Shown piece by piece: positions 1 through 64,000 of a stretch of 64,000 nucleotides of DNA (positions are counted from its first letter, which is position 1; each line of letters begins with the position of its first letter). The notes below the pieces were generated by a model. That model was not told where the DNA came from. It did no database searches and worked only from the letters and a program-made list of their open reading frames with translations. The DNA comes from Scatolibacter rhodanostii (GTDB taxonomy: Bacteria > Bacillota > Clostridia > Oscillospirales > Acutalibacteraceae): contig NZ_FZLO01000004.1 in the NCBI RefSeq assembly GCF_900197595.1, positions 1 through 64,000 of the forward strand. Direction: 5' to 3'. The position numbers and the translations under genes were made by a program.

Positions 1-69
1 AGGTTTTATCTAGTGTTTTCGGCTTTCTTTTGTCGTTTCGTTTTTGTCGTTTCTCTCGAGTGCTTGACT

Positions 70-98
70 ATAATACCATGCCTATTCCCTTTTGTCAA
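70..98 (-). promoter_or_regulatory. Strong sigma-A promoter reading out of the left edge
   Basis: On the minus strand a perfect TTGACA (93-98) and TATTAT (70-75) are separated by 17 bases. The DNA upstream of the -35 carries A and T tracts resembling an UP element. No start codon with a ribosome site follows in the remaining 69 bases, so the product lies outside the window. This style of promoter is typical of clostridial rRNA operons; that identity is inference. Confidence 0.7.
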
Positions 99-191
99 CA
101 CTTTTTTTGAAAAAGTTTTCGGTTTTTTCGAATCTTCTTAAAAAACGAGGTAAAACCTACCTTTTTTCGCTGTCTATATAATAGAAAAGAA

Positions 192-220
192 TTGAGCCTA
201 CCCCAATTTTGTGCTATAAT
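192..220 (+). promoter_or_regulatory. metA promoter, extended -10
   Basis: TTGAGC (192-197) and TATAAT (215-220) are separated by 17 bases, with TG at 212-213 giving an extended -10. Transcription would start near 227 and leave a leader of about 140 bases before metA. I see no S-box or T-box consensus in that leader. Confidence 0.65.
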
Positions 221-366
221 TGGCGTAAAGTTTAAGATTTATTTTTTGAAGTTTCTTCTTTTTATTTGAAAAGAATCAGAAATTCATCGCTTACTATTAA
301 ATCTTATGCTATACATTATAGTGTATTTGAACTGATTTCGCAACAAGATAATAAGGAAGTGATGCT

Positions 367-1320
367 ATGCCTATTAAAATTCAAACTGATTTGCCTGCCA
401 TAGAAGTCTTAGAATCTGAAAATATATTTGTGATGACTCATGAACGGGCAGCTCTTCAAGATATTCGTCCTCTGAAAATTGTGATTTTAAATCTAATGCC
501 TACTAAGATAGAAACAGAAACTCAGCTTCTTCGTCTTCTTAGTAACTCACCTTTACAAATTGAAGTTGACTTTATTCATCCTACTACTCATATTAGCAAA
601 AACACTAGCGCCTCTCATCTCAATACTTTCTATCATTCATTTGAGGATGTTCGCCAAAATCGTTATGATGGTATGATTGTAACAGGAGCTCCTATTGAAC
701 AGATGCCTTTTGAAGAAGTAGACTATTGGCATGAAATGACTGAAATTATGGAATGGTCTAAAACCAATGTCTATTCTGTTCTTTATATCTGTTGGGGTGC
801 GCAAGCCGGTCTCTATTATCATCACGGCATTAAAAAGTATCCCTTATCCCAAAAACTAAGTGGCATTTACAATCATACAGTCTTGAATCCTTATCATCCC
901 CTCATGAGAGGTTTTGATGATAACTATTTTGCTCCACACTCTCGTCACACCGAAGTACGCTTAAGTGATGTCACCAAAGATTCCGATTTGATTCCGCTTG
1001 CTGTTTCTGATTTGGCCGGCCTTCATATTGTAGCTGAAAAGAACGGCCGCGCTTTCTATGTAACCGGCCACGCCGAATACGATAGAGACACACTGGCGAA
1101 AGAGTATTTCCGGGATGTTAATAAAGGATTGAACCCCTCTATCCCTTATAATTACTTTCCTGATAACGACCATACGAAAACACCGCCTTTCACTTGGCGC
1201 AGTAATGCTCACCTACTATTATCTAACTGGTTGAACTATTATGTCTATCAGCGCACGCCTTATCATTTCACAGATATCAGCCATACTATTTCTCCGGAGG
1301 AGTTCACTTATGAAATTTGA
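367..1320 (+). CDS. metA: Homoserine O-acetyltransferase (MetA family)
   Basis: Acylates homoserine in the first committed step of methionine synthesis. The 317-residue length and the motif ICWGAQAG, with the catalytic Cys at residue 142, match the MetA (HTS/HTA) family; the His and Glu of GHAEY complete the active site. Residue 111, in TGAPIEQM, is Glu. In this family Glu111 goes with acetyl-CoA use and Gly111 (as in E. coli) with succinyl-CoA use, so an acetyltransferase is predicted despite the gene name. The start at 367 has AAGGAAG seven bases upstream. The 3' end overlaps the next gene by 11 bases. The family is sure; the acyl donor is inferred from one residue. Confidence 0.95.
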   Translation: MPIKIQTDLPAIEVLESENIFVMTHERAALQDIRPLKIVILNLMPTKIETETQLLRLLSNSPLQIEVDFIHPTTHISKNTSASHLNTFYHSFEDVRQNRYDGMIVTGAPIEQMPFEEVDYWHEMTEIMEWSKTNVYSVLYICWGAQAGLYYHHGIKKYPLSQKLSGIYNHTVLNPYHPLMRGFDDNYFAPHSRHTEVRLSDVTKDSDLIPLAVSDLAGLHIVAEKNGRAFYVTGHAEYDRDTLAKEYFRDVNKGLNPSIPYNYFPDNDHTKTPPFTWRSNAHLLLSNWLNYYVYQRTPYHFTDISHTISPEEFTYEI

Positions 1321-1945
1321 CAGCGTTATTTTTGATTTAGACGGCACATTGTGGGATGCTACACAAGCGATTGCCGATTCTTGGGTACCCGTTCTAACGG
1401 ATTCCCCTTTAGTGGAACGCATTCCTACGTTAGCAGACTACGAGAGCGTTATGGGTCTTGAACCTAAACCGCTTATGAAAAAGCTATTCCCTCAGTTAAA
1501 TTGGATTGATGCCGAACCCATTTGGAAAAAGGCCTGCATTGCGGAATTGGAATATCTCAATCAGCATGGAGCTAACTTATATGAAAATCTGGAAGAAATT
1601 TTGGCGGCCCTTTCCGCTCACGTTAAATTAATCATTGTTAGCAACTGCAATGAAGGCTATATTGAAAGCTTTCTGCATGCTCACAAACTAGAATCTTATT
1701 TTATTGATATAGAATGTGCCGGTAACACGGGCTTGCCAAAATCCGAAAACATAAAACTGGTTGTGGAGCGCAATAAACTTAAAAATCCGGTTTATGTTGG
1801 AGATACCTTGTGGGATTATGAAGCCGCAATCGCTGCCAAAGTTCCTTTTATCCATGCTGCCTATGGCTTCGGAGAAGTTCCTGAAGTTCCTGCCTTGTCA
1901 AAACCGACTGATTTAATCCCCTTGATTTTAAACAAACAGGAGTGA
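1310..1945 (+). CDS. HAD-superfamily hydrolase, phosphoglycolate phosphatase-like
   Basis: A 211-residue haloacid-dehalogenase phosphatase. Motif I is DLDGTLWD near residue 9, with nucleophile and acid Asp residues; motif II is the Ser of IIVSN; motif III is the Lys of GLPKSEN; motif IV is VGDTLWD. The insert between motifs I and II is the helical cap of phosphoglycolate phosphatase-like enzymes. An upstream in-frame start at 1241 lies deep inside metA; ATG 1310 is preferred because GGAGG ends eight bases before it. It overlaps the end of metA, so the two are probably translationally coupled. The substrate cannot be read from the sequence. Confidence 0.85.
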   Translation: MKFDSVIFDLDGTLWDATQAIADSWVPVLTDSPLVERIPTLADYESVMGLEPKPLMKKLFPQLNWIDAEPIWKKACIAELEYLNQHGANLYENLEEILAALSAHVKLIIVSNCNEGYIESFLHAHKLESYFIDIECAGNTGLPKSENIKLVVERNKLKNPVYVGDTLWDYEAAIAAKVPFIHAAYGFGEVPEVPALSKPTDLIPLILNKQE

Positions 1946-1950
1946 TTTTT

Positions 1951-2562
1951 TTGAAGACGAACCTGCTATTTGCTACATGGCCTTTTTTAAAAAGTGAAAA
2001 AGTTACTCTCAGTCAAATCACAGAAACGGATTTGGAGTCACTTTGGAAAATTCTTAGCGATGATGAAAACTTTCGCTTTAACCCTAATGCCGCTTCGGCT
2101 ACTATGGCAGAAGCTGCCACTAAAATCAAGCAAATTCATTTTAACTTCCGTGAAAAAAAATCGATTACGCTTGGTATATTTTCCAATGACAGCTTAAACC
2201 AGCTTATTGGATTTATGGAATTGACAGATATTAATGTGACCATTCATTCTATTTCTCTGGCTTTTATGCTCAATCAGGAATACAGCGGAAAAGGCTATGC
2301 CACTGCCGCTGTCAATTGTATTACTGATTATCTGTTTCAATATATAGAAGTCAATCGCATTCAAGCTTATATCATGCCTAATAATTTAAGTTCTCAGCGA
2401 CTTTTAGAGCGCTGTGGTTTTGTGAAAGAGGGCACCATTCGTGACGGCTTTTATTGGCCTGACAAAGGTATTATCGATTTAGACTTATATGCTATGCTGC
2501 CTACTGACTTTCGCAAACATCAAAAAAATCTGGAAGAAAACAAAAGGTACTATACTTCTTGA
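1951..2562 (+). CDS. GNAT-family N-acetyltransferase, RimJ/RimL type
   Basis: A roughly 203-residue acetyl-CoA-dependent N-acetyltransferase. The acetyl-CoA loop region (QEYSGKGYATAAV, near residue 110) and the C-terminal pattern of asparagine, LLERCGFVKEGTIRDG are typical of RimJ/RimL-like proteins, which acetylate ribosomal protein N-termini, amino acids or antibiotics. The first in-frame start is GTG 1942, but that sits on top of the ribosome site; TTG 1951 has AGGAG nine bases upstream and is preferred. It starts just after the HAD gene stops, in the same operon. The substrate is unknown. Confidence 0.8.
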   Translation: MKTNLLFATWPFLKSEKVTLSQITETDLESLWKILSDDENFRFNPNAASATMAEAATKIKQIHFNFREKKSITLGIFSNDSLNQLIGFMELTDINVTIHSISLAFMLNQEYSGKGYATAAVNCITDYLFQYIEVNRIQAYIMPNNLSSQRLLERCGFVKEGTIRDGFYWPDKGIIDLDLYAMLPTDFRKHQKNLEENKRYYTS

Positions 2563-2573
2563 GGAATCACAAT

Positions 2574-3260
2574 ATGAATACAAACGCGGCTCATCAAAAA
2601 GCCGACTCATTCTTTGTCTCGGCACTGCTTGCCATTATCGGCGGCTTTTTGGATGCCTATACCTATAATCTTCGTGACGGCGTTTTAGCAAACGCACAAA
2701 CCGGCAACATGGTCTTTATGGTCATTCGCCTAACGGAAGGACACCTTCAACAGGCATTTTTCTATCTCATTCCTATTTTTTTCTTTATGCTTGGCGTCTT
2801 CCTTGTTGAGAAAATCCGTTTTTATAAGCATGCTCCCTCAGCTATTCACTGGCAGCAAATTATTCTTGCCATCGAATTCTTTATCTTGCTGATTGTCTCT
2901 TTTATCCCCAGCGGGCCATTAAATATGGCGGTCAATATTGCTATCGCCCTAACATGCTCCATGCAGGTAGAAAGCTTCCGAACTGTGCAAGGCAACCCTT
3001 TTGCCTCAACCATGTGTACAGGCAACCTTCGCAGCGGCAGTGAGTCTCTTTTCTATTATACGCAGACCCGTGATCAACAATATCTAAAATCCGCTTTACA
3101 CTACTTTGGGATTATTACCTATTTTTTAATTGGGGTTCTTTTAGGTTCAAGCCTTTCACATGTTCTATTTGAAAAAGCTACTTTAGTCTGTTGTCTACTT
3201 CTATTAATCTGTTTGCTTATGCTAAAGAAGAGTTCAGCTGCTCCTGATAAGATGTCTTAG
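2574..3260 (+). CDS. YoaK/DUF1275-family membrane protein
   Basis: An integral membrane protein of about 228 residues with roughly six hydrophobic segments. The N-terminal region GGFLDAYTY and the stretch ANAQTGNMVF are the recognisable signatures of the DUF1275 (YoaK) family, whose function is not established. The Cys-Thr-Gly-Asn motif MCTGNL around residue 150 is also family-typical. ATG 2574 is chosen over TTG 2559 because GAGG lies at the right distance. It is the last gene of the metA operon, followed by a strong terminator. Confidence 0.8.
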   Translation: MNTNAAHQKADSFFVSALLAIIGGFLDAYTYNLRDGVLANAQTGNMVFMVIRLTEGHLQQAFFYLIPIFFFMLGVFLVEKIRFYKHAPSAIHWQQIILAIEFFILLIVSFIPSGPLNMAVNIAIALTCSMQVESFRTVQGNPFASTMCTGNLRSGSESLFYYTQTRDQQYLKSALHYFGIITYFLIGVLLGSSLSHVLFEKATLVCCLLLLICLLMLKKSSAAPDKMS

Positions 3261-3296
3261 TTTCCATCTTCTCACTATATCAATTGAATCTATACT

Positions 3297-3347
3297 AAAA
3301 TAAGAGTGCTGTAACAAACACAAATTTGTTACAGCACTCTTATTTTT
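3297..3347. terminator. Bidirectional rho-independent terminator
   Basis: An 18-bp perfect stem (3301-3318 with 3325-3342) around a six-base loop is flanked by A residues on the left and a T run on the right. It lies between the plus-strand metA operon and the minus-strand small lipoprotein gene and can serve both. Confidence 0.9.
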
Positions 3348-3369
3348 ACTATTCATTCTTGAAATCTAA

Positions 3370-3567
3370 TCAAACAATTCTTTCTGCTAAAACTTCACCT
3401 CTATAAGAAACCCTCGGGGTATCTCTTGCAGAAACCAACATACTCTCTGCAAAAGTCTTTGCAGTATTATTTTTTTGCGAGATAATTTCGCTAAATCTCT
3501 CTGTTCCACAAGCTGATAAAACTGCTATACAGGCTATTATTAAAAGCACCATTAATGATTTTTTCAT
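3370..3567 (-). CDS. Small lipoprotein, function unknown
   Basis: A 65-residue protein with a lipoprotein signal: MKK start, hydrophobic core and lipobox VLSAC, with the lipidated Cys at residue 20. About 45 residues remain after cleavage, without a recognisable domain. GAGGAG stands seven bases before the ATG, which supports real expression. It lies downstream of the feo operon but beyond that operon's terminator hairpin, so it probably has its own promoter. I do not recognise a family; a role in iron uptake would be guesswork. Confidence 0.6.
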   Translation of the reverse strand: MKKSLMVLLIIACIAVLSACGTERFSEIISQKNNTAKTFAESMLVSARDTPRVSYRGEVLAERIV

Positions 3568-3690
3568 TTTATCTCCTCATCTATAATAGTATCTTTACAA
3601 ATCCTAGCAGAATTATACTTTAGCTAGCGAATAGATAGCTTGTTTTCTTTTTATTTTCTTTGATTTATGCTAGCTACTTTTTTCACATAA

Positions 3691-3722
3691 AAAGCCCTGC
3701 TCTTTTAAAAGAGCAGGGCTTT
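3691..3722 (-). terminator. Terminator of the feo operon
   Basis: A perfect self-complementary hairpin (3691-3706 with 3707-3722), GC-rich at its centre with a TTTT/AAAA turn. On the minus strand it is followed by a short T run, as expected of an intrinsic terminator 20 bases after the last feo gene. Confidence 0.85.
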
Positions 3723-3741
3723 CGCTATGACTGTGTAAATA

Positions 3742-3921
3742 TTAATGGCAGCAAGAACAATCCTTGCTTTCACCGTGTTGCTCGGCAGAAGCAGAAGAAC
3801 ATGCACAGCTCCCGTTTCCTTTTTCGGCACAACCTGCACAAGTGCCTTTTTGTCTCACATGACGAACAGCTAGAACGACAGCTGCCACAATAAATAAACT
3901 AATAATAATGGTTGCTAACAT
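3742..3921 (-). CDS. FeoB-associated Cys-rich membrane protein
   Basis: A 59-residue protein that is easy to miss. It has one N-terminal membrane segment (residues 2-20), a basic turn (RHVRQK), then a Cys-rich tail with CAGC, CAC and CSCC groups, seven cysteines in all. AGGAGTG lies eight bases before the ATG. This layout matches the small Cys-rich proteins annotated next to FeoB in clostridia and Bacteroidetes, which are proposed to occupy the FeoC position. It follows feoB by 43 bases in the same direction. Binding of iron or an Fe-S cluster by the cysteines is inference. Confidence 0.85.
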   Translation of the reverse strand: MLATIIISLFIVAAVVLAVRHVRQKGTCAGCAEKGNGSCACSSASAEQHGESKDCSCCH

Positions 3922-3964
3922 ATCTATTCACTCCTATCTTTCACAGCTCTGCCATTTTTATGAT

Positions 3965-6133
3965 TTAAAGATTGGCAGCAGCTACTGTGTTTAATTTTCT
4001 CTTATTTGGATCAGGACGTACCAACAAATATACCATAACAATAAGAATTAAGAAAGCTGCTACGGTTCCAACACCAAATCCGCCGCCTGTCAGCAATGCA
4101 CCAAACTGATTAATCATCAAAGCGATGAGGTAAGCAAATACAGTTTGGAATACCAATGCAAATGAGGTCCATTTCAGTGAATTCATTTCTCTGCGAATCG
4201 CACCAATAGCAGCAAAGCAAGGTGCGCACAAGAGGTTGAATGCTAAGAAAGCAATTTGCTGGTGAATATGAGGCAACATAATAGCAAACTGATTCCATAG
4301 ACCAGCATCATCTTCGCCAATTTCACCACCCAAGCCAAACAAAACACCAAAGGTGCTGATTACGTTTTCTTTGGCGACAAGACCCATGATTGTTCCCACC
4401 GTAGCCTGCCATGTGCCAAATCCAAGAGGGCCAAAAATCCAAGCAATGCCATTTCCGATTTTAGCCAAAATACTATCATCCATAAATTCATCACTGATAT
4501 ATCCCACAAACTTGCCATCTACCCAGCCAAAAGAGCTGAGGAACCAAACGACAACAGAGGATAAGAAGATAATCGTACCGGCTTTAATAATAAATGACTT
4601 TGCGCGTTCCCATGTATGGAAACCAACATTTTTCCAGAACGGAACATGATATTGAGGAAGCTCCATAACAAATGGGGCTGGATCACCAGCAAACCATTTG
4701 GTTTTCTTTAAAATAATACCTGCAATGACAATACAGACAACGCCCATGAAGTAGAAAATAGGAGTAACCCACCATGTGCTCATTTCTGTACCAAAAGCCG
4801 CGCCCATAATCAAGGCAATAATCGGCATTTTTGCGCCGCAAGGGATAAATGTAGTAGTAATAATCGTCATTCGACGATCTTTTTCGTTTTCAATTGTTCG
4901 CGTTGCCATAATACCGGGAACACCACATCCTGAACCAATCAGCATGGGAATAAAGCTTTTACCGGAAAGTCCAAATTTGCGGAAGATTCTATCCATAATA
5001 AAAGCAACACGAGCCATATATCCGCAATCTTCTAAAACAGAAAGCAAAAGGAAAAGAACAATCATCTGTGGCACAAATCCCAAAATAGCACCTACGCCAC
5101 CAATAATACCGCTTACTACTAAGCTAACTAACCAATCCTGTGCGCCTACTGCAACAAGCAATGATTCCGCTCCAGGTTGAATCCATTCGCCAAACAAAGT
5201 GTCATTGGTAAAGTCAGTAACCAATGAACCTACAGTTGAAACAGCAACGATATACACAAGCGACATCACAACCACAAAGATGGGCAATCCCAAAATACGG
5301 CTTGTTACAATGCGGTCAATTTTATCACTGGTGGTCATCTTCTGCTTTTTCTTTACATAGCAACCCTTAATAGCATGGCCAATCCAGTTATAACGCTCAT
5401 TTGTGATAATACTTTCGCTGTCATCTTCTAACTCATCTTCTACAGCAGCAACAATTGTGTGAAGTTGTTTTTTATCGCTTTCAGAGAATTTGAGTTCTTC
5501 GAGAATTTTTTCATCTCTTTCAAACAACTTAACAGCATACCATTTCTGATTGCCTTTACTAAATTTCCCTGCGAAAGTTGAATTGATTTCCGCCAATACT
5601 TTTTCTATCTCAGCAGAAAAAGAAACAGCAGAAATTGCTTTTTTCTCTTTTGCAGCAGAAATTGCCATTTCGGCCACTTCTTTAACACCCTGACCTTTAA
5701 GGGCAGAAGTTTCCACAATTGGGCAGCCCAGCTGATTTGAAAGCTTCTTCATGTCAATCTTGTCGCCATTTTTGCGAACAAGATCCATCATATTTACCGC
5801 AACCACCATAGGCAGCCCAATTTCTAAAAGCTGAGTGGTTAAATAGAGGTTCCTTTCCAAATTGGTACCGTCAATCAAGTTAATGATTGCATCTGGTGCC
5901 TCATGTAGTAAGTAATTTCGGCTAATTACTTCTTCCATCGTATAAGGAGAAAGTGAATAAATGCCAGGTAAGTCTGTAATAATTACATCCTTATGCCCCT
6001 TTAATTTGCCTTCTTTCTTTTCTACCGTTACACCCGGCCAGTTTCCGACATATTGTGTGCTGCCGGTTAGTTCGTTAAACATGGTCGTTTTTCCGCAGTT
6101 AGGATTACCTGCCAACGCAATTTTAATGCTCAT
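3965..6133 (-). CDS. feoB: Ferrous iron transporter FeoB
   Basis: A 722-residue Fe(II) permease. The N-terminal G domain has G1 GNPNCGKT (residues 9-16), the switch II motif DLPG, G4 NMMD and a G5-like SALKG. A helical GDI-like spacer follows (about 165-270), then the membrane domain with the Gate motifs, including the conserved GSGCGVPG and CGAKMPI stretches that carry the cysteines thought to line the iron path. The length is normal for FeoB. It is third in a four-gene feo operon, 60 bases after feoA, with an AAGGGG-type ribosome site. Expression is probably controlled by iron through the promoter near 6863-6891. Confidence 0.97.
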   Translation of the reverse strand: MSIKIALAGNPNCGKTTMFNELTGSTQYVGNWPGVTVEKKEGKLKGHKDVIITDLPGIYSLSPYTMEEVISRNYLLHEAPDAIINLIDGTNLERNLYLTTQLLEIGLPMVVAVNMMDLVRKNGDKIDMKKLSNQLGCPIVETSALKGQGVKEVAEMAISAAKEKKAISAVSFSAEIEKVLAEINSTFAGKFSKGNQKWYAVKLFERDEKILEELKFSESDKKQLHTIVAAVEDELEDDSESIITNERYNWIGHAIKGCYVKKKQKMTTSDKIDRIVTSRILGLPIFVVVMSLVYIVAVSTVGSLVTDFTNDTLFGEWIQPGAESLLVAVGAQDWLVSLVVSGIIGGVGAILGFVPQMIVLFLLLSVLEDCGYMARVAFIMDRIFRKFGLSGKSFIPMLIGSGCGVPGIMATRTIENEKDRRMTIITTTFIPCGAKMPIIALIMGAAFGTEMSTWWVTPIFYFMGVVCIVIAGIILKKTKWFAGDPAPFVMELPQYHVPFWKNVGFHTWERAKSFIIKAGTIIFLSSVVVWFLSSFGWVDGKFVGYISDEFMDDSILAKIGNGIAWIFGPLGFGTWQATVGTIMGLVAKENVISTFGVLFGLGGEIGEDDAGLWNQFAIMLPHIHQQIAFLAFNLLCAPCFAAIGAIRREMNSLKWTSFALVFQTVFAYLIALMINQFGALLTGGGFGVGTVAAFLILIVMVYLLVRPDPNKRKLNTVAAANL

Positions 6134-6193
6134 TTGTTTGCCCCTTCCAAAATCAACAGTTAGTCAACAATAACCTCATGGCCTAAGAACACT

Positions 6194-6415
6194 TTATTTT
6201 ACTAAAATATTCTCTGCTTCACTTTTACGAATTGAGAGTTCATAGCCCCGAACCGTTATTTCAATCGGATCACCTAAAGGAGCCATTTTCCTGACAAAAA
6301 TCTCAACGTCCTTGGTAATGCCCATGTCCATAATTCTGCGTTTGAGTGCACCCTCGCCTTGCAGTTTAGCAACAACTGCTGTTTCTCCGCATTTCACATC
6401 TCGTAACGTTTTCAT
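6194..6415 (-). CDS. feoA: FeoA-type SH3-like protein
   Basis: A 73-residue single-domain FeoA protein. The pattern around EGALKRRIMDMGIT, followed by a short strand region ending in ELSIRKSEAENILV, is the classic FeoA SH3-like barrel, which acts in the cytoplasm with the FeoB G domain. AGGAGG lies six bases before the ATG. It sits between a second, longer FeoA-like gene and feoB, the usual A-A-B order in clostridia. Its exact role in FeoB function is not settled in the literature. Confidence 0.93.
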   Translation of the reverse strand: MKTLRDVKCGETAVVAKLQGEGALKRRIMDMGITKDVEIFVRKMAPLGDPIEITVRGYELSIRKSEAENILVK

Positions 6416-6440
6416 GCTTTACCTCCTGCTTTTATATTGT

Positions 6441-6773
6441 TTATGCCACATATACCCGCATTGCCATCGCTTTGCTGATAGCCACTCTGGTACCTTTAAC
6501 ATTGACAATCACATTGCCGTTCATCTCTGAGATCAACATCACCTCAGCACCCTCTGCAAAACCTAAACTTCCCAAAAAGCGTCTTATTTCATCTTTCCCT
6601 TTAATCAGCGTGACATGTTGCATTTCACCGGTTTTTGCCATCCCTAAAGGAAAACCTGTTTGTCCCGCACTCTGTGCCGTGAAACCTGCCAAAGCATCTG
6701 CCGATTGTTTCTGATCTTCTACACGCTCTCTTGCATCAGATGATTTTGAAAACATTTCTCTAAAGAAAGCCAT
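6441..6773 (-). CDS. FeoA-like protein with N-terminal extension
   Basis: A 110-residue protein whose last 70 residues form a FeoA domain (the stretch from VTLIKGKDEIRRFLGSLGF to the end). About 40 polar, low-complexity residues precede it. GGAGGTG lies seven bases before the ATG. It is the first gene of the feo operon, directly behind the promoter and candidate operator. Paired FeoA genes are common in clostridia; the division of labour between them is unknown. The extension has no recognisable motif and may bind a partner. Confidence 0.85.
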   Translation of the reverse strand: MAFFREMFSKSSDARERVEDQKQSADALAGFTAQSAGQTGFPLGMAKTGEMQHVTLIKGKDEIRRFLGSLGFAEGAEVMLISEMNGNVIVNVKGTRVAISKAMAMRVYVA

Positions 6774-6838
6774 AATTAAGACACCTCCAAATTCCCTTGA
6801 GAAATTGATTGTAGTTTATATTTAGACTCAACCAAAAA

Positions 6839-6856
6839 AGTTAGATTTCGCTAACT
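6839..6856. promoter_or_regulatory. Palindrome at the feo transcription start, candidate metal-regulator operator
   Basis: A perfect inverted repeat, AGTTAG-N6-CTAACT, sits where transcription from the feo promoter should begin. The TTAG/CTAA half-sites recall operators of DtxR/MntR/IdeR-type metal regulators more than the Fur box. The assignment is inference from the position and half-site sequence. Confidence 0.45.
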
Positions 6857-6862
6857 GAAACA

Positions 6863-6891
6863 ATTCTATACCCAAATATCTTATTTGTCAA
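6863..6891 (-). promoter_or_regulatory. feo operon promoter
   Basis: On the minus strand TTGACA (6886-6891) and TAGAAT (6863-6868) are separated by 17 bases. Transcription would begin near 6856 and read into the first FeoA-like gene after about 80 bases. The rest of 6892-7077 is AT-rich DNA in which I see no gene, only a weak AAGCAAA/TTTGCTT repeat at 7041-7060. Confidence 0.75.
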
Positions 6892-7077
6892 TCATTTAAC
6901 CATATAAATTTATCCCTTTTACAAGTTTTGTTTTTACAACTCCTCTTTCAAATTTTTCTTACTTTATTGGTTATATAAATTATTATAGTTTTCATTTTTT
7001 AAACAATTGAATTTTTTACTTTTAATCATCGCAGCTTGAAAAGCAAATTTAGTTTTGCTTATGCTAATAATAAAAAT

Positions 7078-7114
7078 AAGAAGCCAGTGCTATTTTAATT
7101 GCACTCGCTTCTTA
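7078..7114 (-). terminator. Terminator after cdd
   Basis: A stem of about 13 bp with one mismatch (7078-7090 with 7101-7113) is followed on the minus strand by a run rich in T. It ends the long minus-strand transcript containing the cell-wall and sugar genes. Confidence 0.8.
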
Positions 7115-7194
7115 CTTGTCTGTATAGCAATATTTAGTTTTATAATCTTCAGCCAAGTTCGTGTGTTAACTAATTTGCTGTTTTATTACTATTC

Positions 7195-7617
7195 TTATTC
7201 TACAATAAGACTCGTCTTTTGAAAAGCAGCCGGAAGTAAATCTTTCAACTCCCACTCTTGCCATTCTTCTGCAGTTTTGACCAACAATATTTTTGTGTTG
7301 GGTTCGCAAAATTCTACCATCACCTGCCGGCATACGCCGCAAGGGGAACAAAAGTCTTTTACTGGCTCTCCCTGTTTACCGCCCACTACAGCAATCATTT
7401 CAATTTCTCTTTCTTTTTCGCTGACTGCTTTGAAAATGGCAGTTCTTTCAGCACAATTGGTTGCAGAGTAAGAAACATTTTCAATGTTACAGCCTGTATA
7501 AATCTTACCACTTTTGGTTAAAAGAGCTGCGCCAACTGAAAAGCCTGAATAGGGAGCATACGCGTTTTCTCTTGCGTTAAGTGCTTCTTTTACCAGAAGT
7601 TGCTTTTGATTCTCCAA
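7195..7617 (-). CDS. cdd: Cytidine deaminase
   Basis: Deaminates cytidine and deoxycytidine to uridine and deoxyuridine in pyrimidine salvage. Zinc-site motifs are clear: NCAERTA with Cys55 and catalytic Glu57, and PCGVCRQ with Cys93 and Cys96. The early stretch NAYAPYSGFSVGAAL is the family N-terminus. The frame is open to TTG 7641, but TTG 7617 gives the normal length (140 residues) and has AAAGGG at workable spacing, so it is preferred. It is last in the minus-strand run, 118 bases after the PfkB gene, and may be co-transcribed with it. Confidence 0.93.
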   Translation of the reverse strand: MENQKQLLVKEALNARENAYAPYSGFSVGAALLTKSGKIYTGCNIENVSYSATNCAERTAIFKAVSEKEREIEMIAVVGGKQGEPVKDFCSPCGVCRQVMVEFCEPNTKILLVKTAEEWQEWELKDLLPAAFQKTSLIVE

Positions 7618-7735
7618 ATCAATCAAACCCTTTCTGAACAATATACTAACTGCTATGGGGTAAAATTCAAGTATACAAGCTTATCTTAAAGCGTTTACTC
7701 TACTTCTCTAAATCTTCTTTTATCGTAAAATTCCT

Positions 7736-8686
7736 TTAGGCCGTTCCTCTTTGAATCACTTTTTCCAAGACTTCACGAGTGGGCAATCCCTCATTGTCGC
7801 TTTTATGAGAAATTTGGATAGCACCAAACACGTTTCCTCTGAAAGCCGCTTCTTTTAAAGATAATCCTTCTGCTAGTGCACTGATAACGCCTGCGGCAAA
7901 ACCATCGCCTGCGCCCACCGTATCCACAATTTTCTCTGCTGGAAATTCTCCCGAATAACCGCTTGCTCCATTTTGTTCCGAATAATAGGCACCGTCTTTG
8001 CCAAGCTTGACGATAACATAGCGAACCCCTTTTGCATGATAATAATCAGCAATATCTTCTGCCGAATCTTTTCCGGTAAGAATAGCGCCTTCTTTTAAAC
8101 CCGGAAGAATCAGATTAGCTTGTTCAGCCAATTCATTCAAGGTGGCTATCATCTTCTTTTCGCTTTCCCAAAGTTGCGGACGTAAATTGGGGTCAAATGA
8201 AATCGTAATATTTAATGCCAAAGCACGGGCAATTAATCTTTTTACGGCAAACAATGCCGATTCAGAAACAGCAGGCATAATGCCGGTAACATGCAGCCAA
8301 GTGCATCCGCTCAAGTCCAAATGGGTAACATCTTCTGCCGAAATCGAAGAGGCTGCTGAATTTTTACGGTAATATTGGATTTTAGGATCACCCTTTTCCA
8401 CTTTGCCTTTCATCATAAACCCTGTTGATCGGCTTGCATCCCTAAAGACTAAGTCAGTAGAAATACCATTTTTCTGCATAGCATCTACAATTTTATCGCC
8501 AAAAGAATCTGTACCCAGCTTTGTGCAATACACTGCTTGATGTCCCATTCTGCTAAGGCCTACTGCTACATTGTATTCTGCCCCGGCAATAGCTGAAGTA
8601 AACGTATTGACTTTGCTAAGCTCACCTGGTTCGTTTGCAATAAAGAGTCCCATCGGCTCCCCTAACAGTACAATTTTTCCTGCCAT
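7736..8686 (-). CDS. PfkB-family sugar kinase, 2-keto-3-deoxygluconate kinase-like
   Basis: A 316-residue ribokinase-fold kinase. The GAEYNVAVGLSRMG region near residue 35 binds the sugar, and DTVGAGDGFAAGV near residue 255 is the PfkB signature 2 with the catalytic Asp. The overall pattern, with FDPNLRPQLW near 170, is closest to KdgK-type kinases that phosphorylate 2-keto-3-deoxygluconate; fructokinase is a possible alternative. GGGGGA precedes the ATG. It follows manA by 17 bases, so both belong to one carbohydrate module. No KDPG aldolase gene is in view, so the substrate remains uncertain. Confidence 0.8.
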   Translation of the reverse strand: MAGKIVLLGEPMGLFIANEPGELSKVNTFTSAIAGAEYNVAVGLSRMGHQAVYCTKLGTDSFGDKIVDAMQKNGISTDLVFRDASRSTGFMMKGKVEKGDPKIQYYRKNSAASSISAEDVTHLDLSGCTWLHVTGIMPAVSESALFAVKRLIARALALNITISFDPNLRPQLWESEKKMIATLNELAEQANLILPGLKEGAILTGKDSAEDIADYYHAKGVRYVIVKLGKDGAYYSEQNGASGYSGEFPAEKIVDTVGAGDGFAAGVISALAEGLSLKEAAFRGNVFGAIQISHKSDNEGLPTREVLEKVIQRGTA

Positions 8687-8703
8687 GTTTCATTCCCCCG
8701 CTT

Positions 8704-9660
8704 TTATATCGTTGTCTGAATCCACTCACATTGGCCTTCAATGGTCACGTTACCTTCTCCGGCAGGAATAAACAAGCTATCCCCTTTTTGGAAAGATATT
8801 TTTTCACCTTGGCTGATGATTTCCCCTTTACCCTCTAAAATAACTAAGGATACAAATGTTTCGTCTTTTGCTTCAATGGTTGTCGCTCCATCGCAAGTAT
8901 AATGCTCTGTCGTGAAATATTTACATTCAGCCAAAAGCTTATGCTTGGCATCCCCTGATTGATGTAATGTGTCATCCCACTGATTCGCTTGTGAGGGTGA
9001 TAGTTTAGAAACGGCCAATGCTTTTTCAATATGCAGTTCTCTTAAATTTCCTTGTGCATCTCGTCTGGCATAGTCATATACACGATATGTCATATTAGAG
9101 TTTTGCTGAATTTCACAAATCAAGATACCAGCGCCAATCGCATGAATGGTTCCTGATTCTATGAAAAACACATCTCCTTTTTTAACCGGCACTTTGTTCA
9201 GAACTTCTGTGACCGTATTATTGTTAATGCGGCGGCAAAAATCCTCTTTAGATATCTCTTGATTTACACCAAAATAAAGGTACGCACCTTCCTCGCAGTC
9301 CATGACATACCACATTTCAGTTTTGCCGTATTCGCCTTCGATTTCTAATGCAAACTCATCACTGGGATGAACTTGAATAGAAAGCGCTTGTTTGGCATCA
9401 ATAAATTTAATAAGAACAGGAAATTTTGCAAAAGCCTCGGCTCTTGTACCCAAAACCTGATTTCCACATTTTTCAATATACTGTGAAAATGTGAGCCCGT
9501 CAAACTCGCCCCCGCTTACAACACTTTCACCATCCGGGTGAGCAGAAAGCTCCCATGTTTCGGCTAATGGTGTCATATCGCTTACCTTTCCATATTGTTC
9601 TTTTAGTCTTGTGCCACCCCAAAGATAATCTTTGCAAGCCGGTTTTAATTTTTGAATCAT
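8704..9660 (-). CDS. manA: Mannose-6-phosphate isomerase, class I
   Basis: Interconverts mannose 6-phosphate and fructose 6-phosphate. The 318-residue length matches the short Firmicutes ManA. Cupin-fold zinc ligands are visible in QVHPSDEFA and in the EMWYVMD region, with a further His in ESGTIHAIGAG near residue 173. The start KPACKDYLWGG is typical of the family. It is followed closely by the PfkB kinase and preceded by the PBP gene 64 bases away. It may feed mannose-containing envelope polymers or allow mannose use; the sequence does not decide. Confidence 0.93.
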   Translation of the reverse strand: MIQKLKPACKDYLWGGTRLKEQYGKVSDMTPLAETWELSAHPDGESVVSGGEFDGLTFSQYIEKCGNQVLGTRAEAFAKFPVLIKFIDAKQALSIQVHPSDEFALEIEGEYGKTEMWYVMDCEEGAYLYFGVNQEISKEDFCRRINNNTVTEVLNKVPVKKGDVFFIESGTIHAIGAGILICEIQQNSNMTYRVYDYARRDAQGNLRELHIEKALAVSKLSPSQANQWDDTLHQSGDAKHKLLAECKYFTTEHYTCDGATTIEAKDETFVSLVILEGKGEIISQGEKISFQKGDSLFIPAGEGNVTIEGQCEWIQTTI

Positions 9661-9724
9661 GTCTAAATCCCAATCCTTTTCTATTTTTTAAATCATATGC
9701 GTACAAATGATAGGCTATCCTTCT

Positions 9725-11074
9725 TTATTCCGATATTGCTGCCTGCAGCATTTCAACGGCAACACTACCTGCTGTCTGCAAGGCAGACTCCCCTTCTTCT
9801 ACCACCACAGCAAAAGCATAAGGTGTGTTGGGGTTATTCGAAAAGCCCACAATCCAACAAGTATCGCCTTCATCACTGCCTACTTCAGCTGTACCCGTTT
9901 TGGCAGAAATCTGCATATCTGCCGGGAAAAAGCTATCCCCATAATAATCGGAAACAACGGTACGCATGGCCGTGCGGAGCTGCTCTGCTTGCTGACTGTT
10001 CATATAGCGGTTACTGCCCGCATTGAGTGAACCCAATAAATCCATAGAATTTGTCAATTTGGGTTGCACGTAACTGCCGTCAGTGGCAATTGCTCCCATC
10101 AATGTCATCATATGATATGGATTTGCCAAATCTGTGTATTGCCCAATACCCGACCAACCTAAGTTATGGCTATCAGCTTGTGTTAAATCAACACTACTTT
10201 TAGCTGTGTCAATTCCCTGAAAAGACAATGTTTTGTTAAACCCTAATTCCACCGCTTTCTTTTGTAAAGCATCTGCTCCAATTTCAACGGCAAGCTGTGA
10301 AAAATACACGTTGCAAGAATTCCCCAATGCTTGTTGTGCGTTTTGCACGCCATGCACACCCATACAGGTAATTTCTGCTCCGCCAATCATCACCGAGCCT
10401 TCGCAAGTAAACTCTTTTTCTGCCCAAGAATCTGGCCACTTATCCATCGCTGCGGCCAATGTAACAATTTTAAAAATAGAGCCTGGTGTAAAAGAAGAGG
10501 ATAAAACTCTATCTACATAGGCACCTTTATAATAGTCATTTTCTAAAATATCCTCAGGGGGATTCGATGGGTCGAATGTCGGCTGACTTACTTTGGCTAG
10601 AATGTCACCTGTCTTATAGTTATACATAATCGCTGCTCCCCGGTGACTGCCTAAAGCATAATAAGCCGCCAGAGAAACATCCGTATCAATTGTCAGTTTA
10701 ATATCGTTGCCAAAGGAGTTGAACATGGTCTTGCTAGAACCTGTAATAAAATTATAGCCTGAAAGCTTGCTATGCATAGTTGCCTGCACGCTTGTCCCGA
10801 TTGAGCCATTGTTGTCGCCAATCGTGTGTAAAAGTGCTTTACGTACATCTTCGCTTTCACTATAGACCCTGGCGCCCTCTTTGCTTTCTGCCAAGATATT
10901 ACCATTTCTATCAGTGATTTTACCCATAGCAGTTAAAGAAATGTGGCGATTATACGGCTGCATGGCCCACATACTGCCATTCATATATAGGCTGACAAAA
11001 AACCAAGCTAGTCCGCCAACGAAAATGAAAAGAGCAATGTAGAGTACAATCGAGCGTTTACCTGTTGTTCTCAT
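9725..11074 (-). CDS. Single-transpeptidase penicillin-binding protein (PbpA/FtsI type)
   Basis: A 449-residue class B-like PBP that cross-links peptidoglycan outside the membrane. It has one N-terminal membrane anchor (about residues 8-31), a short pedestal with TDRNGNILAE, then the transpeptidase domain with SIFK (catalytic Ser199), SCN (253-255) and KTG (392-394). The ATG at 11074 overlaps the stop codon of the upstream FHA-FtsW gene as ATGA, and AGGTG lies upstream; a longer frame to 11101 lacks a better site. The tight coupling says it is the dedicated partner transpeptidase of that SEDS polymerase. It is short for the family, without a PASTA tail. Confidence 0.92.
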   Translation of the reverse strand: MRTTGKRSIVLYIALFIFVGGLAWFFVSLYMNGSMWAMQPYNRHISLTAMGKITDRNGNILAESKEGARVYSESEDVRKALLHTIGDNNGSIGTSVQATMHSKLSGYNFITGSSKTMFNSFGNDIKLTIDTDVSLAAYYALGSHRGAAIMYNYKTGDILAKVSQPTFDPSNPPEDILENDYYKGAYVDRVLSSSFTPGSIFKIVTLAAAMDKWPDSWAEKEFTCEGSVMIGGAEITCMGVHGVQNAQQALGNSCNVYFSQLAVEIGADALQKKAVELGFNKTLSFQGIDTAKSSVDLTQADSHNLGWSGIGQYTDLANPYHMMTLMGAIATDGSYVQPKLTNSMDLLGSLNAGSNRYMNSQQAEQLRTAMRTVVSDYYGDSFFPADMQISAKTGTAEVGSDEGDTCWIVGFSNNPNTPYAFAVVVEEGESALQTAGSVAVEMLQAAISE

Positions 11075-12933
11075 CCTCTCACCTGCCCTTGTACAAACCA
11101 CTCTTGTTCACGAGTTGCTTGTTCTTTTCCTTGACGAATCTTTTGTTTAATTGCCTCTTCTTCTCTTTCAATTCTTGTTTTTTCTTCTTCACGTGCCTGT
11201 TTTCTGGTTTGCCTTCGTACCGCATACGTTCTCTCATCTGCGGCTTTCAGAAAGGCCAGCATACCCCAAACAGACATCATACTCGAACCACCTGCACTGA
11301 TAAACGGAAGCGTTACACCAGTAAAAGGAATAATATCTGTCGCACCAAAAACATTTAAGCTTGCTTGAAACAGCAAAAGTCCTGCTGCTGCACAAGAAAC
11401 AATAGAGAAGAATGTTGAACGGCTTCGTGTCACATCGCTTCTTGCATATAAGGTAAACATAGCAATGGCAATTACAATTACCAAACCAAGGAGCAAGCCT
11501 TGTTCTTCACAAAGAAAACCAAAGACCAAGTCATTTTCTGCCGCAAAAATCGGACCAATATCACCCTTGCCGGCAAAATACCCCTCGCCCAAGCCGACGC
11601 CCAAAAGACCGCCGCTAGCAAGATACGTTAACATTCTAGTTTGCTGAAAACCACCATCATCACGTATACCTGCTTCCCAAATATGTCCCCACGATTCAAA
11701 TCGATTGGCAACATGCGGCTTAAACCTTAAAATCAGCACAATACCGATTAGTGCCGCCGCAATTACTAAAATAATCGTCCGAATACTACCAGAGCGCATA
11801 AACGCAATAATCAGGAATGCTGCAAAGAAAATCAACGCTGTTCCGAAGTCTTTCATAATAAAAAGAAAAGCCATACAAATTCCGCTAAAAATTAGAAATT
11901 GTGTGATATTCTTCTCTGTTTGCAACTTATCTAATGTAGAAGCGCCAAAGAAAATAAAAGCTATTTTAATAAATTCGGAGGGTTGAATGCTAAATGAACC
12001 AATAAAAATCCAATTGCGAGAACCGTTTACTGTTCTGCCCAGCACCAAATTTAGTATAAACAGAACAATGGCGCCAATGCCAATCGCCATTTTGAATTTT
12101 TCAACTCGCTCCAAATCTCCCATAAACCAAATCAAGAAATTAAGTATCACAATGCCAATAACCATTGCCGCAATTTGCACATAAGAAGTATGCAGGGTTT
12201 CGTCATAACTGGACATCAACAAAATACCGATTCCACTGAGCAAATAGGCAACCGTCTCAATCTCAAAATTTACGCGTTTCTGTATTCCGATGATGTAGAT
12301 ATACAATGACCAGCCGATAACCGTCGTCATTAGAAAAGGAATAAACGGTGTTACCGAAAATTGACCGCCGGCAAGCGACATTTGCAAAGTCATCAGCAGA
12401 TGAACCAACGTCGCCACAAACATAAGCTTGGCCGGTGAAGCTGCTTCACGAGAAAAGCCACGAAACATTCTGCGTTTTTGTTCTTCCGATTTGTCAGAGC
12501 GCAACAAAGTCAGCGTGGTTGCTCCAATTGTAATGTCGTCTCCGACCTCAACCCGCTTCTTGTCTTCCACCTTCTTGCCGTTTACAAAAACACCTGTTTT
12601 AGAGCCTGTATCACACACAAGCCAGCCCTCTTCACGGCGCATCAATACAGCGTGATCACGAGAAACCAATTGGTCTGCCTCTAAAACCACATCACAGCTT
12701 TTGCTTCGTCCAATTGAATTTTCCCAATAGAGAATAGGGAATTTCACTTTTGCATTGTGATCAGCGAGCATAATAACCGGAGATCTTCTCCGCTGCCCTT
12801 TTCGAAAAGAGGTGTAACTTCTCCAGACTACATAAAAAGTCAAAACCGGCACAATCAAGCGCACAATCAGCAATACTACCGGTAGAACCCCTGTCTGAAT
12901 CATGTTTACCAGCATTTCTTTTATTTCTCCCAA
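11071..12933 (-). CDS. FHA domain fused to FtsW/RodA/SpoVE-family SEDS protein
   Basis: A 620-residue fusion. Residues 15-38 form a membrane segment, residues about 65-145 a forkhead-associated domain with all key phosphothreonine-binding residues (Gly75-Arg76, SRDH at 91-94, Asn118), and residues about 165-585 a ten-helix SEDS glycosyltransferase ending in the GVTLPFISAGGSS motif. A basic, coiled C-terminal tail follows. The SEDS part polymerises lipid II with the PBP encoded by the overlapping next gene. The start is TTG 12933 with GAGGAGG seven bases upstream. The FHA domain, cytoplasmic by topology, should read Ser/Thr phosphorylation, but no kinase gene is in the window. Confidence 0.93.
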   Translation of the reverse strand: MGEIKEMLVNMIQTGVLPVVLLIVRLIVPVLTFYVVWRSYTSFRKGQRRRSPVIMLADHNAKVKFPILYWENSIGRSKSCDVVLEADQLVSRDHAVLMRREEGWLVCDTGSKTGVFVNGKKVEDKKRVEVGDDITIGATTLTLLRSDKSEEQKRRMFRGFSREAASPAKLMFVATLVHLLMTLQMSLAGGQFSVTPFIPFLMTTVIGWSLYIYIIGIQKRVNFEIETVAYLLSGIGILLMSSYDETLHTSYVQIAAMVIGIVILNFLIWFMGDLERVEKFKMAIGIGAIVLFILNLVLGRTVNGSRNWIFIGSFSIQPSEFIKIAFIFFGASTLDKLQTEKNITQFLIFSGICMAFLFIMKDFGTALIFFAAFLIIAFMRSGSIRTIILVIAAALIGIVLILRFKPHVANRFESWGHIWEAGIRDDGGFQQTRMLTYLASGGLLGVGLGEGYFAGKGDIGPIFAAENDLVFGFLCEEQGLLLGLVIVIAIAMFTLYARSDVTRSRSTFFSIVSCAAAGLLLFQASLNVFGATDIIPFTGVTLPFISAGGSSMMSVWGMLAFLKAADERTYAVRRQTRKQAREEEKTRIEREEEAIKQKIRQGKEQATREQEWFVQGQVRG

Positions 12934-12965
12934 GAAATCGCCTCCTCTTGATTTACCGTCTTTTT

Positions 12966-13634
12966 TTATAACTGTGGTTCTGAAATCGCCACAATCGTTC
13001 CGTCATTTTTATAAATATGATTTTCTCTCACAAATCCTCTGACCATAGAAAGCGGATAGACTCTGGCATTTTTGCCAACGACTGTACCGGGATTTAGTAC
13101 AGCACCACAACCAACTTCTACGTTATCACCAAGCATAGCACCAAACTTTTTAAGCCCTGTTTCCACTTTCACTTCTTTATGTCTTACCGTAACCAAAGTT
13201 TTGTCTTGCTTCACATTAGAAGTCACTGCACCTGCACCCATATGAGATTTATATCCCAAAATAGAGTCACCGACATAGTTATAATGTGGCACTTGCACAT
13301 TATTGAACAGAATGACATTTTTAAGTTCTGTTGAGTTGCCAATCACGCAGTTTTCCCCTGCCAACACATTTCCTCTGATGAAGGCGCCTGGTCTTACCTC
13401 TGTATGATGTCCAATGATACAAGGACCTGCAATATAAGTATTCGGATAAATTTTAGCTGTTTTGGATATCCAGACATTCTCGTCTGTGCATTCATATTCT
13501 TCTTCAGACAATGTTTTGCCCAACTCTATCAAAAAATTTCCGATTTTAGGAAGAGCCTCCCAAGGGTATGTCGTGTCTGATAGAATTGGTTTTGCCAGTG
13601 TATTTTGCAGGCTATACATTTCACAAGTTTTCAT
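12966..13634 (-). CDS. Left-handed beta-helix acyltransferase-like protein (GlmU C-terminal type)
   Basis: A 222-residue protein made largely of hexapeptide repeats (residues about 50-200), including IGHHTEVRPGAFIRG, VIGNSTELKN and GAVLNPGTVVGKNARV. These form a left-handed parallel beta-helix like the acyltransferase half of GlmU or glucose-1-phosphate nucleotidyltransferases, but the nucleotidyltransferase domain is absent. ATG 13634 is chosen because GGGAG stands upstream; a GTG nine codons earlier does not. It is the first gene of the run leading to FHA-FtsW and PBP, so a role in envelope precursor synthesis is likely. The acyl group and substrate are unknown. Confidence 0.75.
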   Translation of the reverse strand: MKTCEMYSLQNTLAKPILSDTTYPWEALPKIGNFLIELGKTLSEEEYECTDENVWISKTAKIYPNTYIAGPCIIGHHTEVRPGAFIRGNVLAGENCVIGNSTELKNVILFNNVQVPHYNYVGDSILGYKSHMGAGAVTSNVKQDKTLVTVRHKEVKVETGLKKFGAMLGDNVEVGCGAVLNPGTVVGKNARVYPLSMVRGFVRENHIYKNDGTIVAISEPQL

Positions 13635-13837
13635 GTTTTTTCTCCCGTCAATTTTCTGCACTATTTTTTACTATAAATTTATTATAAGTTGGTCTTTGCA
13701 CAAAATTTGCTTGTTCTTGCTGACAACTTTTTCTTCTCTTTTGTGCAGATTGATGTCAAACTATTGTCTATATTATACAACGAGGTTGAGGGAAACGCAA
13801 TTAAAAATCCCTTTTGATTTCTCTTAAAGCTTCCTTA

Positions 13838-13880
13838 AATCAAACGGCTGCTTTGAAATAAACAAAGCAGCCGTTTGATT
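13838..13880. terminator. Strong hairpin after the secA-lipoprotein operon
   Basis: An 18-bp perfect stem (13838-13855 with 13863-13880) and seven-base loop. The T run is weak on the minus strand, the direction of both flanking genes, but the stem is strong. The remainder of 13635-13949 is AT-rich with no further gene that I can support. Confidence 0.7.
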
Positions 13881-13949
13881 CTTTATTTAAGGTTAGTGCC
13901 ACTAATATTTCAATAGAATGATACTAGCGTTTATTTTTATACAAACATA

Positions 13950-14714
13950 CTAGTTATTTTGTGCTTTAAACAGCACAACATTTTCATCAATCTCTTCTAG
14001 TTGTGTGGTATCAAGTTGCAATTCTCCGGCCTCTGTGCGCAAAATCTGCATGCTAACAGTAATAGCAGAGCCATAAGTAGGAGCCGCATTGATTTCTTTT
14101 TCGCACATTTCTATCACTTTGTCAATGAATACATCGGTTAAGACAACTGCGGTTTCTTCATTAGAAGATTCTTCCTCTTCGCTGTCAACCGTATCCTCAT
14201 CTTCAGCATATTCATCTTCTTCCTCTAGAGAACTTTCTGGAGATACTTCGGAAGATGTTTTCTGCTCAAGCAATGTATCTGCATTTAAACGCAGATTTTG
14301 TGCTTCTGGCAAAATATCTGCAAATAAAGTCAAAGGTTCAATCTCAACATCAACAACATAACCCTTATTGTTTTCCTGTTTATCTCGAACTGTGTATTTA
14401 CTCATGCCATAGGCTTTAGTAACCAACTCTTCAATTTTAGCTTTTTGAGCTTCTGACGGGTTAATTTCAAATGCGTTACAGAAATAAATTACTCCGTTTT
14501 CAACCGTCGTTTGTCGGTTTTCATTCGCCTTTGCTTCCGTTTGATTCGTGATATCAATCAGCGCCGCATTATCACCATGATAACTGCTGTTTAGCAGTGC
14601 GGTAATATACCCTGAAACATCATAGTCCGGAAATTCAGAGCGAAAAACATGGCAGCCTGTCATCGAAAGAGTCAAGACCAAAGCTCCGAAAATCGCCAGC
14701 ATTTTTCTTTTCAT
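13950..14714 (-). CDS. Lipoprotein with acidic insert, function unknown
   Basis: A 254-residue secreted lipoprotein: signal peptide with lipobox SMTGC (Cys at about residue 21), a first folded part to about residue 150, then a very acidic Glu/Asp/Ser linker (about 155-200) and a short C-terminal part. The pattern of charged helices ending in a YxV-rich strand region resembles uncharacterised clostridial lipoproteins of the DUF5105 kind; that match is tentative. ATG 14714 has GGAGGGGA upstream, while an earlier GTG-type start reads into the secA stop. It follows secA by 18 bases and is probably co-transcribed with it. Confidence 0.75.
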   Translation of the reverse strand: MKRKMLAIFGALVLTLSMTGCHVFRSEFPDYDVSGYITALLNSSYHGDNAALIDITNQTEAKANENRQTTVENGVIYFCNAFEINPSEAQKAKIEELVTKAYGMSKYTVRDKQENNKGYVVDVEIEPLTLFADILPEAQNLRLNADTLLEQKTSSEVSPESSLEEEDEYAEDEDTVDSEEEESSNEETAVVLTDVFIDKVIEMCEKEINAAPTYGSAITVSMQILRTEAGELQLDTTQLEEIDENVVLFKAQNN

Positions 14715-14732
14715 AAGTCCCCTCCAAGCCAA

Positions 14733-17483
14733 TTATTCGTCTTTACCGTGGCATTTTTTATACTTCTTGCCGCTTCCGCAAGGGCAAGGATCATTTCTGC
14801 CGGGTTTTTTATCTTTTTTAACGGGTTGTTTCTTGGTTTCTTCTGAAAGGCCGGCGGCATTTGTTCCGGTTACTTTGGCAACCTGCTCCCGTTTGGGTGC
14901 TTCTGGTGTACGTAAACGAACCGTCAGCACCATCTTTGCCGTGTTCACTTTAATCGATTCAATCAAGCTCTCAAACATTTCAAAGCCTTCATTGCGATAT
15001 TCCACTACAGGGTCATGCTGACCATAAGCACGCAGACGGATACCGTCCTTCAATTGTTCCATGGCATCAATATGATCCATCCACTCAGAGTCTACATTTT
15101 TTAACAGAACCACATGTTCAATTTCACGCATGATTGGTGAAGTGAACTCTGCTTCTCTCTTTTCATAAAGCTCTTTTGCTTTGTCTTTGATTTCTCCTGC
15201 CACAAATTCAGGCTCGATATTATCTAATTCATCAGCAGAATAAACCAAATCATCTGCTGTGAGAACCCAACCCAAATATTCTTTACGAAGACCGCTGATA
15301 TCCCAGTTATCGTGAGGCATATCCTTGGGCATATATTTGTGAACAGTGCTATCGATGGAATCCTCCACCATTTTCTGGATTTTTTCTTTCACATTTTCGC
15401 CGTCAAGAACATCGTTGCGCTGTTTATAGATAATTTCACGTTGCACGTTCATGACGTCATCATATTGCAACACGTTTTTACGAGCTGCAAAGTTGCGCCC
15501 TTCATATTTACGCTGCGCACTTTCAATGGTATTGCTCACCATTTTAGCTTCAATCGGAACACTTTCATCCATTTTCAAGCGTTCCATCATGGATTGAATG
15601 CGCTCGCCGCCAAACAATCTCATCAATTCATCTTCAAGTGAAATATAAAAACGGCTCTTACCGGGGTCGCCCTGACGTCCGGCACGTCCTCGCAGCTGAT
15701 TATCGATACGGCGTGACTCATGCCGCTCTGTACCGATGATATAAAGTCCGCCAAGTTTTCTGACTTCTTCTGCATCAGGCTCAATCTGTGCTTTATATTT
15801 GGTGTTCAGTTCACCAAATGTCTTTCTTGCACTCAAAATTTCTTCATTGTCTGTTTCGCCAAAAGCCGTTGCTTCTGCAATTAGTTCTTCGCTGAACTGC
15901 ATACGGCGCATTTCAGAAACTGCCATATATTCGGCATTGCCGCCCAACAGAATATCCGTACCACGACCTGCCATGTTTGTCGCAATGGTCACCGCATTTT
16001 TTCGTCCTGCTTGTGCAATAATCTGTGCTTCTTTTTCGTGATACTTCGCATTCAAGACTTCGTGCCGAATGCCGCGTCTTTTCAGCATAGCAGACAACTG
16101 CTCTGAACGTTCAATGCTGATTGTACCCACCAGAACGGGTTGTCCCTTTTGGTGATGCTCCATAATGTCTTCAATGACCGCCGCAAATTTGGCTTTTTCA
16201 TTTTTATACACTACATCAGAGCAATCTTCTCGAATCATAGGTCTGTTTGTCGGGATTTCAACGACATCCAGCTTATAGATTTCGCCAAATTCCTCTTCCT
16301 CTGTCATGGCGGTTCCGGTCATGCCAGAAAGCTTGTCATACAGTCTGAAATAATTCTGGAAGGTAATCGTAGCAAGCGTTTTGCTTTCTCTTGCCACTTC
16401 CACATTCTCTTTGGCTTCAATTGCCTGATGCAAGCCTTCGTTATAACGACGGCCATACATAAGTCGTCCCGTAAATTCATCAACAATAATAACCTGACCG
16501 TCACGCACCACATAATCAATGTCACGCTTCATTGAGCCATGTGCTTTAATCGCCTGATTAACATGGTGCTGAATGGTAATATTTTCTGGGTCTGTCAGAT
16601 TTTCAAGATTAAAATATTGCTCGGCTTTTTTGACACCTCTTTGGGTAAGCGAACAGGTCTTGAGCTTTTCATTGACAATATAATCATATTCTTTATAAAC
16701 TTCATCGTTGTCTTGCTTTTCGTCTGTTTCAACGACCACAACGGGGGTCAACATTTTGGCAAAATTGTTGGCAATGCTATAAAGCTCTGTTGATTTTTCG
16801 CCTGAGCCTGAAATAATCAGAGGAGTTCTCGCCTCGTCAATTAAAATGGAGTCAACCTCGTCCACAATGGCAAAAGAATGGCTTCTCTGCACCTTTTTCT
16901 CTTTATAAATGACCATGTTGTCACGCAGATAGTCAAAGCCAAACTCGTTATTTGTGCCATAGGTCACATCAGCAGCATAGGCTTTTTTGCGTGCTTCATT
17001 CTCCATGCCCGATAAAATCACCCCAACAGTCATGCCGAGAAAGCGATAGACACGCCCCATTAGCTCACTTTGATAGCTGGCAAGATATTCATTGACGGTG
17101 ACAATATGAACTCCTTTTCCGGCAAGAGCATTCAAATAGCCGGGCAAAACAGAAAGCAGGGTTTTTCCCTCACCGGTTTTCATCTCTGCGATACGTCCCT
17201 GATGAATGACGATACCGCCGATAATCTGAACCTTATAGGGGCGATAGCCCAAAACACGTTCAGCGGCTTCGCAGACAACGGCAAAAGCATCCGGCAGAAT
17301 GTCATCAAGGGTTTGACCGCTTTCCAGTTTTCCTTTGAGAGCTTCTGTCTGTGACTTTAGTTCAGAGTCACTCATTTTTTTATAGTGTTCTTCAAGGTTC
17401 AAAACTGATTTGACAAGTGGGTCAATTCGTTTCAGTTCTTTTTTGCTGTAATTCCCAAAGAATCTGGACAATATATTTGCCAT
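14733..17483 (-). CDS. secA: Preprotein translocase ATPase SecA
   Basis: The 916-residue motor that drives unfolded proteins through SecYEG. Visible are Walker A in [10 protein letters not shown] (near residue 105), the DEAD-type motif [16 protein letters not shown] (near 210), the IRA/helicase motifs including GRGTDI and the arginine motif [11 protein letters not shown], and the zinc-binding tail [15 protein letters not shown] that contacts SecB-like partners or phospholipid. The length is normal. GAAAGGCG precedes the ATG. It has its own extended -10 promoter and carries the following lipoprotein gene. Confidence 0.98.
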
Positions 17484-17547
17484 GCTGCATCGCCTTTCGT
17501 TCTATGTTAATTTTTAGAATCTTTATTGTCTATCAAACATACCGCTT

Positions 17548-17577
17548 ATTATAGCATATCAAAAGAAATAATTGCAA
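17548..17577 (-). promoter_or_regulatory. secA promoter, extended -10
   Basis: On the minus strand TTGCAA (17572-17577) and TATAAT (17548-17553) are separated by 18 bases. TGC immediately before the -10 makes it an extended -10. Transcription starts about 60 bases before secA. Confidence 0.7.
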
Positions 17578-17684
17578 GAAAACAGGCGATTATTTACATC
17601 CACGTCATAAAGTTATCTGTTTTCTCTTACCTGCAAATTTCCAAGCAATCTTTTCCGTTTTGCTTCTTTAGACCAGCTAATCGA

Positions 17685-18518
17685 TTATGACTTCTTTTCG
17701 AAAAAATCATGCTTTTTAAGCCAATCTATTGATTCTTTCAAATAAGTCAGCTGACTTTCTGCGCCATAATGCTCAATAGTAAAATCACCGTGATAGCCAG
17801 TTTCTTTTAAAATTTTCATGATTTCTTCCAGTTTGATAACACCTTGACCCACAGGAGAAGGATACATTACTCGGCCGCCTACAGTTGCTTTTTTTTCAGC
17901 AGATTCATCTGACATGGTAAAACTACGGTCTTTTAAATGAACATACACAATTTTATCTTTTAAGACATCCATAGCCTTAAGTTCATCTTCTTCGCTGTAG
18001 AGAAAATTTCCTGTATCAAAGGCCAGACCAATATGGTGCATTTCTGACAAGAATTGATTTAACCCATCAATGGTAGAAATTGGTGATTCTACACTATCAA
18101 ATTCTTCCATAACCAAAGTGAATCCACGCGCTACAGCCCTATCTTCAAAAATACGGGTCATGTGAATCATTTGATTCCATTTTTCTTTTTTCTCTTGCTC
18201 AGAATCTGTTTTGTCGTAAAAACCCGGAATAACCAAAATGCGTGAAGTGCCCAGCCTATCTGCAGATGTCATAATATCTTCTATCGCCTGCAAATCTGTA
18301 TTCTTTCCAAAATCCATAAAAGCGCATAAGGAGGACACAGATAGCCCAGCTGCATCTAAATCTGATTTTATTTCTTGCTCTTTCCCTTTGGAGTTGCTTG
18401 ACAAAACCTCTAGTGCTTCTACCCCTAAATCTTTGGCTGTTTTAAGTGCTTCGGCTAAGGTGATTGATTCTTGTCGTGCCATTTCTGCTATGTGATCGTA
18501 AAAAGTTGCTATTTTCAT
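17685..18518 (-). CDS. Sugar phosphate isomerase/epimerase-like TIM barrel protein
   Basis: A 277-residue AP-endonuclease-2-type TIM barrel (the xylose isomerase-like superfamily). Candidate metal ligands lie in the usual order: Glu in VMEEFDS, Asp in AFDTGNF, His in YVHLKDR and Glu in TIEHYG near the C-terminus. Members isomerise or epimerise sugars or inositol derivatives; the sequence does not give the substrate. It stands alone between the glycosyltransferase gene and secA, with GGAGG-type ribosome site before the ATG. A second, different member of this superfamily is at 35904-36875. Confidence 0.82.
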   Translation of the reverse strand: MKIATFYDHIAEMARQESITLAEALKTAKDLGVEALEVLSSNSKGKEQEIKSDLDAAGLSVSSLCAFMDFGKNTDLQAIEDIMTSADRLGTSRILVIPGFYDKTDSEQEKKEKWNQMIHMTRIFEDRAVARGFTLVMEEFDSVESPISTIDGLNQFLSEMHHIGLAFDTGNFLYSEEDELKAMDVLKDKIVYVHLKDRSFTMSDESAEKKATVGGRVMYPSPVGQGVIKLEEIMKILKETGYHGDFTIEHYGAESQLTYLKESIDWLKKHDFFEKKS

Positions 18519-18572
18519 ACTCAGACCTCCTGATATGTAAAAAAGTATATTAATAAATTGTTTTGTGAAAAA

Positions 18573-21500
18573 TCAAGCAAAATACCACTGTGAAAACCAT
18601 TCTAAGCTGTTGGCGTAAGCTTGCGTTGTTTCTGCGCCTGAAAGCACGGGATAAAACGTCATAAACAAGACCACCGCTACTGCAATATACAAAAACACGA
18701 CCAACTTACCTTTTGTCAAAACAAGCTTACTGTTGCCTAACGAAAATTCTGAAATAGGTGATGTGTTTTCTAAAATAGACTGCAACCATAGGACAATCGC
18801 CATAATTAAAAACGGAACTGCCGTAAAATAATGATAAATAAAGGCGATTCTAGGCACTAACACCCAAGGTAGATAAACCGATAAGAATCCAACTATTACC
18901 ACAAAAGCTGCTTTTTTCTTTTTAAACACCAGTTGAACCACTGTTACCATGAGTGCCGGAATACCCACCCACCAAACTGCGGGATTTCCAAAAGAAGAAA
19001 TCGTGCTAACTTTGTCAGCATACGGCAAATTATCTGTGAAATAGAACCAGATAGGCTTAACCATAAACGGCCATTCATACCAAGGTGAGGCAAAAGGATG
19101 CTCCGCTTTTAGATTGGCATGATAGTCAAACATATTGATTTGATAGTTTACAAAAGAACTCCAAACCGAAGATTGATGTGGTAAAGTTGTCATCGGCAAA
19201 AAAGCAAGGTAATAAATGACGAAGGGAATCAAAACAAAGAGCAAACAACACCACAAACAAACTGTTTGTATCCGTTTGAAGCAAAGCTTTCTATTTTCTG
19301 CTATAAAGTAGGCGTGTCCCATTTTAGCAAAAAGCAACACAGCAAGCCCCACTGCTCCATAAGCAACAGTCCATTTAGAGGCAATGCCAATACCCATCAA
19401 AACCCCACTCATAGCTAGCGGTAGAAGTAGATTTTTGATATCTGTCCGCATAAAATCTTTTTGTAGAAAGAAAATCATTGCACTATACATGGCCAAGATA
19501 AAGAAAACAGCATATGTATCAATGGTAGCAATTCTAGTTTGCGTATAATGCATAAAGTCGACCGCTAAAAGAACGGTTCCAACAGAAGACCAAAAGCTAC
19601 TTTTTGACAGCTGTTTCAAAATGATGTAGAGCAGCGGCAGCATTAGAACACCAAATAGTGTGCCCATAAATCGCCAGCCAAATGGATTCATCCCGAAAAT
19701 CAAAATGCCTAATGAAATGAAAAGTTTCCCTAACGGCGGGTGAGTATTTTCATAAGGCTCCAAACCTAAAATGTATTCATAAGCGGTTCGCGCATGATAA
19801 ATTTCATCAAAATAGGCAGAATCATAGTAAGTTGGGTATAGCGGAACAAGGTTTTGTTCATCCATCAACACTTGCCCTTTACCCTCTATCACTGTCAGAA
19901 CCTCATAGCCCTCCCAACTCGAATTCTTCATTGATATTTCATTGATTACCACCTCGGCATCCAATGCCGTAAACCGAAAAAACTTTGCCAGTTCGTCTAT
20001 TCTCTGCTGTTTCCATTCGAAAACACCCGATGACGGTAATACACCTTGATCTATCCACGTTGTCCCGTCATTTGAAGTTTCTATTTTGACATTCATCCCA
20101 ATTTTGGCACGATAATGAGAATCATCCGGCACAAGACCCGGAATAAAGCAAATGGTATCAGCTGGATGATTGGTTTCTATTACAACAGATTCTCCCTCTA
20201 AGGGAGTCCAAGAGGTCAAAGCCGTTTGATGAGAACCCAAGCCCCAAAAAGCAACCCCCGCATATAACACTGTGATTATGCCAGCAAAACATATATCACG
20301 CCGCGTTAGACAAAAACTTTCTAGTGAAAGCCTTGACAGCATTCTAAATGCCTTTTCTTTGGTTTGTGCAACATCTGCCGTTCTTTGCTTCCATGTAATT
20401 TTCTCTCTATCACCCAAGACTCTTCCGTGGCAATACATATCATAGATTACCCATAATAAATAGCCTAGGCTAATAATTTGTCCCAGCGATAAGACTTTGA
20501 CGAAAACTGTGTTGGGGTCATAACGACCGCCATGCACTTGATATAAATATAAAACATGTTTTACATTGGCATAGTGAGCGAGCGTTACAATTGAAAAAGC
20601 ATATAAAATTCGCCTGTCTTTGACAAATACATACAACAGCAAAATAAATATTAGAATAGGGAAAACATATCTTTCATGCATTTGTACGGTCAGCAGATAT
20701 GCTGTCACCATCAAAAGGATAGGAGCAGCAAAAACAACATGGTCGTCTTTTGCTTTTAAAACGACTGCTCCACAAAGAATTGTTGCTATGATTGGCCCCA
20801 GTGCTGTTAATAACATAGAAAGAGCACCGCTTTGAGGGAGCCCCGACCAGTTTAGACCCAATAAAGCCCATATATTATAGGCATTGACAGCATAGTAGGG
20901 ATATCCGCCCATCGTTTCTGCATATTGCTCAATCAGCCATCTAAAATTGAAATCCTGTGTAAATGGTAATGCTACCAAAGCCATCACAGCCAGGGCTGCT
21001 AAAGGTGCCAAAAGCAAAGAGCGGTAATTCTTACGCCGAATCGCAAAAAAGATAAAAACAGGAACAAACGTGAGCATTTGGGGTTTTATAATAATAGAAA
21101 GCCCAAAAACGGCACCCGATAAAACATATTTTTCTTTATATAATAGTAAAATAGAAACTAGAAAAACCGCTAGACAAAAAGAATCCATTTGCCCCCAATT
21201 GGCAGAATTTAAAAGTACGGGAGGGCAAAAAAGATAAGCCGCTGTCATAAACAGTGCCATAAATGGGCTTAATCTCTTATTCGCCACATAAAAAAGAACT
21301 CCGGCGCAAAATAAATCTCCCAAAATGGCAGGCAGCTTAATTAGCAGTGTATAGGCAGAAGAAGAAAGCGAAAGGCCAAAAATAATCCTTACTTTTTCTA
21401 AAAAAGTCAATATATATAGATAACCCGGAGGATAGTCAAGAAAAATATCTTGCCGATAGATTAAATCAAACCCCACCGCATTCGTCATATTGCCCCAAGA

Positions 21501-21704
21501 TTTGAAGGTCTCAATATCAGAAGAAAAGCCAGAAAGATAATAGCCCATCCAAAGCCGCAGAATAAGAGCCAAGAAAAAAAGAAGGCCTGCCACTTGTTTT
21601 GTGTTCTTCTCGGCTTTCAATCCTAAAGAAAAATAATTTTTCTTCTTAGTCACAAAAGCAATGATCAGTGAAAATGTAATTGTGAGTGTGAATGAAACAA
21701 CCAT
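18573..21704 (-). CDS. Fused double polyprenol-dependent glycosyltransferase (PMT/GT39-like C-terminal half)
   Basis: A 1043-residue multi-membrane protein with two GT-C modules. The first (about 1-430) has a D-containing first loop (FSSDIETFKSWG) and many helices, like bacterial mannosyltransferases that use polyprenyl-phosphate sugars. A beta-rich extracytoplasmic stretch (about 485-620) follows. The second (about 625-1040) has the GT39 signature FDEIYHARTAYEY plus ENTHPPLGKLF, typical of protein-O-mannosyltransferases. GGAGG precedes the ATG. It is transcribed divergently from lacZ by overlapping promoters. A role in glycosylating exported proteins or wall polymers is likely; donor and acceptor are unknown. 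Confidence 0.85.
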   Translation of the reverse strand: MVVSFTLTITFSLIIAFVTKKKNYFSLGLKAEKNTKQVAGLLFFLALILRLWMGYYLSGFSSDIETFKSWGNMTNAVGFDLIYRQDIFLDYPPGYLYILTFLEKVRIIFGLSLSSSAYTLLIKLPAILGDLFCAGVLFYVANKRLSPFMALFMTAAYLFCPPVLLNSANWGQMDSFCLAVFLVSILLLYKEKYVLSGAVFGLSIIIKPQMLTFVPVFIFFAIRRKNYRSLLLAPLAALAVMALVALPFTQDFNFRWLIEQYAETMGGYPYYAVNAYNIWALLGLNWSGLPQSGALSMLLTALGPIIATILCGAVVLKAKDDHVVFAAPILLMVTAYLLTVQMHERYVFPILIFILLLYVFVKDRRILYAFSIVTLAHYANVKHVLYLYQVHGGRYDPNTVFVKVLSLGQIISLGYLLWVIYDMYCHGRVLGDREKITWKQRTADVAQTKEKAFRMLSRLSLESFCLTRRDICFAGIITVLYAGVAFWGLGSHQTALTSWTPLEGESVVIETNHPADTICFIPGLVPDDSHYRAKIGMNVKIETSNDGTTWIDQGVLPSSGVFEWKQQRIDELAKFFRFTALDAEVVINEISMKNSSWEGYEVLTVIEGKGQVLMDEQNLVPLYPTYYDSAYFDEIYHARTAYEYILGLEPYENTHPPLGKLFISLGILIFGMNPFGWRFMGTLFGVLMLPLLYIILKQLSKSSFWSSVGTVLLAVDFMHYTQTRIATIDTYAVFFILAMYSAMIFFLQKDFMRTDIKNLLLPLAMSGVLMGIGIASKWTVAYGAVGLAVLLFAKMGHAYFIAENRKLCFKRIQTVCLWCCLLFVLIPFVIYYLAFLPMTTLPHQSSVWSSFVNYQINMFDYHANLKAEHPFASPWYEWPFMVKPIWFYFTDNLPYADKVSTISSFGNPAVWWVGIPALMVTVVQLVFKKKKAAFVVIVGFLSVYLPWVLVPRIAFIYHYFTAVPFLIMAIVLWLQSILENTSPISEFSLGNSKLVLTKGKLVVFLYIAVAVVLFMTFYPVLSGAETTQAYANSLEWFSQWYFA

Positions 21705-21758
21705 AAATCCTCCAGACTTCGTGGTTTTGACGAAATTTTACAAATTAACCAATTGATA

Positions 21759-21787
21759 TTGACTATTCATTCATTCAATAGTAATCT
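21759..21787 (+). promoter_or_regulatory. lacZ promoter
   Basis: TTGACT (21759-21764) and TAATCT (21782-21787) with a 17-base spacer. The -35/spacer region also forms an inverted repeat, ACTATT-N9-AATAGT (21762-21782), a plausible operator. Confidence 0.55.
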
Positions 21788-21797
21788 TGTACACAAG
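21786..21797. promoter_or_regulatory. Short palindrome at shared start region, candidate operator
   Basis: CTTGT-AC-ACAAG lies across the predicted start points of both the lacZ and the glycosyltransferase transcripts. Its placement suits a repressor acting on both; the regulator is not encoded next to it. Confidence 0.35.
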
Positions 21798-21824
21798 TAT
21801 AGTCTATCCAAGTTAAAACGTCAA
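21796..21824 (-). promoter_or_regulatory. Promoter of the double glycosyltransferase gene
   Basis: On the minus strand TTGACG (21819-21824) and TATACT (21796-21801) with a 17-base spacer. It faces the lacZ promoter, so each transcript starts by reading through the other's core promoter. Confidence 0.65.
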
Positions 21825-21847
21825 ACAAAATCACCTTACAATTTTAG

Positions 21848-24850
<3,003 letters not shown>

Positions 24851-24870
24851 TTGTATTCAAGATTTGTTTT

Positions 24871-24909
24871 TGGCACTTTCTCTTTTTTGAGATAGTGCCA
24901 TTTGTTTTT
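24871..24909 (+). terminator. lacZ terminator
   Basis: A 12-bp stem with one mismatch (24871-24882 with 24889-24900) is followed by a T-rich run to 24909, 20 bases after the lacZ stop. Confidence 0.85.
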
Positions 24910-24918
24910 CTATGACAA

Positions 24919-24955
24919 AAAGACGGACAACACTAAAATACTGTTGTCCGTCTTT
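24919..24955 (-). terminator. Terminator of the peptide-binding lipoprotein gene
   Basis: A 14-bp perfect stem (24919-24932 with 24942-24955), followed on the minus strand by a TTTTT run. It terminates the gene that ends at 24998. Confidence 0.85.
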
Positions 24956-24997
24956 GATTATAAAGTAAATTTTGTTTCCTTGTGCTATCTGCTCTTA

Positions 24998-26566
24998 CTA
25001 CTCTTTTTTGGTTGCTCTATTAAAGTTAATTCTTTCATCTTCCAAAATGGAGATGCCCTTTGATTGGGGACTGGTAGCATAATAACTGTTAGCATAGCAA
25101 ATTGGATAGAAAACGTATTCATCTTGAATCTGCGACTCTAAAGATTGATAGGCTTCTTTGTCAAACAGCAATTCATTCATGCTGCCGTCCAAGCTTGCGT
25201 TGTTCATTAAAGGAACGGCTGCATCACTTTTAAACTGGCGAAAAAAAGAATTTAAATTGTTTCCGCGTGAAGGTATGGTGTAAAGTGCCGCTTCATACTC
25301 ACCGTTTGCTATCCGGTCTGCAAATGTGTCCGCATCTACCACTTCCAAATTGAAGGACGTTGAAAACTGGCGATTCCAAGAAACAATTAAACCGTTCGCC
25401 ACTTCATGTGAGTATGAATCTTCTTGACATAGAATCTTAATGCTCGGTACAGTGTCCCATTCCTGACTTTCTAAAAGAGACGGCAATCTTCTCAAAACAT
25501 CTTCGTCATAGGCAGGATAAGAAATCTCTCCCGATTGCTGATAAGGATTGCCAAGCCACGTAATAGACTTTGGAACAATGCCCAGCGCTTCTTCATGCTG
25601 TTCGCCTAAACGTGACATTAACTGCTGGCGTTCTATGGTTTTGAAAAGCATCTCACGAAATTCTTTTATTTTTAGATTTTCAGCGTCCTCATTCAGTAAA
25701 AGACCAAACACCGCATTTTCCAATGTTATGACAGATGTTCCCTCGTCTTGCAGCTGCTTAGCTTCTTCTTCAGAAAGTTTGAGTACATCTGTGGTACCGC
25801 TGGATAGTGCCTGTAAGGGGTCAGCTGCTATTTCTTCGCTATTCATTGTAATGACTAATTCCGTTGCGGTTGGAGAAAAATCACCGTCATAATATTTCGT
25901 TCTGGCTAGCTCAATATAATCTCCGCTTTCCCAAGCATATACGGTTCTAAAGGTGAACGGACCGTTTGTAATCATGCTTTTTGCTTCTAGCCCATATCTT
26001 CCCTGTGTCTCAGTAAAATATTCTTCATTACACGGCATATACCGTATCCCCGTGGTCAATTTGGGGAAATCTTGATAGCTTTTCTCCAATTGAATCACCA
26101 ACGTGTGCTCATCCAACGCTTTCACACCCAGTTCTTCAGCCCCTAATTCTCCCTTATGAATAGCTACCGCATTCTTTATGATGTATAAGTCTTCTAAAGA
26201 AGTTGAACCCGTCGAAGGTAAAAGTGCTCTCGTGATACCGAACACAAAATCTTGTGCAGTGAGCGGCGTTTTATCGCTCCAAGTCGCTTTCTTTCGTAGA
26301 TGAAAAGTAAACTCTGTGTTGTCGACATTTGCCTCCCAGCGTTCAGCAACACCTGCAACAACCTCACCCTTTTCATTTATGCGACAAAGACCTTCAAAAA
26401 TTTTATCAATCACCACTTCTTCTGCTGTTTTAGTGGCATTGGCAGGGTCTAGCGATTCTATTTTCTCCTGCACATCATAGCGCAAAATTATTTCTTCATC
26501 AGAGGAACATCCCGACAAAAAACTAAATATTATAGTTATGATAAGCAAACCCGCTATTTTCTTCAT
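24998..26566 (-). CDS. ABC transporter substrate-binding lipoprotein, family 5 (oligopeptide type)
   Basis: A 522-residue lipoprotein: signal peptide with lipobox FLSGC (Cys20), then a family 5 extracellular solute-binding fold starting with the typical YDVQEKIESLDPANA and including the motif TEFTFHLRKKATWSDKTPLTAQDFVFG. Such proteins deliver peptides, nickel or sugars to ABC permeases. GGGAAG lies upstream. No permease or ATPase gene is nearby and its own terminator follows, so it is an orphan that must pair with a transporter elsewhere or act as a receptor. The ligand is unknown. Confidence 0.9.
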   Translation of the reverse strand: MKKIAGLLIITIIFSFLSGCSSDEEIILRYDVQEKIESLDPANATKTAEEVVIDKIFEGLCRINEKGEVVAGVAERWEANVDNTEFTFHLRKKATWSDKTPLTAQDFVFGITRALLPSTGSTSLEDLYIIKNAVAIHKGELGAEELGVKALDEHTLVIQLEKSYQDFPKLTTGIRYMPCNEEYFTETQGRYGLEAKSMITNGPFTFRTVYAWESGDYIELARTKYYDGDFSPTATELVITMNSEEIAADPLQALSSGTTDVLKLSEEEAKQLQDEGTSVITLENAVFGLLLNEDAENLKIKEFREMLFKTIERQQLMSRLGEQHEEALGIVPKSITWLGNPYQQSGEISYPAYDEDVLRRLPSLLESQEWDTVPSIKILCQEDSYSHEVANGLIVSWNRQFSTSFNLEVVDADTFADRIANGEYEAALYTIPSRGNNLNSFFRQFKSDAAVPLMNNASLDGSMNELLFDKEAYQSLESQIQDEYVFYPICYANSYYATSPQSKGISILEDERINFNRATKKE

Positions 26567-26755
26567 TATTCCACTTCCCGAAATTAAACCGCCACTTTAT
26601 TGTCTATGGCTTTTAGTATATGCAATTATAATTAGTAATAGTATACCGTCACTCCCTGATTTTATTATTTCTTATTAGAATAATACTTTATCTCCCCATT
26701 TTACTGTTGTTTTGTGCGCTAAAAATAAATATAGAAATTCTCTCCTGAAAATCAC

Positions 26756-26784
26756 TTGACAAATCTTATATAAATCAGTATAAT
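26756..26784 (+). promoter_or_regulatory. tRNA operon promoter
   Basis: Perfect consensus TTGACA (26756-26761) and TATAAT (26779-26784) with 17 bases between, as expected for a stable RNA operon. The 26567-26755 stretch before it is AT-rich and shows no gene. Confidence 0.9.
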
Positions 26785-26829
26785 AATTAAGCATTTGAGA
26801 TTGTCTTTGACGTCTTTTTGTCGAAATTT

Positions 26830-26906
26830 GGCCCGGTAGTTCAGCTGGTTAGAACGCTAGCCTGTCACGCTAGAGGTCGACGGTTCGATCCCGTTCCGGG
26901 TCGCCA
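26830..26906 (+). tRNA. tRNA-Asp (anticodon GTC)
   Basis: A 77-base cloverleaf with encoded CCA. The acceptor arms pair GGCCCGG with CCGGGTC (one G-U pair). The anticodon arm reads CTAGC-CTGTCAC-GCTAG, with GTC as anticodon. The T arm contains GGTTCGATCC. Confidence 0.97.
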
Positions 26907-26912
26907 AATTTT

Positions 26913-26988
26913 GCTGCTATGGCTCAGTTGGCAGAGCACGTCCTTGGTAAGGACGAGGTCAGCAGTTCGAATCTGCTTAGCAGCTCCA
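26913..26988 (+). tRNA. tRNA-Thr (anticodon GGT)
   Basis: A 76-base cloverleaf with encoded CCA, six bases after tRNA-Asp. Acceptor arms GCTGCTA and TAGCAGC pair perfectly, the anticodon arm is CGTCC-TTGGTAA-GGACG with GGT, and the T arm contains AGTTCGAATCT. Confidence 0.97.
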
Positions 26989-27034
26989 TAAAGAAACCGC
27001 TTAAACACTACGTTTAGGCGGTTTCTTTATTTAT
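26988..27034 (+). terminator. Terminator of the tRNA operon
   Basis: A 19-bp stem with one G-U pair (26988-27006 with 27012-27030) around a five-base loop, followed by a T-rich run. It begins at the last base of tRNA-Thr. The DNA from 27035 to 27304 contains no other feature that I can support except a possible weak promoter near 27193-27222. Confidence 0.9.
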
Positions 27035-27304
27035 TTTGCGCGTTATTTTTTACTTAAAAATTAGGTTTTAATGTTTTTTGGTGTTTGTTCCATTTTACTT
27101 TGCTCCAGTTTAACTACCCTACAATTCATTCTTATATCACTTCTACTATTGCTAGCACCACAAAATTCATATTTATTCTGTTCTGTAACAACTTGGTAAC
27201 ATGCCTGCAACAATTTGATAATAAGGCTGCGTTACAGTAATAAAATCTTAAACATATCAATGTGCCCAATATGAATTTTAGAAAGCAACTATGAGGAGTA
27301 CACC

Positions 27305-28456
27305 ATGAGTAGAGTAGATTTTTTAAATCCAAGCGATTGGCAAGAATATGAAAGTTACGTCTCCGCCCACAAGAATGCTTGTTTTATGCAGTCTCTACAA
27401 TGGGCAGCCGTAAAGCCGGGTTGGGAAAAAGAGGCGATTTTGACAAGAAACGATGACGGAAAAATCATAGCAGCCGCCTTAATTCTTATTAAAAAAGTTC
27501 CACTTCTTGGGACAAGTCTATTTTATCTTCCTCACGGACCGGTTTGGGATTTTGCTGACCAATCCGCTTTTTCTGCTATCATGCAAGAAATCACTCTTCT
27601 CGCTAAAGAATACAAGACCTATCAGTGCCTTATTGACCCTTTAATTTTTGAAGAAAACAAAGAAGTTGTCCACTATCTAAAGACTTGTGGATTTCATTTT
27701 AAACCGGATGCAAAGGAATTGAGAACTGTTCAGCCCAGAAACAACTATATGCTCTTTTTAGAGGGAAGAAGCAAGGAAGAAATTTTTGCCTCCTTTCATT
27801 CCAAATGGCGCTATAATATTCGTTTAGCTGGTAAAAAAGGTGTTGAATGCCGTGTCTGCGGCAAAGAAGCCTTGGGCGACTTCTGTTGCTTAATGAAAGA
27901 AACTGGCCGACGAGATGGTTTTGCCGTCCGAGGAAGAATATATTTTGAAAGAATGCTTGACAATCTTGGTGAACATTGCCGACTTTATATGTGTTATTAC
28001 AATGGTATCGCTCTTTCAGGTGCTATCACCACACAATATGCAGGAAAAACTTGCTATGTATATGGTGCTTCTTCCAATGAATATCGCAATTTAATGCCCA
28101 ACTATCTGATGCAGTGGGAAATGATTTGCTGGGCAATCGAGAATAATTGCGACATTTATGACTTTCAGGGAATTCCTTTTTATCAGGATGAAAAACACCC
28201 TAATTATGGTGTTTACCGCTTTAAAAAAGGATTTAATGGAAAAGTGATGACCTATGCCGGTGAATTTCACCGAACTTATAGACCAATATTATCAGCCGCG
28301 GTAAGCCTTGGCATTCAACTAAAATGGCTAAAGGCCGCTGCCCGTCGCCACTGGTTGGTATCCACACGAAACAAGAAAAGGAACAGCTTAGAAGCTGTTC
28401 CTACTGAAAGCACACAAGAACAAACTCTGTTGTCTGAGCATCGTATGCAAAATTAA
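27305..28456 (+). CDS. FemAB/FemX-type peptidoglycan peptidyltransferase
   Basis: A 383-residue protein of the Fem family, which adds amino acids from aminoacyl-tRNA to the lipid II stem peptide or interpeptide bridge. The two GNAT-like halves are visible: residues 1-150 with WAAVKPGW and LPHGPVWDF, and 150-350 with FHSKWRYNIRLAGKKGV and the closing YDFQGIPFYQDEKHPNYGVYR stretch split around residue 300. GAGGAG precedes the ATG. Amino-acid specificity cannot be read. The last 35 residues are polar and poorly conserved, and contain a perfect DNA hairpin. A tRNA operon lies just upstream, which may be chance. Confidence 0.9.
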   Translation: MSRVDFLNPSDWQEYESYVSAHKNACFMQSLQWAAVKPGWEKEAILTRNDDGKIIAAALILIKKVPLLGTSLFYLPHGPVWDFADQSAFSAIMQEITLLAKEYKTYQCLIDPLIFEENKEVVHYLKTCGFHFKPDAKELRTVQPRNNYMLFLEGRSKEEIFASFHSKWRYNIRLAGKKGVECRVCGKEALGDFCCLMKETGRRDGFAVRGRIYFERMLDNLGEHCRLYMCYYNGIALSGAITTQYAGKTCYVYGASSNEYRNLMPNYLMQWEMICWAIENNCDIYDFQGIPFYQDEKHPNYGVYRFKKGFNGKVMTYAGEFHRTYRPILSAAVSLGIQLKWLKAAARRHWLVSTRNKKRNSLEAVPTESTQEQTLLSEHRMQN

Positions 28457-28580
28457 AAAGGCGTGACTATTTTTCTTTCCTCTATGTATTGTATTGCCGA
28501 AAAAGCACTACTCCACCGCTTTTATTGCTTTTTCTTCCTTAGAAAATACGCTATGATTATTTTACAATTTGCTCAAACCT

Positions 28581-29519
28581 TTATACTTTCATCTGACTTT
28601 CCACTTGCAATTTGGTGGGTAGAGAACTCTGCGCTCCTTCCGTTTGCACTGTTATAGCAGCTGCCGTATTGGCGTAGCAAATTGATGAGCGCACCGTGTC
28701 TCTTGTCACAATCCCTTCCATTAATAAATGAGCGGCAAACGCACCGATAAAAGAATCACCGGCGGCTGTCGTATCTTTCGCTTCGACCCTTTTAGACGGA
28801 ATCAGCTCATGATAGTTTTCTGTCACCAACAATGCGCCCTTCTCTCCCATGGTAACAATCATATACTTTATCTTTTTAGCTTGAATCAGTTCTTGGCAAG
28901 CAATCACCAAATCCTCAATCTGCTCAAATTTTCTTTCGCAAATACCGCTAATTTCTGTTTCATTTGGAATTAAAATGTCTGTGCAACTCCATAATTTATC
29001 TGAAATAGAGAGTATTGGCGCCGGATTAAATATAGTAACGCAATTTGGATTCTCGCTTTTAGCTTTTGTGAATGCTTCTATGGTTGCCTCTTGCGGCACT
29101 TCAAATTGTGACAACACAATCTCGGTTTCTTGATCTATTAATTTCAAGTTAGCTATATCTTCTTTTTGAATCGCGTGATTGGCACCGGAAATGACCGTGA
29201 TTTCATTTTCACCGGATTGGCTGACGTTAATAAACGCTCTGCCTGTCGGCTCTGTTTTTGATATGTCAACTTCCAATTGATGAAAAGGATATTGACTTAG
29301 TGTATCCTGATAGGCAGTACCATAAGCATCCTCACCAACTTTTCCATATAAGGCAACCTTTGCTCCCAGTTTAACAGCAGCAATGGCTTGGTTTGCCCCT
29401 TTTCCGCCAAAAAAAGTATTAAACTGATTAGCAAATATGGTTTCGCCTTTTCGGGGTAAATGCTCTACACTGGCCACCATATCAATATTTAAACTGGCTA
29501 TGACAAACATAGATTTCAT
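28581..29519 (-). CDS. rbsK: Ribokinase
   Basis: A 312-residue PfkB-family kinase that makes ribose 5-phosphate. The start SLNIDMVASVEHLPRKGET, the glycine-rich GGKGANQAIAA near residue 40 and the catalytic loop DTTAAGDSFIGAF near residue 250 are typical of RbsK. ATG 29519 has GAGGAGG six bases upstream; an earlier in-frame ATG at 29534 overlaps the previous stop and lacks a site. It follows the ADP-ribosylglycohydrolase-family gene by 11 bases, so ribose released by that enzyme is a likely substrate. No rbs transporter or RbsR is present. Confidence 0.93.
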   Translation of the reverse strand: MKSMFVIASLNIDMVASVEHLPRKGETIFANQFNTFFGGKGANQAIAAVKLGAKVALYGKVGEDAYGTAYQDTLSQYPFHQLEVDISKTEPTGRAFINVSQSGENEITVISGANHAIQKEDIANLKLIDQETEIVLSQFEVPQEATIEAFTKAKSENPNCVTIFNPAPILSISDKLWSCTDILIPNETEISGICERKFEQIEDLVIACQELIQAKKIKYMIVTMGEKGALLVTENYHELIPSKRVEAKDTTAAGDSFIGAFAAHLLMEGIVTRDTVRSSICYANTAAAITVQTEGAQSSLPTKLQVESQMKV

Positions 29520-29530
29520 ATCTATCCTCC

Positions 29531-31666
29531 TCATTCAACCATAGATTCAATTTTGTATTTGGTAAACACCGTTTTTGAAGCTCCGCTGTTTCCAAAGCCA
29601 ATACAGCCATTCTGATAGGGAGAATCATCTGTGACAGAAATTAACTCTTGATTAAGAACGCAAACCCTTATAGTATCCTGCTGCACGTTAACTTGTATTT
29701 CAATCTCTTCGTTATGCTTCCATCCATATTCACATTCGGCAAGGGTCACCAATTTGCCATCTACGTTTTTAGATAGTGCTAATCGATTCCCTTCTTTTAA
29801 ACTAACCTCGTAGGAACGCACAGAACCTTGAACGCGGAACAGAACCTTATGTATGTCGCCTATTTCAGGAATCAGCCCAACGGTTAACGTGAAATCTTTC
29901 CAGTCATAGCTGCCCGTATAAACTTCTCCTCGGCTAGCCGAACTGACCTGCAAGCCATTCTCTACTACTTCGGTAAACCCACTGAAAGAAGTGATATGAG
30001 CTGGCATTTGGTGTATTCCATTCCATTTTTCTACAGGCAGCACTGCCAAATTCATCTCATAGTTTGCTATCGGTGTAACAGAAAAATCGTCCATATATAA
30101 AATGATATCTGGTCTCTCGTTGACTGTCGTTGGCGACATGGCTATAATTTTAAATCCAACTTTCTCAACAATTGCATTTTCTGCATAAGGCAATGTGAAT
30201 TCAATTTCCTGCCATGTTCCGGCTGTCAGCACCATTGCGCTTTGTTGCAGATTATAAACTTCACTTTTTATACGGTCTGTCCAGAAAGGAACTAGTTTTA
30301 CTTCTCCTGTACAATTTTTATCAGCATAAAAATAAGCTTTCACTTTATCGCCGGGATAAATAGTGGGCGAAAAATCAGGGTTATATCGGCTGTCGTTAAA
30401 GTCTGACGGCGTATAGTAGCTCTTATGGTAAAGCTCCACTATGCCTCCTCTTTCGATGGAGGGCACAGCAATTTTGCAGGAACGTTTTCCTGTATGTGCT
30501 TTCTCATCTGTGTTGTTCACCGTCGCCCCATACCCTTCAGCGCGCATAGCATGAATGGCTGTCGGAAATTCAAAGTGAAATTGATTTGCTGAATTTTGTT
30601 CGAGTAAAAATCTTAGCTCAGGGTCTATCGGCTCTGGCTTTATTTTTTGCGCAATCTTCAGAGAATCCAGTGCAGCCTGTGAAACAGTTTGAATATTTAA
30701 GCTGCCAATCGCTGATGAAGCACAAATAAAATCATTCACCTGTTTTAGCCATTTTTCTCCGATATGGGAGGCAGAAACAAATGCTCCTAAAATAGCACCC
30801 ACATTGCCGACATTGCAGTCCGTATCCCAACCGCACATATTGCAGATGTTGATTGTATCGTCAAAATCTCCTCTTCCATGAACAAGAGAAAGTACAATCA
30901 CCGCTGCATTGGGGATAATATGACACACCCCTTTATAGTGCTGATAGCCATATTTTTGCTGCACAAAAGCAAAGGTTTTGCGCCAATCATCTTGGTTGCG
31001 TTTTGCCTCTGCCATAACGTCCTGCGCCATAACAGCATATTCGCAGTCACTTGGAATTTCTGCTAAACCGGCAGCTATAATTTCGTCAATGCTCTGTGCT
31101 GTAAAGGCCTTTGCTACACAGGCCGCCACAAAACGTCCGCCATAAATGCCTTCTCCGCCATGCGTGACAGAAGACATTTTACCTGCCAATTCAGCTGCTC
31201 TATGGCTGTCACCGGGACAGACAAAACCCCAGCAATCCGAAAAAATCTGGCCGCCGATCTGCTCTGCTATCGTTTTTCCGTTTAGCTCTATCGAACCTGA
31301 AAGAGGTGCACTTACCCCTTGTTTGAGATTTTCATAGGCGGTATTTTCAGTAGAAATGCCATATCCTCCCCACCAGAAAAAACCATGTCCATCTGACACA
31401 TAGTTTTTTAATGTGAGTGCCATGGTTTGTTCATCTACTTGGCCACTTGCATAATCCAAAAACACTCTTTGGTAAAACAACGGACCATTAATATCATCAT
31501 CTGCACAGAAATTTTTAAAGGTATAGGGATAAGAATTTATCTCCCCAAATACATCTCTAATTTTTTCGTGGGTCCAGCCTTCCACATCTGCTCCATGGAT
31601 AACACCTACAATTTTACCGACCCATCCGCCATAGAGCTTATCCAGATACTTTGCTGTTATTTCCAT
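29531..31666 (-). CDS. ADP-ribosylglycohydrolase-family protein with C-terminal beta-sandwich modules
   Basis: A 711-residue protein. Residues about 1-350 form an ADP-ribosylglycohydrolase (DraG-type) domain: acidic metal site FCADDDINGPL near 55 and the second site GWDTDCNVGNVGA near 290, which together bind two metals. Residues about 365-530 look like a jelly-roll, carbohydrate-binding-like module with the MDDFSVTP end, and 540-711 like a LamG-type sandwich. There is no signal peptide, so it acts in the cytoplasm. ATG 31666 has GGGGGA six bases upstream. It is the first gene of an operon with ribokinase, pointing to an N- or O-linked ribosyl substrate such as a nucleoside or ADP-ribose derivative; the real substrate is unknown. 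Confidence 0.85.
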   Translation of the reverse strand: MEITAKYLDKLYGGWVGKIVGVIHGADVEGWTHEKIRDVFGEINSYPYTFKNFCADDDINGPLFYQRVFLDYASGQVDEQTMALTLKNYVSDGHGFFWWGGYGISTENTAYENLKQGVSAPLSGSIELNGKTIAEQIGGQIFSDCWGFVCPGDSHRAAELAGKMSSVTHGGEGIYGGRFVAACVAKAFTAQSIDEIIAAGLAEIPSDCEYAVMAQDVMAEAKRNQDDWRKTFAFVQQKYGYQHYKGVCHIIPNAAVIVLSLVHGRGDFDDTINICNMCGWDTDCNVGNVGAILGAFVSASHIGEKWLKQVNDFICASSAIGSLNIQTVSQAALDSLKIAQKIKPEPIDPELRFLLEQNSANQFHFEFPTAIHAMRAEGYGATVNNTDEKAHTGKRSCKIAVPSIERGGIVELYHKSYYTPSDFNDSRYNPDFSPTIYPGDKVKAYFYADKNCTGEVKLVPFWTDRIKSEVYNLQQSAMVLTAGTWQEIEFTLPYAENAIVEKVGFKIIAMSPTTVNERPDIILYMDDFSVTPIANYEMNLAVLPVEKWNGIHQMPAHITSFSGFTEVVENGLQVSSASRGEVYTGSYDWKDFTLTVGLIPEIGDIHKVLFRVQGSVRSYEVSLKEGNRLALSKNVDGKLVTLAECEYGWKHNEEIEIQVNVQQDTIRVCVLNQELISVTDDSPYQNGCIGFGNSGASKTVFTKYKIESMVE

Positions 31667-31892
31667 TGTTTTTCCCCCATACATTTAATATTCACTAATT
31701 AATTTTCTTTGCACGCTTTGTTTAGATTCCTTGCTCCCAACAATAAAAGCCCTCTATATGTTTTTGTTCTTTTCTGCTAGCAAACCATTCTAAAAGCTCC
31801 CTCGCAAAGAATTTACCCTTCTACTGTTTAAATCTTGTTATATTACTCTCTTACTAACTAGGTAAATCATCTCCTGACATATTTTCACGATG

Positions 31893-31920
31893 ATTATAAC
31901 ATCTAAAACATGATTGTCAA
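31893..31920 (-). promoter_or_regulatory. Promoter of the glycohydrolase-ribokinase operon
   Basis: On the minus strand TTGACA (31915-31920) and TATAAT (31893-31898) with a 16-base spacer. It leaves a leader of about 220 bases (31667-31886) in which I recognise no riboswitch. Confidence 0.75.
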
Positions 31921-32102
31921 CTATTTTAAATAGAATTCCACTCCTAATATAGTGTAATTTATATCAATTATATAAGTAGAAGTATTTTATTCAGATTAAT
32001 CAGGAAAATATATGCTAATATCAAATTTTCTTTGTTTTATGTAAATTTTGAAATATCTTGCAGGAAAACTCTGAGAAAATATACCTGCCTAATATTAGAT
32101 AC

Positions 32103-32131
32103 TTGTTTCCCTTAAAACCCTGTGGTATAAT
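32103..32131 (+). promoter_or_regulatory. Promoter of the Rrf2 regulator
   Basis: TTGTTT (32103-32108) and TATAAT (32126-32131) with 17 bases between and TGG before the -10 (extended -10). The transcript leader is only about 15 bases. The stretch 31921-32102 is AT-rich and shows nothing else. Confidence 0.65.
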
Positions 32132-32152
32132 AGGTTTTAATGGAGGTGACTT

Positions 32153-32587
32153 ATGAAAATTTCAACAAAAGGCCGCTATGCCTTGCGTGTTATGCTCGAT
32201 CTTGCTATTAATCAAACTGGTGAATTTGTTCCGCTGAAGGATATTTCCCTGCGCCAAGAAATCACTGTAAAATATCTTGAACAAATTATCAGCCCTTTAA
32301 TTAAAGCCGGTTATCTACGCAGCTCGCGTGGTAACGGCGGCGGTTATCGACTAGCCAAAGACCCCAAAGATTATCGTGTTGGTGATATTCTGCGTGTTAC
32401 AGAGGGGGATTTGAGTGTTGTCGCTTGTTTAGACGGAAACGACAACAATTGTTCTCGACAAGAGAATTGCCTGACACTTTCTTTTTGGCAAAACTTTAAT
32501 AAAATTGTACAGGAATATGTAGACAGCGTAACTTTAGAAGATTTATTGCAGCAGTCTGAAAATAGTTATTACGCCGCTTCTATTTAA
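32153..32587 (+). CDS. Rrf2-family regulator with Fe-S cysteine set (IscR-like)
   Basis: A 144-residue winged-helix regulator. The N-terminus MKISTKGRYALR and the recognition region LEQIISPLIKAGYLRSSRG with GGGYRLA wing are Rrf2 hallmarks. Cys92, Cys100 and Cys106 (C-x7-C-x5-C) lie where IscR holds a [2Fe-2S] cluster; CymR, the cysteine regulator of Bacillus, lacks this set. GGAGGTGA precedes the ATG. No isc, suf or cysteine genes are adjacent, so its targets are elsewhere, possibly including its own promoter. Fe-S or redox sensing is inferred from the cysteines. Confidence 0.88.
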   Translation: MKISTKGRYALRVMLDLAINQTGEFVPLKDISLRQEITVKYLEQIISPLIKAGYLRSSRGNGGGYRLAKDPKDYRVGDILRVTEGDLSVVACLDGNDNNCSRQENCLTLSFWQNFNKIVQEYVDSVTLEDLLQQSENSYYAASI

Positions 32588-32726
32588 AGAGTCAGTTAGG
32601 CCGTTAGCAATGGCACTACTATTTCACTTTACAGCAGCGCAGCGATAAGTTTATCTATCATAAAGCATAAGATGAAGAATACAACTATTTCACGGGCAAG
32701 TATTGCTGCCCAAACGAGGTGAACCT

Positions 32727-33926
32727 ATGCTCGCTTCTGCCAAACGCATGGCCAGTGCTCTTATTTGTTCTCTGTTTTTAGGATTAGCTTTTTTCTCTCT
32801 TCCAGCTTCCGCTGAAGTAGAAGAAGGCTTTTCTCTTTCTCTCTCTAAAACCGAATTCCGCGCCGGAGATAAAATAGTGCTTACCCTTTCTTATTCCGGT
32901 ACCAATCAAAGCCCGGGAGCTTTTTTGGTTCGAGTGAACTTCGACCCCTCTCTGGTTTCTTATAACAAAACTGAAGTTGATGAGACTCTAAAATCTCAAT
33001 ATACAAAAACTGAAGCAACCGAATCGGAGATTTCTTCGGTTTATACCAATAAAACTCCTACTCAACCACTCCTTTTAAACGGAGAAATTTTTCGGTATAC
33101 CTTTACTGCCGCCGCTGATGCTTCCTCTGGCGATTGTCCGTTTAGCCTTTCGGTGGAGCAAATTGTAAATGATGCTGGCAATCAGCTGGCTGATGATTTT
33201 ATTTTGACGGCTTCTGCCACAGTTTTAGAACCTCGCTCCGATGACTGCCGCATTTTGGCACTTTGGCCTGCCGTTGGCACCTTAACGCCTGCTTTTGACC
33301 CAGATATTCTGCAATATCAGCTAGATGTACCTTATGATGTCAGCCAAATGACATTTGATGTTGAAACTGTTTCAGGTGCTACTTGGAAAGTAAATCGTAA
33401 AAATCTGGGAGCTGGAGGAAGTAGTACAGATTTTATTATCTCTGCCACTTCCGAAGATAAAAGCAAAAGTCAGAATTACGCCATCACAGTAAATCGAGCT
33501 GAAAAAAGTGCTTCTACTAAGACAAATACCGGCAGCTCTGGTTCTTCAAAATCTTCTGGCAATACAAAAACCAGCGGTAAGAATACAGGAACAGGCGACT
33601 TACCTTTGTCAGCTCAAACAAGCGGTGAATTTGCACCTATATCAGACTCTATTCTTTATCAATCTCAGTCTAATTCTCCTCTCTTAATGATAGAAAGTAG
33701 CGGCTTTACTCCTTTTTTGTGGGGCTGCCTAGGAAGTATTTTACTGATTTTGCTTGTTTATCTCATTAGTCTGCACCTAAAATTAATGATTCTATCTAAG
33801 GAAGAAAAATTGATTGCCAAACGCTCACGATCAACAGATGGTTCTGTCCTTCTCAAAACACCTCATTCTCCTGAAAATTTGCCTGTCTCTGAGAAAACAG
33901 ATGGTGATTTATCAGCAGAAAAGTAA
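32727..33926 (+). CDS. Membrane-anchored surface protein with cohesin-like domain
   Basis: A 399-residue exported protein: signal peptide (about 1-29, ending PASA), a cohesin-type beta-sandwich (about 35-160, with GDKIVLTLSYSG and VNFDPSLVSYNK), a cadherin-like beta-sandwich repeat (about 170-265, with LDVPYDVSQMTF), a Ser/Gly/Thr-rich linker (265-300), a membrane helix (about 330-355) and a basic cytoplasmic tail of some 45 residues. ATG 32727 has GAGGTGA upstream; an earlier in-frame start is less favourable. Cohesins bind dockerins in cellulosomes, but many single cohesin-like domains do other work. No dockerin protein is in the window. Confidence 0.8.
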   Translation: MLASAKRMASALICSLFLGLAFFSLPASAEVEEGFSLSLSKTEFRAGDKIVLTLSYSGTNQSPGAFLVRVNFDPSLVSYNKTEVDETLKSQYTKTEATESEISSVYTNKTPTQPLLLNGEIFRYTFTAAADASSGDCPFSLSVEQIVNDAGNQLADDFILTASATVLEPRSDDCRILALWPAVGTLTPAFDPDILQYQLDVPYDVSQMTFDVETVSGATWKVNRKNLGAGGSSTDFIISATSEDKSKSQNYAITVNRAEKSASTKTNTGSSGSSKSSGNTKTSGKNTGTGDLPLSAQTSGEFAPISDSILYQSQSNSPLLMIESSGFTPFLWGCLGSILLILLVYLISLHLKLMILSKEEKLIAKRSRSTDGSVLLKTPHSPENLPVSEKTDGDLSAEK

Positions 33927-33990
33927 TCCCTTTGGCACTTAATTATCAGGACTAGGGTATCACAAGTAAAAAACGAGTCTATTATATTTG

Positions 33991-34030
33991 AAACAGCAAC
34001 CTAAATGATAAATTTAGGTTGCTGTTTTCT
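33991..34030 (+). terminator. Terminator after the cohesin-like gene
   Basis: A 16-bp perfect stem (33991-34006 with 34012-34027) around a five-base loop, then a T-containing run. Its right edge abuts the next promoter. Confidence 0.8.
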
Positions 34031-34059
34031 TTGCATAAGGCGAAAGGGTATAGTATAAT
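34031..34059 (+). promoter_or_regulatory. Promoter of the MATE transporter gene
   Basis: TTGCAT (34031-34036) and TATAAT (34054-34059) with a 17-base spacer, placed directly after the preceding terminator. Confidence 0.65.
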
Positions 34060-34360
34060 GAGATTTGTATTGAAAGCGCATTGGGCGCACGGTAGGGGTA
34101 TTTTCAGCAATTATTTTGTCCCGCAGAAAATACATGCAGACACTGAAAATAAACCTCCTATTTTATTGGGTGTAACTGTAACCAAAAATGACTTGGACAT
34201 CTACTGCAAACAACTAAAGGGATATTAGCCATGAGAAAAGCTGTTTTACTTCTGTTTTTACTTTATTTGTTTTCTCAGCAGATTTTATCCGCCATTACAG
34301 GTTTCAGAAACCCACATCATTTAAATGGCCAATTTGGTCACGGGAAGGAGTTCTTTCATT
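34060..34360 (+). other. Long 5' leader of the MATE gene
   Basis: About 295 bases of leader separate the predicted start point from the MATE start codon. I recognise no known riboswitch consensus. A 68-codon frame (34231-34437) begins with a hydrophobic, signal-like MRKAVLLLFLLYLF and runs 77 bases into the MATE gene in another frame. It could be a leader peptide that couples translation, but after residue 25 it has no protein-like character, so I do not call it a gene. Confidence 0.4.
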
Positions 34361-35800
34361 ATGACAGACTCAGAAAATCAAGATTTATCTCTTCAACCCC
34401 CGCAAACAAAACAGCCCTTTTTAAAAAATCTACTTAGCTTGGCCATTCCTTTTGCATTGCAAAACCTCATTGCTTTTGCTATGGGATTTACCGACAATCT
34501 CATGGTAGGACAACTGGGAGATGACGCAATTTCCGGTATTTATATGGGAAATCAGCCTCAAATTTTTCTGCAAATGGTTATTGGCGGTATTGAGGGAGCC
34601 ATCCTCATTTTAGCTGCACAATACTGGGGTAAAAATGATACCTCATCTATTCGAAAAGTGGTTTCAATTGGTATTAAACTGGCTGGCGCTTTCGGTCTTG
34701 TTGTATCTTTGGTTGCAGCCACTATGCCCTACACCATTCTCACTTTATTTACCAAAGAAACCGGTGTGTTGAGAGAAGGAACTGAATATCTTCGTTTTGT
34801 AGGAGCTTCTTATCTTTTCTTTTCGATTACACAAATCTTGATTGCCGCCATGCGAAGTGTAGAGTCTGCACGAATTGGTCTTTATATATCGTTGATTGGA
34901 TATGCTTTAGATTGCTTTCTCAACTACATCATGATTTTTGGCAAGCTAGGTTTGCCGGCGATGGGTGTAAAAGGAGCTGCTGTCAGCACATTAATTTCAC
35001 GTACCGTTGAAATGGTGATTGTCATTTTCTATGTATTTAAAGTTGATAAACGACTGCGATTAAAGCTAAAAGATTTGGCCAGCTTTGATTCAATTCTTTT
35101 TCGAGATTTTATCCGCTATGGCTTACCTGTTATCGGCGGAAATTTGGTTTGGTCTATCAACAATTTGGCACAAAGTGCTATCTTTGGCAGTTTTAATTCA
35201 GCTGGCGTTATCGCCGCCGCCAGTATTGCTGGCAGCTTGCACAGCTTAATTTATGTCTGGATGAACGGGCTTTCCTCTGCCGTCGGAATTATAACAGGCA
35301 AAATGATTGGTGCTAAAGCAAGCCTTGATGCCATTAAGAAACACGCACGCCAAGTGCAAACACTCTTTGTTTTTGTCGGTATTTTTTCAGGGCTCTTTAT
35401 CTTTTTCATGAGCAATCGCTTTATTTCACTCTACAAAATTACTCCCGAAGCCTATGGCTTTGCTAAACAATTTATAAACGTCATCTCAATCAGTATTATT
35501 GGTACTTGTTATCAGGCCGCTTGTTTATTTGGACTTGTTAAATCAGGCGGTGATATCTCATTTGTCTTTAAAATGGATACTTTTTTCGTCTTTGTAGTTG
35601 TTTTGCCTTCTGCTCTTTTGGCCATTCATCTGGGTGCTCCGCCATGGGTTGTGTTTGCCTGCTTAAAGTGTGACCAAATCTTAAAATGCTTTGTTGCCGT
35701 AGTTAAAATTAATCGCTTTAATTGGATGAAAAATCTGACTCGTGAGTCCTCTTCAATTGAAAATGGCGAGGCAGCAATCTTAGATACACCCGCAGAATAA
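34361..35800 (+). CDS. MATE-family multidrug/cation efflux transporter
   Basis: A 479-residue inner-membrane antiporter with about twelve hydrophobic segments in two related halves, which exports drugs or metabolites using Na+ or H+ gradients. MATE features are GFTDNLMVGQLGDDAISG in helix 1-2 and AVSTLISRTVEMV in the middle. GGAAGGAG lies seven bases before ATG 34361; an earlier in-frame start at 34325 lacks it. It is a single-gene unit with its own promoter and a long leader, which would suit inducible expression. The substrate is unknown. Confidence 0.9.
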   Translation: MTDSENQDLSLQPPQTKQPFLKNLLSLAIPFALQNLIAFAMGFTDNLMVGQLGDDAISGIYMGNQPQIFLQMVIGGIEGAILILAAQYWGKNDTSSIRKVVSIGIKLAGAFGLVVSLVAATMPYTILTLFTKETGVLREGTEYLRFVGASYLFFSITQILIAAMRSVESARIGLYISLIGYALDCFLNYIMIFGKLGLPAMGVKGAAVSTLISRTVEMVIVIFYVFKVDKRLRLKLKDLASFDSILFRDFIRYGLPVIGGNLVWSINNLAQSAIFGSFNSAGVIAAASIAGSLHSLIYVWMNGLSSAVGIITGKMIGAKASLDAIKKHARQVQTLFVFVGIFSGLFIFFMSNRFISLYKITPEAYGFAKQFINVISISIIGTCYQAACLFGLVKSGGDISFVFKMDTFFVFVVVLPSALLAIHLGAPPWVVFACLKCDQILKCFVAVVKINRFNWMKNLTRESSSIENGEAAILDTPAE

Positions 35801-35824
35801 GTCGAATAAACTGCATGAAACAGA

Positions 35825-35853
35825 TTGCTTTTTATGGCTTGTCTTTGTATAAT
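35825..35853 (+). promoter_or_regulatory. Promoter of the second epimerase-like gene
   Basis: TTGCTT (35825-35830) and TATAAT (35848-35853) with a 17-base spacer, about 45 bases before the start codon. Confidence 0.6.
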
Positions 35854-35903
35854 AGAGATATCATGTGATTGTCACATAGTGAAACTATAAGGAGTTGTTA
35901 ACA

Positions 35904-36875
35904 ATGAAACTAGGCGTATTGACAAATGTTATTGGAGAAAAGCCGTTAAAGGAAGCTCTTACATACTTTAAATCACTCGGTATGCAAATGGTTGAACTTG
36001 GCTGCGGAGGATATCCCGGCAAAGACCACTGCAACCCTGATATTCTTTTGCACGATGAAGTTGCTTATAATGAATTCATGGAAACTCTTAAAGAATCCGG
36101 TCTTGGTGTCAGTGCTTTGAGCTGCCACGCTAACCCGATTCATCCTAACAAAGAAATTGCGGCAGAATTTGACCGCGATTTGCACAATGCTGTCTTAATG
36201 GCAGAAAAAATGGGCATTGACCGCATCAATACTTTCTCAGGCTGCCCCGGAGATTCCCCCACATCACAGTATCCTAACTGGGTCACTTGTGCATGGCCAG
36301 AAGATTTCGCTGCTATCCTTGATTATCAGTGGAATGATGTGTTGATTCCTTACTGGAAAAATTTTGTTGCTTTTGCAAAAGAACACGGTGTCAACAAAAT
36401 TGGTTTTGAAATGCATCAGGGTTTCTGCGTTTACAACACCTACACCATGAAAAAAATTCGTGATGCAGTTGGACCTGAACTGGGTGCCAACCTTGATCCT
36501 AGCCATCTTTTCTGGCAAGGTATGGATCCGCTCAAAGTTATCCGTGAACTTGGCGGCGACGCTATTTTCCACGTTCATGCTAAAGATACCAAAATTGATC
36601 CTGTCAATGCTCCTGTTAACGGCTTATTGGATATTCAGTCTTACGCAGATGAAGCCAACCGTTCTTGGGTGTTTAGAAGCATTGGTTATGGTCATGACGA
36701 ACTGTTCTGGAAAGATTTCGTCAGCACCTTGCGTTTAGTTGGCTATGACTATGTCATGAGCATTGAACATGAAGACAGCTTTATGAGCAAAAACGAAGGT
36801 CTTGTCAAGGCTGTTGATATGCTAAAACGCTCTATCACTTTTGAAGATAAAATGACTGACTTGCGTTGGGTTTGA
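35904..36875 (+). CDS. Sugar phosphate isomerase/epimerase, xylose isomerase-like TIM barrel
   Basis: A 323-residue TIM barrel of the xylose isomerase-like superfamily. Metal ligands expected for the family are seen as Glu in GFEMHQG, Asp in NLDPSHLFWQG, His in FHVHAKDT and Glu in MSIEHED. The Gly-Cys-rich MVELGCGGYPGKDHCN near residue 30 is typical of a subgroup annotated as sugar phosphate isomerases. AAGGAG lies nine bases before ATG 35904, three codons inside the longest frame. It is monocistronic, with its own promoter and terminator. The substrate is unknown; oxidised or rare sugars and inositols are possibilities. Confidence 0.85.
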   Translation: MKLGVLTNVIGEKPLKEALTYFKSLGMQMVELGCGGYPGKDHCNPDILLHDEVAYNEFMETLKESGLGVSALSCHANPIHPNKEIAAEFDRDLHNAVLMAEKMGIDRINTFSGCPGDSPTSQYPNWVTCAWPEDFAAILDYQWNDVLIPYWKNFVAFAKEHGVNKIGFEMHQGFCVYNTYTMKKIRDAVGPELGANLDPSHLFWQGMDPLKVIRELGGDAIFHVHAKDTKIDPVNAPVNGLLDIQSYADEANRSWVFRSIGYGHDELFWKDFVSTLRLVGYDYVMSIEHEDSFMSKNEGLVKAVDMLKRSITFEDKMTDLRWV

Positions 36876-36919
36876 TTGATTTTAACCCTTATAACAAATT
36901 TTATTATTCTTAGCCTTAT

Positions 36920-36957
36920 AAAAAGCTTTGTATTCATTAAGAATACAAAGCTTTTTT
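36920..36957 (+). terminator. Terminator, usable in both directions
   Basis: A 16-bp perfect stem (36920-36935 with 36941-36956) with a five-base loop and a seven-base T run. It separates the epimerase gene from the converging flippase gene. Confidence 0.92.
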
Positions 36958-37011
36958 TGTGTAAGATTATTGAATTTTCTTTCGCTTAAAATTTATTTTG
37001 TGCTTATGCCG

Positions 37012-38523
37012 TTACGCTGATTTTTCTGATTTTTGCAGTGCCCATCCCGTTCCCTTTATCATTGCTATAAAAATAAGTCCTGCTATTGTGATTTGTATGA
37101 GCACCGTGAGCATGTTCACTTGTGTTGTCAACATATTCATAAATAAATTTGTAATCATCACAGACAGCATGGCAATCAGAACCGGCAACACAATCTGTCT
37201 AACAGGGTGCAGCTTTACTTTCGTGACTTTCAGCAGTCTGCCTAAGCTTAAAGAGGCATTAAATATGGTACTGAAAAACAGAATGCCCACATAGCTTTCT
37301 ATTCCAAAAAAGCGCAGTAAAATTAAAACCAAAATAACACGAATGGACGAATCCGCCAAGTTGAATTTCATGGAGTTAAATTGCTCATCCATTCCTTTTA
37401 AAAGAGAATCGACCACCACGTCTAAATACATCAGTGGAACAATAGGCGCCAAAACTTTGAGATATTCTCCGGCGAATTCATTATGATAGAAAACTAAGCT
37501 CCAATCATCACCAAACATAATAAAAATAGCAGCAAAAAAGATGCCAAAAACCAAGGCGGCCGTAATCGCTTTTCCTGTAATATACTCTACTGCATTTTTG
37601 TGGTTTTGCTCTCTTTCTCTTGTAATTTTAGGAATCAGCAGTGAAGCAAATGAGGTCAAAAATGAACATGGAAAATATAGCATGGGCATTGTCATGCCCT
37701 GTAGCATGCCATATTGCGACATAGATGCCGAATAGCTTTGCCCAAACTTTTGCAGTTCTTTAGGGATGAGCAAATTTTCTGCTGTATTTAAGAGACTTCT
37801 GGCCGCCGAACTGAGTGTAGACGGCAAAGCGATGTGAGTAAGACCATGCAAAACACCCTTGCTTTTATTTTTCTCTACCGGGGTATTCTTGCGTAAACTT
37901 TTACGATAAGCAAACCATCCAGCAAGAAAAGACGTGACTTCTCCGCCTGTTGAGGCAACAACAGCTGCTACACAAGCTTTTTCAATGCCCTGCGGGGCAA
38001 AATACCAAAACAGAAAAACAGTCAGTCCTACGGTTAAGACATTCTCCAAAACATCAGAAAGGCCTGTCGAAACAGATTCATCTACCGCTAAAAAATATCC
38101 TCTTAAACAAGTACAGATGGACATGAATGGTAACCCTAGGCCTAGGATTTTAAGACAGGGAGCCGCTAATTCATTGCCAAGCAGCACCCTTGCACAGAAA
38201 TCAGAGGCAAAAAACAAGAAGCCAGAGATAGTTAGACTGATAGTCAAGCAAAAGGCAAAACATTTGCCGACAATAGAGCGAATTTCACTACGCCTACCGC
38301 TGACAATGGCAGCCGTTACCATTCTTGTAACCGCTAAACTAATTCCTGAAGTTGAAAGCGTGACCGCCAACATAAAAATAGAGATAATCAATTGATAAAG
38401 TCCAATTCCCTCGGCACCAATTTTCTGTGACAAATAAGACCGATAAACAATATTGGTTATCCGCAGAAAAAAGGAAATACCGGTGAGGATAAGACCTTGT
38501 TTAAAAAAAGTTTTCTTTGTCAT
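37012..38523 (-). CDS. SpoVB-type polysaccharide/lipid flippase (MOP superfamily)
   Basis: A roughly 503-residue membrane protein with about fourteen helices, in the SpoVB/MurJ-like branch of the MOP superfamily that flips undecaprenyl-linked precursors. The N-terminus TFFKQGLILTGISFFLRI and the middle PSTLSSAARSLLNTAENLLIP (split near residue 250) are typical of clostridial SpoVB-like proteins, which act in spore cortex synthesis. ATG 38523 has GGGAG six bases upstream; a longer frame reaches 38580 through the divergent promoter region. It could be a general lipid II flippase instead. It stands alone, divergent from prmA. Confidence 0.85.
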   Translation of the reverse strand: MTKKTFFKQGLILTGISFFLRITNIVYRSYLSQKIGAEGIGLYQLIISIFMLAVTLSTSGISLAVTRMVTAAIVSGRRSEIRSIVGKCFAFCLTISLTISGFLFFASDFCARVLLGNELAAPCLKILGLGLPFMSICTCLRGYFLAVDESVSTGLSDVLENVLTVGLTVFLFWYFAPQGIEKACVAAVVASTGGEVTSFLAGWFAYRKSLRKNTPVEKNKSKGVLHGLTHIALPSTLSSAARSLLNTAENLLIPKELQKFGQSYSASMSQYGMLQGMTMPMLYFPCSFLTSFASLLIPKITREREQNHKNAVEYITGKAITAALVFGIFFAAIFIMFGDDWSLVFYHNEFAGEYLKVLAPIVPLMYLDVVVDSLLKGMDEQFNSMKFNLADSSIRVILVLILLRFFGIESYVGILFFSTIFNASLSLGRLLKVTKVKLHPVRQIVLPVLIAMLSVMITNLFMNMLTTQVNMLTVLIQITIAGLIFIAMIKGTGWALQKSEKSA

Positions 38524-38551
38524 AGACATCTCCCAAAATCCTGTAATTTCC

Positions 38552-38580
38552 TTGCAAAGCCATTCTCTGTGATGTATCAT
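38552..38580 (+). promoter_or_regulatory. Candidate prmA promoter
   Basis: TTGCAA (38552-38557) and TATCAT (38575-38580) with a 17-base spacer, about 40 bases before prmA. Confidence 0.5.
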
Positions 38581-38620
38581 ATATACTAACGCTACTTTTA
38601 ATAGAACGGAGATTTATAAG

Positions 38621-39547
38621 ATGAATGATAACTGGACCGAAATTATAATAGAAATTCCTGCTGAAAAAGTGGACGAGGCTGGTGCCATTGCAAACATGGT
38701 GGTCCCTTATGGCATTTATATTGAAGATTACTCCAATTTAGAAGAAGAAACGCTTGAAATTGCCCATATTGACCTCATTGATGAAGATTTGCTCCAAAAG
38801 GACCGTACAAAAGCGTGGATTCACCTATATATCAGCCCAGAAGAAAACCCAAATGAAGCTATCTCGTTTTTGCAGGAGCGCCTAACAAGCTGTGATATCA
38901 TTAATACAATTTCGACTGACTTGTGCCACATGGAAGATTGGCTAAACAATTGGAAGAAATATTTCAAGCCGATTCCCGTTGGTGAAAAGCTTTTGATTCG
39001 CCCCATTTGGGAAGAAGAATTTGAAAATCCTGACAATCGCAAAGTGTTAGACCTTGAACCCGGACTGGCTTTCGGCACAGGGACACACGAGACCACCCGT
39101 CTTTGCATGGAGCTAATTGAGCGCTACCTCAAAGAAGGTGACAAGTTTTTGGACGTTGGCTGCGGCAGCGGTATTCTTTCTATCGCCGCTTTACTGCTTG
39201 GCGCAGAATCGGCAATTGGTGTCGACATTGATGCACTAGCCGTGAAAACAGCAATTGAAAATGCTGAAAACAACCATGTTGCTGACAAGTTTACAGGCAT
39301 TTGCGGCAATTTGGCAGAAGAGATTAACGGCAAATTCTCTGTGATTGCTGCCAACATTGTCGCTGATATTGTGATTCTTCTTTCCAGAGATGTTCCTCAA
39401 TATATGAACCCTGACACTGTGTATATTATTAGCGGCATCATTGACACGAGAGAAGATGATATTTTGAGCGCTATTTCTGACCGCTTTGAGATTTTAGAGC
39501 GAAGAGAAGAACGTGGCTGGGTAGCCATGGCTCTTCGCCTGAAATAA
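38621..39547 (+). CDS. prmA: Ribosomal protein L11 methyltransferase
   Basis: A 308-residue SAM-dependent methyltransferase that trimethylates L11. The N-terminal L11-binding domain (about 1-100) precedes the linker EDWLNNWKKYFKPIPVGE, and the Rossmann domain contains LAFGTGTHETTRLC, the SAM motif FLDVGCGSGILSIAA near residue 175 and the catalytic-loop motif AANIVADI. The length is normal for Firmicutes. CGGAG precedes the ATG. It is followed by a gap that contains the 39586-39683 inverted-repeat element. Confidence 0.96.
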   Translation: MNDNWTEIIIEIPAEKVDEAGAIANMVVPYGIYIEDYSNLEEETLEIAHIDLIDEDLLQKDRTKAWIHLYISPEENPNEAISFLQERLTSCDIINTISTDLCHMEDWLNNWKKYFKPIPVGEKLLIRPIWEEEFENPDNRKVLDLEPGLAFGTGTHETTRLCMELIERYLKEGDKFLDVGCGSGILSIAALLLGAESAIGVDIDALAVKTAIENAENNHVADKFTGICGNLAEEINGKFSVIAANIVADIVILLSRDVPQYMNPDTVYIISGIIDTREDDILSAISDRFEILERREERGWVAMALRLK

Positions 39548-39585
39548 ATTTAATTTTCGGACTTTCCCGTACCAATATACCCAAC

Positions 39586-39683
39586 AAAAATTCCACTGAA
39601 AAATGACATCAGGCAAAACCCCATTAATGCTTTACTGATTTTGGAGTATTCTAACGCCCCGTCACTGTTTTCAGTGGAATTTT
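39586..39683. repeat. Inverted-repeat element of about 98 bp, possible mini-element or RNA structure
   Basis: The 16-base sequence ending at 39602 (AAAATTCCACTGAAAA) returns as its exact reverse complement at 39668-39683, with a further TGAC/GTCA pair inside. About 65 bases lie between. Near its right half are two diverged direct copies of a 24-base stretch, at 39631-39655 and 39692-39716. It lies between prmA and a GNAT gene, is too open for an ordinary terminator and has no coding potential. Confidence 0.55.
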
Positions 39684-39732
39684 ACTACGGTTTTACTGTT
39701 TGCGGAGAATCTAAACAGAGAGGATGAGTTTT

Positions 39733-40278
39733 ATGATTTTAGAAACAAATCGGCTTTTACTGCGCCCTTTTCAGCAGAAAGATCTACAAGATTTTTATGA
39801 CTACGCCAAACATCCCGATGTGGGCCCTCATGCCGGATGGAAACCACATGAAAATCTTGCAGACTCACAAGAAATCCTAAATATTTTTATGACAAGCACT
39901 ACCGATACTATCTTTGCTATCGTCTTAAAAGAAAACAATAAAGTCATTGGCTCTGTGGGGATTCATCCTGACAATCACCGCCCTAAAATTCCAAGTTGTA
40001 AAATGCTTGGCTATGTGCTTTCTGCTGACTATTGGGGACAAGGAATCATGACCGAAGCCGCTCGCGCTGTCATCGACCATCTTTTTTCAGATAAATCCTT
40101 TGCACTTGTTTCTTGCGCTCATTTTCCTTTTAATCAGCGTTCTAAGCGCGTCATAGAAAAGTGTGGTTTTGTATATGAGGGCTGTTTTCGTCATGCCTAT
40201 CCCCTCCACAATGGAGAGATTGTAGATGAATGCTGTTATTCTATGACACGTGAAGATTATCTGCATGCTAAAGTCTAA
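39733..40278 (+). CDS. GNAT-family N-acetyltransferase, RimJ/RimL type
   Basis: A 181-residue acetyltransferase beginning ILETNRLLLRPFQQKD, the classic RimJ/RimL opening. The acetyl-CoA loop is LSADYWGQGIMTEAAR (near residue 100), and the C-terminal motif is KRVIEKCGFVYEG. ATG 39724 directly abuts the AGAGAGG ribosome site, so the ATG at 39733 is chosen. It is one of two such enzymes in the window (see 1951-2562) and differs clearly from the other. The substrate, whether ribosomal protein, amino acid or drug, is unknown. Confidence 0.85.
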   Translation: MILETNRLLLRPFQQKDLQDFYDYAKHPDVGPHAGWKPHENLADSQEILNIFMTSTTDTIFAIVLKENNKVIGSVGIHPDNHRPKIPSCKMLGYVLSADYWGQGIMTEAARAVIDHLFSDKSFALVSCAHFPFNQRSKRVIEKCGFVYEGCFRHAYPLHNGEIVDECCYSMTREDYLHAKV

Positions 40279-40343
40279 AGGCGAAACATCCATTGGCTAA
40301 TTTACCACTCGGTCAGGTTTATTGTCACATAGCTTCTAAATAC

Positions 40344-40394
40344 AAAAAAGGAACACAGCTTGCTGTAATAAAAAGCAAGCTGTGTTCCTTTTTT
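40344..40394. terminator. Bidirectional terminator between converging genes
   Basis: A 21-bp stem (40344-40364 with 40374-40394) with A run on one side and T run on the other. It serves the GNAT gene (plus) and the sbcDC-MBL operon (minus). Confidence 0.95.
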
Positions 40395-40405
40395 CTTTTA
40401 TTGTC

Positions 40406-41098
40406 TCATATAATGCTGATGCAATCTCCATCGGCTTCAACATTCAACATTCTTTCCGCATATTGTGGAAATCTTTTCTTAAAAGCCGGCACAACCGAGA
40501 AATCACCCCACATATGCATCGGAACCACTTGCTTTGGATTGACTTCTTCTATAAATAATTGCATACTTAATGAAAAATTTTCCTCTTGTCTGGGGTCAAG
40601 CGGCACAAAAGCCAAATCAATTTCTGTTCCTTTTAAACGCTCAATTTCTTGTGTATAAGCCTCTAACATTTGACGGTTTTGATGAGCAGAAGCACCGCTC
40701 CACACCCATGCATTTAAGTCACCGGCATGATAAATCGTCTGCCCGTTGCTTTTGATTAAAAACGCCACGCCTAAATCGGTTGACTGCAAGGTTTCTATCT
40801 CACAATCTGGTAAGGCAACGGTCTGATAGGGCGATACAAAAGTAGTCTTTTGCCGGTAGATTTCAGGAACTCTATTCGCAAAAATATCATCTGACAGTAC
40901 AAACTGCACATTTTCAAAGTCTTTTACCGCTTCAAAGACTTTTTCAGAAAAATGGTCACCATGTGAATGACTGGCTAGCACATATAAAACCTTTTCTTTG
41001 TCTACACTGGGCACATCTCCCTCGTAGTAGTCAAATAAGAAGTTTGCCTTGTCTGTTTCCAGTAAAAAGCTGCTATGCTTGATAAAATGAATTTTCAT
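40406..41098 (-). CDS. Metallo-beta-lactamase-fold hydrolase
   Basis: A 230-residue MBL-fold protein. The metal motif SHSHGDHFS (near residue 45) and later ligands in IYHAGDLNAW and VPMHMWGDF are present. It resembles the UlaG-like/YtkL group of L-ascorbate-6-phosphate lactonase-type hydrolases, but the true substrate is unknown. It is last in a minus-strand operon 27 bases after sbcC, followed by a strong terminator. A nuclease role with SbcCD is conceivable from position alone; nothing in the sequence shows it. Confidence 0.85.
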   Translation of the reverse strand: MKIHFIKHSSFLLETDKANFLFDYYEGDVPSVDKEKVLYVLASHSHGDHFSEKVFEAVKDFENVQFVLSDDIFANRVPEIYRQKTTFVSPYQTVALPDCEIETLQSTDLGVAFLIKSNGQTIYHAGDLNAWVWSGASAHQNRQMLEAYTQEIERLKGTEIDLAFVPLDPRQEENFSLSMQLFIEEVNPKQVVPMHMWGDFSVVPAFKKRFPQYAERMLNVEADGDCISII

Positions 41099-41125
41099 TA
41101 TTTTTCTTCCTCCCTAATTACTTTT

Positions 41126-43858
41126 TTATTTTTTAATGCTAGCTCGAGCAAAACCACCTGCACTGCTTTGCACCACAATTTGTGAAGAAACACGTTGTTT
41201 CAACTCACTGACGTGAGAAATAATGCCAATCATACGCCCGCTTTCACGCAAAACTGCAATCGCTTTCATCGCTACATCAAGCGTTTCTTGGTCTAATGAG
41301 CCAAAACCCTCGTCAATAAAAAGAGCATCCATACGCACTGCCCCTGAATTACGCTGCACCACATCAGAAAGCCCAAATGCCAGCGACAAAGAAGCTAAAA
41401 ACTGTTCACCGCCTGACAGCGTTTCTATTGAGCGTTTTTGCATGGATTGTCCATCCAATACCTCTAAATCAAGTCCGCTAATAGCATTGCCGCCTGAAGG
41501 TTCTTCTTTGCGGCAAAGGCGATAGCGTCCACGGCTTAGCGTAGCAAAAAAGCGATTGGCATACACAAGAATTTCATCCAGCATAATCCGCAAAACATAT
41601 TGCAAAATGGGCATCTTATAGGGATTGTTGCCCGACAATGATTGTGATATCTTGGCTGATTCAACATACCTTGCTTCCATTTTCATGAGCTGTTCGCTCC
41701 AGCTCTGTATCGTCTTTCGTATGCTTATCATTGATTCAAGCCTTGCTGTGGCATTGCCGAGCTGCTCTGATATTTGCAAGCTTTCTGCGCGGTACGCCTC
41801 TGTTTGCTGCTTTAATTGTATATAATCCGGCGGTGCACTTTCCGTCCATTTCTGCTGATGAACAAAGAAATCTTGCTCTGCCTTTTGATAAATTTCCTGT
41901 GCTGAGCGCAATAACGCTGCGGTTTCTTTTTCTTTCTGCACGGCAGAATCATAAAACTGTCTTATTTTTTCGCTTTGGGCGGATACGTCTTGATACTCTT
42001 TCTCTTTTAAGCGAATGGCCTCTATCAACTGTTGCATCTGTTCTTCGCCCTTAAAATCTGTAGGAAGTGTTTTTAGCAAAGCCTCTGCCTGCCATTGCAT
42101 CGACTGCATTTGCGCTTGTTGTTCTTGAAGCTGTTCTTTTATTTCTTCTTCTTTTGTTTGATATTCGACAAGTCGATTTTTTGCTTTCGGTAAAGAATCA
42201 GCCACTTTTTTATGTGCCAATCTTTCTTTTTGCAAGGCTTCAATTTGCACACTCAGCTCTTGGCTATCAAGACTGCTATCTACTCCAAGTTCTGCTTTCT
42301 GCAATTCATATTGCTCTTGTATAAGCTTGCCTTGATTCTTTAGGTATTCACAATCTTTCTGATTTTGAATGCTTTCTCTCTCCGCTTTGCTTTTTTGCCC
42401 ACGCAGTATCGCAATCGTGTTGAGTAAATCAGGTTCTTCTTCATGCAAAGCTAGATTCGGGTGATGAAGTGAACCGCAAACAGGACAAGGTTCTCCTTGT
42501 ACCAGTTCACCGGCCAATTCAGCAGCTTTGTTGTTTTGCAAAACAGCTTCTTTTTGTGCCAAACTCTCTGAAACGGTTTGAAGAAGTACGTGTTTCTCCT
42601 CTGCTTGTTTTTCAGCAAGCTTTATCTTTTGAAGAAAGTCCTCTTTTTGCTTTTGCAGTTCCTTCCATTTTTGTAGCTGCTCGCTTTTTTTCTCCAACTC
42701 TGTAATTTGTTCCAACAAGATTGGCCATTTCTGTGCTGATTCTTCAGCTTCTGCTACATATTTTTTGCCGATTATCATTTTCTCTTTTAACTGCTCGTGT
42801 ATTGTCTGCTCTTCTTGTATGAATTTTCTTGTCTTCTCTGCTTCTTGAAGTAGTGCAGCCGCTTTTTTTTGTGTAGTCATAAGACTTTGTACTGTTGTAT
42901 ATTTCTCTTCTAACAGTGTTTTTTCTTGTGCTACCTGTGTCGCTTTTTTTCTCAAGACTTCACTTTCAGTTTTTTGAATTTCTGCTTTTTGTCGCAGTTC
43001 TTCGGCTTGCTGTGCTTGTTGGTTTGATTCCTGCTGCTTATGAGCTGCCTCTTTTCTGATTTTATCAGCACGTACCCAATTTTCAGCTAAAGCAAGGCTG
43101 CTTGCGCTTTTCTCCAACTGCTCAGCTAATATTTTCTTTTGATTTTCTAACTGCATTTTGGTGTCGTTTGCCTGTTTTTCAGCCAATTTTAACTCTTCTT
43201 CAGAGGCAAGATTCTCTTTTTCTAACAGAGATTTTCGAAAACTTGAAAGCTCTTTCATACTCTCAGAGAGCTTTCTTGTAGAGGCAGCTGCCTTTTCTGC
43301 TAGCACTTTCCATTTATGTACCGAAAAAAGTGTTTCCAGCATTTCTCCCTTTTCTTTGGAACTTGCCCGCAAAAATCGGAGAAAATCCCCCTGTGGCAAT
43401 ACAATAACTTGCGAAAATTGTTCACAGGTCAAATGCAAAATCTCTTCTGCTTTTTTCCGCACAGCCGTTTCTGCTCCGCTGGCTAGCAGTTTCCACTTCT
43501 CTTCTTGCCAGATAAAACACTCATGTTTGTCGCGGGTGATATAATCCTCTGTACCTCGTTTCAAACTGCGGTAAAGTTCACGGCGAAAGCAATATCTTTC
43601 TTTTCCCACTTGAAAATCAAATTCTACTATAGTTGGTGTTTCATCCTCGGCACTAACACAGCGCATACTTTTGAAATCACGACGTCCCCCTGTTGATTTG
43701 CAGTAAAGCGCAAAACACATGGCGTCTAAAATTGTGGTCTTTCCTCCACCTGTTGCACCCGATATCAAGAAAAGAGATTCTTCTAAATCAGAAAATACAA
43801 TTTGGCTTTCTTGTAAATAAGGACCAAAAGCCTGCCATTTTAGTTGAATCGGTTTCAT
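41126..43858 (-). CDS. sbcC: Exonuclease subunit SbcC, SMC-like ATPase
   Basis: A 910-residue Rad50-like ATPase that works with SbcD on DNA ends and hairpins. Residues 1-200 hold Walker A GATGGGKTT, long coiled coils follow, and a zinc hook CPVCG lies near residue 459. The C-terminal lobe has the ABC signature LSGGEQFLASLSLAFG and Walker B/D-loop IDEGFGSLDQETLD. Glu/Gln/Lys-rich heptads fill about 200-740. The ATG overlaps the sbcD stop as ATGA, which implies coupled translation. The length is slightly short for the family. Confidence 0.96.
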   Translation of the reverse strand: MKPIQLKWQAFGPYLQESQIVFSDLEESLFLISGATGGGKTTILDAMCFALYCKSTGGRRDFKSMRCVSAEDETPTIVEFDFQVGKERYCFRRELYRSLKRGTEDYITRDKHECFIWQEEKWKLLASGAETAVRKKAEEILHLTCEQFSQVIVLPQGDFLRFLRASSKEKGEMLETLFSVHKWKVLAEKAAASTRKLSESMKELSSFRKSLLEKENLASEEELKLAEKQANDTKMQLENQKKILAEQLEKSASSLALAENWVRADKIRKEAAHKQQESNQQAQQAEELRQKAEIQKTESEVLRKKATQVAQEKTLLEEKYTTVQSLMTTQKKAAALLQEAEKTRKFIQEEQTIHEQLKEKMIIGKKYVAEAEESAQKWPILLEQITELEKKSEQLQKWKELQKQKEDFLQKIKLAEKQAEEKHVLLQTVSESLAQKEAVLQNNKAAELAGELVQGEPCPVCGSLHHPNLALHEEEPDLLNTIAILRGQKSKAERESIQNQKDCEYLKNQGKLIQEQYELQKAELGVDSSLDSQELSVQIEALQKERLAHKKVADSLPKAKNRLVEYQTKEEEIKEQLQEQQAQMQSMQWQAEALLKTLPTDFKGEEQMQQLIEAIRLKEKEYQDVSAQSEKIRQFYDSAVQKEKETAALLRSAQEIYQKAEQDFFVHQQKWTESAPPDYIQLKQQTEAYRAESLQISEQLGNATARLESMISIRKTIQSWSEQLMKMEARYVESAKISQSLSGNNPYKMPILQYVLRIMLDEILVYANRFFATLSRGRYRLCRKEEPSGGNAISGLDLEVLDGQSMQKRSIETLSGGEQFLASLSLAFGLSDVVQRNSGAVRMDALFIDEGFGSLDQETLDVAMKAIAVLRESGRMIGIISHVSELKQRVSSQIVVQSSAGGFARASIKK

Positions 43859-44997
43859 TGCTCCTCCTCCCTTACGCCGTGCATGGTAGCATTAAACCAC
43901 TTTTCTTCAGCCTCGCCACTCTCCATTTGGCATATTTCAGACAAAAACGAGGTGAATATCGTCAAATCATCCTGCTGTTTTCGGCTTTCAATCTGCTGGG
44001 TAGCGGCGGTTTCTGCCACCCAGCGGTTACTGACCGCCAACAAATTGGGGTAATATTCTCGCAAACGTTCGGCCGCCAACAACACGGGATTTTTATCTAA
44101 CAATTCAATCTCGACATAATCTTCTTTGCCTTCATCAGTTGGATTTTCTTTCGCTTGTTTCATTAAATCTGAAAACTCCCCGCTAATGCGTCTAACCTCT
44201 CTTAGCGGTTTAATTTGCACCAGTTCTGTCTCGATATTCGCTTTGGTTAGATTGAGCTTAACAAAAGATTTTTTATGGTGTTGCTCATCTACTGAATATT
44301 TCAACGGTGAACCTGCATATCGTCCATTCTTTCCAGCCTTTTGTGCTTTGTGCAGATGTCCAAGTGCAACGTAATCAAAATCCTCCCAAATGTCTGCCGA
44401 AACCTCTGCACTGCCGCCTACCCACAAACCACTTTCAGAGTCAGAGGTTAATGAACCGGCTACAAAGCAATGTGAAACCAAAACTTTGGTTGAACCATCT
44501 TCAAATTTATCCTTTAACAACGCAACAGCTCGGCGCATACAGGCCGACTCTCCTTTTAAACTATCATCCTGAAAATAATCTCGTACCACCGAGGGGTCAA
44601 GATAAGGAAGAAGAAAAATCTGTGCTTTTTCTCCATCTTTTTCCCATGTAATTGGGACTTGAGCGTCATCTAAATTCGTAGAAATATACACTCCGCTCCG
44701 GCGCAATAGTTCTTTGGCAAGTGCCATTCTCTCTGCTCCATCATGATTGCCTGCAATAATAGCCACTGGAATTTTCAGCTGTGTCATCTGTGTGAGAAAA
44801 TGGTCAAATAACTGAATCGCTTCTGTCGAAGCGATTTGACGGTCATAGATATCTCCTGCAATGATGAGAAGATCGGGAGATTCCTCTGCCAATTGCGGAT
44901 ATAGCATTTTATTTAAAAAATATTTTTGATCCTCCAACAAGCTTCTGCCATATAGCATACGCCCTAAATGCCAATCGGATGTATGAAAAATTTTCAT
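43855..44997 (-). CDS. sbcD: Exonuclease subunit SbcD, Mre11-like nuclease
   Basis: The 380-residue Mn-dependent nuclease of the SbcCD complex. Phosphoesterase motifs are in order: HTSDWHLGR (motif I, residues 5-13), AGDIYDR (II), AGNHDGAER (III), and further His residues in VSHCFVAG and LGHLHKAQ. The C-terminal capping region binds SbcC. It is the first gene of the sbcD-sbcC-MBL operon, with a GGAAGAGGAT-type ribosome site and an extended -10 promoter about 200 bases upstream. Confidence 0.95.
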   Translation of the reverse strand: MKIFHTSDWHLGRMLYGRSLLEDQKYFLNKMLYPQLAEESPDLLIIAGDIYDRQIASTEAIQLFDHFLTQMTQLKIPVAIIAGNHDGAERMALAKELLRRSGVYISTNLDDAQVPITWEKDGEKAQIFLLPYLDPSVVRDYFQDDSLKGESACMRRAVALLKDKFEDGSTKVLVSHCFVAGSLTSDSESGLWVGGSAEVSADIWEDFDYVALGHLHKAQKAGKNGRYAGSPLKYSVDEQHHKKSFVKLNLTKANIETELVQIKPLREVRRISGEFSDLMKQAKENPTDEGKEDYVEIELLDKNPVLLAAERLREYYPNLLAVSNRWVAETAATQQIESRKQQDDLTIFTSFLSEICQMESGEAEEKWFNATMHGVREEEQ

Positions 44998-45047
44998 GTT
45001 ATCCTCTTCCTCCTTTATATTGTAGAAGAAAATTAAGAAATTAGCCC

Positions 45048-45076
45048 TTTAAAAAGAGCTTGAAAGACGGTATAAT
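45048..45076 (+). promoter_or_regulatory. Candidate dacF promoter
   Basis: TTTAAA (45048-45053) and TATAAT (45071-45076) with a 17-base spacer, 280 bases before dacF. The 44998-45354 gap also contains an imperfect stem-loop at 45123-45153 (GTGAG...CTCAC with an inner AATAGA/TCTATT pair) and the sbcD promoter. Confidence 0.4.
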
Positions 45077-45204
45077 AAAACTTGTACGTTTAAGAATGCA
45101 ATTTTTAAACTTTTGTGTTATTGTGAGAAAATAGAATTATCTCTATTGCTCACATGGATTGCATTTAAAACAGTTTTGCTTTAAATCTAGGTTGGTTAGA
45201 TTCT

Positions 45205-45213
45205 ATTATACCA
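45205..45213 (-). promoter_or_regulatory. sbcD promoter, extended -10 only
   Basis: TGG-TATAAT on the minus strand without a clear -35. Transcription would start about 200 bases before sbcD. Confidence 0.5.
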
Positions 45214-45354
45214 TGAAGTAACTATGTCGCACACAATAAAATATACTTTATTAAACTGATTTTTTACTATACATACGCCGTCTCGCTATCTCTACTATTA
45301 TCTTACACAGTCATTTCTCTATGGAAATCTCTTGACTGGAAAGGATCTGAATCT

Positions 45355-46755
45355 ATGCTTAAAAAAATCTCTTCTCTTCTTCTCGCACTGACAATTACCT
45401 TGTCTACTTTTGCGCTGAAAGCATCCGCAGAAGGTTTTCCGTATACGTTTAACGACGGTGCTCCACATTCAAAATCTATTCTCATGCTGAATGTAGACAC
45501 TGATTCTGTTGTCTATGCGAATAACCCTGACGAACAGCTTTCTATCGCCTCTCTAACCAAGATTATGACGTATATTGTAGCATACGAAAATATCCCTGAT
45601 ATTGAGACCACCGTGATTACCATTCCGCAAAGTGTGGCTGATGATTTAGCCAACACAGGAAGTTCCCTTGCTAAAATTGAGGTTGGAGAAGAATTGACAG
45701 GCTTACAGCTTTTAAATTTGATGATGATTCCCTCAGGAAATGATGCTGCTTTATCTTTGGCAAAATATGTGGATGGCCTACAACTGACGCCCACTTCGCT
45801 CGGCATAGAAAACGCTGAAAATCCTGACACACCTCTCACTTTTGTTGATTTGATGAACAGGAAAGCCAAAGAGCTCGGTTGTGAAAACACTCACTTTGTC
45901 AACCCCCACGGACTTTATGACCCCGAGCACTATTCAACCGCACGCGATATGATGAAGATTGTGCAATATGCGCGCAGCTTGCCTAAATTTACACAAATCA
46001 CTGGTCAAACTTATTATGAACTGCCCCCCACAAACATGAGAAGTGAACCACTGACGGTTTATACCACCAACCGTTTACTCTTACAAAACGGTGACCCTGA
46101 TTATTACTACCCTTATGCAACGGGCATTAAGACTGGTTCTCTCGACCAATCAGGATATTGTCTAGCCTCCTCCGCTGTTTATGAAGGCTACACCTATTTA
46201 ATCGTAGCATTGGGCAGTCCTTATATCGATGCAAACGGCGAACATATTGAAGAGCAAGGCGAAATGTTAGACTCATATGAACTCTATAAATGGGCCTTTA
46301 CACAGTTGCAATTAAAAACGGTTGCGACTACCGGACAGCTTATGGCAGATGTCGAACTAAACTATGCTTGGCGCAAAAATCGAATTCAACTGGTTGCCGG
46401 AGAAGATGTTACGGTTATTCTTCCTAATGAAGTAGAGATTTCTAGCATGATTACCACCTTGGATATTCCAGACAGCGTAGACGCACCTGTTAAAAAGGGT
46501 GACATTGTTGGTACTGCCACCTTGAGTTATGCTGATGAAAAAGTGGCCACTGTTTCTTTAGTCGCTGCTGAATCAGTAGAACGCAGTGACGTTATGCTGA
46601 CCTTAGAACAAGGCAAATCAATTTTCACCTCAGGTTGGTTTAAGCTGTTGGCAGGCGGCATTCTTTTACTGATTATTATTTACATTATTCTAACCATTGT
46701 ACATAATAAACGGCGCAAACAGCGTACAAGCGTGCGACGTTACCGCGATATGTGA
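45355..46755 (+). CDS. dacF: D-alanyl-D-alanine carboxypeptidase, DacF/PBP5 type
   Basis: A 466-residue low-molecular-weight PBP that trims the terminal D-Ala from peptidoglycan stem peptides. It has a signal peptide (about 1-25, KASA), then the catalytic motifs SLTK (Ser66-Lys69), SGN in IPSGNDAAL and KTG in GIKTGSLDQ. A beta-rich C-terminal domain (about 325-420) and a final membrane helix (about 425-448) with a very basic tail anchor it. AAAGGAT lies nine bases before the ATG. In spore formers such enzymes act in growth or in spore cortex modification; the sequence does not tell which. Confidence 0.93.
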   Translation: MLKKISSLLLALTITLSTFALKASAEGFPYTFNDGAPHSKSILMLNVDTDSVVYANNPDEQLSIASLTKIMTYIVAYENIPDIETTVITIPQSVADDLANTGSSLAKIEVGEELTGLQLLNLMMIPSGNDAALSLAKYVDGLQLTPTSLGIENAENPDTPLTFVDLMNRKAKELGCENTHFVNPHGLYDPEHYSTARDMMKIVQYARSLPKFTQITGQTYYELPPTNMRSEPLTVYTTNRLLLQNGDPDYYYPYATGIKTGSLDQSGYCLASSAVYEGYTYLIVALGSPYIDANGEHIEEQGEMLDSYELYKWAFTQLQLKTVATTGQLMADVELNYAWRKNRIQLVAGEDVTVILPNEVEISSMITTLDIPDSVDAPVKKGDIVGTATLSYADEKVATVSLVAAESVERSDVMLTLEQGKSIFTSGWFKLLAGGILLLIIIYIILTIVHNKRRKQRTSVRRYRDM

Positions 46756-46770
46756 TTTTTATACTGAATC

Positions 46771-46815
46771 AAACAGGGAGCTTGCCGTATAAAATATGGT
46801 AAGCTCCCTGTTTTT
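46771..46815 (+). terminator. dacF terminator
   Basis: A 20-bp stem containing two G-U pairs (46771-46790 with 46794-46813) with a three-base loop and a five-base T run, 15 bases after dacF. Confidence 0.9.
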
Positions 46816-46926
46816 GCATAGATTTTTTATCGTGCTTCGTTTCCTGTCTTACAACAAATTGGTAACTAAACCAGTTCCTATTTTTTGAAGTTAATTGGCT
46901 GCGAATATAAACTAAGTAAGGCATTC

Positions 46927-48963
46927 TCAATTAAATGTTAGGTCTTGTGACTTAGAAAAAAGCAATCGGATTTCGGCACGCAAAAAGCGATACGGCTCTT
47001 CTTGTATTTCTTCACTTTCTAGAAGCTGTCTCGCGCATTCCTGCGATTTTTTTAATATTTCTATGTCAGACATCATATCGGCAATTTTAAGCTGAGGCAG
47101 ACCATGTTGTCTTTTTCCAAAAAAGTCACCTGGCCCTCTTAATTTTAAATCTGCGTCGGCAATTTTAAAGCCATCACTAGAAGAGCAAATAATCTTGAGC
47201 CTCTCAATTGTATCTTCCTGCTGAGAATCCGAAACCAAAATACAGGTTGATTTGTGTTTTCCCCTGCCAATTCTGCCTCTCAACTGATGAAGCTGAGACA
47301 AACCATATCGCTCTGCATTTTCAATCAGCATGATAACCGCATTGGGCACGTCTACTCCCACTTCAACCACCGTGGTTGCCACCAATAAATCTAACTCTCC
47401 CTTAGCAAAATTCTGCATGACTTGTTCTTTTTCTTTGGCTTTCATCTTGCCATGCAAAATGCCAATCGTGTTTTTAGGAAAAAAGGCGGCCACGATTTTC
47501 GCATAGGCAGTCACGCTGGTTAATTCACTTTCTCCTTCTTCAATTAAAGGACAAATTAAATACCCTTGTCTGCCTTCCTCTAAATGCTTTTGTACGTATC
47601 CAAAAGCGCGTCTCCTCTTGCCAGAATCAATAAGAAATGTCTCTATTTTTTGTCGTCCAGGCGGCAGCTCGTTTAAAATAGAAATATCTAAATCTCCATA
47701 AATCATGAGTGCTAATGTACGTGGAATCGGTGTGGCGCTCATGACGAGCAAGTGAGGATGTTCTCCCTTTTGTGCCAATGCGGAACGCTGGCCTACTCCA
47801 AATCGATGTTGTTCATCGGTGATAACCAAACCCAAATTTTTAAAAGCTACTGTCTCGCTGATTAACGCATGTGTGCCTATTAAGAGATCAATTTCACCGG
47901 CGATTAACTCTTCGGCAATTCTTTTTTTATTCTTTGGGGTAACAGAACCCGTTAGTAACTCTACCTTTATGCCACACTTTTCTAGTAAAACTTGCAGAGA
48001 ATTAAAATGCTGATTTGCCAAAATTTCTGTGGGAGCCATAAAAGCGGCTTGCTTGCCAGACTTAATGACTGCAAAACATAAGGCAGCCGCCACTGCTGTT
48101 TTTCCGCTTCCTACATCACCTTGAATCAGGCGATTCATAGGAGTTTTACCCGCCATGTCATCAATCGATTCTTGAATAGCACGCTTTTGTGCTCCTGTCA
48201 GCTCAAAAGGCAGCAACTCTGCAAATTCGTCTGGAAATTGGGAGGAAACGAGATGAACATTATTTTCTTTGCGGCGACTTTTTATTTTCATTAGACCCAA
48301 CTGCAGCACCAAGAATTCTTCAAAAACCAATCTCGTTTTAGCAGTCGCTAACTCTTGTTCTGATTTTGGAAAATGAATGTTTTCAAGTGCAAATGACAAA
48401 TGGCACAACTCATACTGCTGGCGAAGTTCTGCCGGAAGAGGATCCTTGACAGTCTCTCCTAAAAGAAGTAACGCTTGTTTTACCGCATCTGAAATCATGC
48501 GAGAAGAAAGACCTTGCGTCTGCGGATAGACAGGAAGAATCGGCAGATTTCTTGATTCTGGTAAAAAGTCAGGTGACGTCATCTCTTTTTTGATAAACCC
48601 ACTTGACACTTTACCTCGAAAAAGGTACGTTTTTCCTGCATACAACAGACTTTTAATATAAGGATTATTAAAAAAAGTGAGTTGCATTTCACCGCTTTCG
48701 TCAGCCACGGTAGTCTTATACAAAATCATGCCGCCCCGAATTCTTTGCTCTGAGGGAGTTGCTAGCACTTCTGCCTTAATGACGTTCACCTCATTTGCCA
48801 CCGTTTCTTCAATATCGATGGTCTGACTCCAATCTTCATACGTACGGGGATAAAACCGAAGTAAATCTCCCACTGTCGGTACACCAAGCTTAGCAAAGAG
48901 TTCGGCTCTCTTTTTACCCACACCTTTTAGCGTATCAATCGGTTTTCCAAAAAGAGAAGACAT
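46927..48963 (-). CDS. recG: ATP-dependent DNA helicase RecG
   Basis: A 678-residue branch-migrating helicase that remodels stalled forks and Holliday junctions. The N-terminal wedge (KGVGKKRAELFAKLGV opening, OB fold to about 150) precedes the helicase core with Walker A GDVGSGKT, motif II DEQH in VITDEQHRFGVGQR, SATPIPRTLALMIYG and the C-terminal QLRGRIGRG motif. The length is typical of Firmicutes. AAAGGAG lies upstream. It follows fakA in the same order as in Bacillus, but a terminator hairpin stands between them. Confidence 0.97.
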   Translation of the reverse strand: MSSLFGKPIDTLKGVGKKRAELFAKLGVPTVGDLLRFYPRTYEDWSQTIDIEETVANEVNVIKAEVLATPSEQRIRGGMILYKTTVADESGEMQLTFFNNPYIKSLLYAGKTYLFRGKVSSGFIKKEMTSPDFLPESRNLPILPVYPQTQGLSSRMISDAVKQALLLLGETVKDPLPAELRQQYELCHLSFALENIHFPKSEQELATAKTRLVFEEFLVLQLGLMKIKSRRKENNVHLVSSQFPDEFAELLPFELTGAQKRAIQESIDDMAGKTPMNRLIQGDVGSGKTAVAAALCFAVIKSGKQAAFMAPTEILANQHFNSLQVLLEKCGIKVELLTGSVTPKNKKRIAEELIAGEIDLLIGTHALISETVAFKNLGLVITDEQHRFGVGQRSALAQKGEHPHLLVMSATPIPRTLALMIYGDLDISILNELPPGRQKIETFLIDSGKRRRAFGYVQKHLEEGRQGYLICPLIEEGESELTSVTAYAKIVAAFFPKNTIGILHGKMKAKEKEQVMQNFAKGELDLLVATTVVEVGVDVPNAVIMLIENAERYGLSQLHQLRGRIGRGKHKSTCILVSDSQQEDTIERLKIICSSSDGFKIADADLKLRGPGDFFGKRQHGLPQLKIADMMSDIEILKKSQECARQLLESEEIQEEPYRFLRAEIRLLFSKSQDLTFN

Positions 48964-49040
48964 CCTTTTTCTCCTTTCTTTGCATACTATGCTTATTTTG
49001 CTGCAATCTTATATCTAAATCAAAATAAGAATAAAGAAAA

Positions 49041-49071
49041 AGCCAACCACCGCTAAACTGGGAGGTTGGCT
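49041..49071 (-). terminator. Terminator after fakA
   Basis: An eight-bp GC-rich stem (49041-49048 with 49064-49071) with additional inner pairing, followed on the minus strand by a TTTTTCTTT run. recG beyond it needs read-through or its own promoter. Confidence 0.75.
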
Positions 49072-49087
49072 CAACGCTTACTTTATA

Positions 49088-50788
49088 TCACACAGGTTCT
49101 GATTCGACAGAAATAATAAAGTAATACACAGGCTGACCGCCATTGACCACTGTAATTTCTGTATCACCTTTTAAACGTGAAGAAATTTTCTGCTTCGCTT
49201 TTTCTGCCTCTTGCTCTGTCACATCTTCACCATAGATTAGGGTGATGAAAGAAGTCGTTTTATTCGTGAGCGCTTTTGCAATCTTCACACAAGCAGATAC
49301 AGCGTCTTTCTCAACACAGTCTAATTTGCCGTTTTTCAGACCCATGACATCGCCTTGTTTGATTTTACGGCCACCAAACTCAGAATCTCTTGCTGCAAAG
49401 GTTACCAAGCCGGTATCTACTCTTTCAGCAGCAGCTAGCATAGCCTTTTTGGCTTCTTCCCCTTCTGCTTCGCCATCAAAAGCAAGCATGGCTGAAATTC
49501 CCTGCGGAATTGTCTTAGTCGGCACAACAACCAGCGTTCTGTCTGTTACCATGGGAATAGCCTGTTCTGCGGCCAAGATAATATTTTTGTTGTTAGGAAG
49601 CACAAATACAGTCTTTGCCGGTGTAGCAAGTACCGCAGCTACAATATCTTCTGTACTGGGGTTCATGGTTTGACCGCCGCTGACAACATTATCGCAACCT
49701 AAATCCATAAACAAGCCTTTTAGGCCATCGCCTGCTGAAACTACCACAAAGCCAACTTCTTTGGTAGGTTCTTTAGGTTCAAATGTTTGCTGATGGGAAA
49801 CAGTCTCTGCCTTTGCTTTGGCAGCTTCATTCTCTTCGCCAGCCTTGCGGTGCTGCTCTTTCATGTTTTCAATTTTAATGGTCAACAGGCTTCCGAATTC
49901 AAGACCTTTTTGCAAAGCTTTACCAGGGTCTTCTGTATGCACATGAACTTTGATGATTTCATCGTCATCTACAACTACAACACAGTCGCCAATGCCCTCA
50001 AGATATTTTCTAAGCACGGATGGATTTGTCAGGATTGTGCTGTCTCTGCCCACAATAAATTCAGTACAATACGTGAATGTAATCTCGCTGTCAAATTCTG
50101 CGGCAACATTACGGAAAAACTCTTCTGTTTCTGTCTTCTTTTCATCCTCTGATAAACCAGATTCAATCATAACATTATTTTTGAATACGCTCATCATGCC
50201 CTCAAAAATCAGGCATAACCCTTTGCCACCAGCATCTACAACACCTGCTTTTTTCAAAACAGGCAGCAAGTCTGGTGTTGCTTTTAGGGCTTCTTCTGCT
50301 CCCATACAAATAGTATCCCAAATTTCAACGACGTTGAGTTCATCCATGAGAGCAATCGCTTTGCGGCCTCTTTCGGCTGCAATTCTAGCCACGGTCAGCA
50401 TCGTACCCTCAGTCGGATTCATAACAGCTTGATAGGCATCTTCCACACCAATTTCTAGCGAACGAACGAGTGTTTCAGCACTGGCTTCTTCTGCATCAGC
50501 ACAGCCTTTTGAAAAGCCACGAAATATCAATGACAAAATAACGCCTGAATTACCTCTTGCTCCTCTGAGCATAGCAGACGCTGCTTTTTTAGCCACTTCA
50601 GCCGCTGAAGCATCTTTAGAAAGCTCTGCAAAAGCAGTTGCAGCCGCTCCTATTGTCATTGACATATTTGTTCCTGTATCACCATCAGGCACAGGGAAAA
50701 TGTTCAAATCATTCACAAGCTTTTTGCTTCTGATTATATTATTGCTACCTGAAATAATCGCATCTCTTAGCTGACATCCTGAAATCAT
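49088..50788 (-). CDS. fakA: Fatty acid kinase catalytic subunit, DAK2/DegV-kinase fusion (YloV type)
   Basis: A roughly 566-residue kinase that phosphorylates fatty acids presented by a FakB (DegV) protein, so that exogenous fatty acids enter phospholipid. The N-terminal DhaL/DAK2 domain has the nucleotide and metal motif PVPDGDTGTNM and GARGNSGVILS; a middle linker and the C-terminal YloV domain follow, with VLPNNKNIILAAEQ. ATG 50788 is preferred over GTG 50797, which lies almost on the AAGGAT ribosome site. The usual upstream partner Asp23/YloU is absent; ymdB lies there instead. No FakB is in the window. Confidence 0.92.
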   Translation of the reverse strand: MISGCQLRDAIISGSNNIIRSKKLVNDLNIFPVPDGDTGTNMSMTIGAAATAFAELSKDASAAEVAKKAASAMLRGARGNSGVILSLIFRGFSKGCADAEEASAETLVRSLEIGVEDAYQAVMNPTEGTMLTVARIAAERGRKAIALMDELNVVEIWDTICMGAEEALKATPDLLPVLKKAGVVDAGGKGLCLIFEGMMSVFKNNVMIESGLSEDEKKTETEEFFRNVAAEFDSEITFTYCTEFIVGRDSTILTNPSVLRKYLEGIGDCVVVVDDDEIIKVHVHTEDPGKALQKGLEFGSLLTIKIENMKEQHRKAGEENEAAKAKAETVSHQQTFEPKEPTKEVGFVVVSAGDGLKGLFMDLGCDNVVSGGQTMNPSTEDIVAAVLATPAKTVFVLPNNKNIILAAEQAIPMVTDRTLVVVPTKTIPQGISAMLAFDGEAEGEEAKKAMLAAAERVDTGLVTFAARDSEFGGRKIKQGDVMGLKNGKLDCVEKDAVSACVKIAKALTNKTTSFITLIYGEDVTEQEAEKAKQKISSRLKGDTEITVVNGGQPVYYFIISVESEPV

Positions 50789-50813
50789 GTCACACACATC
50801 CTTATCCCACTGC

Positions 50814-50836
50814 TAGTATTTATTTAGTTAATACTA
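50814..50836. promoter_or_regulatory. Palindrome at the candidate fakA promoter
   Basis: TAGTATT-N9-AATACTA is a perfect seven-base inverted repeat. On the minus strand its TAGTAT forms a possible -10, with TTGTAT 17 bases upstream (50854-50859) as a weak -35. It may be an operator. It does not match the FapR consensus well. Confidence 0.35.
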
Positions 50837-50937
50837 CCATATACTCCTTAAAAATACAATGGCAGTTCTGTCAGATCATGTTTTTTTGAAATCTGATAAA
50901 CTTACAGTTCCGATTATCTTATTATGATATTAAATCA

Positions 50938-51708
50938 TCATCTTATGCTTATTCTTTCAACATTTTTGCAAAAACCCGTTGATTCGTCAATCTCAAAAAG
51001 TGCACAATCCATTTTACAATCACCCTTGGCATTATCAAAACGGACAGGCATTTTTGTTCTAAATTTTTGAATCACCAACTCTGGTTTCACACCCAGAGCA
51101 GAATCAATTACACCTGTCATACCAAGGTCACTGATATATCCTGTCCCATTTGGCAAAATGCCCTCATCGGCTGTTGGTACATGGGTATGCGTGCCGAATA
51201 AAGCGCTGATTTTTCCATCCATATAAAAGGCAAGCGCTCGTTTTTCTCCTGTCGCCTCCGCGTGAAAATCTACCATACGAATCTTAGGCAAATCAGGCTT
51301 TGCCAAAATATCTTCCAACGTTTCAAACGGGCAACGAAGATTTTCCATATAAACAGTACCCATTATATTGATAACGGCCACTTGTGTGCGCCCCATATCA
51401 ATCACTTTATAGCCCACTCCGGGAGCAGAAGATGGATAATTGGCAGGGCGAATAACCGACTCGGCGCTGTCTAAGTAATCATAGACCTCTCTTCTGCGAA
51501 AAGTGTGGTTGCCGTTTGTAATGACATCTACTCCGCTAGAAAGTAAATATTCTGCAGAGACCGGAGTAATTCCATTGCCGTCGGCCGAATTTTCTCCATT
51601 CGCAATTACCAAGTCAATATTTCTGGCTTTCTTTAAATTCGGAAGATTCTTCCGAAGGAAACCGCAGCCAATACTGCCTACAACATCTCCAATCGCCAGT
51701 ATATTCAT
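50938..51708 (-). CDS. ymdB: YmdB-type metallophosphoesterase
   Basis: A 256-residue calcineurin-like phosphodiesterase of the YmdB family. The N-terminal IGDVVGSIGCGFL, then NGENSADGNGIT, GNHTFRRREVYD, DFHAEATGEKRAL and FGTHTHVPTADEG carry the two-metal site. YmdB of Bacillus hydrolyses cyclic nucleotides and influences biofilm versus motility decisions. AAAGGAA precedes the ATG. It lies upstream of fakA in the same direction, 149 bases away, and has a 456-base gap with several palindromes on its other side. Confidence 0.93.
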   Translation of the reverse strand: MNILAIGDVVGSIGCGFLRKNLPNLKKARNIDLVIANGENSADGNGITPVSAEYLLSSGVDVITNGNHTFRRREVYDYLDSAESVIRPANYPSSAPGVGYKVIDMGRTQVAVINIMGTVYMENLRCPFETLEDILAKPDLPKIRMVDFHAEATGEKRALAFYMDGKISALFGTHTHVPTADEGILPNGTGYISDLGMTGVIDSALGVKPELVIQKFRTKMPVRFDNAKGDCKMDCALFEIDESTGFCKNVERISIR

Positions 51709-51890
51709 AATTTTCCTTTCTATATTCGGCTATATCTCATCAAGCCAAACATTTTACAATCCTAGCATACCTGCTATTAAACTATTATTTTATAAAGCCA
51801 CTCGTTATGACAAAACGGATAAGAATTCTCTGCTTTAAAGTACTTTCAATGTGTTTTTTAAGCTGCAAACCCTTTTTACACTATTGTATC

Positions 51891-51916
51891 CTAAATCTAT
51901 TTAAAAATAAATTTAG
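51891..51916. repeat. Imperfect inverted repeat in the ymdB-mazG gap
   Basis: CTAAAT and ATTTAG (51891-51896, 51911-51916) with an inner TATT/AATA pair and one mismatch. It is AT-rich, and its function is unknown. Confidence 0.4.
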
Positions 51917-51946
51917 CAATTTCAGCACGAAAATTTCTCATGCCGA

Positions 51947-51984
51947 GAATTCATTTTCTGCATGAATTCAATAATATTGAATTC
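51947..51984. promoter_or_regulatory. Nested GAATTC palindromes, candidate operator
   Basis: A perfect 21-bp palindrome with arms GAATTCAATA and TATTGAATTC (51964-51973, 51975-51984) overlaps a second one, GAATTCAT-N7-ATGAATTC (51947-51954, 51962-51969). The three evenly spread GAATTC half-sites suggest cooperative binding. They match no operator that I recognise with certainty. The remainder of 51709-52098 shows no gene. Confidence 0.45.
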
Positions 51985-52098
51985 TATTGTATCATGTTAG
52001 AAAAAGAAAATAAACCCTTTTTCACTAGTGTTTAGGATTCATTCATATTTTAAATATTTCCATTTTTTACCTATTGATGTGTTTTATTACAATATTCT

Positions 52099-52127
52099 TT
52101 GCAAACTGCTTTTAAATCTGCTATAGT
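52099..52127 (+). promoter_or_regulatory. Promoter of the first MazG-like gene
   Basis: TTGCAA (52099-52104) and TATAGT (52122-52127) with a 17-base spacer, about 37 bases before the start codon. Confidence 0.65.
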
Positions 52128-52164
52128 AAAAGGAAAATTCCATAAAAAGAGGTAAGAAAACGAT

Positions 52165-52473
52165 ATGGCCATTTATAATAAATTGGTTCGGGATAACATT
52201 CCTCACATTATTGAAACGAAAGGTAACCTTTCTAGCACAAAACAATTGGACGAGAAGTCTTATTTTTTATCTCTACAAGAAAAACTACAAGAAGAAACTG
52301 AGGAATATCTGGAAGATACCAACCCTGAAGAATTGGCTGATATTCTTGAAGTCGTGTATGCATTAGCCGCCTGCCAAAATCTCTCTATTGCTGATTTGGA
52401 GGCCATGCGCCTAGCAAAAAGAAAAGAGCGAGGCGGTTTTGATAAACGTGTTTATTTAATTTCTGTCGACTAA
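52165..52473 (+). CDS. MazG-like nucleotide pyrophosphohydrolase
   Basis: A 102-residue all-alpha NTP pyrophosphohydrolase of the MazG/phosphoribosyl-ATP-pyrophosphatase fold. The opening YNKLVRDNIP is typical of a bacterial and phage house-cleaning subgroup. The metal motif is EKLQEETEEYLED, and the second acidic set is EELADILEVV. The C-terminal KRKERGGFDKRVYL is also characteristic. AGAGGTAAG precedes the ATG. It probably hydrolyses a non-canonical or damaged nucleotide; the substrate is unknown. It forms its own unit before the PHP gene. Confidence 0.87.
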   Translation: MAIYNKLVRDNIPHIIETKGNLSSTKQLDEKSYFLSLQEKLQEETEEYLEDTNPEELADILEVVYALAACQNLSIADLEAMRLAKRKERGGFDKRVYLISVD

Positions 52474-52562
52474 AAAAGAATGATATTTCACATTTCTTCT
52501 GAAATATCTTGTGTTTTCGCTCTTGATTTTTCTGATTAAACGCTTTTAATCTATCGCCATTA

Positions 52563-52571
52563 TGGTATAAT
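52563..52571 (+). promoter_or_regulatory. Extended -10 promoter of the PHP gene
   Basis: TGG-TATAAT (52563-52571), with no good -35. It overlaps an in-frame ATG at 52570, which therefore cannot be the start codon on this transcript. Confidence 0.55.
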
Positions 52572-52680
52572 GGAATTCAAAATGGTTGAGTTCATTGAAA
52601 ACCTCAGGCAAACACTGAATACGACCTACCAAATTACTCTTAATTGCTATCGTTTTTTGAATTTCAAGGGAAGTGATGTC

Positions 52681-53529
52681 TTGCTGAAAAGTGCCAACTT
52701 GCCATATACATATCTATCTGACTGTCACAGCCATAGCTCTTTTTCACCGGATTCTTCTGAATCCATTGATGTTTTATGTCAACGAGCCCAAGAGCTTGGC
52801 CTCTATGCTTATACCCTCACAGACCATTGTGAGTGCCATGAATATTTAGGTTCATCACTTGGTTTTGTCTATGCAGAACAAAGTCGTCAAGCTTTTGCTT
52901 GCATGACAAAAAAACAAGATGAATTGCGCGGTAAGCTACGTTTTTATAAAGGCGTAGAACTGGGACAACCTATGCAAAATCTAATGGCTGCAGAAGAAGT
53001 TTTGCAGCGGAACTATGATTTTGTGCTTGGTTCGGTGCACAACATCAAAGGATATGAGGATTTCTACTTTCTTGACTATCATCAAATATCAGACGAAGAA
53101 ATTGACAATATTTTGACTGCTTACTTTGATGAAATTATCTCCATGATTGAATGGGGCGGTTTCGACTCGCTTTCTCACCTCACTTATCCGTTGCGATATA
53201 TTTGCGGTGAACACGGCATTGCTGTTGACTTATCTCGGCACAAAGATGAGATTGAAACCATTTTCTCCTTGCTGATTCAAAAAGGAAAATCAATGGAGAT
53301 TAATACATCTGGGTTGCGCCAAAAAATTGGTACTACTTTACCTGATTACCCTTTACTGAAACAGTATTACGATATGGGCGGCCGTCTCATCACCATTGGT
53401 TCTGATGCACACGTTGCCAAAGATTTAGGAAAAGGCATAGACACCGGATTTGAACTTTTAAAACAGGCAGGATTTAGTGAATTTGCTATCTATGAAAATC
53501 GCACGCCAAAATTACTGCCTATTCAATAA
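52681..53529 (+). CDS. PHP-family histidinol-phosphatase
   Basis: A 282-residue PHP-domain phosphoesterase like HisJ/HisK, which removes phosphate from histidinol phosphate. The metal motifs are SDCHSHSSFSPD, TDHCEC, LGSVHNIKG and the late SDAHVAKDLG. The frame is open upstream to ATG 52570, but that codon lies inside the -10 box. TTG 52681 has AAGGGAAG seven bases upstream and gives the usual N-terminus and length, so it is chosen. No other histidine genes are near, so an activity outside histidine synthesis is possible. The Lrp-like gene follows 24 bases later. Confidence 0.85.
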   Translation: MLKSANLPYTYLSDCHSHSSFSPDSSESIDVLCQRAQELGLYAYTLTDHCECHEYLGSSLGFVYAEQSRQAFACMTKKQDELRGKLRFYKGVELGQPMQNLMAAEEVLQRNYDFVLGSVHNIKGYEDFYFLDYHQISDEEIDNILTAYFDEIISMIEWGGFDSLSHLTYPLRYICGEHGIAVDLSRHKDEIETIFSLLIQKGKSMEINTSGLRQKIGTTLPDYPLLKQYYDMGGRLITIGSDAHVAKDLGKGIDTGFELLKQAGFSEFAIYENRTPKLLPIQ

Positions 53530-53553
53530 TGAACTAAAAGGAGAGATATTGCT

Positions 53554-54039
53554 ATGAATCAACTGCTTGAACTTTTACAAGGTGACGCCAAACTTTCTAT
53601 TCGCCAATTATCTGTTATGCTTGACGAAACAGAAGAAAACATTCAAAAAGCCATTCAGCGTTATGAAAAAGACGGCTTAATCAAGGGATATCACGCCTTA
53701 ATTAACTGGGAAAGAACAGAAACCCGGCATGCCAGCGCTCTTATCGAACTACGCATCACTCCTAAAAAAGACACGGGTTTTGATGAAATTGCAAACCGCA
53801 TTGTTGGTTTCCCAGAGGTACAGAGCGTTTATCTCATGTCAGGCGGTTATGATTTGGCTGTATTTGTCACGGCAAAATCAATGTCTGATATTGCCATGTT
53901 TGTTATGAAAAGACTATCTCCAATAGAGGGTGTGCTTTCTACTGCCACTCATTTTATTTTAACTCGATATAAAGACGGCGGCGTTGTATTCAGCGACTCC
54001 GAAGAAATTGACGAGAGAGGGAGCAATCTTGGTGATTGA
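53554..54039 (+). CDS. Lrp/AsnC-family transcription regulator
   Basis: A 161-residue regulator: N-terminal winged helix (about 1-55, with LSIRQLSVMLDETEENIQ) and C-terminal RAM ligand-binding domain (about 65-145, with SVYLMSGGYDLAVFV). Such proteins sense amino acids and control their metabolism. AAAGGAGAG lies eight bases before the ATG. Its 3' end overlaps the aminotransferase gene by eight bases, so it very probably controls, or is controlled with, that enzyme. Confidence 0.92.
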   Translation: MNQLLELLQGDAKLSIRQLSVMLDETEENIQKAIQRYEKDGLIKGYHALINWERTETRHASALIELRITPKKDTGFDEIANRIVGFPEVQSVYLMSGGYDLAVFVTAKSMSDIAMFVMKRLSPIEGVLSTATHFILTRYKDGGVVFSDSEEIDERGSNLGD

Positions 54040-55201
54040 TTATAGTAAAGTACTTGGCCGCCATGTTCAGAACATCAAGCCATCAGGCATTCGAAAATTC
54101 TTTGACATCGCTAGTGAAATGGAAGACGTCATCTCACTGAGCGTGGGAGAACCTGATTTTCTCACACCATGGCATATTCGTCAAGAAGCCATCACGTCTC
54201 TGGAAAAAGGGCGCACGCATTATTCCCCCAACCGCGGTTTTACAGAACTCCGTCAAGAAATTGCTAATTATTTAAATCGAAAATGTGCTCTTACCTATGT
54301 CCCTACCGAAGAAATTCTGGTTACGGTCGGCGGCTCTGAGGCCATTGACCTTTGTGTCCGCAGCTTAGTGAATCCTGGCGATGAAGTTTTGATTCCTGAG
54401 CCTAGTTTTGTTTGCTACGTTCCCATTACAGAAATGGCGGGCGGCGTACCTGTTGTCATCGAGACAAAAGCTGAAAATCAGTTTAAATTGATGGCTGACC
54501 AGCTTGAAGAGAAAATCACAGACAAAACCAAGCTTTTAATTTTGCCTTTCCCGAATAACCCCACTGGCGCCGTTATGCGCCGTGCTGATTTAGAACCCAT
54601 TGCCAAGCTGGTAGAAAAACATAATCTCTTTGTACTTTCTGATGAAATCTACAGTGAGCTAACCTATGGGAAAGAAGCCCACGTTTCGTTTGCTTCTCTA
54701 CCGGGTATGTGGGAACGAACCATTGTCATCAACGGTTTTTCTAAGTCATATTCTATGACAGGCTGGCGTATGGGTTATGCTGCCGGACCAAAAGAAATTA
54801 TCGGCTGCATGACAAAGCTCCATCAGTTTGCCATTATGAGTGCGCCCACCACTTCTCAATATGCCGCTATTGAAGCATTGCGAAACGGCGATGATGATAT
54901 TGCGTACATGAAAACTCAATATGATATGCGCCGCCGCCTAATTGTAGACGGTCTAAACGACATGGGATTAACTTGTTTTGAGCCAGAAGGCGCTTTCTAC
55001 GTGTTCCCTTCCATTCAGTCAACTGGACTTTCCTCTATGGAATTCAGCGAAAAGCTGATTTATGCCAAACAAGTTGCTGTTGTACCGGGTGATGCCTTTG
55101 GCGAATGTGGTGAAGGCTTTCTGCGTATTTCTTATTCTTATTCTATCAAACACATCACAGAAGCGCTCGACCGCATAAGAGCCTTTCTCAAAGAGATATA
55201 A
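54032..55201 (+). CDS. PLP-dependent aminotransferase, class I
   Basis: A 389-residue fold-type I aminotransferase close to the PatA/aspartate group. Conserved elements are SVGEPDFLTP near the N-terminus, PNNPTGAV, SDEIYSELTYG and FSKSYSMTGWRMGYAAG, which contains the PLP Lys. RISYS near the end carries the substrate-carboxylate Arg. The frame extends upstream into the Lrp gene, but GTG 54032 (or TTG 54029) has GAGGGAG at proper spacing and gives the normal start. Coupling with an Lrp-type regulator suggests control by its amino-acid substrate. The exact substrate is open. Confidence 0.92.
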   Translation: MIDYSKVLGRHVQNIKPSGIRKFFDIASEMEDVISLSVGEPDFLTPWHIRQEAITSLEKGRTHYSPNRGFTELRQEIANYLNRKCALTYVPTEEILVTVGGSEAIDLCVRSLVNPGDEVLIPEPSFVCYVPITEMAGGVPVVIETKAENQFKLMADQLEEKITDKTKLLILPFPNNPTGAVMRRADLEPIAKLVEKHNLFVLSDEIYSELTYGKEAHVSFASLPGMWERTIVINGFSKSYSMTGWRMGYAAGPKEIIGCMTKLHQFAIMSAPTTSQYAAIEALRNGDDDIAYMKTQYDMRRRLIVDGLNDMGLTCFEPEGAFYVFPSIQSTGLSSMEFSEKLIYAKQVAVVPGDAFGECGEGFLRISYSYSIKHITEALDRIRAFLKEI

Positions 55202-55283
55202 TACTTGCTAAAATGTCACTAACTAGAGTTTAAACTCATTGTTACACTGTTTTACTTATTTTATCTGATATGTCAAAGAATGA

Positions 55284-55292
55284 TGATATAAT
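55284..55292 (+). promoter_or_regulatory. Candidate ispE promoter, extended -10, upstream of the MITE-like element
   Basis: TGA-TATAAT (55284-55292) without a clear -35. It would start a 275-base leader that includes the inverted-repeat element at 55324-55474. Confidence 0.45.
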
Positions 55293-55323
55293 CTGTCATT
55301 TTCTTTGCTATTGCGTTTTTCTA

Positions 55324-55474
55324 GAGCGTGTACGCAAACTTTTAGTCCATGTTTATTTCTTCTGAAAAGCATTTTCCAGTGCTAAAAATATTTACGATTT
55401 AGGTCTCTATACACCTTATACTGGACTTCTTCTTTTCGATGAAATATTGGTCGTTTTAGTTTGCTCACACGCTC
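55324..55474. mobile_element. MITE-like element of 151 bp with TA target duplication
   Basis: Terminal inverted repeats of 17 bases, GAGCGTGTACGCAAACT at the left (55324-55340) and its near reverse complement at the right (55458-55474), match at 15 of 17 positions. Each end is flanked by TA (55322-55323 and 55475-55476), as after insertion with a two-base duplication. Weaker pairing continues inward, so the whole element can fold back on itself. It has no coding capacity. The parent transposon family cannot be decided from the sequence. Confidence 0.7.
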
Positions 55475-55573
55475 TAGCGGTCGCTTTATCTGCTTTTTTA
55501 TTATTTTTAAAACGTTCTTTGTCAAAACACCAGTAAATTGGTTACTGGTATCAATAGGAGTTAAATTTCAATT

Positions 55574-56419
55574 ATGGAAATCAAAGCGTACGCTAAAATC
55601 AACCTTACACTCGATATCAGCGGTAAACGTGCTGACGGCTATCATAACATTGAAAGCGTCATGCAGTCTATTTCTCTTGCTGACACATTAGAAATTCGTG
55701 AAAATAACCTTGGCAAAATTTATTTGAGCAGTAATGTTGCCTCTCTGCCAACTGATGAATCTAACACCGCTTTTAAAGCAGCCAAGTTATTCTATGAATA
55801 TACCGAAATCAAGAACCGTTATGTCGATATTCGTCTTGACAAGCAGATTCCAGACAAAGCCGGAATGGGCGGCGGAAGTTCTGATGCTGCTGCTGTCTTA
55901 TGGGCTATGAACGAAATTTATAAGACCAATTTAACCATGCCCGAACTCTTTCGCTTAGGTGCCAAAATTGGAGCTGATGTTCCCTTTTGTTTAGCCGGCG
56001 GAACTTGTCACTGCCGAGGAATCGGCGAAAAAATAGCTCGTGTAGACCCTATGCCTGCTTGTTTTTTACTGATTTGTAAACCACCGGCCGGTGTGAGCAC
56101 TCCACGTGCTTATGCCATGGTCGACAAGCTGCTTTTCTCGGCCCCCACAGGCACACCTAAAATGATAACCGCACTTAAGGGTGGAAATCTACAGCACGTT
56201 TCAGCGGCGCTTTCCAATCGTTTTGACGAAGTTTTGTTTTTGCCTCAAGTACAAAACATCAAGAAAGTTATGCGTACCGGCGGTGCTTTAAACGCTATGA
56301 TGACTGGCAGCGGTTCTGCTGTCTATGGAATCTTTGAAGATCTTGAACACGCCCGAAGCTGCGCTCAAGATTTGCACGGTTATGGCGATTTATTTTTAGC
56401 TAAACCCATCAACGTATAA
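55574..56419 (+). CDS. ispE: 4-diphosphocytidyl-2-C-methyl-D-erythritol kinase
   Basis: A 281-residue GHMP kinase of the non-mevalonate isoprenoid pathway, which provides undecaprenyl phosphate for wall synthesis. The opening YAKINLTLDISGKRADGYH is diagnostic. The ATP loop is PDKAGMGGGSSDAAAV (near residue 95), and the closing motif MTGSGSAVYGIF is present. The nearest ribosome site, AGGAG at 55556-55560, is 13 bases from the ATG, which is long; an in-frame stop just upstream excludes an earlier ATG. The second MazG-like gene follows 12 bases later. The leader contains the MITE-like element. Confidence 0.96.
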   Translation: MEIKAYAKINLTLDISGKRADGYHNIESVMQSISLADTLEIRENNLGKIYLSSNVASLPTDESNTAFKAAKLFYEYTEIKNRYVDIRLDKQIPDKAGMGGGSSDAAAVLWAMNEIYKTNLTMPELFRLGAKIGADVPFCLAGGTCHCRGIGEKIARVDPMPACFLLICKPPAGVSTPRAYAMVDKLLFSAPTGTPKMITALKGGNLQHVSAALSNRFDEVLFLPQVQNIKKVMRTGGALNAMMTGSGSAVYGIFEDLEHARSCAQDLHGYGDLFLAKPINV

Positions 56420-56431
56420 GGGGAGTCTCTT

Positions 56432-56800
56432 ATGAAAGACATCAACTTTTCTCAAATGCAGGAAATACAGAAACACCTTTGGGAGCAAAATCAAGAAACG
56501 TGGCGGCCGCTCACTCCTACCTATGCCAGAGAGTCTTTTCTTTGGATGATGGAAGAAACCGGTGAAGCAATTTCTATTATCAAGAAAAAAGGTGACAACG
56601 CTATTATGGAAGATGATGTCGTTCGCCGCCATTTTACAGAAGAAATCGTAGACATGATGATGTATCTCAACGATGTGCTCATGCGCTATCAAGTCACACC
56701 AGAAGAAATGGCCACCGCCTATCAAGAAAAATATCAGCGCAACTTAAGCCGAAATTTTGTAAAAGAACATCATGATTTATTTCAAGATGAAAAAGAATAA
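56432..56800 (+). CDS. MazG-like nucleotide pyrophosphohydrolase
   Basis: A 122-residue all-alpha pyrophosphohydrolase with the metal-binding set FLWMMEETGEAISII and, some 30 residues later, FTEEIVDMMMYLNDV. It differs from the protein at 52165-52473 in both ends and spacing, so the two are not recent duplicates. GGGGAG precedes the ATG and the gene is tightly linked to ispE. It probably cleans up abnormal nucleotides; a role with IspE, which handles CDP-linked substrate, is possible but unsupported. A terminator follows directly. Confidence 0.85.
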   Translation: MKDINFSQMQEIQKHLWEQNQETWRPLTPTYARESFLWMMEETGEAISIIKKKGDNAIMEDDVVRRHFTEEIVDMMMYLNDVLMRYQVTPEEMATAYQEKYQRNLSRNFVKEHHDLFQDEKE

Positions 56801-56806
56801 TCCTTG

Positions 56807-56840
56807 CCTTGCTAATTCTCTTAGCAAGGTTTTTATTTTT
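56807..56840 (+). terminator. Terminator of the ispE operon
   Basis: A nine-bp perfect stem (56807-56815 with 56821-56829) with a five-base loop and a T-rich run to 56840. Confidence 0.9.
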
Positions 56841-56909
56841 ATTGCTACTTTTGTATAAAGCTACTGCCTTTATCCCATACTTTTGTCAACTACATAGAAA
56901 GCTGGGAAA

Positions 56910-57554
56910 ATGATGAATGTTAAAAACTTCTTTCGGTTACCTATAAAAAATGAATCTCTCTGGATTAAATCTATCTGCTCCGCCTTAATAATCAGTATCT
57001 TACTAAGTTTTCTTCCCTTTGCGGCTTCTTGTGAAGAGCTATCTGACAATGTTTTTAGACTTCATGTTCTCGCCAACTCAGATTCAGAAGAAGATCAAGC
57101 CGTTAAATTGTTGGTTCGTGACAGTGTTTTATTAGAAACGCAAAAATGGTATCAAGGTGCTGATTCATTTGAAGAAACCAATTTTGCTATCTGCACCAAT
57201 TTGCAATCCATTCAAGCAGCTGCTCAAACGGCCCTATTGGCAAATGGCTCTGATGATAAAGTAGTTGTGAAAGTAACGGAAAAATATTTTACTACAAGAG
57301 ATTATGAAAATTTCTCTCTCCCCGCCGGAAAATACCGAACATTGCAAGTGGAGATTGGTGAAGCCAAAGGGAAAAATTGGTGGTGCATGGTCTATCCTGC
57401 TTTATGCATTCCGGCCGCACAGAAAAGCAATGAGAAAAACCTAGATGAAATGCCCGAAAATGAAAAAGAAATCATCACTAACCCCGATTCTTTTCAAGTT
57501 AAATTTAAGATAGTGGAGTGGTTCGAGGGTCTAAAAAGTATGCTTGACTCTTAA
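56910..57554 (+). CDS. spoIIR: Stage II sporulation protein R
   Basis: A 214-residue secreted sporulation signal. The forespore exports SpoIIR to trigger SpoIIGA, which activates sigma-E in the mother cell. An N-terminal membrane/signal segment (about 18-40) precedes the family core FRLHVLANSDSEEDQAVKL and the later motif GKNWWCMVYPALC. The frame opens with two adjacent ATG codons behind a weak CTGGGAA site. It is a single-gene unit flanked by terminators, fitting separate control by sigma-F, although I could not identify a convincing sigma-F promoter. It indicates an endospore-forming organism. Confidence 0.93.
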   Translation: MMNVKNFFRLPIKNESLWIKSICSALIISILLSFLPFAASCEELSDNVFRLHVLANSDSEEDQAVKLLVRDSVLLETQKWYQGADSFEETNFAICTNLQSIQAAAQTALLANGSDDKVVVKVTEKYFTTRDYENFSLPAGKYRTLQVEIGEAKGKNWWCMVYPALCIPAAQKSNEKNLDEMPENEKEIITNPDSFQVKFKIVEWFEGLKSMLDS

Positions 57555-57577
57555 TTCATGAAGCAGTTCTCCTAAAT

Positions 57578-57624
57578 AAGCAGAAAACAGGAACTTCCTT
57601 TTGGAACCTGTTTTCTGCTTTCTG
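57578..57624 (+). terminator. spoIIR terminator
   Basis: A 14-bp perfect stem (57578-57591 with 57607-57620) with a small inner TTCC/GGAA pair, followed by a T-containing run. Confidence 0.8.
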
Positions 57625-57773
57625 TTTTATCCGGCAAAATAGCTTGAGTCATTTCTTCTCGCATGTTAGAATATAGAAAAGATTTGAAAATAAGTTTACC
57701 TAAAAATACCAGGATTATTTTCTATAGATTAAACTAACACAATCAGATTCCATACAAAGAAAGAGGCGGTCTT

Positions 57774-60700
57774 TTGTTACAATTTGTGGTCGGACGAGCA
57801 GGCAGCGGTAAAACAGAATTTTTGCGCCGTATGCTTGTCGATTTGAGCGGCAGCCGTCAAAAGTTGATGATTCTTGTACCCGAGCAATATTCTTTTGAAA
57901 CAGAAAAAGAAATTCTACGGCTTGCAGGGCCGAGACAAGCTAACCAAATTGCTGTGCTTAGTTTTACACGGCTTGCGGACTTATATTTTCGCACAGAGGG
58001 TGGCGTGGCGGGTCAGCGACTAAGCGACGGTGGCCGCCGCATGATGATGAGTCTAGCGGCGGAAGCCTGTGCTGAACAACTTACCATGTATCAGAAAGCG
58101 GTGAAAGACGGCCGAATTACAGATATTATGCTCACAGCCGTCAATGAAATGAAAATCTGCGGCATTTCGGGAGATGATTTGCGTCAAACCGCTAACAAGC
58201 TTTCTGACGGTGGATTAGCCGACAAGCTTTTCGAAATCTCCCTCTTATATGATACCTATACCGCCATGGTTACCTCTTCCTATTTGGATTCTCGCGATGA
58301 TTTGACAAGACTTGCTGAATCCCTCACTGACAGCGAATTCCTGTCCGGGTACACCATTGCTGTCGATTCTTTTGAAGGATTTACAATGCAAGAAATGAAC
58401 ATTCTGCTTCCCATGATGAAAAAAGCAGAAAATTTGGTTATTTCTCTTTGTACCAATAATATTTCTTCTGCTGGTGAACAAAGCTTATTTGCCCTGACCA
58501 ACCGAACCAAACATCGCTTGATGCAGCTGGCAAAAGAGAATCATATTCGAATAGCACCCGATGTGGTGCTTCGAGATTCCCTGCGATTTAAAAATGCGTC
58601 TTTGTCGCTGATGGAGCAGCATTTTTTCAGCGAAGAGAGGGTCTTATTTGATGAATCTGAAACAAACAGTCATGAAGACATTCATCTTTTTTGTGCCAGA
58701 GATATTTTTGAGGAGACTGACTTTGTGTCAGCCACTATACGCCGTTTGGTGATGGAAAAAAATCTTCGTTATAGTGATTGTTCGGTAGTCTGCCGAGCAC
58801 CCGAAAAATACGCTGGCATTTTAGAAACCGCTTTCCAAAAAAGAGATATTCCTTGTTTTGTTTCCCATCCTAGCCGAGTAGATGCCGAGCCCATTATGCG
58901 ATTTATTCTCTGTGCATTTGAAAGTGTGATGCACAGCATGAATCCAGAAGACATTTTTGATATGCTTAAAACCGGCATTTCAGGACTGACAGCTGAAGAG
59001 ATTTCAGATATTGAAAATTACAGCTATCTTTGGCAACTCAAAGGACGACACTGGAAAGAAGCATTTACCAAACATCCTCGGGGTTTTGGGCAAGAAATGA
59101 CCGATACAGACAAGCAAACTCTGTTGGCACTCAATCAAATACGAGAACGCATTATACTGCCGCTTACCGAGTTTGCTGAGCAAACTGCGCACACAACAGG
59201 CGAGTCTATTTCGCATGCCGTTTACGCTCTTCTCACCCATTTTAACATGGAAGAAAATCTTCTTACCTACTGCAAAACACTTGAGAACATGAACCAGCCA
59301 GGCCTTGCTGAAAAGCAAATCCGAATTTGGGATTTACTCGTGGAGATTCTTGAGCAAATGGCGGCTATTTTGGGAGAAAAACCGATTACAAGAGAACATT
59401 ATTACCGTTTGCTACGTGAAATTATTCGCGGTGAGGACGTGTCAGATATTCCGCAAGTGCTTGATTCTGTCATGTTCGGTATGCCCGAGCAAATTCGTCA
59501 AACCAGCCCCAAAGTGGTATTCGTTTTAGGTGCTGTCCAAGGGGAATTTCCTATGATTCCCAAGAACGCCGGTGTTTTTTCTGATTCTGAAAGACAAAAA
59601 CTGATTGAGCTGGAACTTCCCCTGAGTGACCCCCTGCCGCAAAAAATGATACAAGAACGCTATCTGGCTTATTCCATTGTCAGCCTTGCTTCTGAATCCT
59701 TATATCTTTGTTACCCAAAGGGAGCTAATGGTGAAGAATTACAACCCAGTGAAATAATCACTGAAACCCTCCGCATTTTTCCTCCCTTGTCGCAAGAGCA
59801 ATTTGACCGCACGACTTATTTCGCCAACAGCCGTGAATCTGCTTTCTCTCTCATGGCAGAATATTTTCCTTATGCCACGTCCGAATCTGCCACACTGAAA
59901 GCCCTGTTTCAAGATGATTCTACTTATCAAGGACGTCTATCCTCCTTGCAGCGAGCAGTTGACATAAAATCTGAAAGCATTGAAAATACTGGATTAGCCA
60001 AAAAGATATTTGGAGAAATCCCCTATCTTTCTCCCACCCAGATTGAAACCTTTTATAAATGCAAGTTTCGCTATTTCTGTCAGTATGGTGTATCTGCCAG
60101 AGAACGGCGTACAGCAGAAATTGACGCTATGCAATACGGCAGTATCATGCATTATCTTTTTGAGCATATTTTTGCCCAGAAAGAGATATGTCCCGCGGAA
60201 ATCTCTGATGATGAACTGCTTGCTTATATTCGCAAATTGATTGAAGACTATGTCACCATCAACATGGGTGGTTGGGACAGTATCTCTGCTAGGGAACAAT
60301 ACCGACTAAAACGTATGATACAAGCTGCGGCTGTTTTGGTGCGCCATGTGGCTATTGAATTGGCACAAAGCCGTTTTCAGCCTGAAGGCTTTGAGGTACG
60401 GCTAGGCAAAGATTTTCCGGCACTCAAGATTGATACACCCGAGGGCAACACCGTTACCATTGGCGGCACAATTGACCGTATTGACATTTATGAAAGCACT
60501 CGAGGAAAATTCGTGCGTGTCATTGACTATAAAACCGGAATTAAGAAATTTAATATGACCGATGTACTTTATGGGCTGAATGTGCAAATGCTTGTGTACC
60601 TTGCCGCTTTAACAGAAAAGCAAGAACTGCTCCCTGCGGGTATTCTTTATACTCCCTTGACCTTGCCGTCTATTGCGGCAGACCGCTCGATTACCGAAGC

Positions 60701-61121
60701 CGAGCTAAAAAGTCAAAAAGACAAATCATTGCGTATGACAGGCTTAATTTTAAAAGATTCTGAAATCATTCATGCTATGGAGGAAAATGCTGTCGGACAG
60801 TTTATTCCGGCAAAATTCTTAAAATCCGGTTCTCCGGCAGAATCCAACTCCGTTTTAGAGGACAATCAATTGCGCGCTGTGCTAGACTATTCCAAATCGC
60901 TGATTGCCACCATGGCAGATACACTGTACCGTGGACAAATCGAGGCAAGACCGGTTTTGGCAAATCAGCTTGGCTGTGATTACTGTCCCTATCGCAGTGT
61001 TTGCGGCAAAGAATATAGCGACAAAGACATTGAAAAGTGCAGCCCCTCAAAGGCTGACATAATAACGGCAATGACAAAGGGAAAGGAGGATTACCATGGC
61101 GAAAATGACTTGGACGAATGA
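57774..61121 (+). CDS. addB: Helicase-nuclease AddB subunit
   Basis: An 1115-residue subunit of the AddAB complex, which resects double-strand breaks for recombination (the Gram-positive RecBCD counterpart). Walker A GRAGSGKTEF lies at residues 7-16, a helicase-like body follows, and the C-terminal nuclease domain (about 750-1100) has GTIDRID and IDYKTG with catalytic acids and Lys. Four cysteines, one in FYKCKFRYF and three in CDYCPYRSVC, form the Fe-S staple. The start is TTG 57774, behind AAAGAGGCGG. Its end overlaps addA by 26 bases. Confidence 0.97.
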   Translation: MLQFVVGRAGSGKTEFLRRMLVDLSGSRQKLMILVPEQYSFETEKEILRLAGPRQANQIAVLSFTRLADLYFRTEGGVAGQRLSDGGRRMMMSLAAEACAEQLTMYQKAVKDGRITDIMLTAVNEMKICGISGDDLRQTANKLSDGGLADKLFEISLLYDTYTAMVTSSYLDSRDDLTRLAESLTDSEFLSGYTIAVDSFEGFTMQEMNILLPMMKKAENLVISLCTNNISSAGEQSLFALTNRTKHRLMQLAKENHIRIAPDVVLRDSLRFKNASLSLMEQHFFSEERVLFDESETNSHEDIHLFCARDIFEETDFVSATIRRLVMEKNLRYSDCSVVCRAPEKYAGILETAFQKRDIPCFVSHPSRVDAEPIMRFILCAFESVMHSMNPEDIFDMLKTGISGLTAEEISDIENYSYLWQLKGRHWKEAFTKHPRGFGQEMTDTDKQTLLALNQIRERIILPLTEFAEQTAHTTGESISHAVYALLTHFNMEENLLTYCKTLENMNQPGLAEKQIRIWDLLVEILEQMAAILGEKPITREHYYRLLREIIRGEDVSDIPQVLDSVMFGMPEQIRQTSPKVVFVLGAVQGEFPMIPKNAGVFSDSERQKLIELELPLSDPLPQKMIQERYLAYSIVSLASESLYLCYPKGANGEELQPSEIITETLRIFPPLSQEQFDRTTYFANSRESAFSLMAEYFPYATSESATLKALFQDDSTYQGRLSSLQRAVDIKSESIENTGLAKKIFGEIPYLSPTQIETFYKCKFRYFCQYGVSARERRTAEIDAMQYGSIMHYLFEHIFAQKEICPAEISDDELLAYIRKLIEDYVTINMGGWDSISAREQYRLKRMIQAAAVLVRHVAIELAQSRFQPEGFEVRLGKDFPALKIDTPEGNTVTIGGTIDRIDIYESTRGKFVRVIDYKTGIKKFNMTDVLYGLNVQMLVYLAALTEKQELLPAGILYTPLTLPSIAADRSITEAELKSQKDKSLRMTGLILKDSEIIHAMEENAVGQFIPAKFLKSGSPAESNSVLEDNQLRAVLDYSKSLIATMADTLYRGQIEARPVLANQLGCDYCPYRSVCGKEYSDKDIEKCSPSKADIITAMTKGKEDYHGENDLDE

Positions 61122-64000
61122 ACAGCATGATGCCATTTATGCACAAGATGGCACCATATTGGTTTCTGCTGCTGCCGGTTCAGGCAAAACAGCTGTATTG
61201 GTACAGCGTGCTATCAGCCGTTTAACTGAAGGTGATAACCCTGTTCGAGCCGATAGTATGCTAATCGTCACCTTCACTCGTGCTGCGGCGGCTGAAATGC
61301 GTGCAAGGCTTGAAAAAAAACTCTATGAGATGATCCAGGCTGACCCCAAAAATAGCAATCTTAAACGACAGAGCATTTTGCTGTCACAAGCCAAAATTGG
61401 GACAATCCATAGCTTTTGCGCTGATATTCTCAGGGAATTTTTCCATGTCCTTGACATTCCTCCTGATTTCAAGATTATCACGGACAAGCAAGAAGAAGAG
61501 ATGAAAAGTGATATTGCTTCTGATGTGCTGAACTTGGCCTCGGAAAAAGGATTTTATCCTCTGCTTGCCGATAATTTTGCCGGAGAGAGAGAAGACCAAA
61601 GTCTTGCGAAAATACTGATTCATCTTTATGCTCATATGACTTCTTATCCAAACCCTGAAAAATGGTTAGAAGAGAAAATTGCACTTTATCGTGGCTGTAA
61701 TTCAGCAGGCAATTCACCTTGGGGAAAAGTCATTTTAGACTATAGTCTTGAAACCATTATCTATGCTCAAAATCTAATGAAAAAGGCGCTGTCGCTTACC
61801 AAGCAAAGTGGTGACCCAAAGCTTGAAAAAGCGTATCTAGAAGCCTTTTTAAGCGATTTGCACACCCTGGGGTTACTCCAAAAAGCTGCCGAAGAAAGAA
61901 ACTGGGATAAAATGTGTGCCATGGTTTTGGCTTTTTCTATGGCTTCATGCACAGCACCAAGAGGCTACAAAGATGACCCATTGACACAAAAAATCAAAGC
62001 TTTGAGAGAAGAAACCAAGACTACCATTCAAGATGGTTTAGGTAAGTTATTCTCTTCTGATGAAGAACAGTGCCTCTCGGAATTTTCTGCCGTAGGAGAA
62101 ACACTTTCTGCCCTTATGCAACTAATGCAAGATTTCACCTCGCTCTATTCTGCTAAAAAGCTTGAAAAAGGATTTTTGGACTATGCCGATTTAGAGCAGT
62201 ACACCTTGAAACTATTACAAAATGAATATGGTGAAAAATCAGAGATAGCTAAACAGATTTCAGAGCGCTTTGCTGAAATTATGATTGACGAATATCAAGA
62301 TATGAACGAAGTGCAAGACAGCATTTTTACTTATGTTTCTAAAGAAAAATCGAACCTCTTTATGGTTGGCGACGTGAAGCAAAGTATTTATGGCTTTCGC
62401 CGTGCCATGCCCGAAATCTTTATGCGCAGCCGTGACAGCTTTGAAAAATATGACAGAGACCTTAAAAACTATCCCTCCTATATCGTGCTTGACCGTAATT
62501 TTCGTTCTCGCCTGAATGTCACTGAAAGCACCAATTTTGTTTTCTCTCAACTGATGAATCGGCGCACAGCAGGCATGGATTACACCCACGAAGAAGCGTT
62601 AGTCTGCGGTGCTTCTTATCCCCCTAAAAGCGGATGCGACACTGAGTTGGTATTGCTTGAAAAAGAAACGGGTCTACAAACCGAACAGCTTGAGGGTTAT
62701 TTTATCGCCTGTCGTATTTGTGAGATGATGGAAAGTGGTTTTACTGTACAGGAAAACGGAAACGAACGTCCTCTACGATATAGCGATTTTTGCATTTTAC
62801 TGCGCAGTGTCAGTGGCTATGCTCACGGCTACGCCACCGAATTACAGCAATTGGGTATTCCTGCAAAAGCAGCGACGGCCGGGGGATTCTTTGAGGCAAA
62901 AGAGATTGGTGTTATTCTTGCTTTCTTGCGTGTGATTGACAACCCCAATCAAGATATTCCTCTTTTAACCGTGCTGATGAGCCCTGTTTATGGGTTTACT
63001 CCAGATGATATGCTAAAATTGCGAGAGGTCTACCCTAAAATCCCTTTGTATACCGCTTTATTGCACTTGGGTCGGGACGATAGCCAATATCAAAAAGTTT
63101 TGAGTGATATTGCCGAATATCGTGCCGCCTCCGCCACCATGCCTTCTGATGAATTTATTCAGTTCCTTTATTTAAAGACAGGATATACCGACATGGTGCT
63201 TGCTATGATAGACGGTGAAAATCGCCTGGCTAATCTTCATCTGCTACAAAGTCATGCTAAAGATTATGAAGCTGCCGGCTATAACGGAATATCTGGTTTT
63301 GTTCGCTTTTTAGACAAACTAAACCGCAACCGTTCTGATATGAAAAGTGCTGAAATAGCCGAGAGTCATAGCAACAGCGTACAAATCATGAGCATTCATA
63401 AGTCAAAGGGACTGGAATTTCCTGTCTGCTTTGTGGCAGGCTGTGGCAGAGAGAAATCAAACCGCCCGCAAGATATTCTCTTTCATCAGGATTTAGGACT
63501 TGGCATTTCACTGGCTGACCGCACTGTCGGTGCAAAATTTACTACAATGGCAAAAGAAGCGATTGCCATTGACCTAGCACGCAAAGAATCTGCCGAAGAA
63601 ATGCGTATTCTTTATGTGGCTATGACCAGAGCCAAAGAAAAATTGATTTTAGTAGGCTCGCTGAAAAAGCCAACAGAGGTTGTCCAAAAGCTGGCGGCGC
63701 AAATTGGTGAAGACGGCATTTCTTCTTATAGCATTCAAAATGCCAAAAGCTTTGCACATTGGCTGATTCTCTGCGCTCTACGTCACCCTGATGCCTCCTA
63801 TCTACGCAGTCAGGCAGAAATTACAGATGACATTATTGTTGACGACCACCGCACCCCTTGGAATATTCGCATTCTCTCTAACTTAGAAAAAGAAGAAACA
63901 GAGATTATCGAAACCCAAACTATTGCTGTACCTGATATGGACTTGCTGGCAAAATTGCAGAGTGCTTGTGATTTTGTCTATCCCCACCTTGATTTGACTA
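61096..64000 (+). CDS. addA: Helicase-nuclease AddA subunit, partial (runs off the right end)
   Basis: At least 968 residues of the UvrD-like helicase subunit of AddAB; the 3' end, including the C-terminal nuclease domain, lies outside the window. Visible motifs are WTNEQHDAI (Q motif), AAAGSGKT (Walker A, near residue 25), TFTRAAAAEMRARL, GTIHSFCADILREFF, IDEYQDMNEVQ (motif II), GDVKQSIYGFRRA, IMSIHKSKGLEFP and LYVAMTRAKEKLIL (motif VI). ATG 61096 has AAGGAGG upstream and overlaps the end of addB, so translation is coupled. No stop occurs in frame before 64000. Confidence 0.97.
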   Translation, partial: MAKMTWTNEQHDAIYAQDGTILVSAAAGSGKTAVLVQRAISRLTEGDNPVRADSMLIVTFTRAAAAEMRARLEKKLYEMIQADPKNSNLKRQSILLSQAKIGTIHSFCADILREFFHVLDIPPDFKIITDKQEEEMKSDIASDVLNLASEKGFYPLLADNFAGEREDQSLAKILIHLYAHMTSYPNPEKWLEEKIALYRGCNSAGNSPWGKVILDYSLETIIYAQNLMKKALSLTKQSGDPKLEKAYLEAFLSDLHTLGLLQKAAEERNWDKMCAMVLAFSMASCTAPRGYKDDPLTQKIKALREETKTTIQDGLGKLFSSDEEQCLSEFSAVGETLSALMQLMQDFTSLYSAKKLEKGFLDYADLEQYTLKLLQNEYGEKSEIAKQISERFAEIMIDEYQDMNEVQDSIFTYVSKEKSNLFMVGDVKQSIYGFRRAMPEIFMRSRDSFEKYDRDLKNYPSYIVLDRNFRSRLNVTESTNFVFSQLMNRRTAGMDYTHEEALVCGASYPPKSGCDTELVLLEKETGLQTEQLEGYFIACRICEMMESGFTVQENGNERPLRYSDFCILLRSVSGYAHGYATELQQLGIPAKAATAGGFFEAKEIGVILAFLRVIDNPNQDIPLLTVLMSPVYGFTPDDMLKLREVYPKIPLYTALLHLGRDDSQYQKVLSDIAEYRAASATMPSDEFIQFLYLKTGYTDMVLAMIDGENRLANLHLLQSHAKDYEAAGYNGISGFVRFLDKLNRNRSDMKSAEIAESHSNSVQIMSIHKSKGLEFPVCFVAGCGREKSNRPQDILFHQDLGLGISLADRTVGAKFTTMAKEAIAIDLARKESAEEMRILYVAMTRAKEKLILVGSLKKPTEVVQKLAAQIGEDGISSYSIQNAKSFAHWLILCALRHPDASYLRSQAEITDDIIVDDHRTPWNIRILSNLEKEETEIIETQTIAVPDMDLLAKLQSACDFVYPHLDLT

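Follow-up and report, generated by a model that had tools for sequence, protein, structure and literature searches.

Within the window, the stretch of 64,000 nucleotides of Scatolibacter rhodanostii DNA that we analysed (contig NZ_FZLO01000004.1), two adjacent genes encode a protein of the ADP-ribosylglycohydrolase (ARH) fold carrying two carbohydrate-module-like domains, and a ribokinase-type PfkB kinase. We propose, with middling confidence, that the pair forms a small catabolic unit in which a furanosidase frees ribose, or a close furanose, from an imported compound and the kinase phosphorylates the product. On this view the first protein would work in the cytoplasm as a metal-dependent furanosidase with an ARH fold, hydrolysing the bond between a ribofuranosyl (or close furanose) unit and the aglycone of a small imported compound, with its two fused beta-sandwich modules acting as a fixed substrate-reading part. 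The adjacent ribokinase would convert the freed ribose to ribose 5-phosphate, which would enter the pentose phosphate pathway. Relatives would take up the substrate through an ABC transporter of the carbohydrate (CUT1-like) type, whose genes lie immediately upstream. The analysis shows the gene order, the predicted folds, the conservation pattern, the changed metal motif and the recurrence of importer and ribokinase neighbours; that the protein hydrolyses a furanoside, that ribose is released and what the modules do is inferred. A catabolic over a regulatory role is favoured, though not proven, because carbohydrate ABC importers and ribokinases recur beside homologues and because no ribokinase-like PfkB protein other than the window kinase was found in its genome. 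If this reading is true, routine annotation gives the wrong biology for such proteins, and furanosides eaten by bacteria have an unrecognised enzyme; given the small size of the gene pair, the proposal is directly testable in vitro.

Organization of the gene pair

The ARH-type open reading frame (ORF) occupies positions 29531–31684 of the minus strand and is directly followed on that strand by the kinase ORF (28581–29534), in agreement with the first-pass annotation, which had described an ARH-family protein with two beta-sandwich modules next to a ribokinase-type gene. For the ARH-type gene, the ATG at 31666, where the first-pass annotation also ended the region, has GGGGG just 5' of it, is the better start and yields a protein of 711 aa; residues are numbered here from the upstream ATG at 31684 (717 aa). 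The kinase likely starts at the ATG at 29519, located behind a GGAGG, which gives 312 aa. All features are compiled in Table 1.

Table 1. Features of the gene pair and its upstream region (window positions)
Feature	Position	Strand	Basis
Predicted furanosidase of the ARH-fold 'DxDC' group	29531..31666	-	PF03747 E 1.4e-52; AF2 pLDDT 93.9, pTM 0.93
ARH-fold putative catalytic domain, residues ~7-351	30632..31666	-	VIA-align to ARH3 6g1q
N-terminal metal motif D62-D63-D64 (canonical [T/S]DD)	31493..31501	-	alignment conservation; E35 5' at 31580-31582
C-terminal metal motif D287-T-D-C290-N (canonical DxD[T/S])	30812..30826	-	alignment conservation
CBM22/CBM44-like jelly roll, residues 352-544	30053..30631	-	AF2, VIA, profile match to 2c26
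CBM66-like concanavalin-type sandwich, residues 545-717	29534..30052	-	VIA to 4azz; profile E 1.2e-4
Ribokinase-type PfkB kinase, 312 aa	28581..29519	-	TIGR02152 293.8 bits; GGKGANQ and TTAAGDSF kept
Promoter-like site TTGACA-16-TATAAT, TG before second hexamer	31893..31920	-	12/12 sigma-70-type consensus
Leader, ~220 nt	31667..31887	-	no known RNA element (Rfam); fold z-score 0.26

The ARH-fold domain carries an altered metal site

PF03747 covers residues 19–308 of the first protein (179.6 bits against a cut-off of 26.2), placing it within the ADP-ribosylglycohydrolase family, and the AlphaFold2 (AF2) model of the whole protein comprises three domains. The first of these has the all-helical ARH fold, superposing on the ARH3 structure 6g1q with a VIA-align Z of 32.4 and an rmsd of 2.9 over 305 residues at 15% identity; across the known enzymes, Z extended from about 28 (ARH1) to 32 (ARH3). 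In the ARH metal motif, both the first and the last Thr/Ser act as ligands. As reported for the namesake enzymes, the motif reads E ... SDDT ... DSDS in ARH1 and E ... [T/S]DDT ... DTDT in ARH3, and mutating even one Mg-coordinating residue is enough to abolish the activity of both (PMC6309922). The window protein reads E35 ... DDDI ... DTDC: it shares the motif Glu and Asp residues, and putatively a conserved His, with ARH1, ARH3 and DraG, but has Asp62 and Cys290 in place of the first and last Thr/Ser. The first-pass annotation had both acidic metal motifs retained, which is correct for the acidic residues but not for the canonical form ([T/S]DDT ... DxD[T/S]).

To describe conservation we used an alignment of 62 sequences, consisting of the window protein and 61 ORFs from 60 of 75 related loci. 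D62, D63 and D64 are each Asp in 61 of them, the remaining one having a gap; 60 have Glu at E35, and both H175 and all five residues of the C-terminal motif are invariant. Across a wider sample of the fold, DxDC occurred in 59 of 92 sequences (L168 being excluded from this metal-motif comparison), and Cys versus Thr/Ser divides the sampled fold. Judged by these alignments, DxDC is the hallmark of a distinct group within the ARH fold, and DDD/NDD together with DxDC provide two clean sequence markers that set apart a subset of bacterial 'ADP-ribosylglycohydrolases' from the family's namesakes.

Membership in PF03747 and the high similarity to ARH3 structures would also suit a true ADP-ribosylhydrolase acting on proteins, nucleic acids or NAD derivatives, next to which the ribokinase would merely salvage ribose from further breakdown. 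In the same vein, G144 and H175, which align with the Gly of NGAAMR and the His of THK in Escherichia coli YegU (L095 and L102 gave no ARH-labelled ORF for this comparison), would correspond to ARH1 G130 and H163, and a pyrophosphate-contacting Gly and His are conserved in ARH1 and ARH3 (PMC6309922). Since H175 is kept at the putative place of this His, a phosphorylated or ADP-ribosyl substrate may still apply. We nevertheless consider a true ADP-ribosylhydrolase improbable: both terminal Thr/Ser of a motif that is so sensitive to mutation are changed, and the SYGNG stretch of the adenosine-binding region, which the short ARH of the same genome does have, is missing from the aligned position, a region where ARH1 and ARH3 also differ from each other (PMC6309922). 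Moreover, a scan of 16 other proteins of the window detected no ADP-ribosyltransferase family, and it is carbohydrate importers that recur beside homologues instead.

Two beta-sandwich modules are fused to the ARH-fold domain

According to the AF2 model and to structure and profile comparisons, the roughly 365 extra residues fold into two beta-sandwich modules, bearing out the earlier guess of two such modules. The jelly roll, modelled alone as residues 352–545 (pLDDT 91.1), superposed on CBM22 (4xuo) with a VIA Z of 16.0 and an rmsd of 2.3 over 146 residues, and its profile matched 2c26 (E 5.9e-6). Its predicted fold resembles that of CBM22/CBM44, and it differs from them in the invariant F429-x-D431-x-R433-Y434 of the window family and in the lack of any Pfam CBM match up to E 10, the sole Pfam match in that range besides PF03747 being DUF6250 (residues 652–698, E 0.02, below cut-off). 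The second module adopts the CBM66 fold (4azz; VIA Z 24.7, rmsd 1.3 over 153 residues, 17% identity), and the corresponding profile match is weak (Table 1). A phmmer search with this domain alone returned no meaningful match and no CBM66, so profiles were required. The likeness to the CBM66 of Bacillus subtilis levanase (rmsd 1.3 Å over 153 residues) is one of fold and profile, and the window domain differs in sequence and in residing in a protein without an evident signal peptide. Inspection by eye showed no signal peptide in the window protein, as the first-pass annotation had stated, nor in the N-termini of ten other homologues, one of them a truncated copy.

The pTM across the three domains suggests that they form a rigid unit, and the three-domain architecture of about 700 aa recurs across Bacillota. 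More tentatively, the DxDC group may represent a previously unrecognised glycoside hydrolase family with the ARH fold, made up of furanosidases that act inside the cell and have a changed metal centre (Asp/Asn and Cys for two Thr/Ser). In its ~700-aa branch, CBM22-like and CBM66-like domains, permanently fused to the enzyme, would share the active site. If so, many annotated ADP-ribosylglycohydrolases would be sugar-catabolic enzymes unrelated to ADP-ribosylation. No description of an ARH domain combined with these two modules was found in the titles and abstract openings of the open-licence PMC literature searched.

The partner kinase resembles ribokinases

The second protein is a PfkB kinase that falls narrowly below the cut-off of the ribokinase model TIGR02152 (299.65 bits), and solved ribokinases match it at E values down to 6e-49. 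Its NID, GGKGANQ and TTAAGDSF stretches, which we take to be ribose-binding and catalytic motifs, align with those of the solved enzymes. Of ten kinases tested from beside homologues, nine scored above the TIGR02152 cut-off. A separate kinase in the genome has fructokinase as its best model, at 244 bits below a cut-off of 450.

Sugar-type neighbourhoods of homologues

We next turned to gene neighbourhoods at 75 related loci, that is, 79 minus L072, L074, L078 and L080, for which the ORF filter recovered no matching ORF (L078 does carry a ribokinase-like ORF). A PfkB/ribokinase gene lies in the same gene run at 29 loci, often together with a carbohydrate ABC importer, and is absent from the run at 46, some of these runs stopping at contig ends. 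Searching with the window kinase as the single query gave matches no more than 1.5 kb away at 22 of the 75 loci for E <= 1e-12, compared to 1 of 30 control loci taken from the top PF03747 hits (Fisher p 0.003), and at 23 compared to 2 for E <= 1e-6 (p 0.010); the control matches were 23–24% identical to the window kinase, and 21 family matches at least 31%. This test replaced a seven-kinase version (at least 40% identity; 21/75 vs 0/29), in which six queries came from the tested loci and thus favoured them. An even phylum sample contributed seven homologues, of which two share their run with a ribokinase-type gene and two lie at contig ends. Homologues neither always nor never adjoin a ribokinase, a mixed answer to the first-pass annotation, against whose reading homologues consistently away from ribokinase or nucleoside genes would have counted.

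Transport genes recur as well: 35 of 76 runs (window included) contain an ABC permease label, and 22 permeases were identified among 101 unlabelled neighbours, some of them in those very runs. Solute-binding proteins are also encoded next to homologues, for example at L015, L054 and L065. This neighbour scan covered 101 of 104 eligible proteins (within two genes, 150–900 aa; L029 was skipped, its ARH being identical to that of L028). Glycosidases recurring nearby belong to GH172/DUF2961, GH13, GH31 and GH65, with GH127 in 2 of the 101 scanned neighbours. On the full-length tree, ten loci group with the window, six of its own clade and four from Paenibacillus. The kinase-less loci include six that group with the window on this tree, five of which have a GH31 glycosidase instead.

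These glycosidases bear on a variant of the same catabolic logic, in which the furanose would be something other than ribose, namely a fructofuranosyl-type or some other furanosyl unit attached to an alpha-glucoside; glucose would be removed by a partner alpha-glucosidase, and the PfkB kinase would take the other sugar. GH13 or GH31 is found in 8 of the 10 window-grouping runs, two of which also contain GH77, as opposed to GH13 or GH65 in 5 of the 65 others, and a divergent homologue (L138) adjoins a GH32-like gene identified by eye. Furthermore, CBM66 is known for binding fructan and xanthan, not ribose, with the B. subtilis levanase module binding terminal fructose (PMC11002231). However, the kinases are of the ribokinase type by model, the fructokinase-like kinase is a separate gene, and neither GH13 nor GH31 lies next to the window pair; we hold this variant to be less likely than ribose release.

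A nucleoside hydrolase-like salvage enzyme could also free ribose from imported nucleosides or nicotinamide riboside. The genome lacks the PF01156 nucleoside hydrolase, leaving room for a substitute, and comparable gene sets have been described: the staphylococcal trio links a short ADP-ribosylglycohydrolase gene to cytosine/purines-type permease and ribokinase genes (PMC3637587), and in E. coli yegTUV, YegU is accompanied by a putative nucleoside symporter (PMC10819704). As at the loci studied here, the ARH-fold gene in both sets has a transporter gene and a PfkB-type or ribokinase gene as neighbours, and YegU aligns with the ~700-aa family by hhalign (probability 72, E 3e-5). Yet both proteins are short; YegU has 334 aa, the canonical Thr residues (TDDT and DTDT) and no modules, and its partner YegV reaches only 83 bits on the ribokinase model. 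Most importers beside the ~700-aa family belong to the carbohydrate ABC class, and Nuc_H_symport, in 2 of the 101 neighbours, was the only nucleoside-type family among the 25 of 111 families listed. We give nucleoside salvage little credence. The rus locus of Bacteroides thetaiotaomicron (BT2803-2809) is another system for catabolizing ribose and includes genes for ribokinase and nucleoside hydrolase (PMC10434189, PMC12596196), but differs in its TonB-dependent/SusD-type outer-membrane uptake (PMC10434189). With regard to the catabolic release of ribose proposed in the first-pass annotation, the neighbourhoods thus fit catabolism, whereas its nucleoside-like or ADP-ribosylated substrate found no direct support.

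Upstream region and candidate transporters

The promoter-like site upstream of the pair is the sole 12/12 match in 28400–32250, a region whose total of 11 promoter-like sites is at chance level (shuffle mean 10.8). The leader gave a single Rfam match (E 0.89, far below the gathering score), which we took as chance in rejecting a riboswitch or other RNA element, and it showed no unusual folding.

No transporter adjoins the window pair. A search for a partner elsewhere in the genome yielded 23 permease matches, the best being 34% identical to that of a Paenibacillus relative, and nothing ties any of them to the pair. By eye, the four BPD_transp_2 permeases of the genome belong to LivHM-like or TrpXYZ-like sets. 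The surroundings of some of the permease matches comprise CUT1-like sets, one of which adjoins a GH31 gene.

The window protein combines an ARH fold with two modules resembling carbohydrate-binding domains

From the window protein aligned with 61 relatives, AlphaFold2 yielded a confident model (pLDDT 93.9, pTM 0.93; residues numbered from the upstream ATG at 31684, 717 aa). In model comparison, residues 6-349 matched ARH3 (Z 32.4, rmsd 2.9 over 305 residues), and a profile search placed PF03747, the ADP-ribosylglycohydrolase (ARH) fold family, at residues 19-308 (E 1.4e-52), making the protein a member of this family by both profile and fold. The first-pass annotation had described the remainder as a jelly roll plus a LamG-type domain, which proved a good reading: residues 352-545, reaching pLDDT 91.1 when modelled alone, resembled CBM22 (Z 16.0, rmsd 2.3 over 146 residues) and the CBM-containing 2c26 (Z 15.4; profile E 5.9e-6), and residues 546-717 resembled the CBM66 of B. 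subtilis levanase (Z 24.7, rmsd 1.3 over 153 residues; profile E 1.2e-4). The high pTM suggests that the modelled protein is a rigid body rather than an enzyme with a tethered binding module. Conservation extends into the modules, the three parts having 45, 10 and 6 invariant columns.

An altered metal motif marks a group of ARH-fold proteins

The metal motifs of ARH1 and ARH3 read E ... SDDT ... DSDS and E ... [T/S]DDT ... DTDT, respectively, and the loss of even a single Mg-coordinating residue by mutation abolished activity (PMC6309922). The window protein carries E35 ... D62-D63-D64-I ... D287-T-D-C290. This motif places it outside the ADP-ribosylhydrolases of the ARH/DraG type, and we regard a true ADP-ribosyl substrate as improbable. 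Of 92 aligned ARH-fold rows, 59 have Cys at residue 290, 27 have Thr and 6 have Ser, proportions that do not reflect natural frequencies because the rows were gathered by searches with the window protein, its profile and PF03747. Position 62 is Asp in 43 of the Cys rows (Asn 14, Gln 1, gap 1), as compared to Thr in 23 of the 33 Thr/Ser rows (Ser 9, Ala 1). On a tree built without columns 62 and 290, the Cys label required 2 changes vs 23 in shuffles, the six Ser rows being uncounted. By these counts and label changes, the two substitutions travel as a pair and define a group, here termed DxDC. By regular expression, the DxDC motif was present in 22 of 22 scanned loci from the search that used the alignment of the window protein and its relatives as query, window included, and no Cys motif was found in 29 scanned loci of top PF03747 hits.

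One relative, in L110, lacks intact metal motifs (AQN and DTVTN) and may be an ARH-fold protein that is inactive or has a regulatory role. The gene for the long DxDC protein has as its direct neighbour, in L083/L137 and in L191, one for a short protein of the ARH fold (328 aa; motifs TDD and DADT in L083), hinting at paired short and long enzymes acting on related substrates.

The ARH-fold gene is paired with the only ribokinase-like PfkB gene found in the genome

The two genes run almost gaplessly from 31666 to 28581 on the minus strand, with the GGAGG of the window kinase, a PfkB kinase nearest to ribokinases, immediately following the stop codon of the ARH-fold gene. Given the upstream promoter-like site, the pair is likely co-transcribed. 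No known RNA element was found in the leader.

Features of the window and of loci with relatives
Feature	Position	Strand
12/12 sigma-70-type promoter-like site	~220 nt upstream of ARH-fold gene	minus
Leader (~220 nt) between promoter-like site and start codon	31667-31887	
ARH-fold gene	29531-31666	minus
Window kinase gene	28581-29519	minus
KDG-kinase-like PfkB gene adjoining ManA-like (by eye) mannose-6-phosphate isomerase gene	7736-9660	
Relative lacking intact metal motifs	L110:1067-2194	
Divergent homologue	L138:5380-7392	
757-aa protein	L066:9392-11665	

Apart from the window kinase, no ribokinase-like PfkB was found in the S. rhodanostii genome; its two further full-length sugar kinases score best with the KDG kinase and fructokinase models, each below the respective cut-off. 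No PF01156 nucleoside hydrolase was found in this genome, and inspection of neighbours assigned its four BPD_transp_2 permeases to LivHM-like and TrpXYZ-like sets. On these grounds, ribose for the window kinase may come from within the cell, although it may also enter by other routes. Our favoured reading, held with moderate confidence, is that the window protein is an intracellular furanosidase freeing ribose from an imported glycoside. Release of another furanose from such a glycoside is a more tentative alternative, and a nucleoside substrate seems unlikely.

Similar gene logic has been published for E. coli yegTUV (PMC10819704) and for a staphylococcal ADPRGH-permease-ribokinase trio (PMC3637587), but their ARH-fold proteins are short, and YegU, that of yegTUV, has the canonical Thr, unlike the altered motif of the window protein. 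PMC10819704 states that yegTUV has no clearly known function. No description of the long ARH plus two-module architecture was found among the titles and abstract starts listed by searches of open-licence PMC papers.

Kinase and glycosidase neighbours vary among relatives

The focal ORF was recovered in 75 of 79 loci from named genomes. A PfkB/ribokinase-type gene lies in the same-strand run at 29 of these (30/76 with the window), and 9 of 10 tested neighbour kinases passed the ribokinase cut-off. Permease labels occur in 35/76 runs, further permeases make up 22 of 101 unlabelled neighbours, and one order recurs: solute-binding protein, permease, permease, ARH, ribokinase (e.g. L059, L065, L073). 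With the window kinase as sole query, matches within 1.5 kb were found at 22/75 loci vs 1/30 loci of top PF03747 hits at E <= 1e-12 (Fisher p 0.003), and at 23/75 vs 2/30 at E <= 1e-6 (p 0.010), the controls coming from a different genome sample and shared ancestry inflating such tests. The kinase label required 14 changes on the tree vs 24 in shuffles and is therefore clustered, yet repeatedly gained or lost.

Counting against a tight ribokinase link, 46/75 loci have no kinase in the run. The full-length tree unites the window protein with six rows (support 99), none of which has a kinase in the run; a GH31 gene adjoins the ARH gene in five, and the locus of the sixth, L033, is close to the end of its contig. 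Their sister, a Paenibacillus group, has LacI and ribokinase, with GH13 in 3/4. The ARH-domain tree, containing one row only from each of these two groups, instead paired the window protein with the Paenibacillus row at support 97, so that the nearest kin of the window protein differs by tree. At the ten loci nearest the window in the full-length tree, GH13 or GH31 occurs in 8, vs GH13 or GH65 in 5/65; because of these neighbours, the substrate there may also carry alpha-glucose.

In an even phylum sample, 8/398 genomes, S. rhodanostii included, match over at least 550 profile positions, and a ribokinase-type gene shares the run with 2 of the 7 other homologues, two of the seven being at contig ends. 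Of 59 genomes sharing the genus or family of S. rhodanostii, a single one holds a match spanning most of the length (30%). The gene is thus patchy, as would be expected of an accessory catabolic gene.

Several loci showed further neighbours. In L059, L065, L069 and L073, the ARH and ribokinase genes are preceded by genes for LacI-ribokinase fusion proteins (~650 aa), whose kinase-like domain is a possible sugar sensor. Sulfatase-labelled genes share the run in Paenibacillus members L011, L016, L048 and L070, which points to sulfated glycans as possible substrates at these loci. The L066 protein matches both GH13 and HAD phosphatase seeds and may join a glycosidase or phosphorylase to a domain like that of phosphoglucomutases. 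In L138, from Scatolibacter rhodanostii's own family, the divergent homologue has a CUT1-like importer on one side and a GH32-like gene on the other, with kinase- and aldolase-like genes beyond the latter (GH32-, kinase- and aldolase-like labels assigned by eye).
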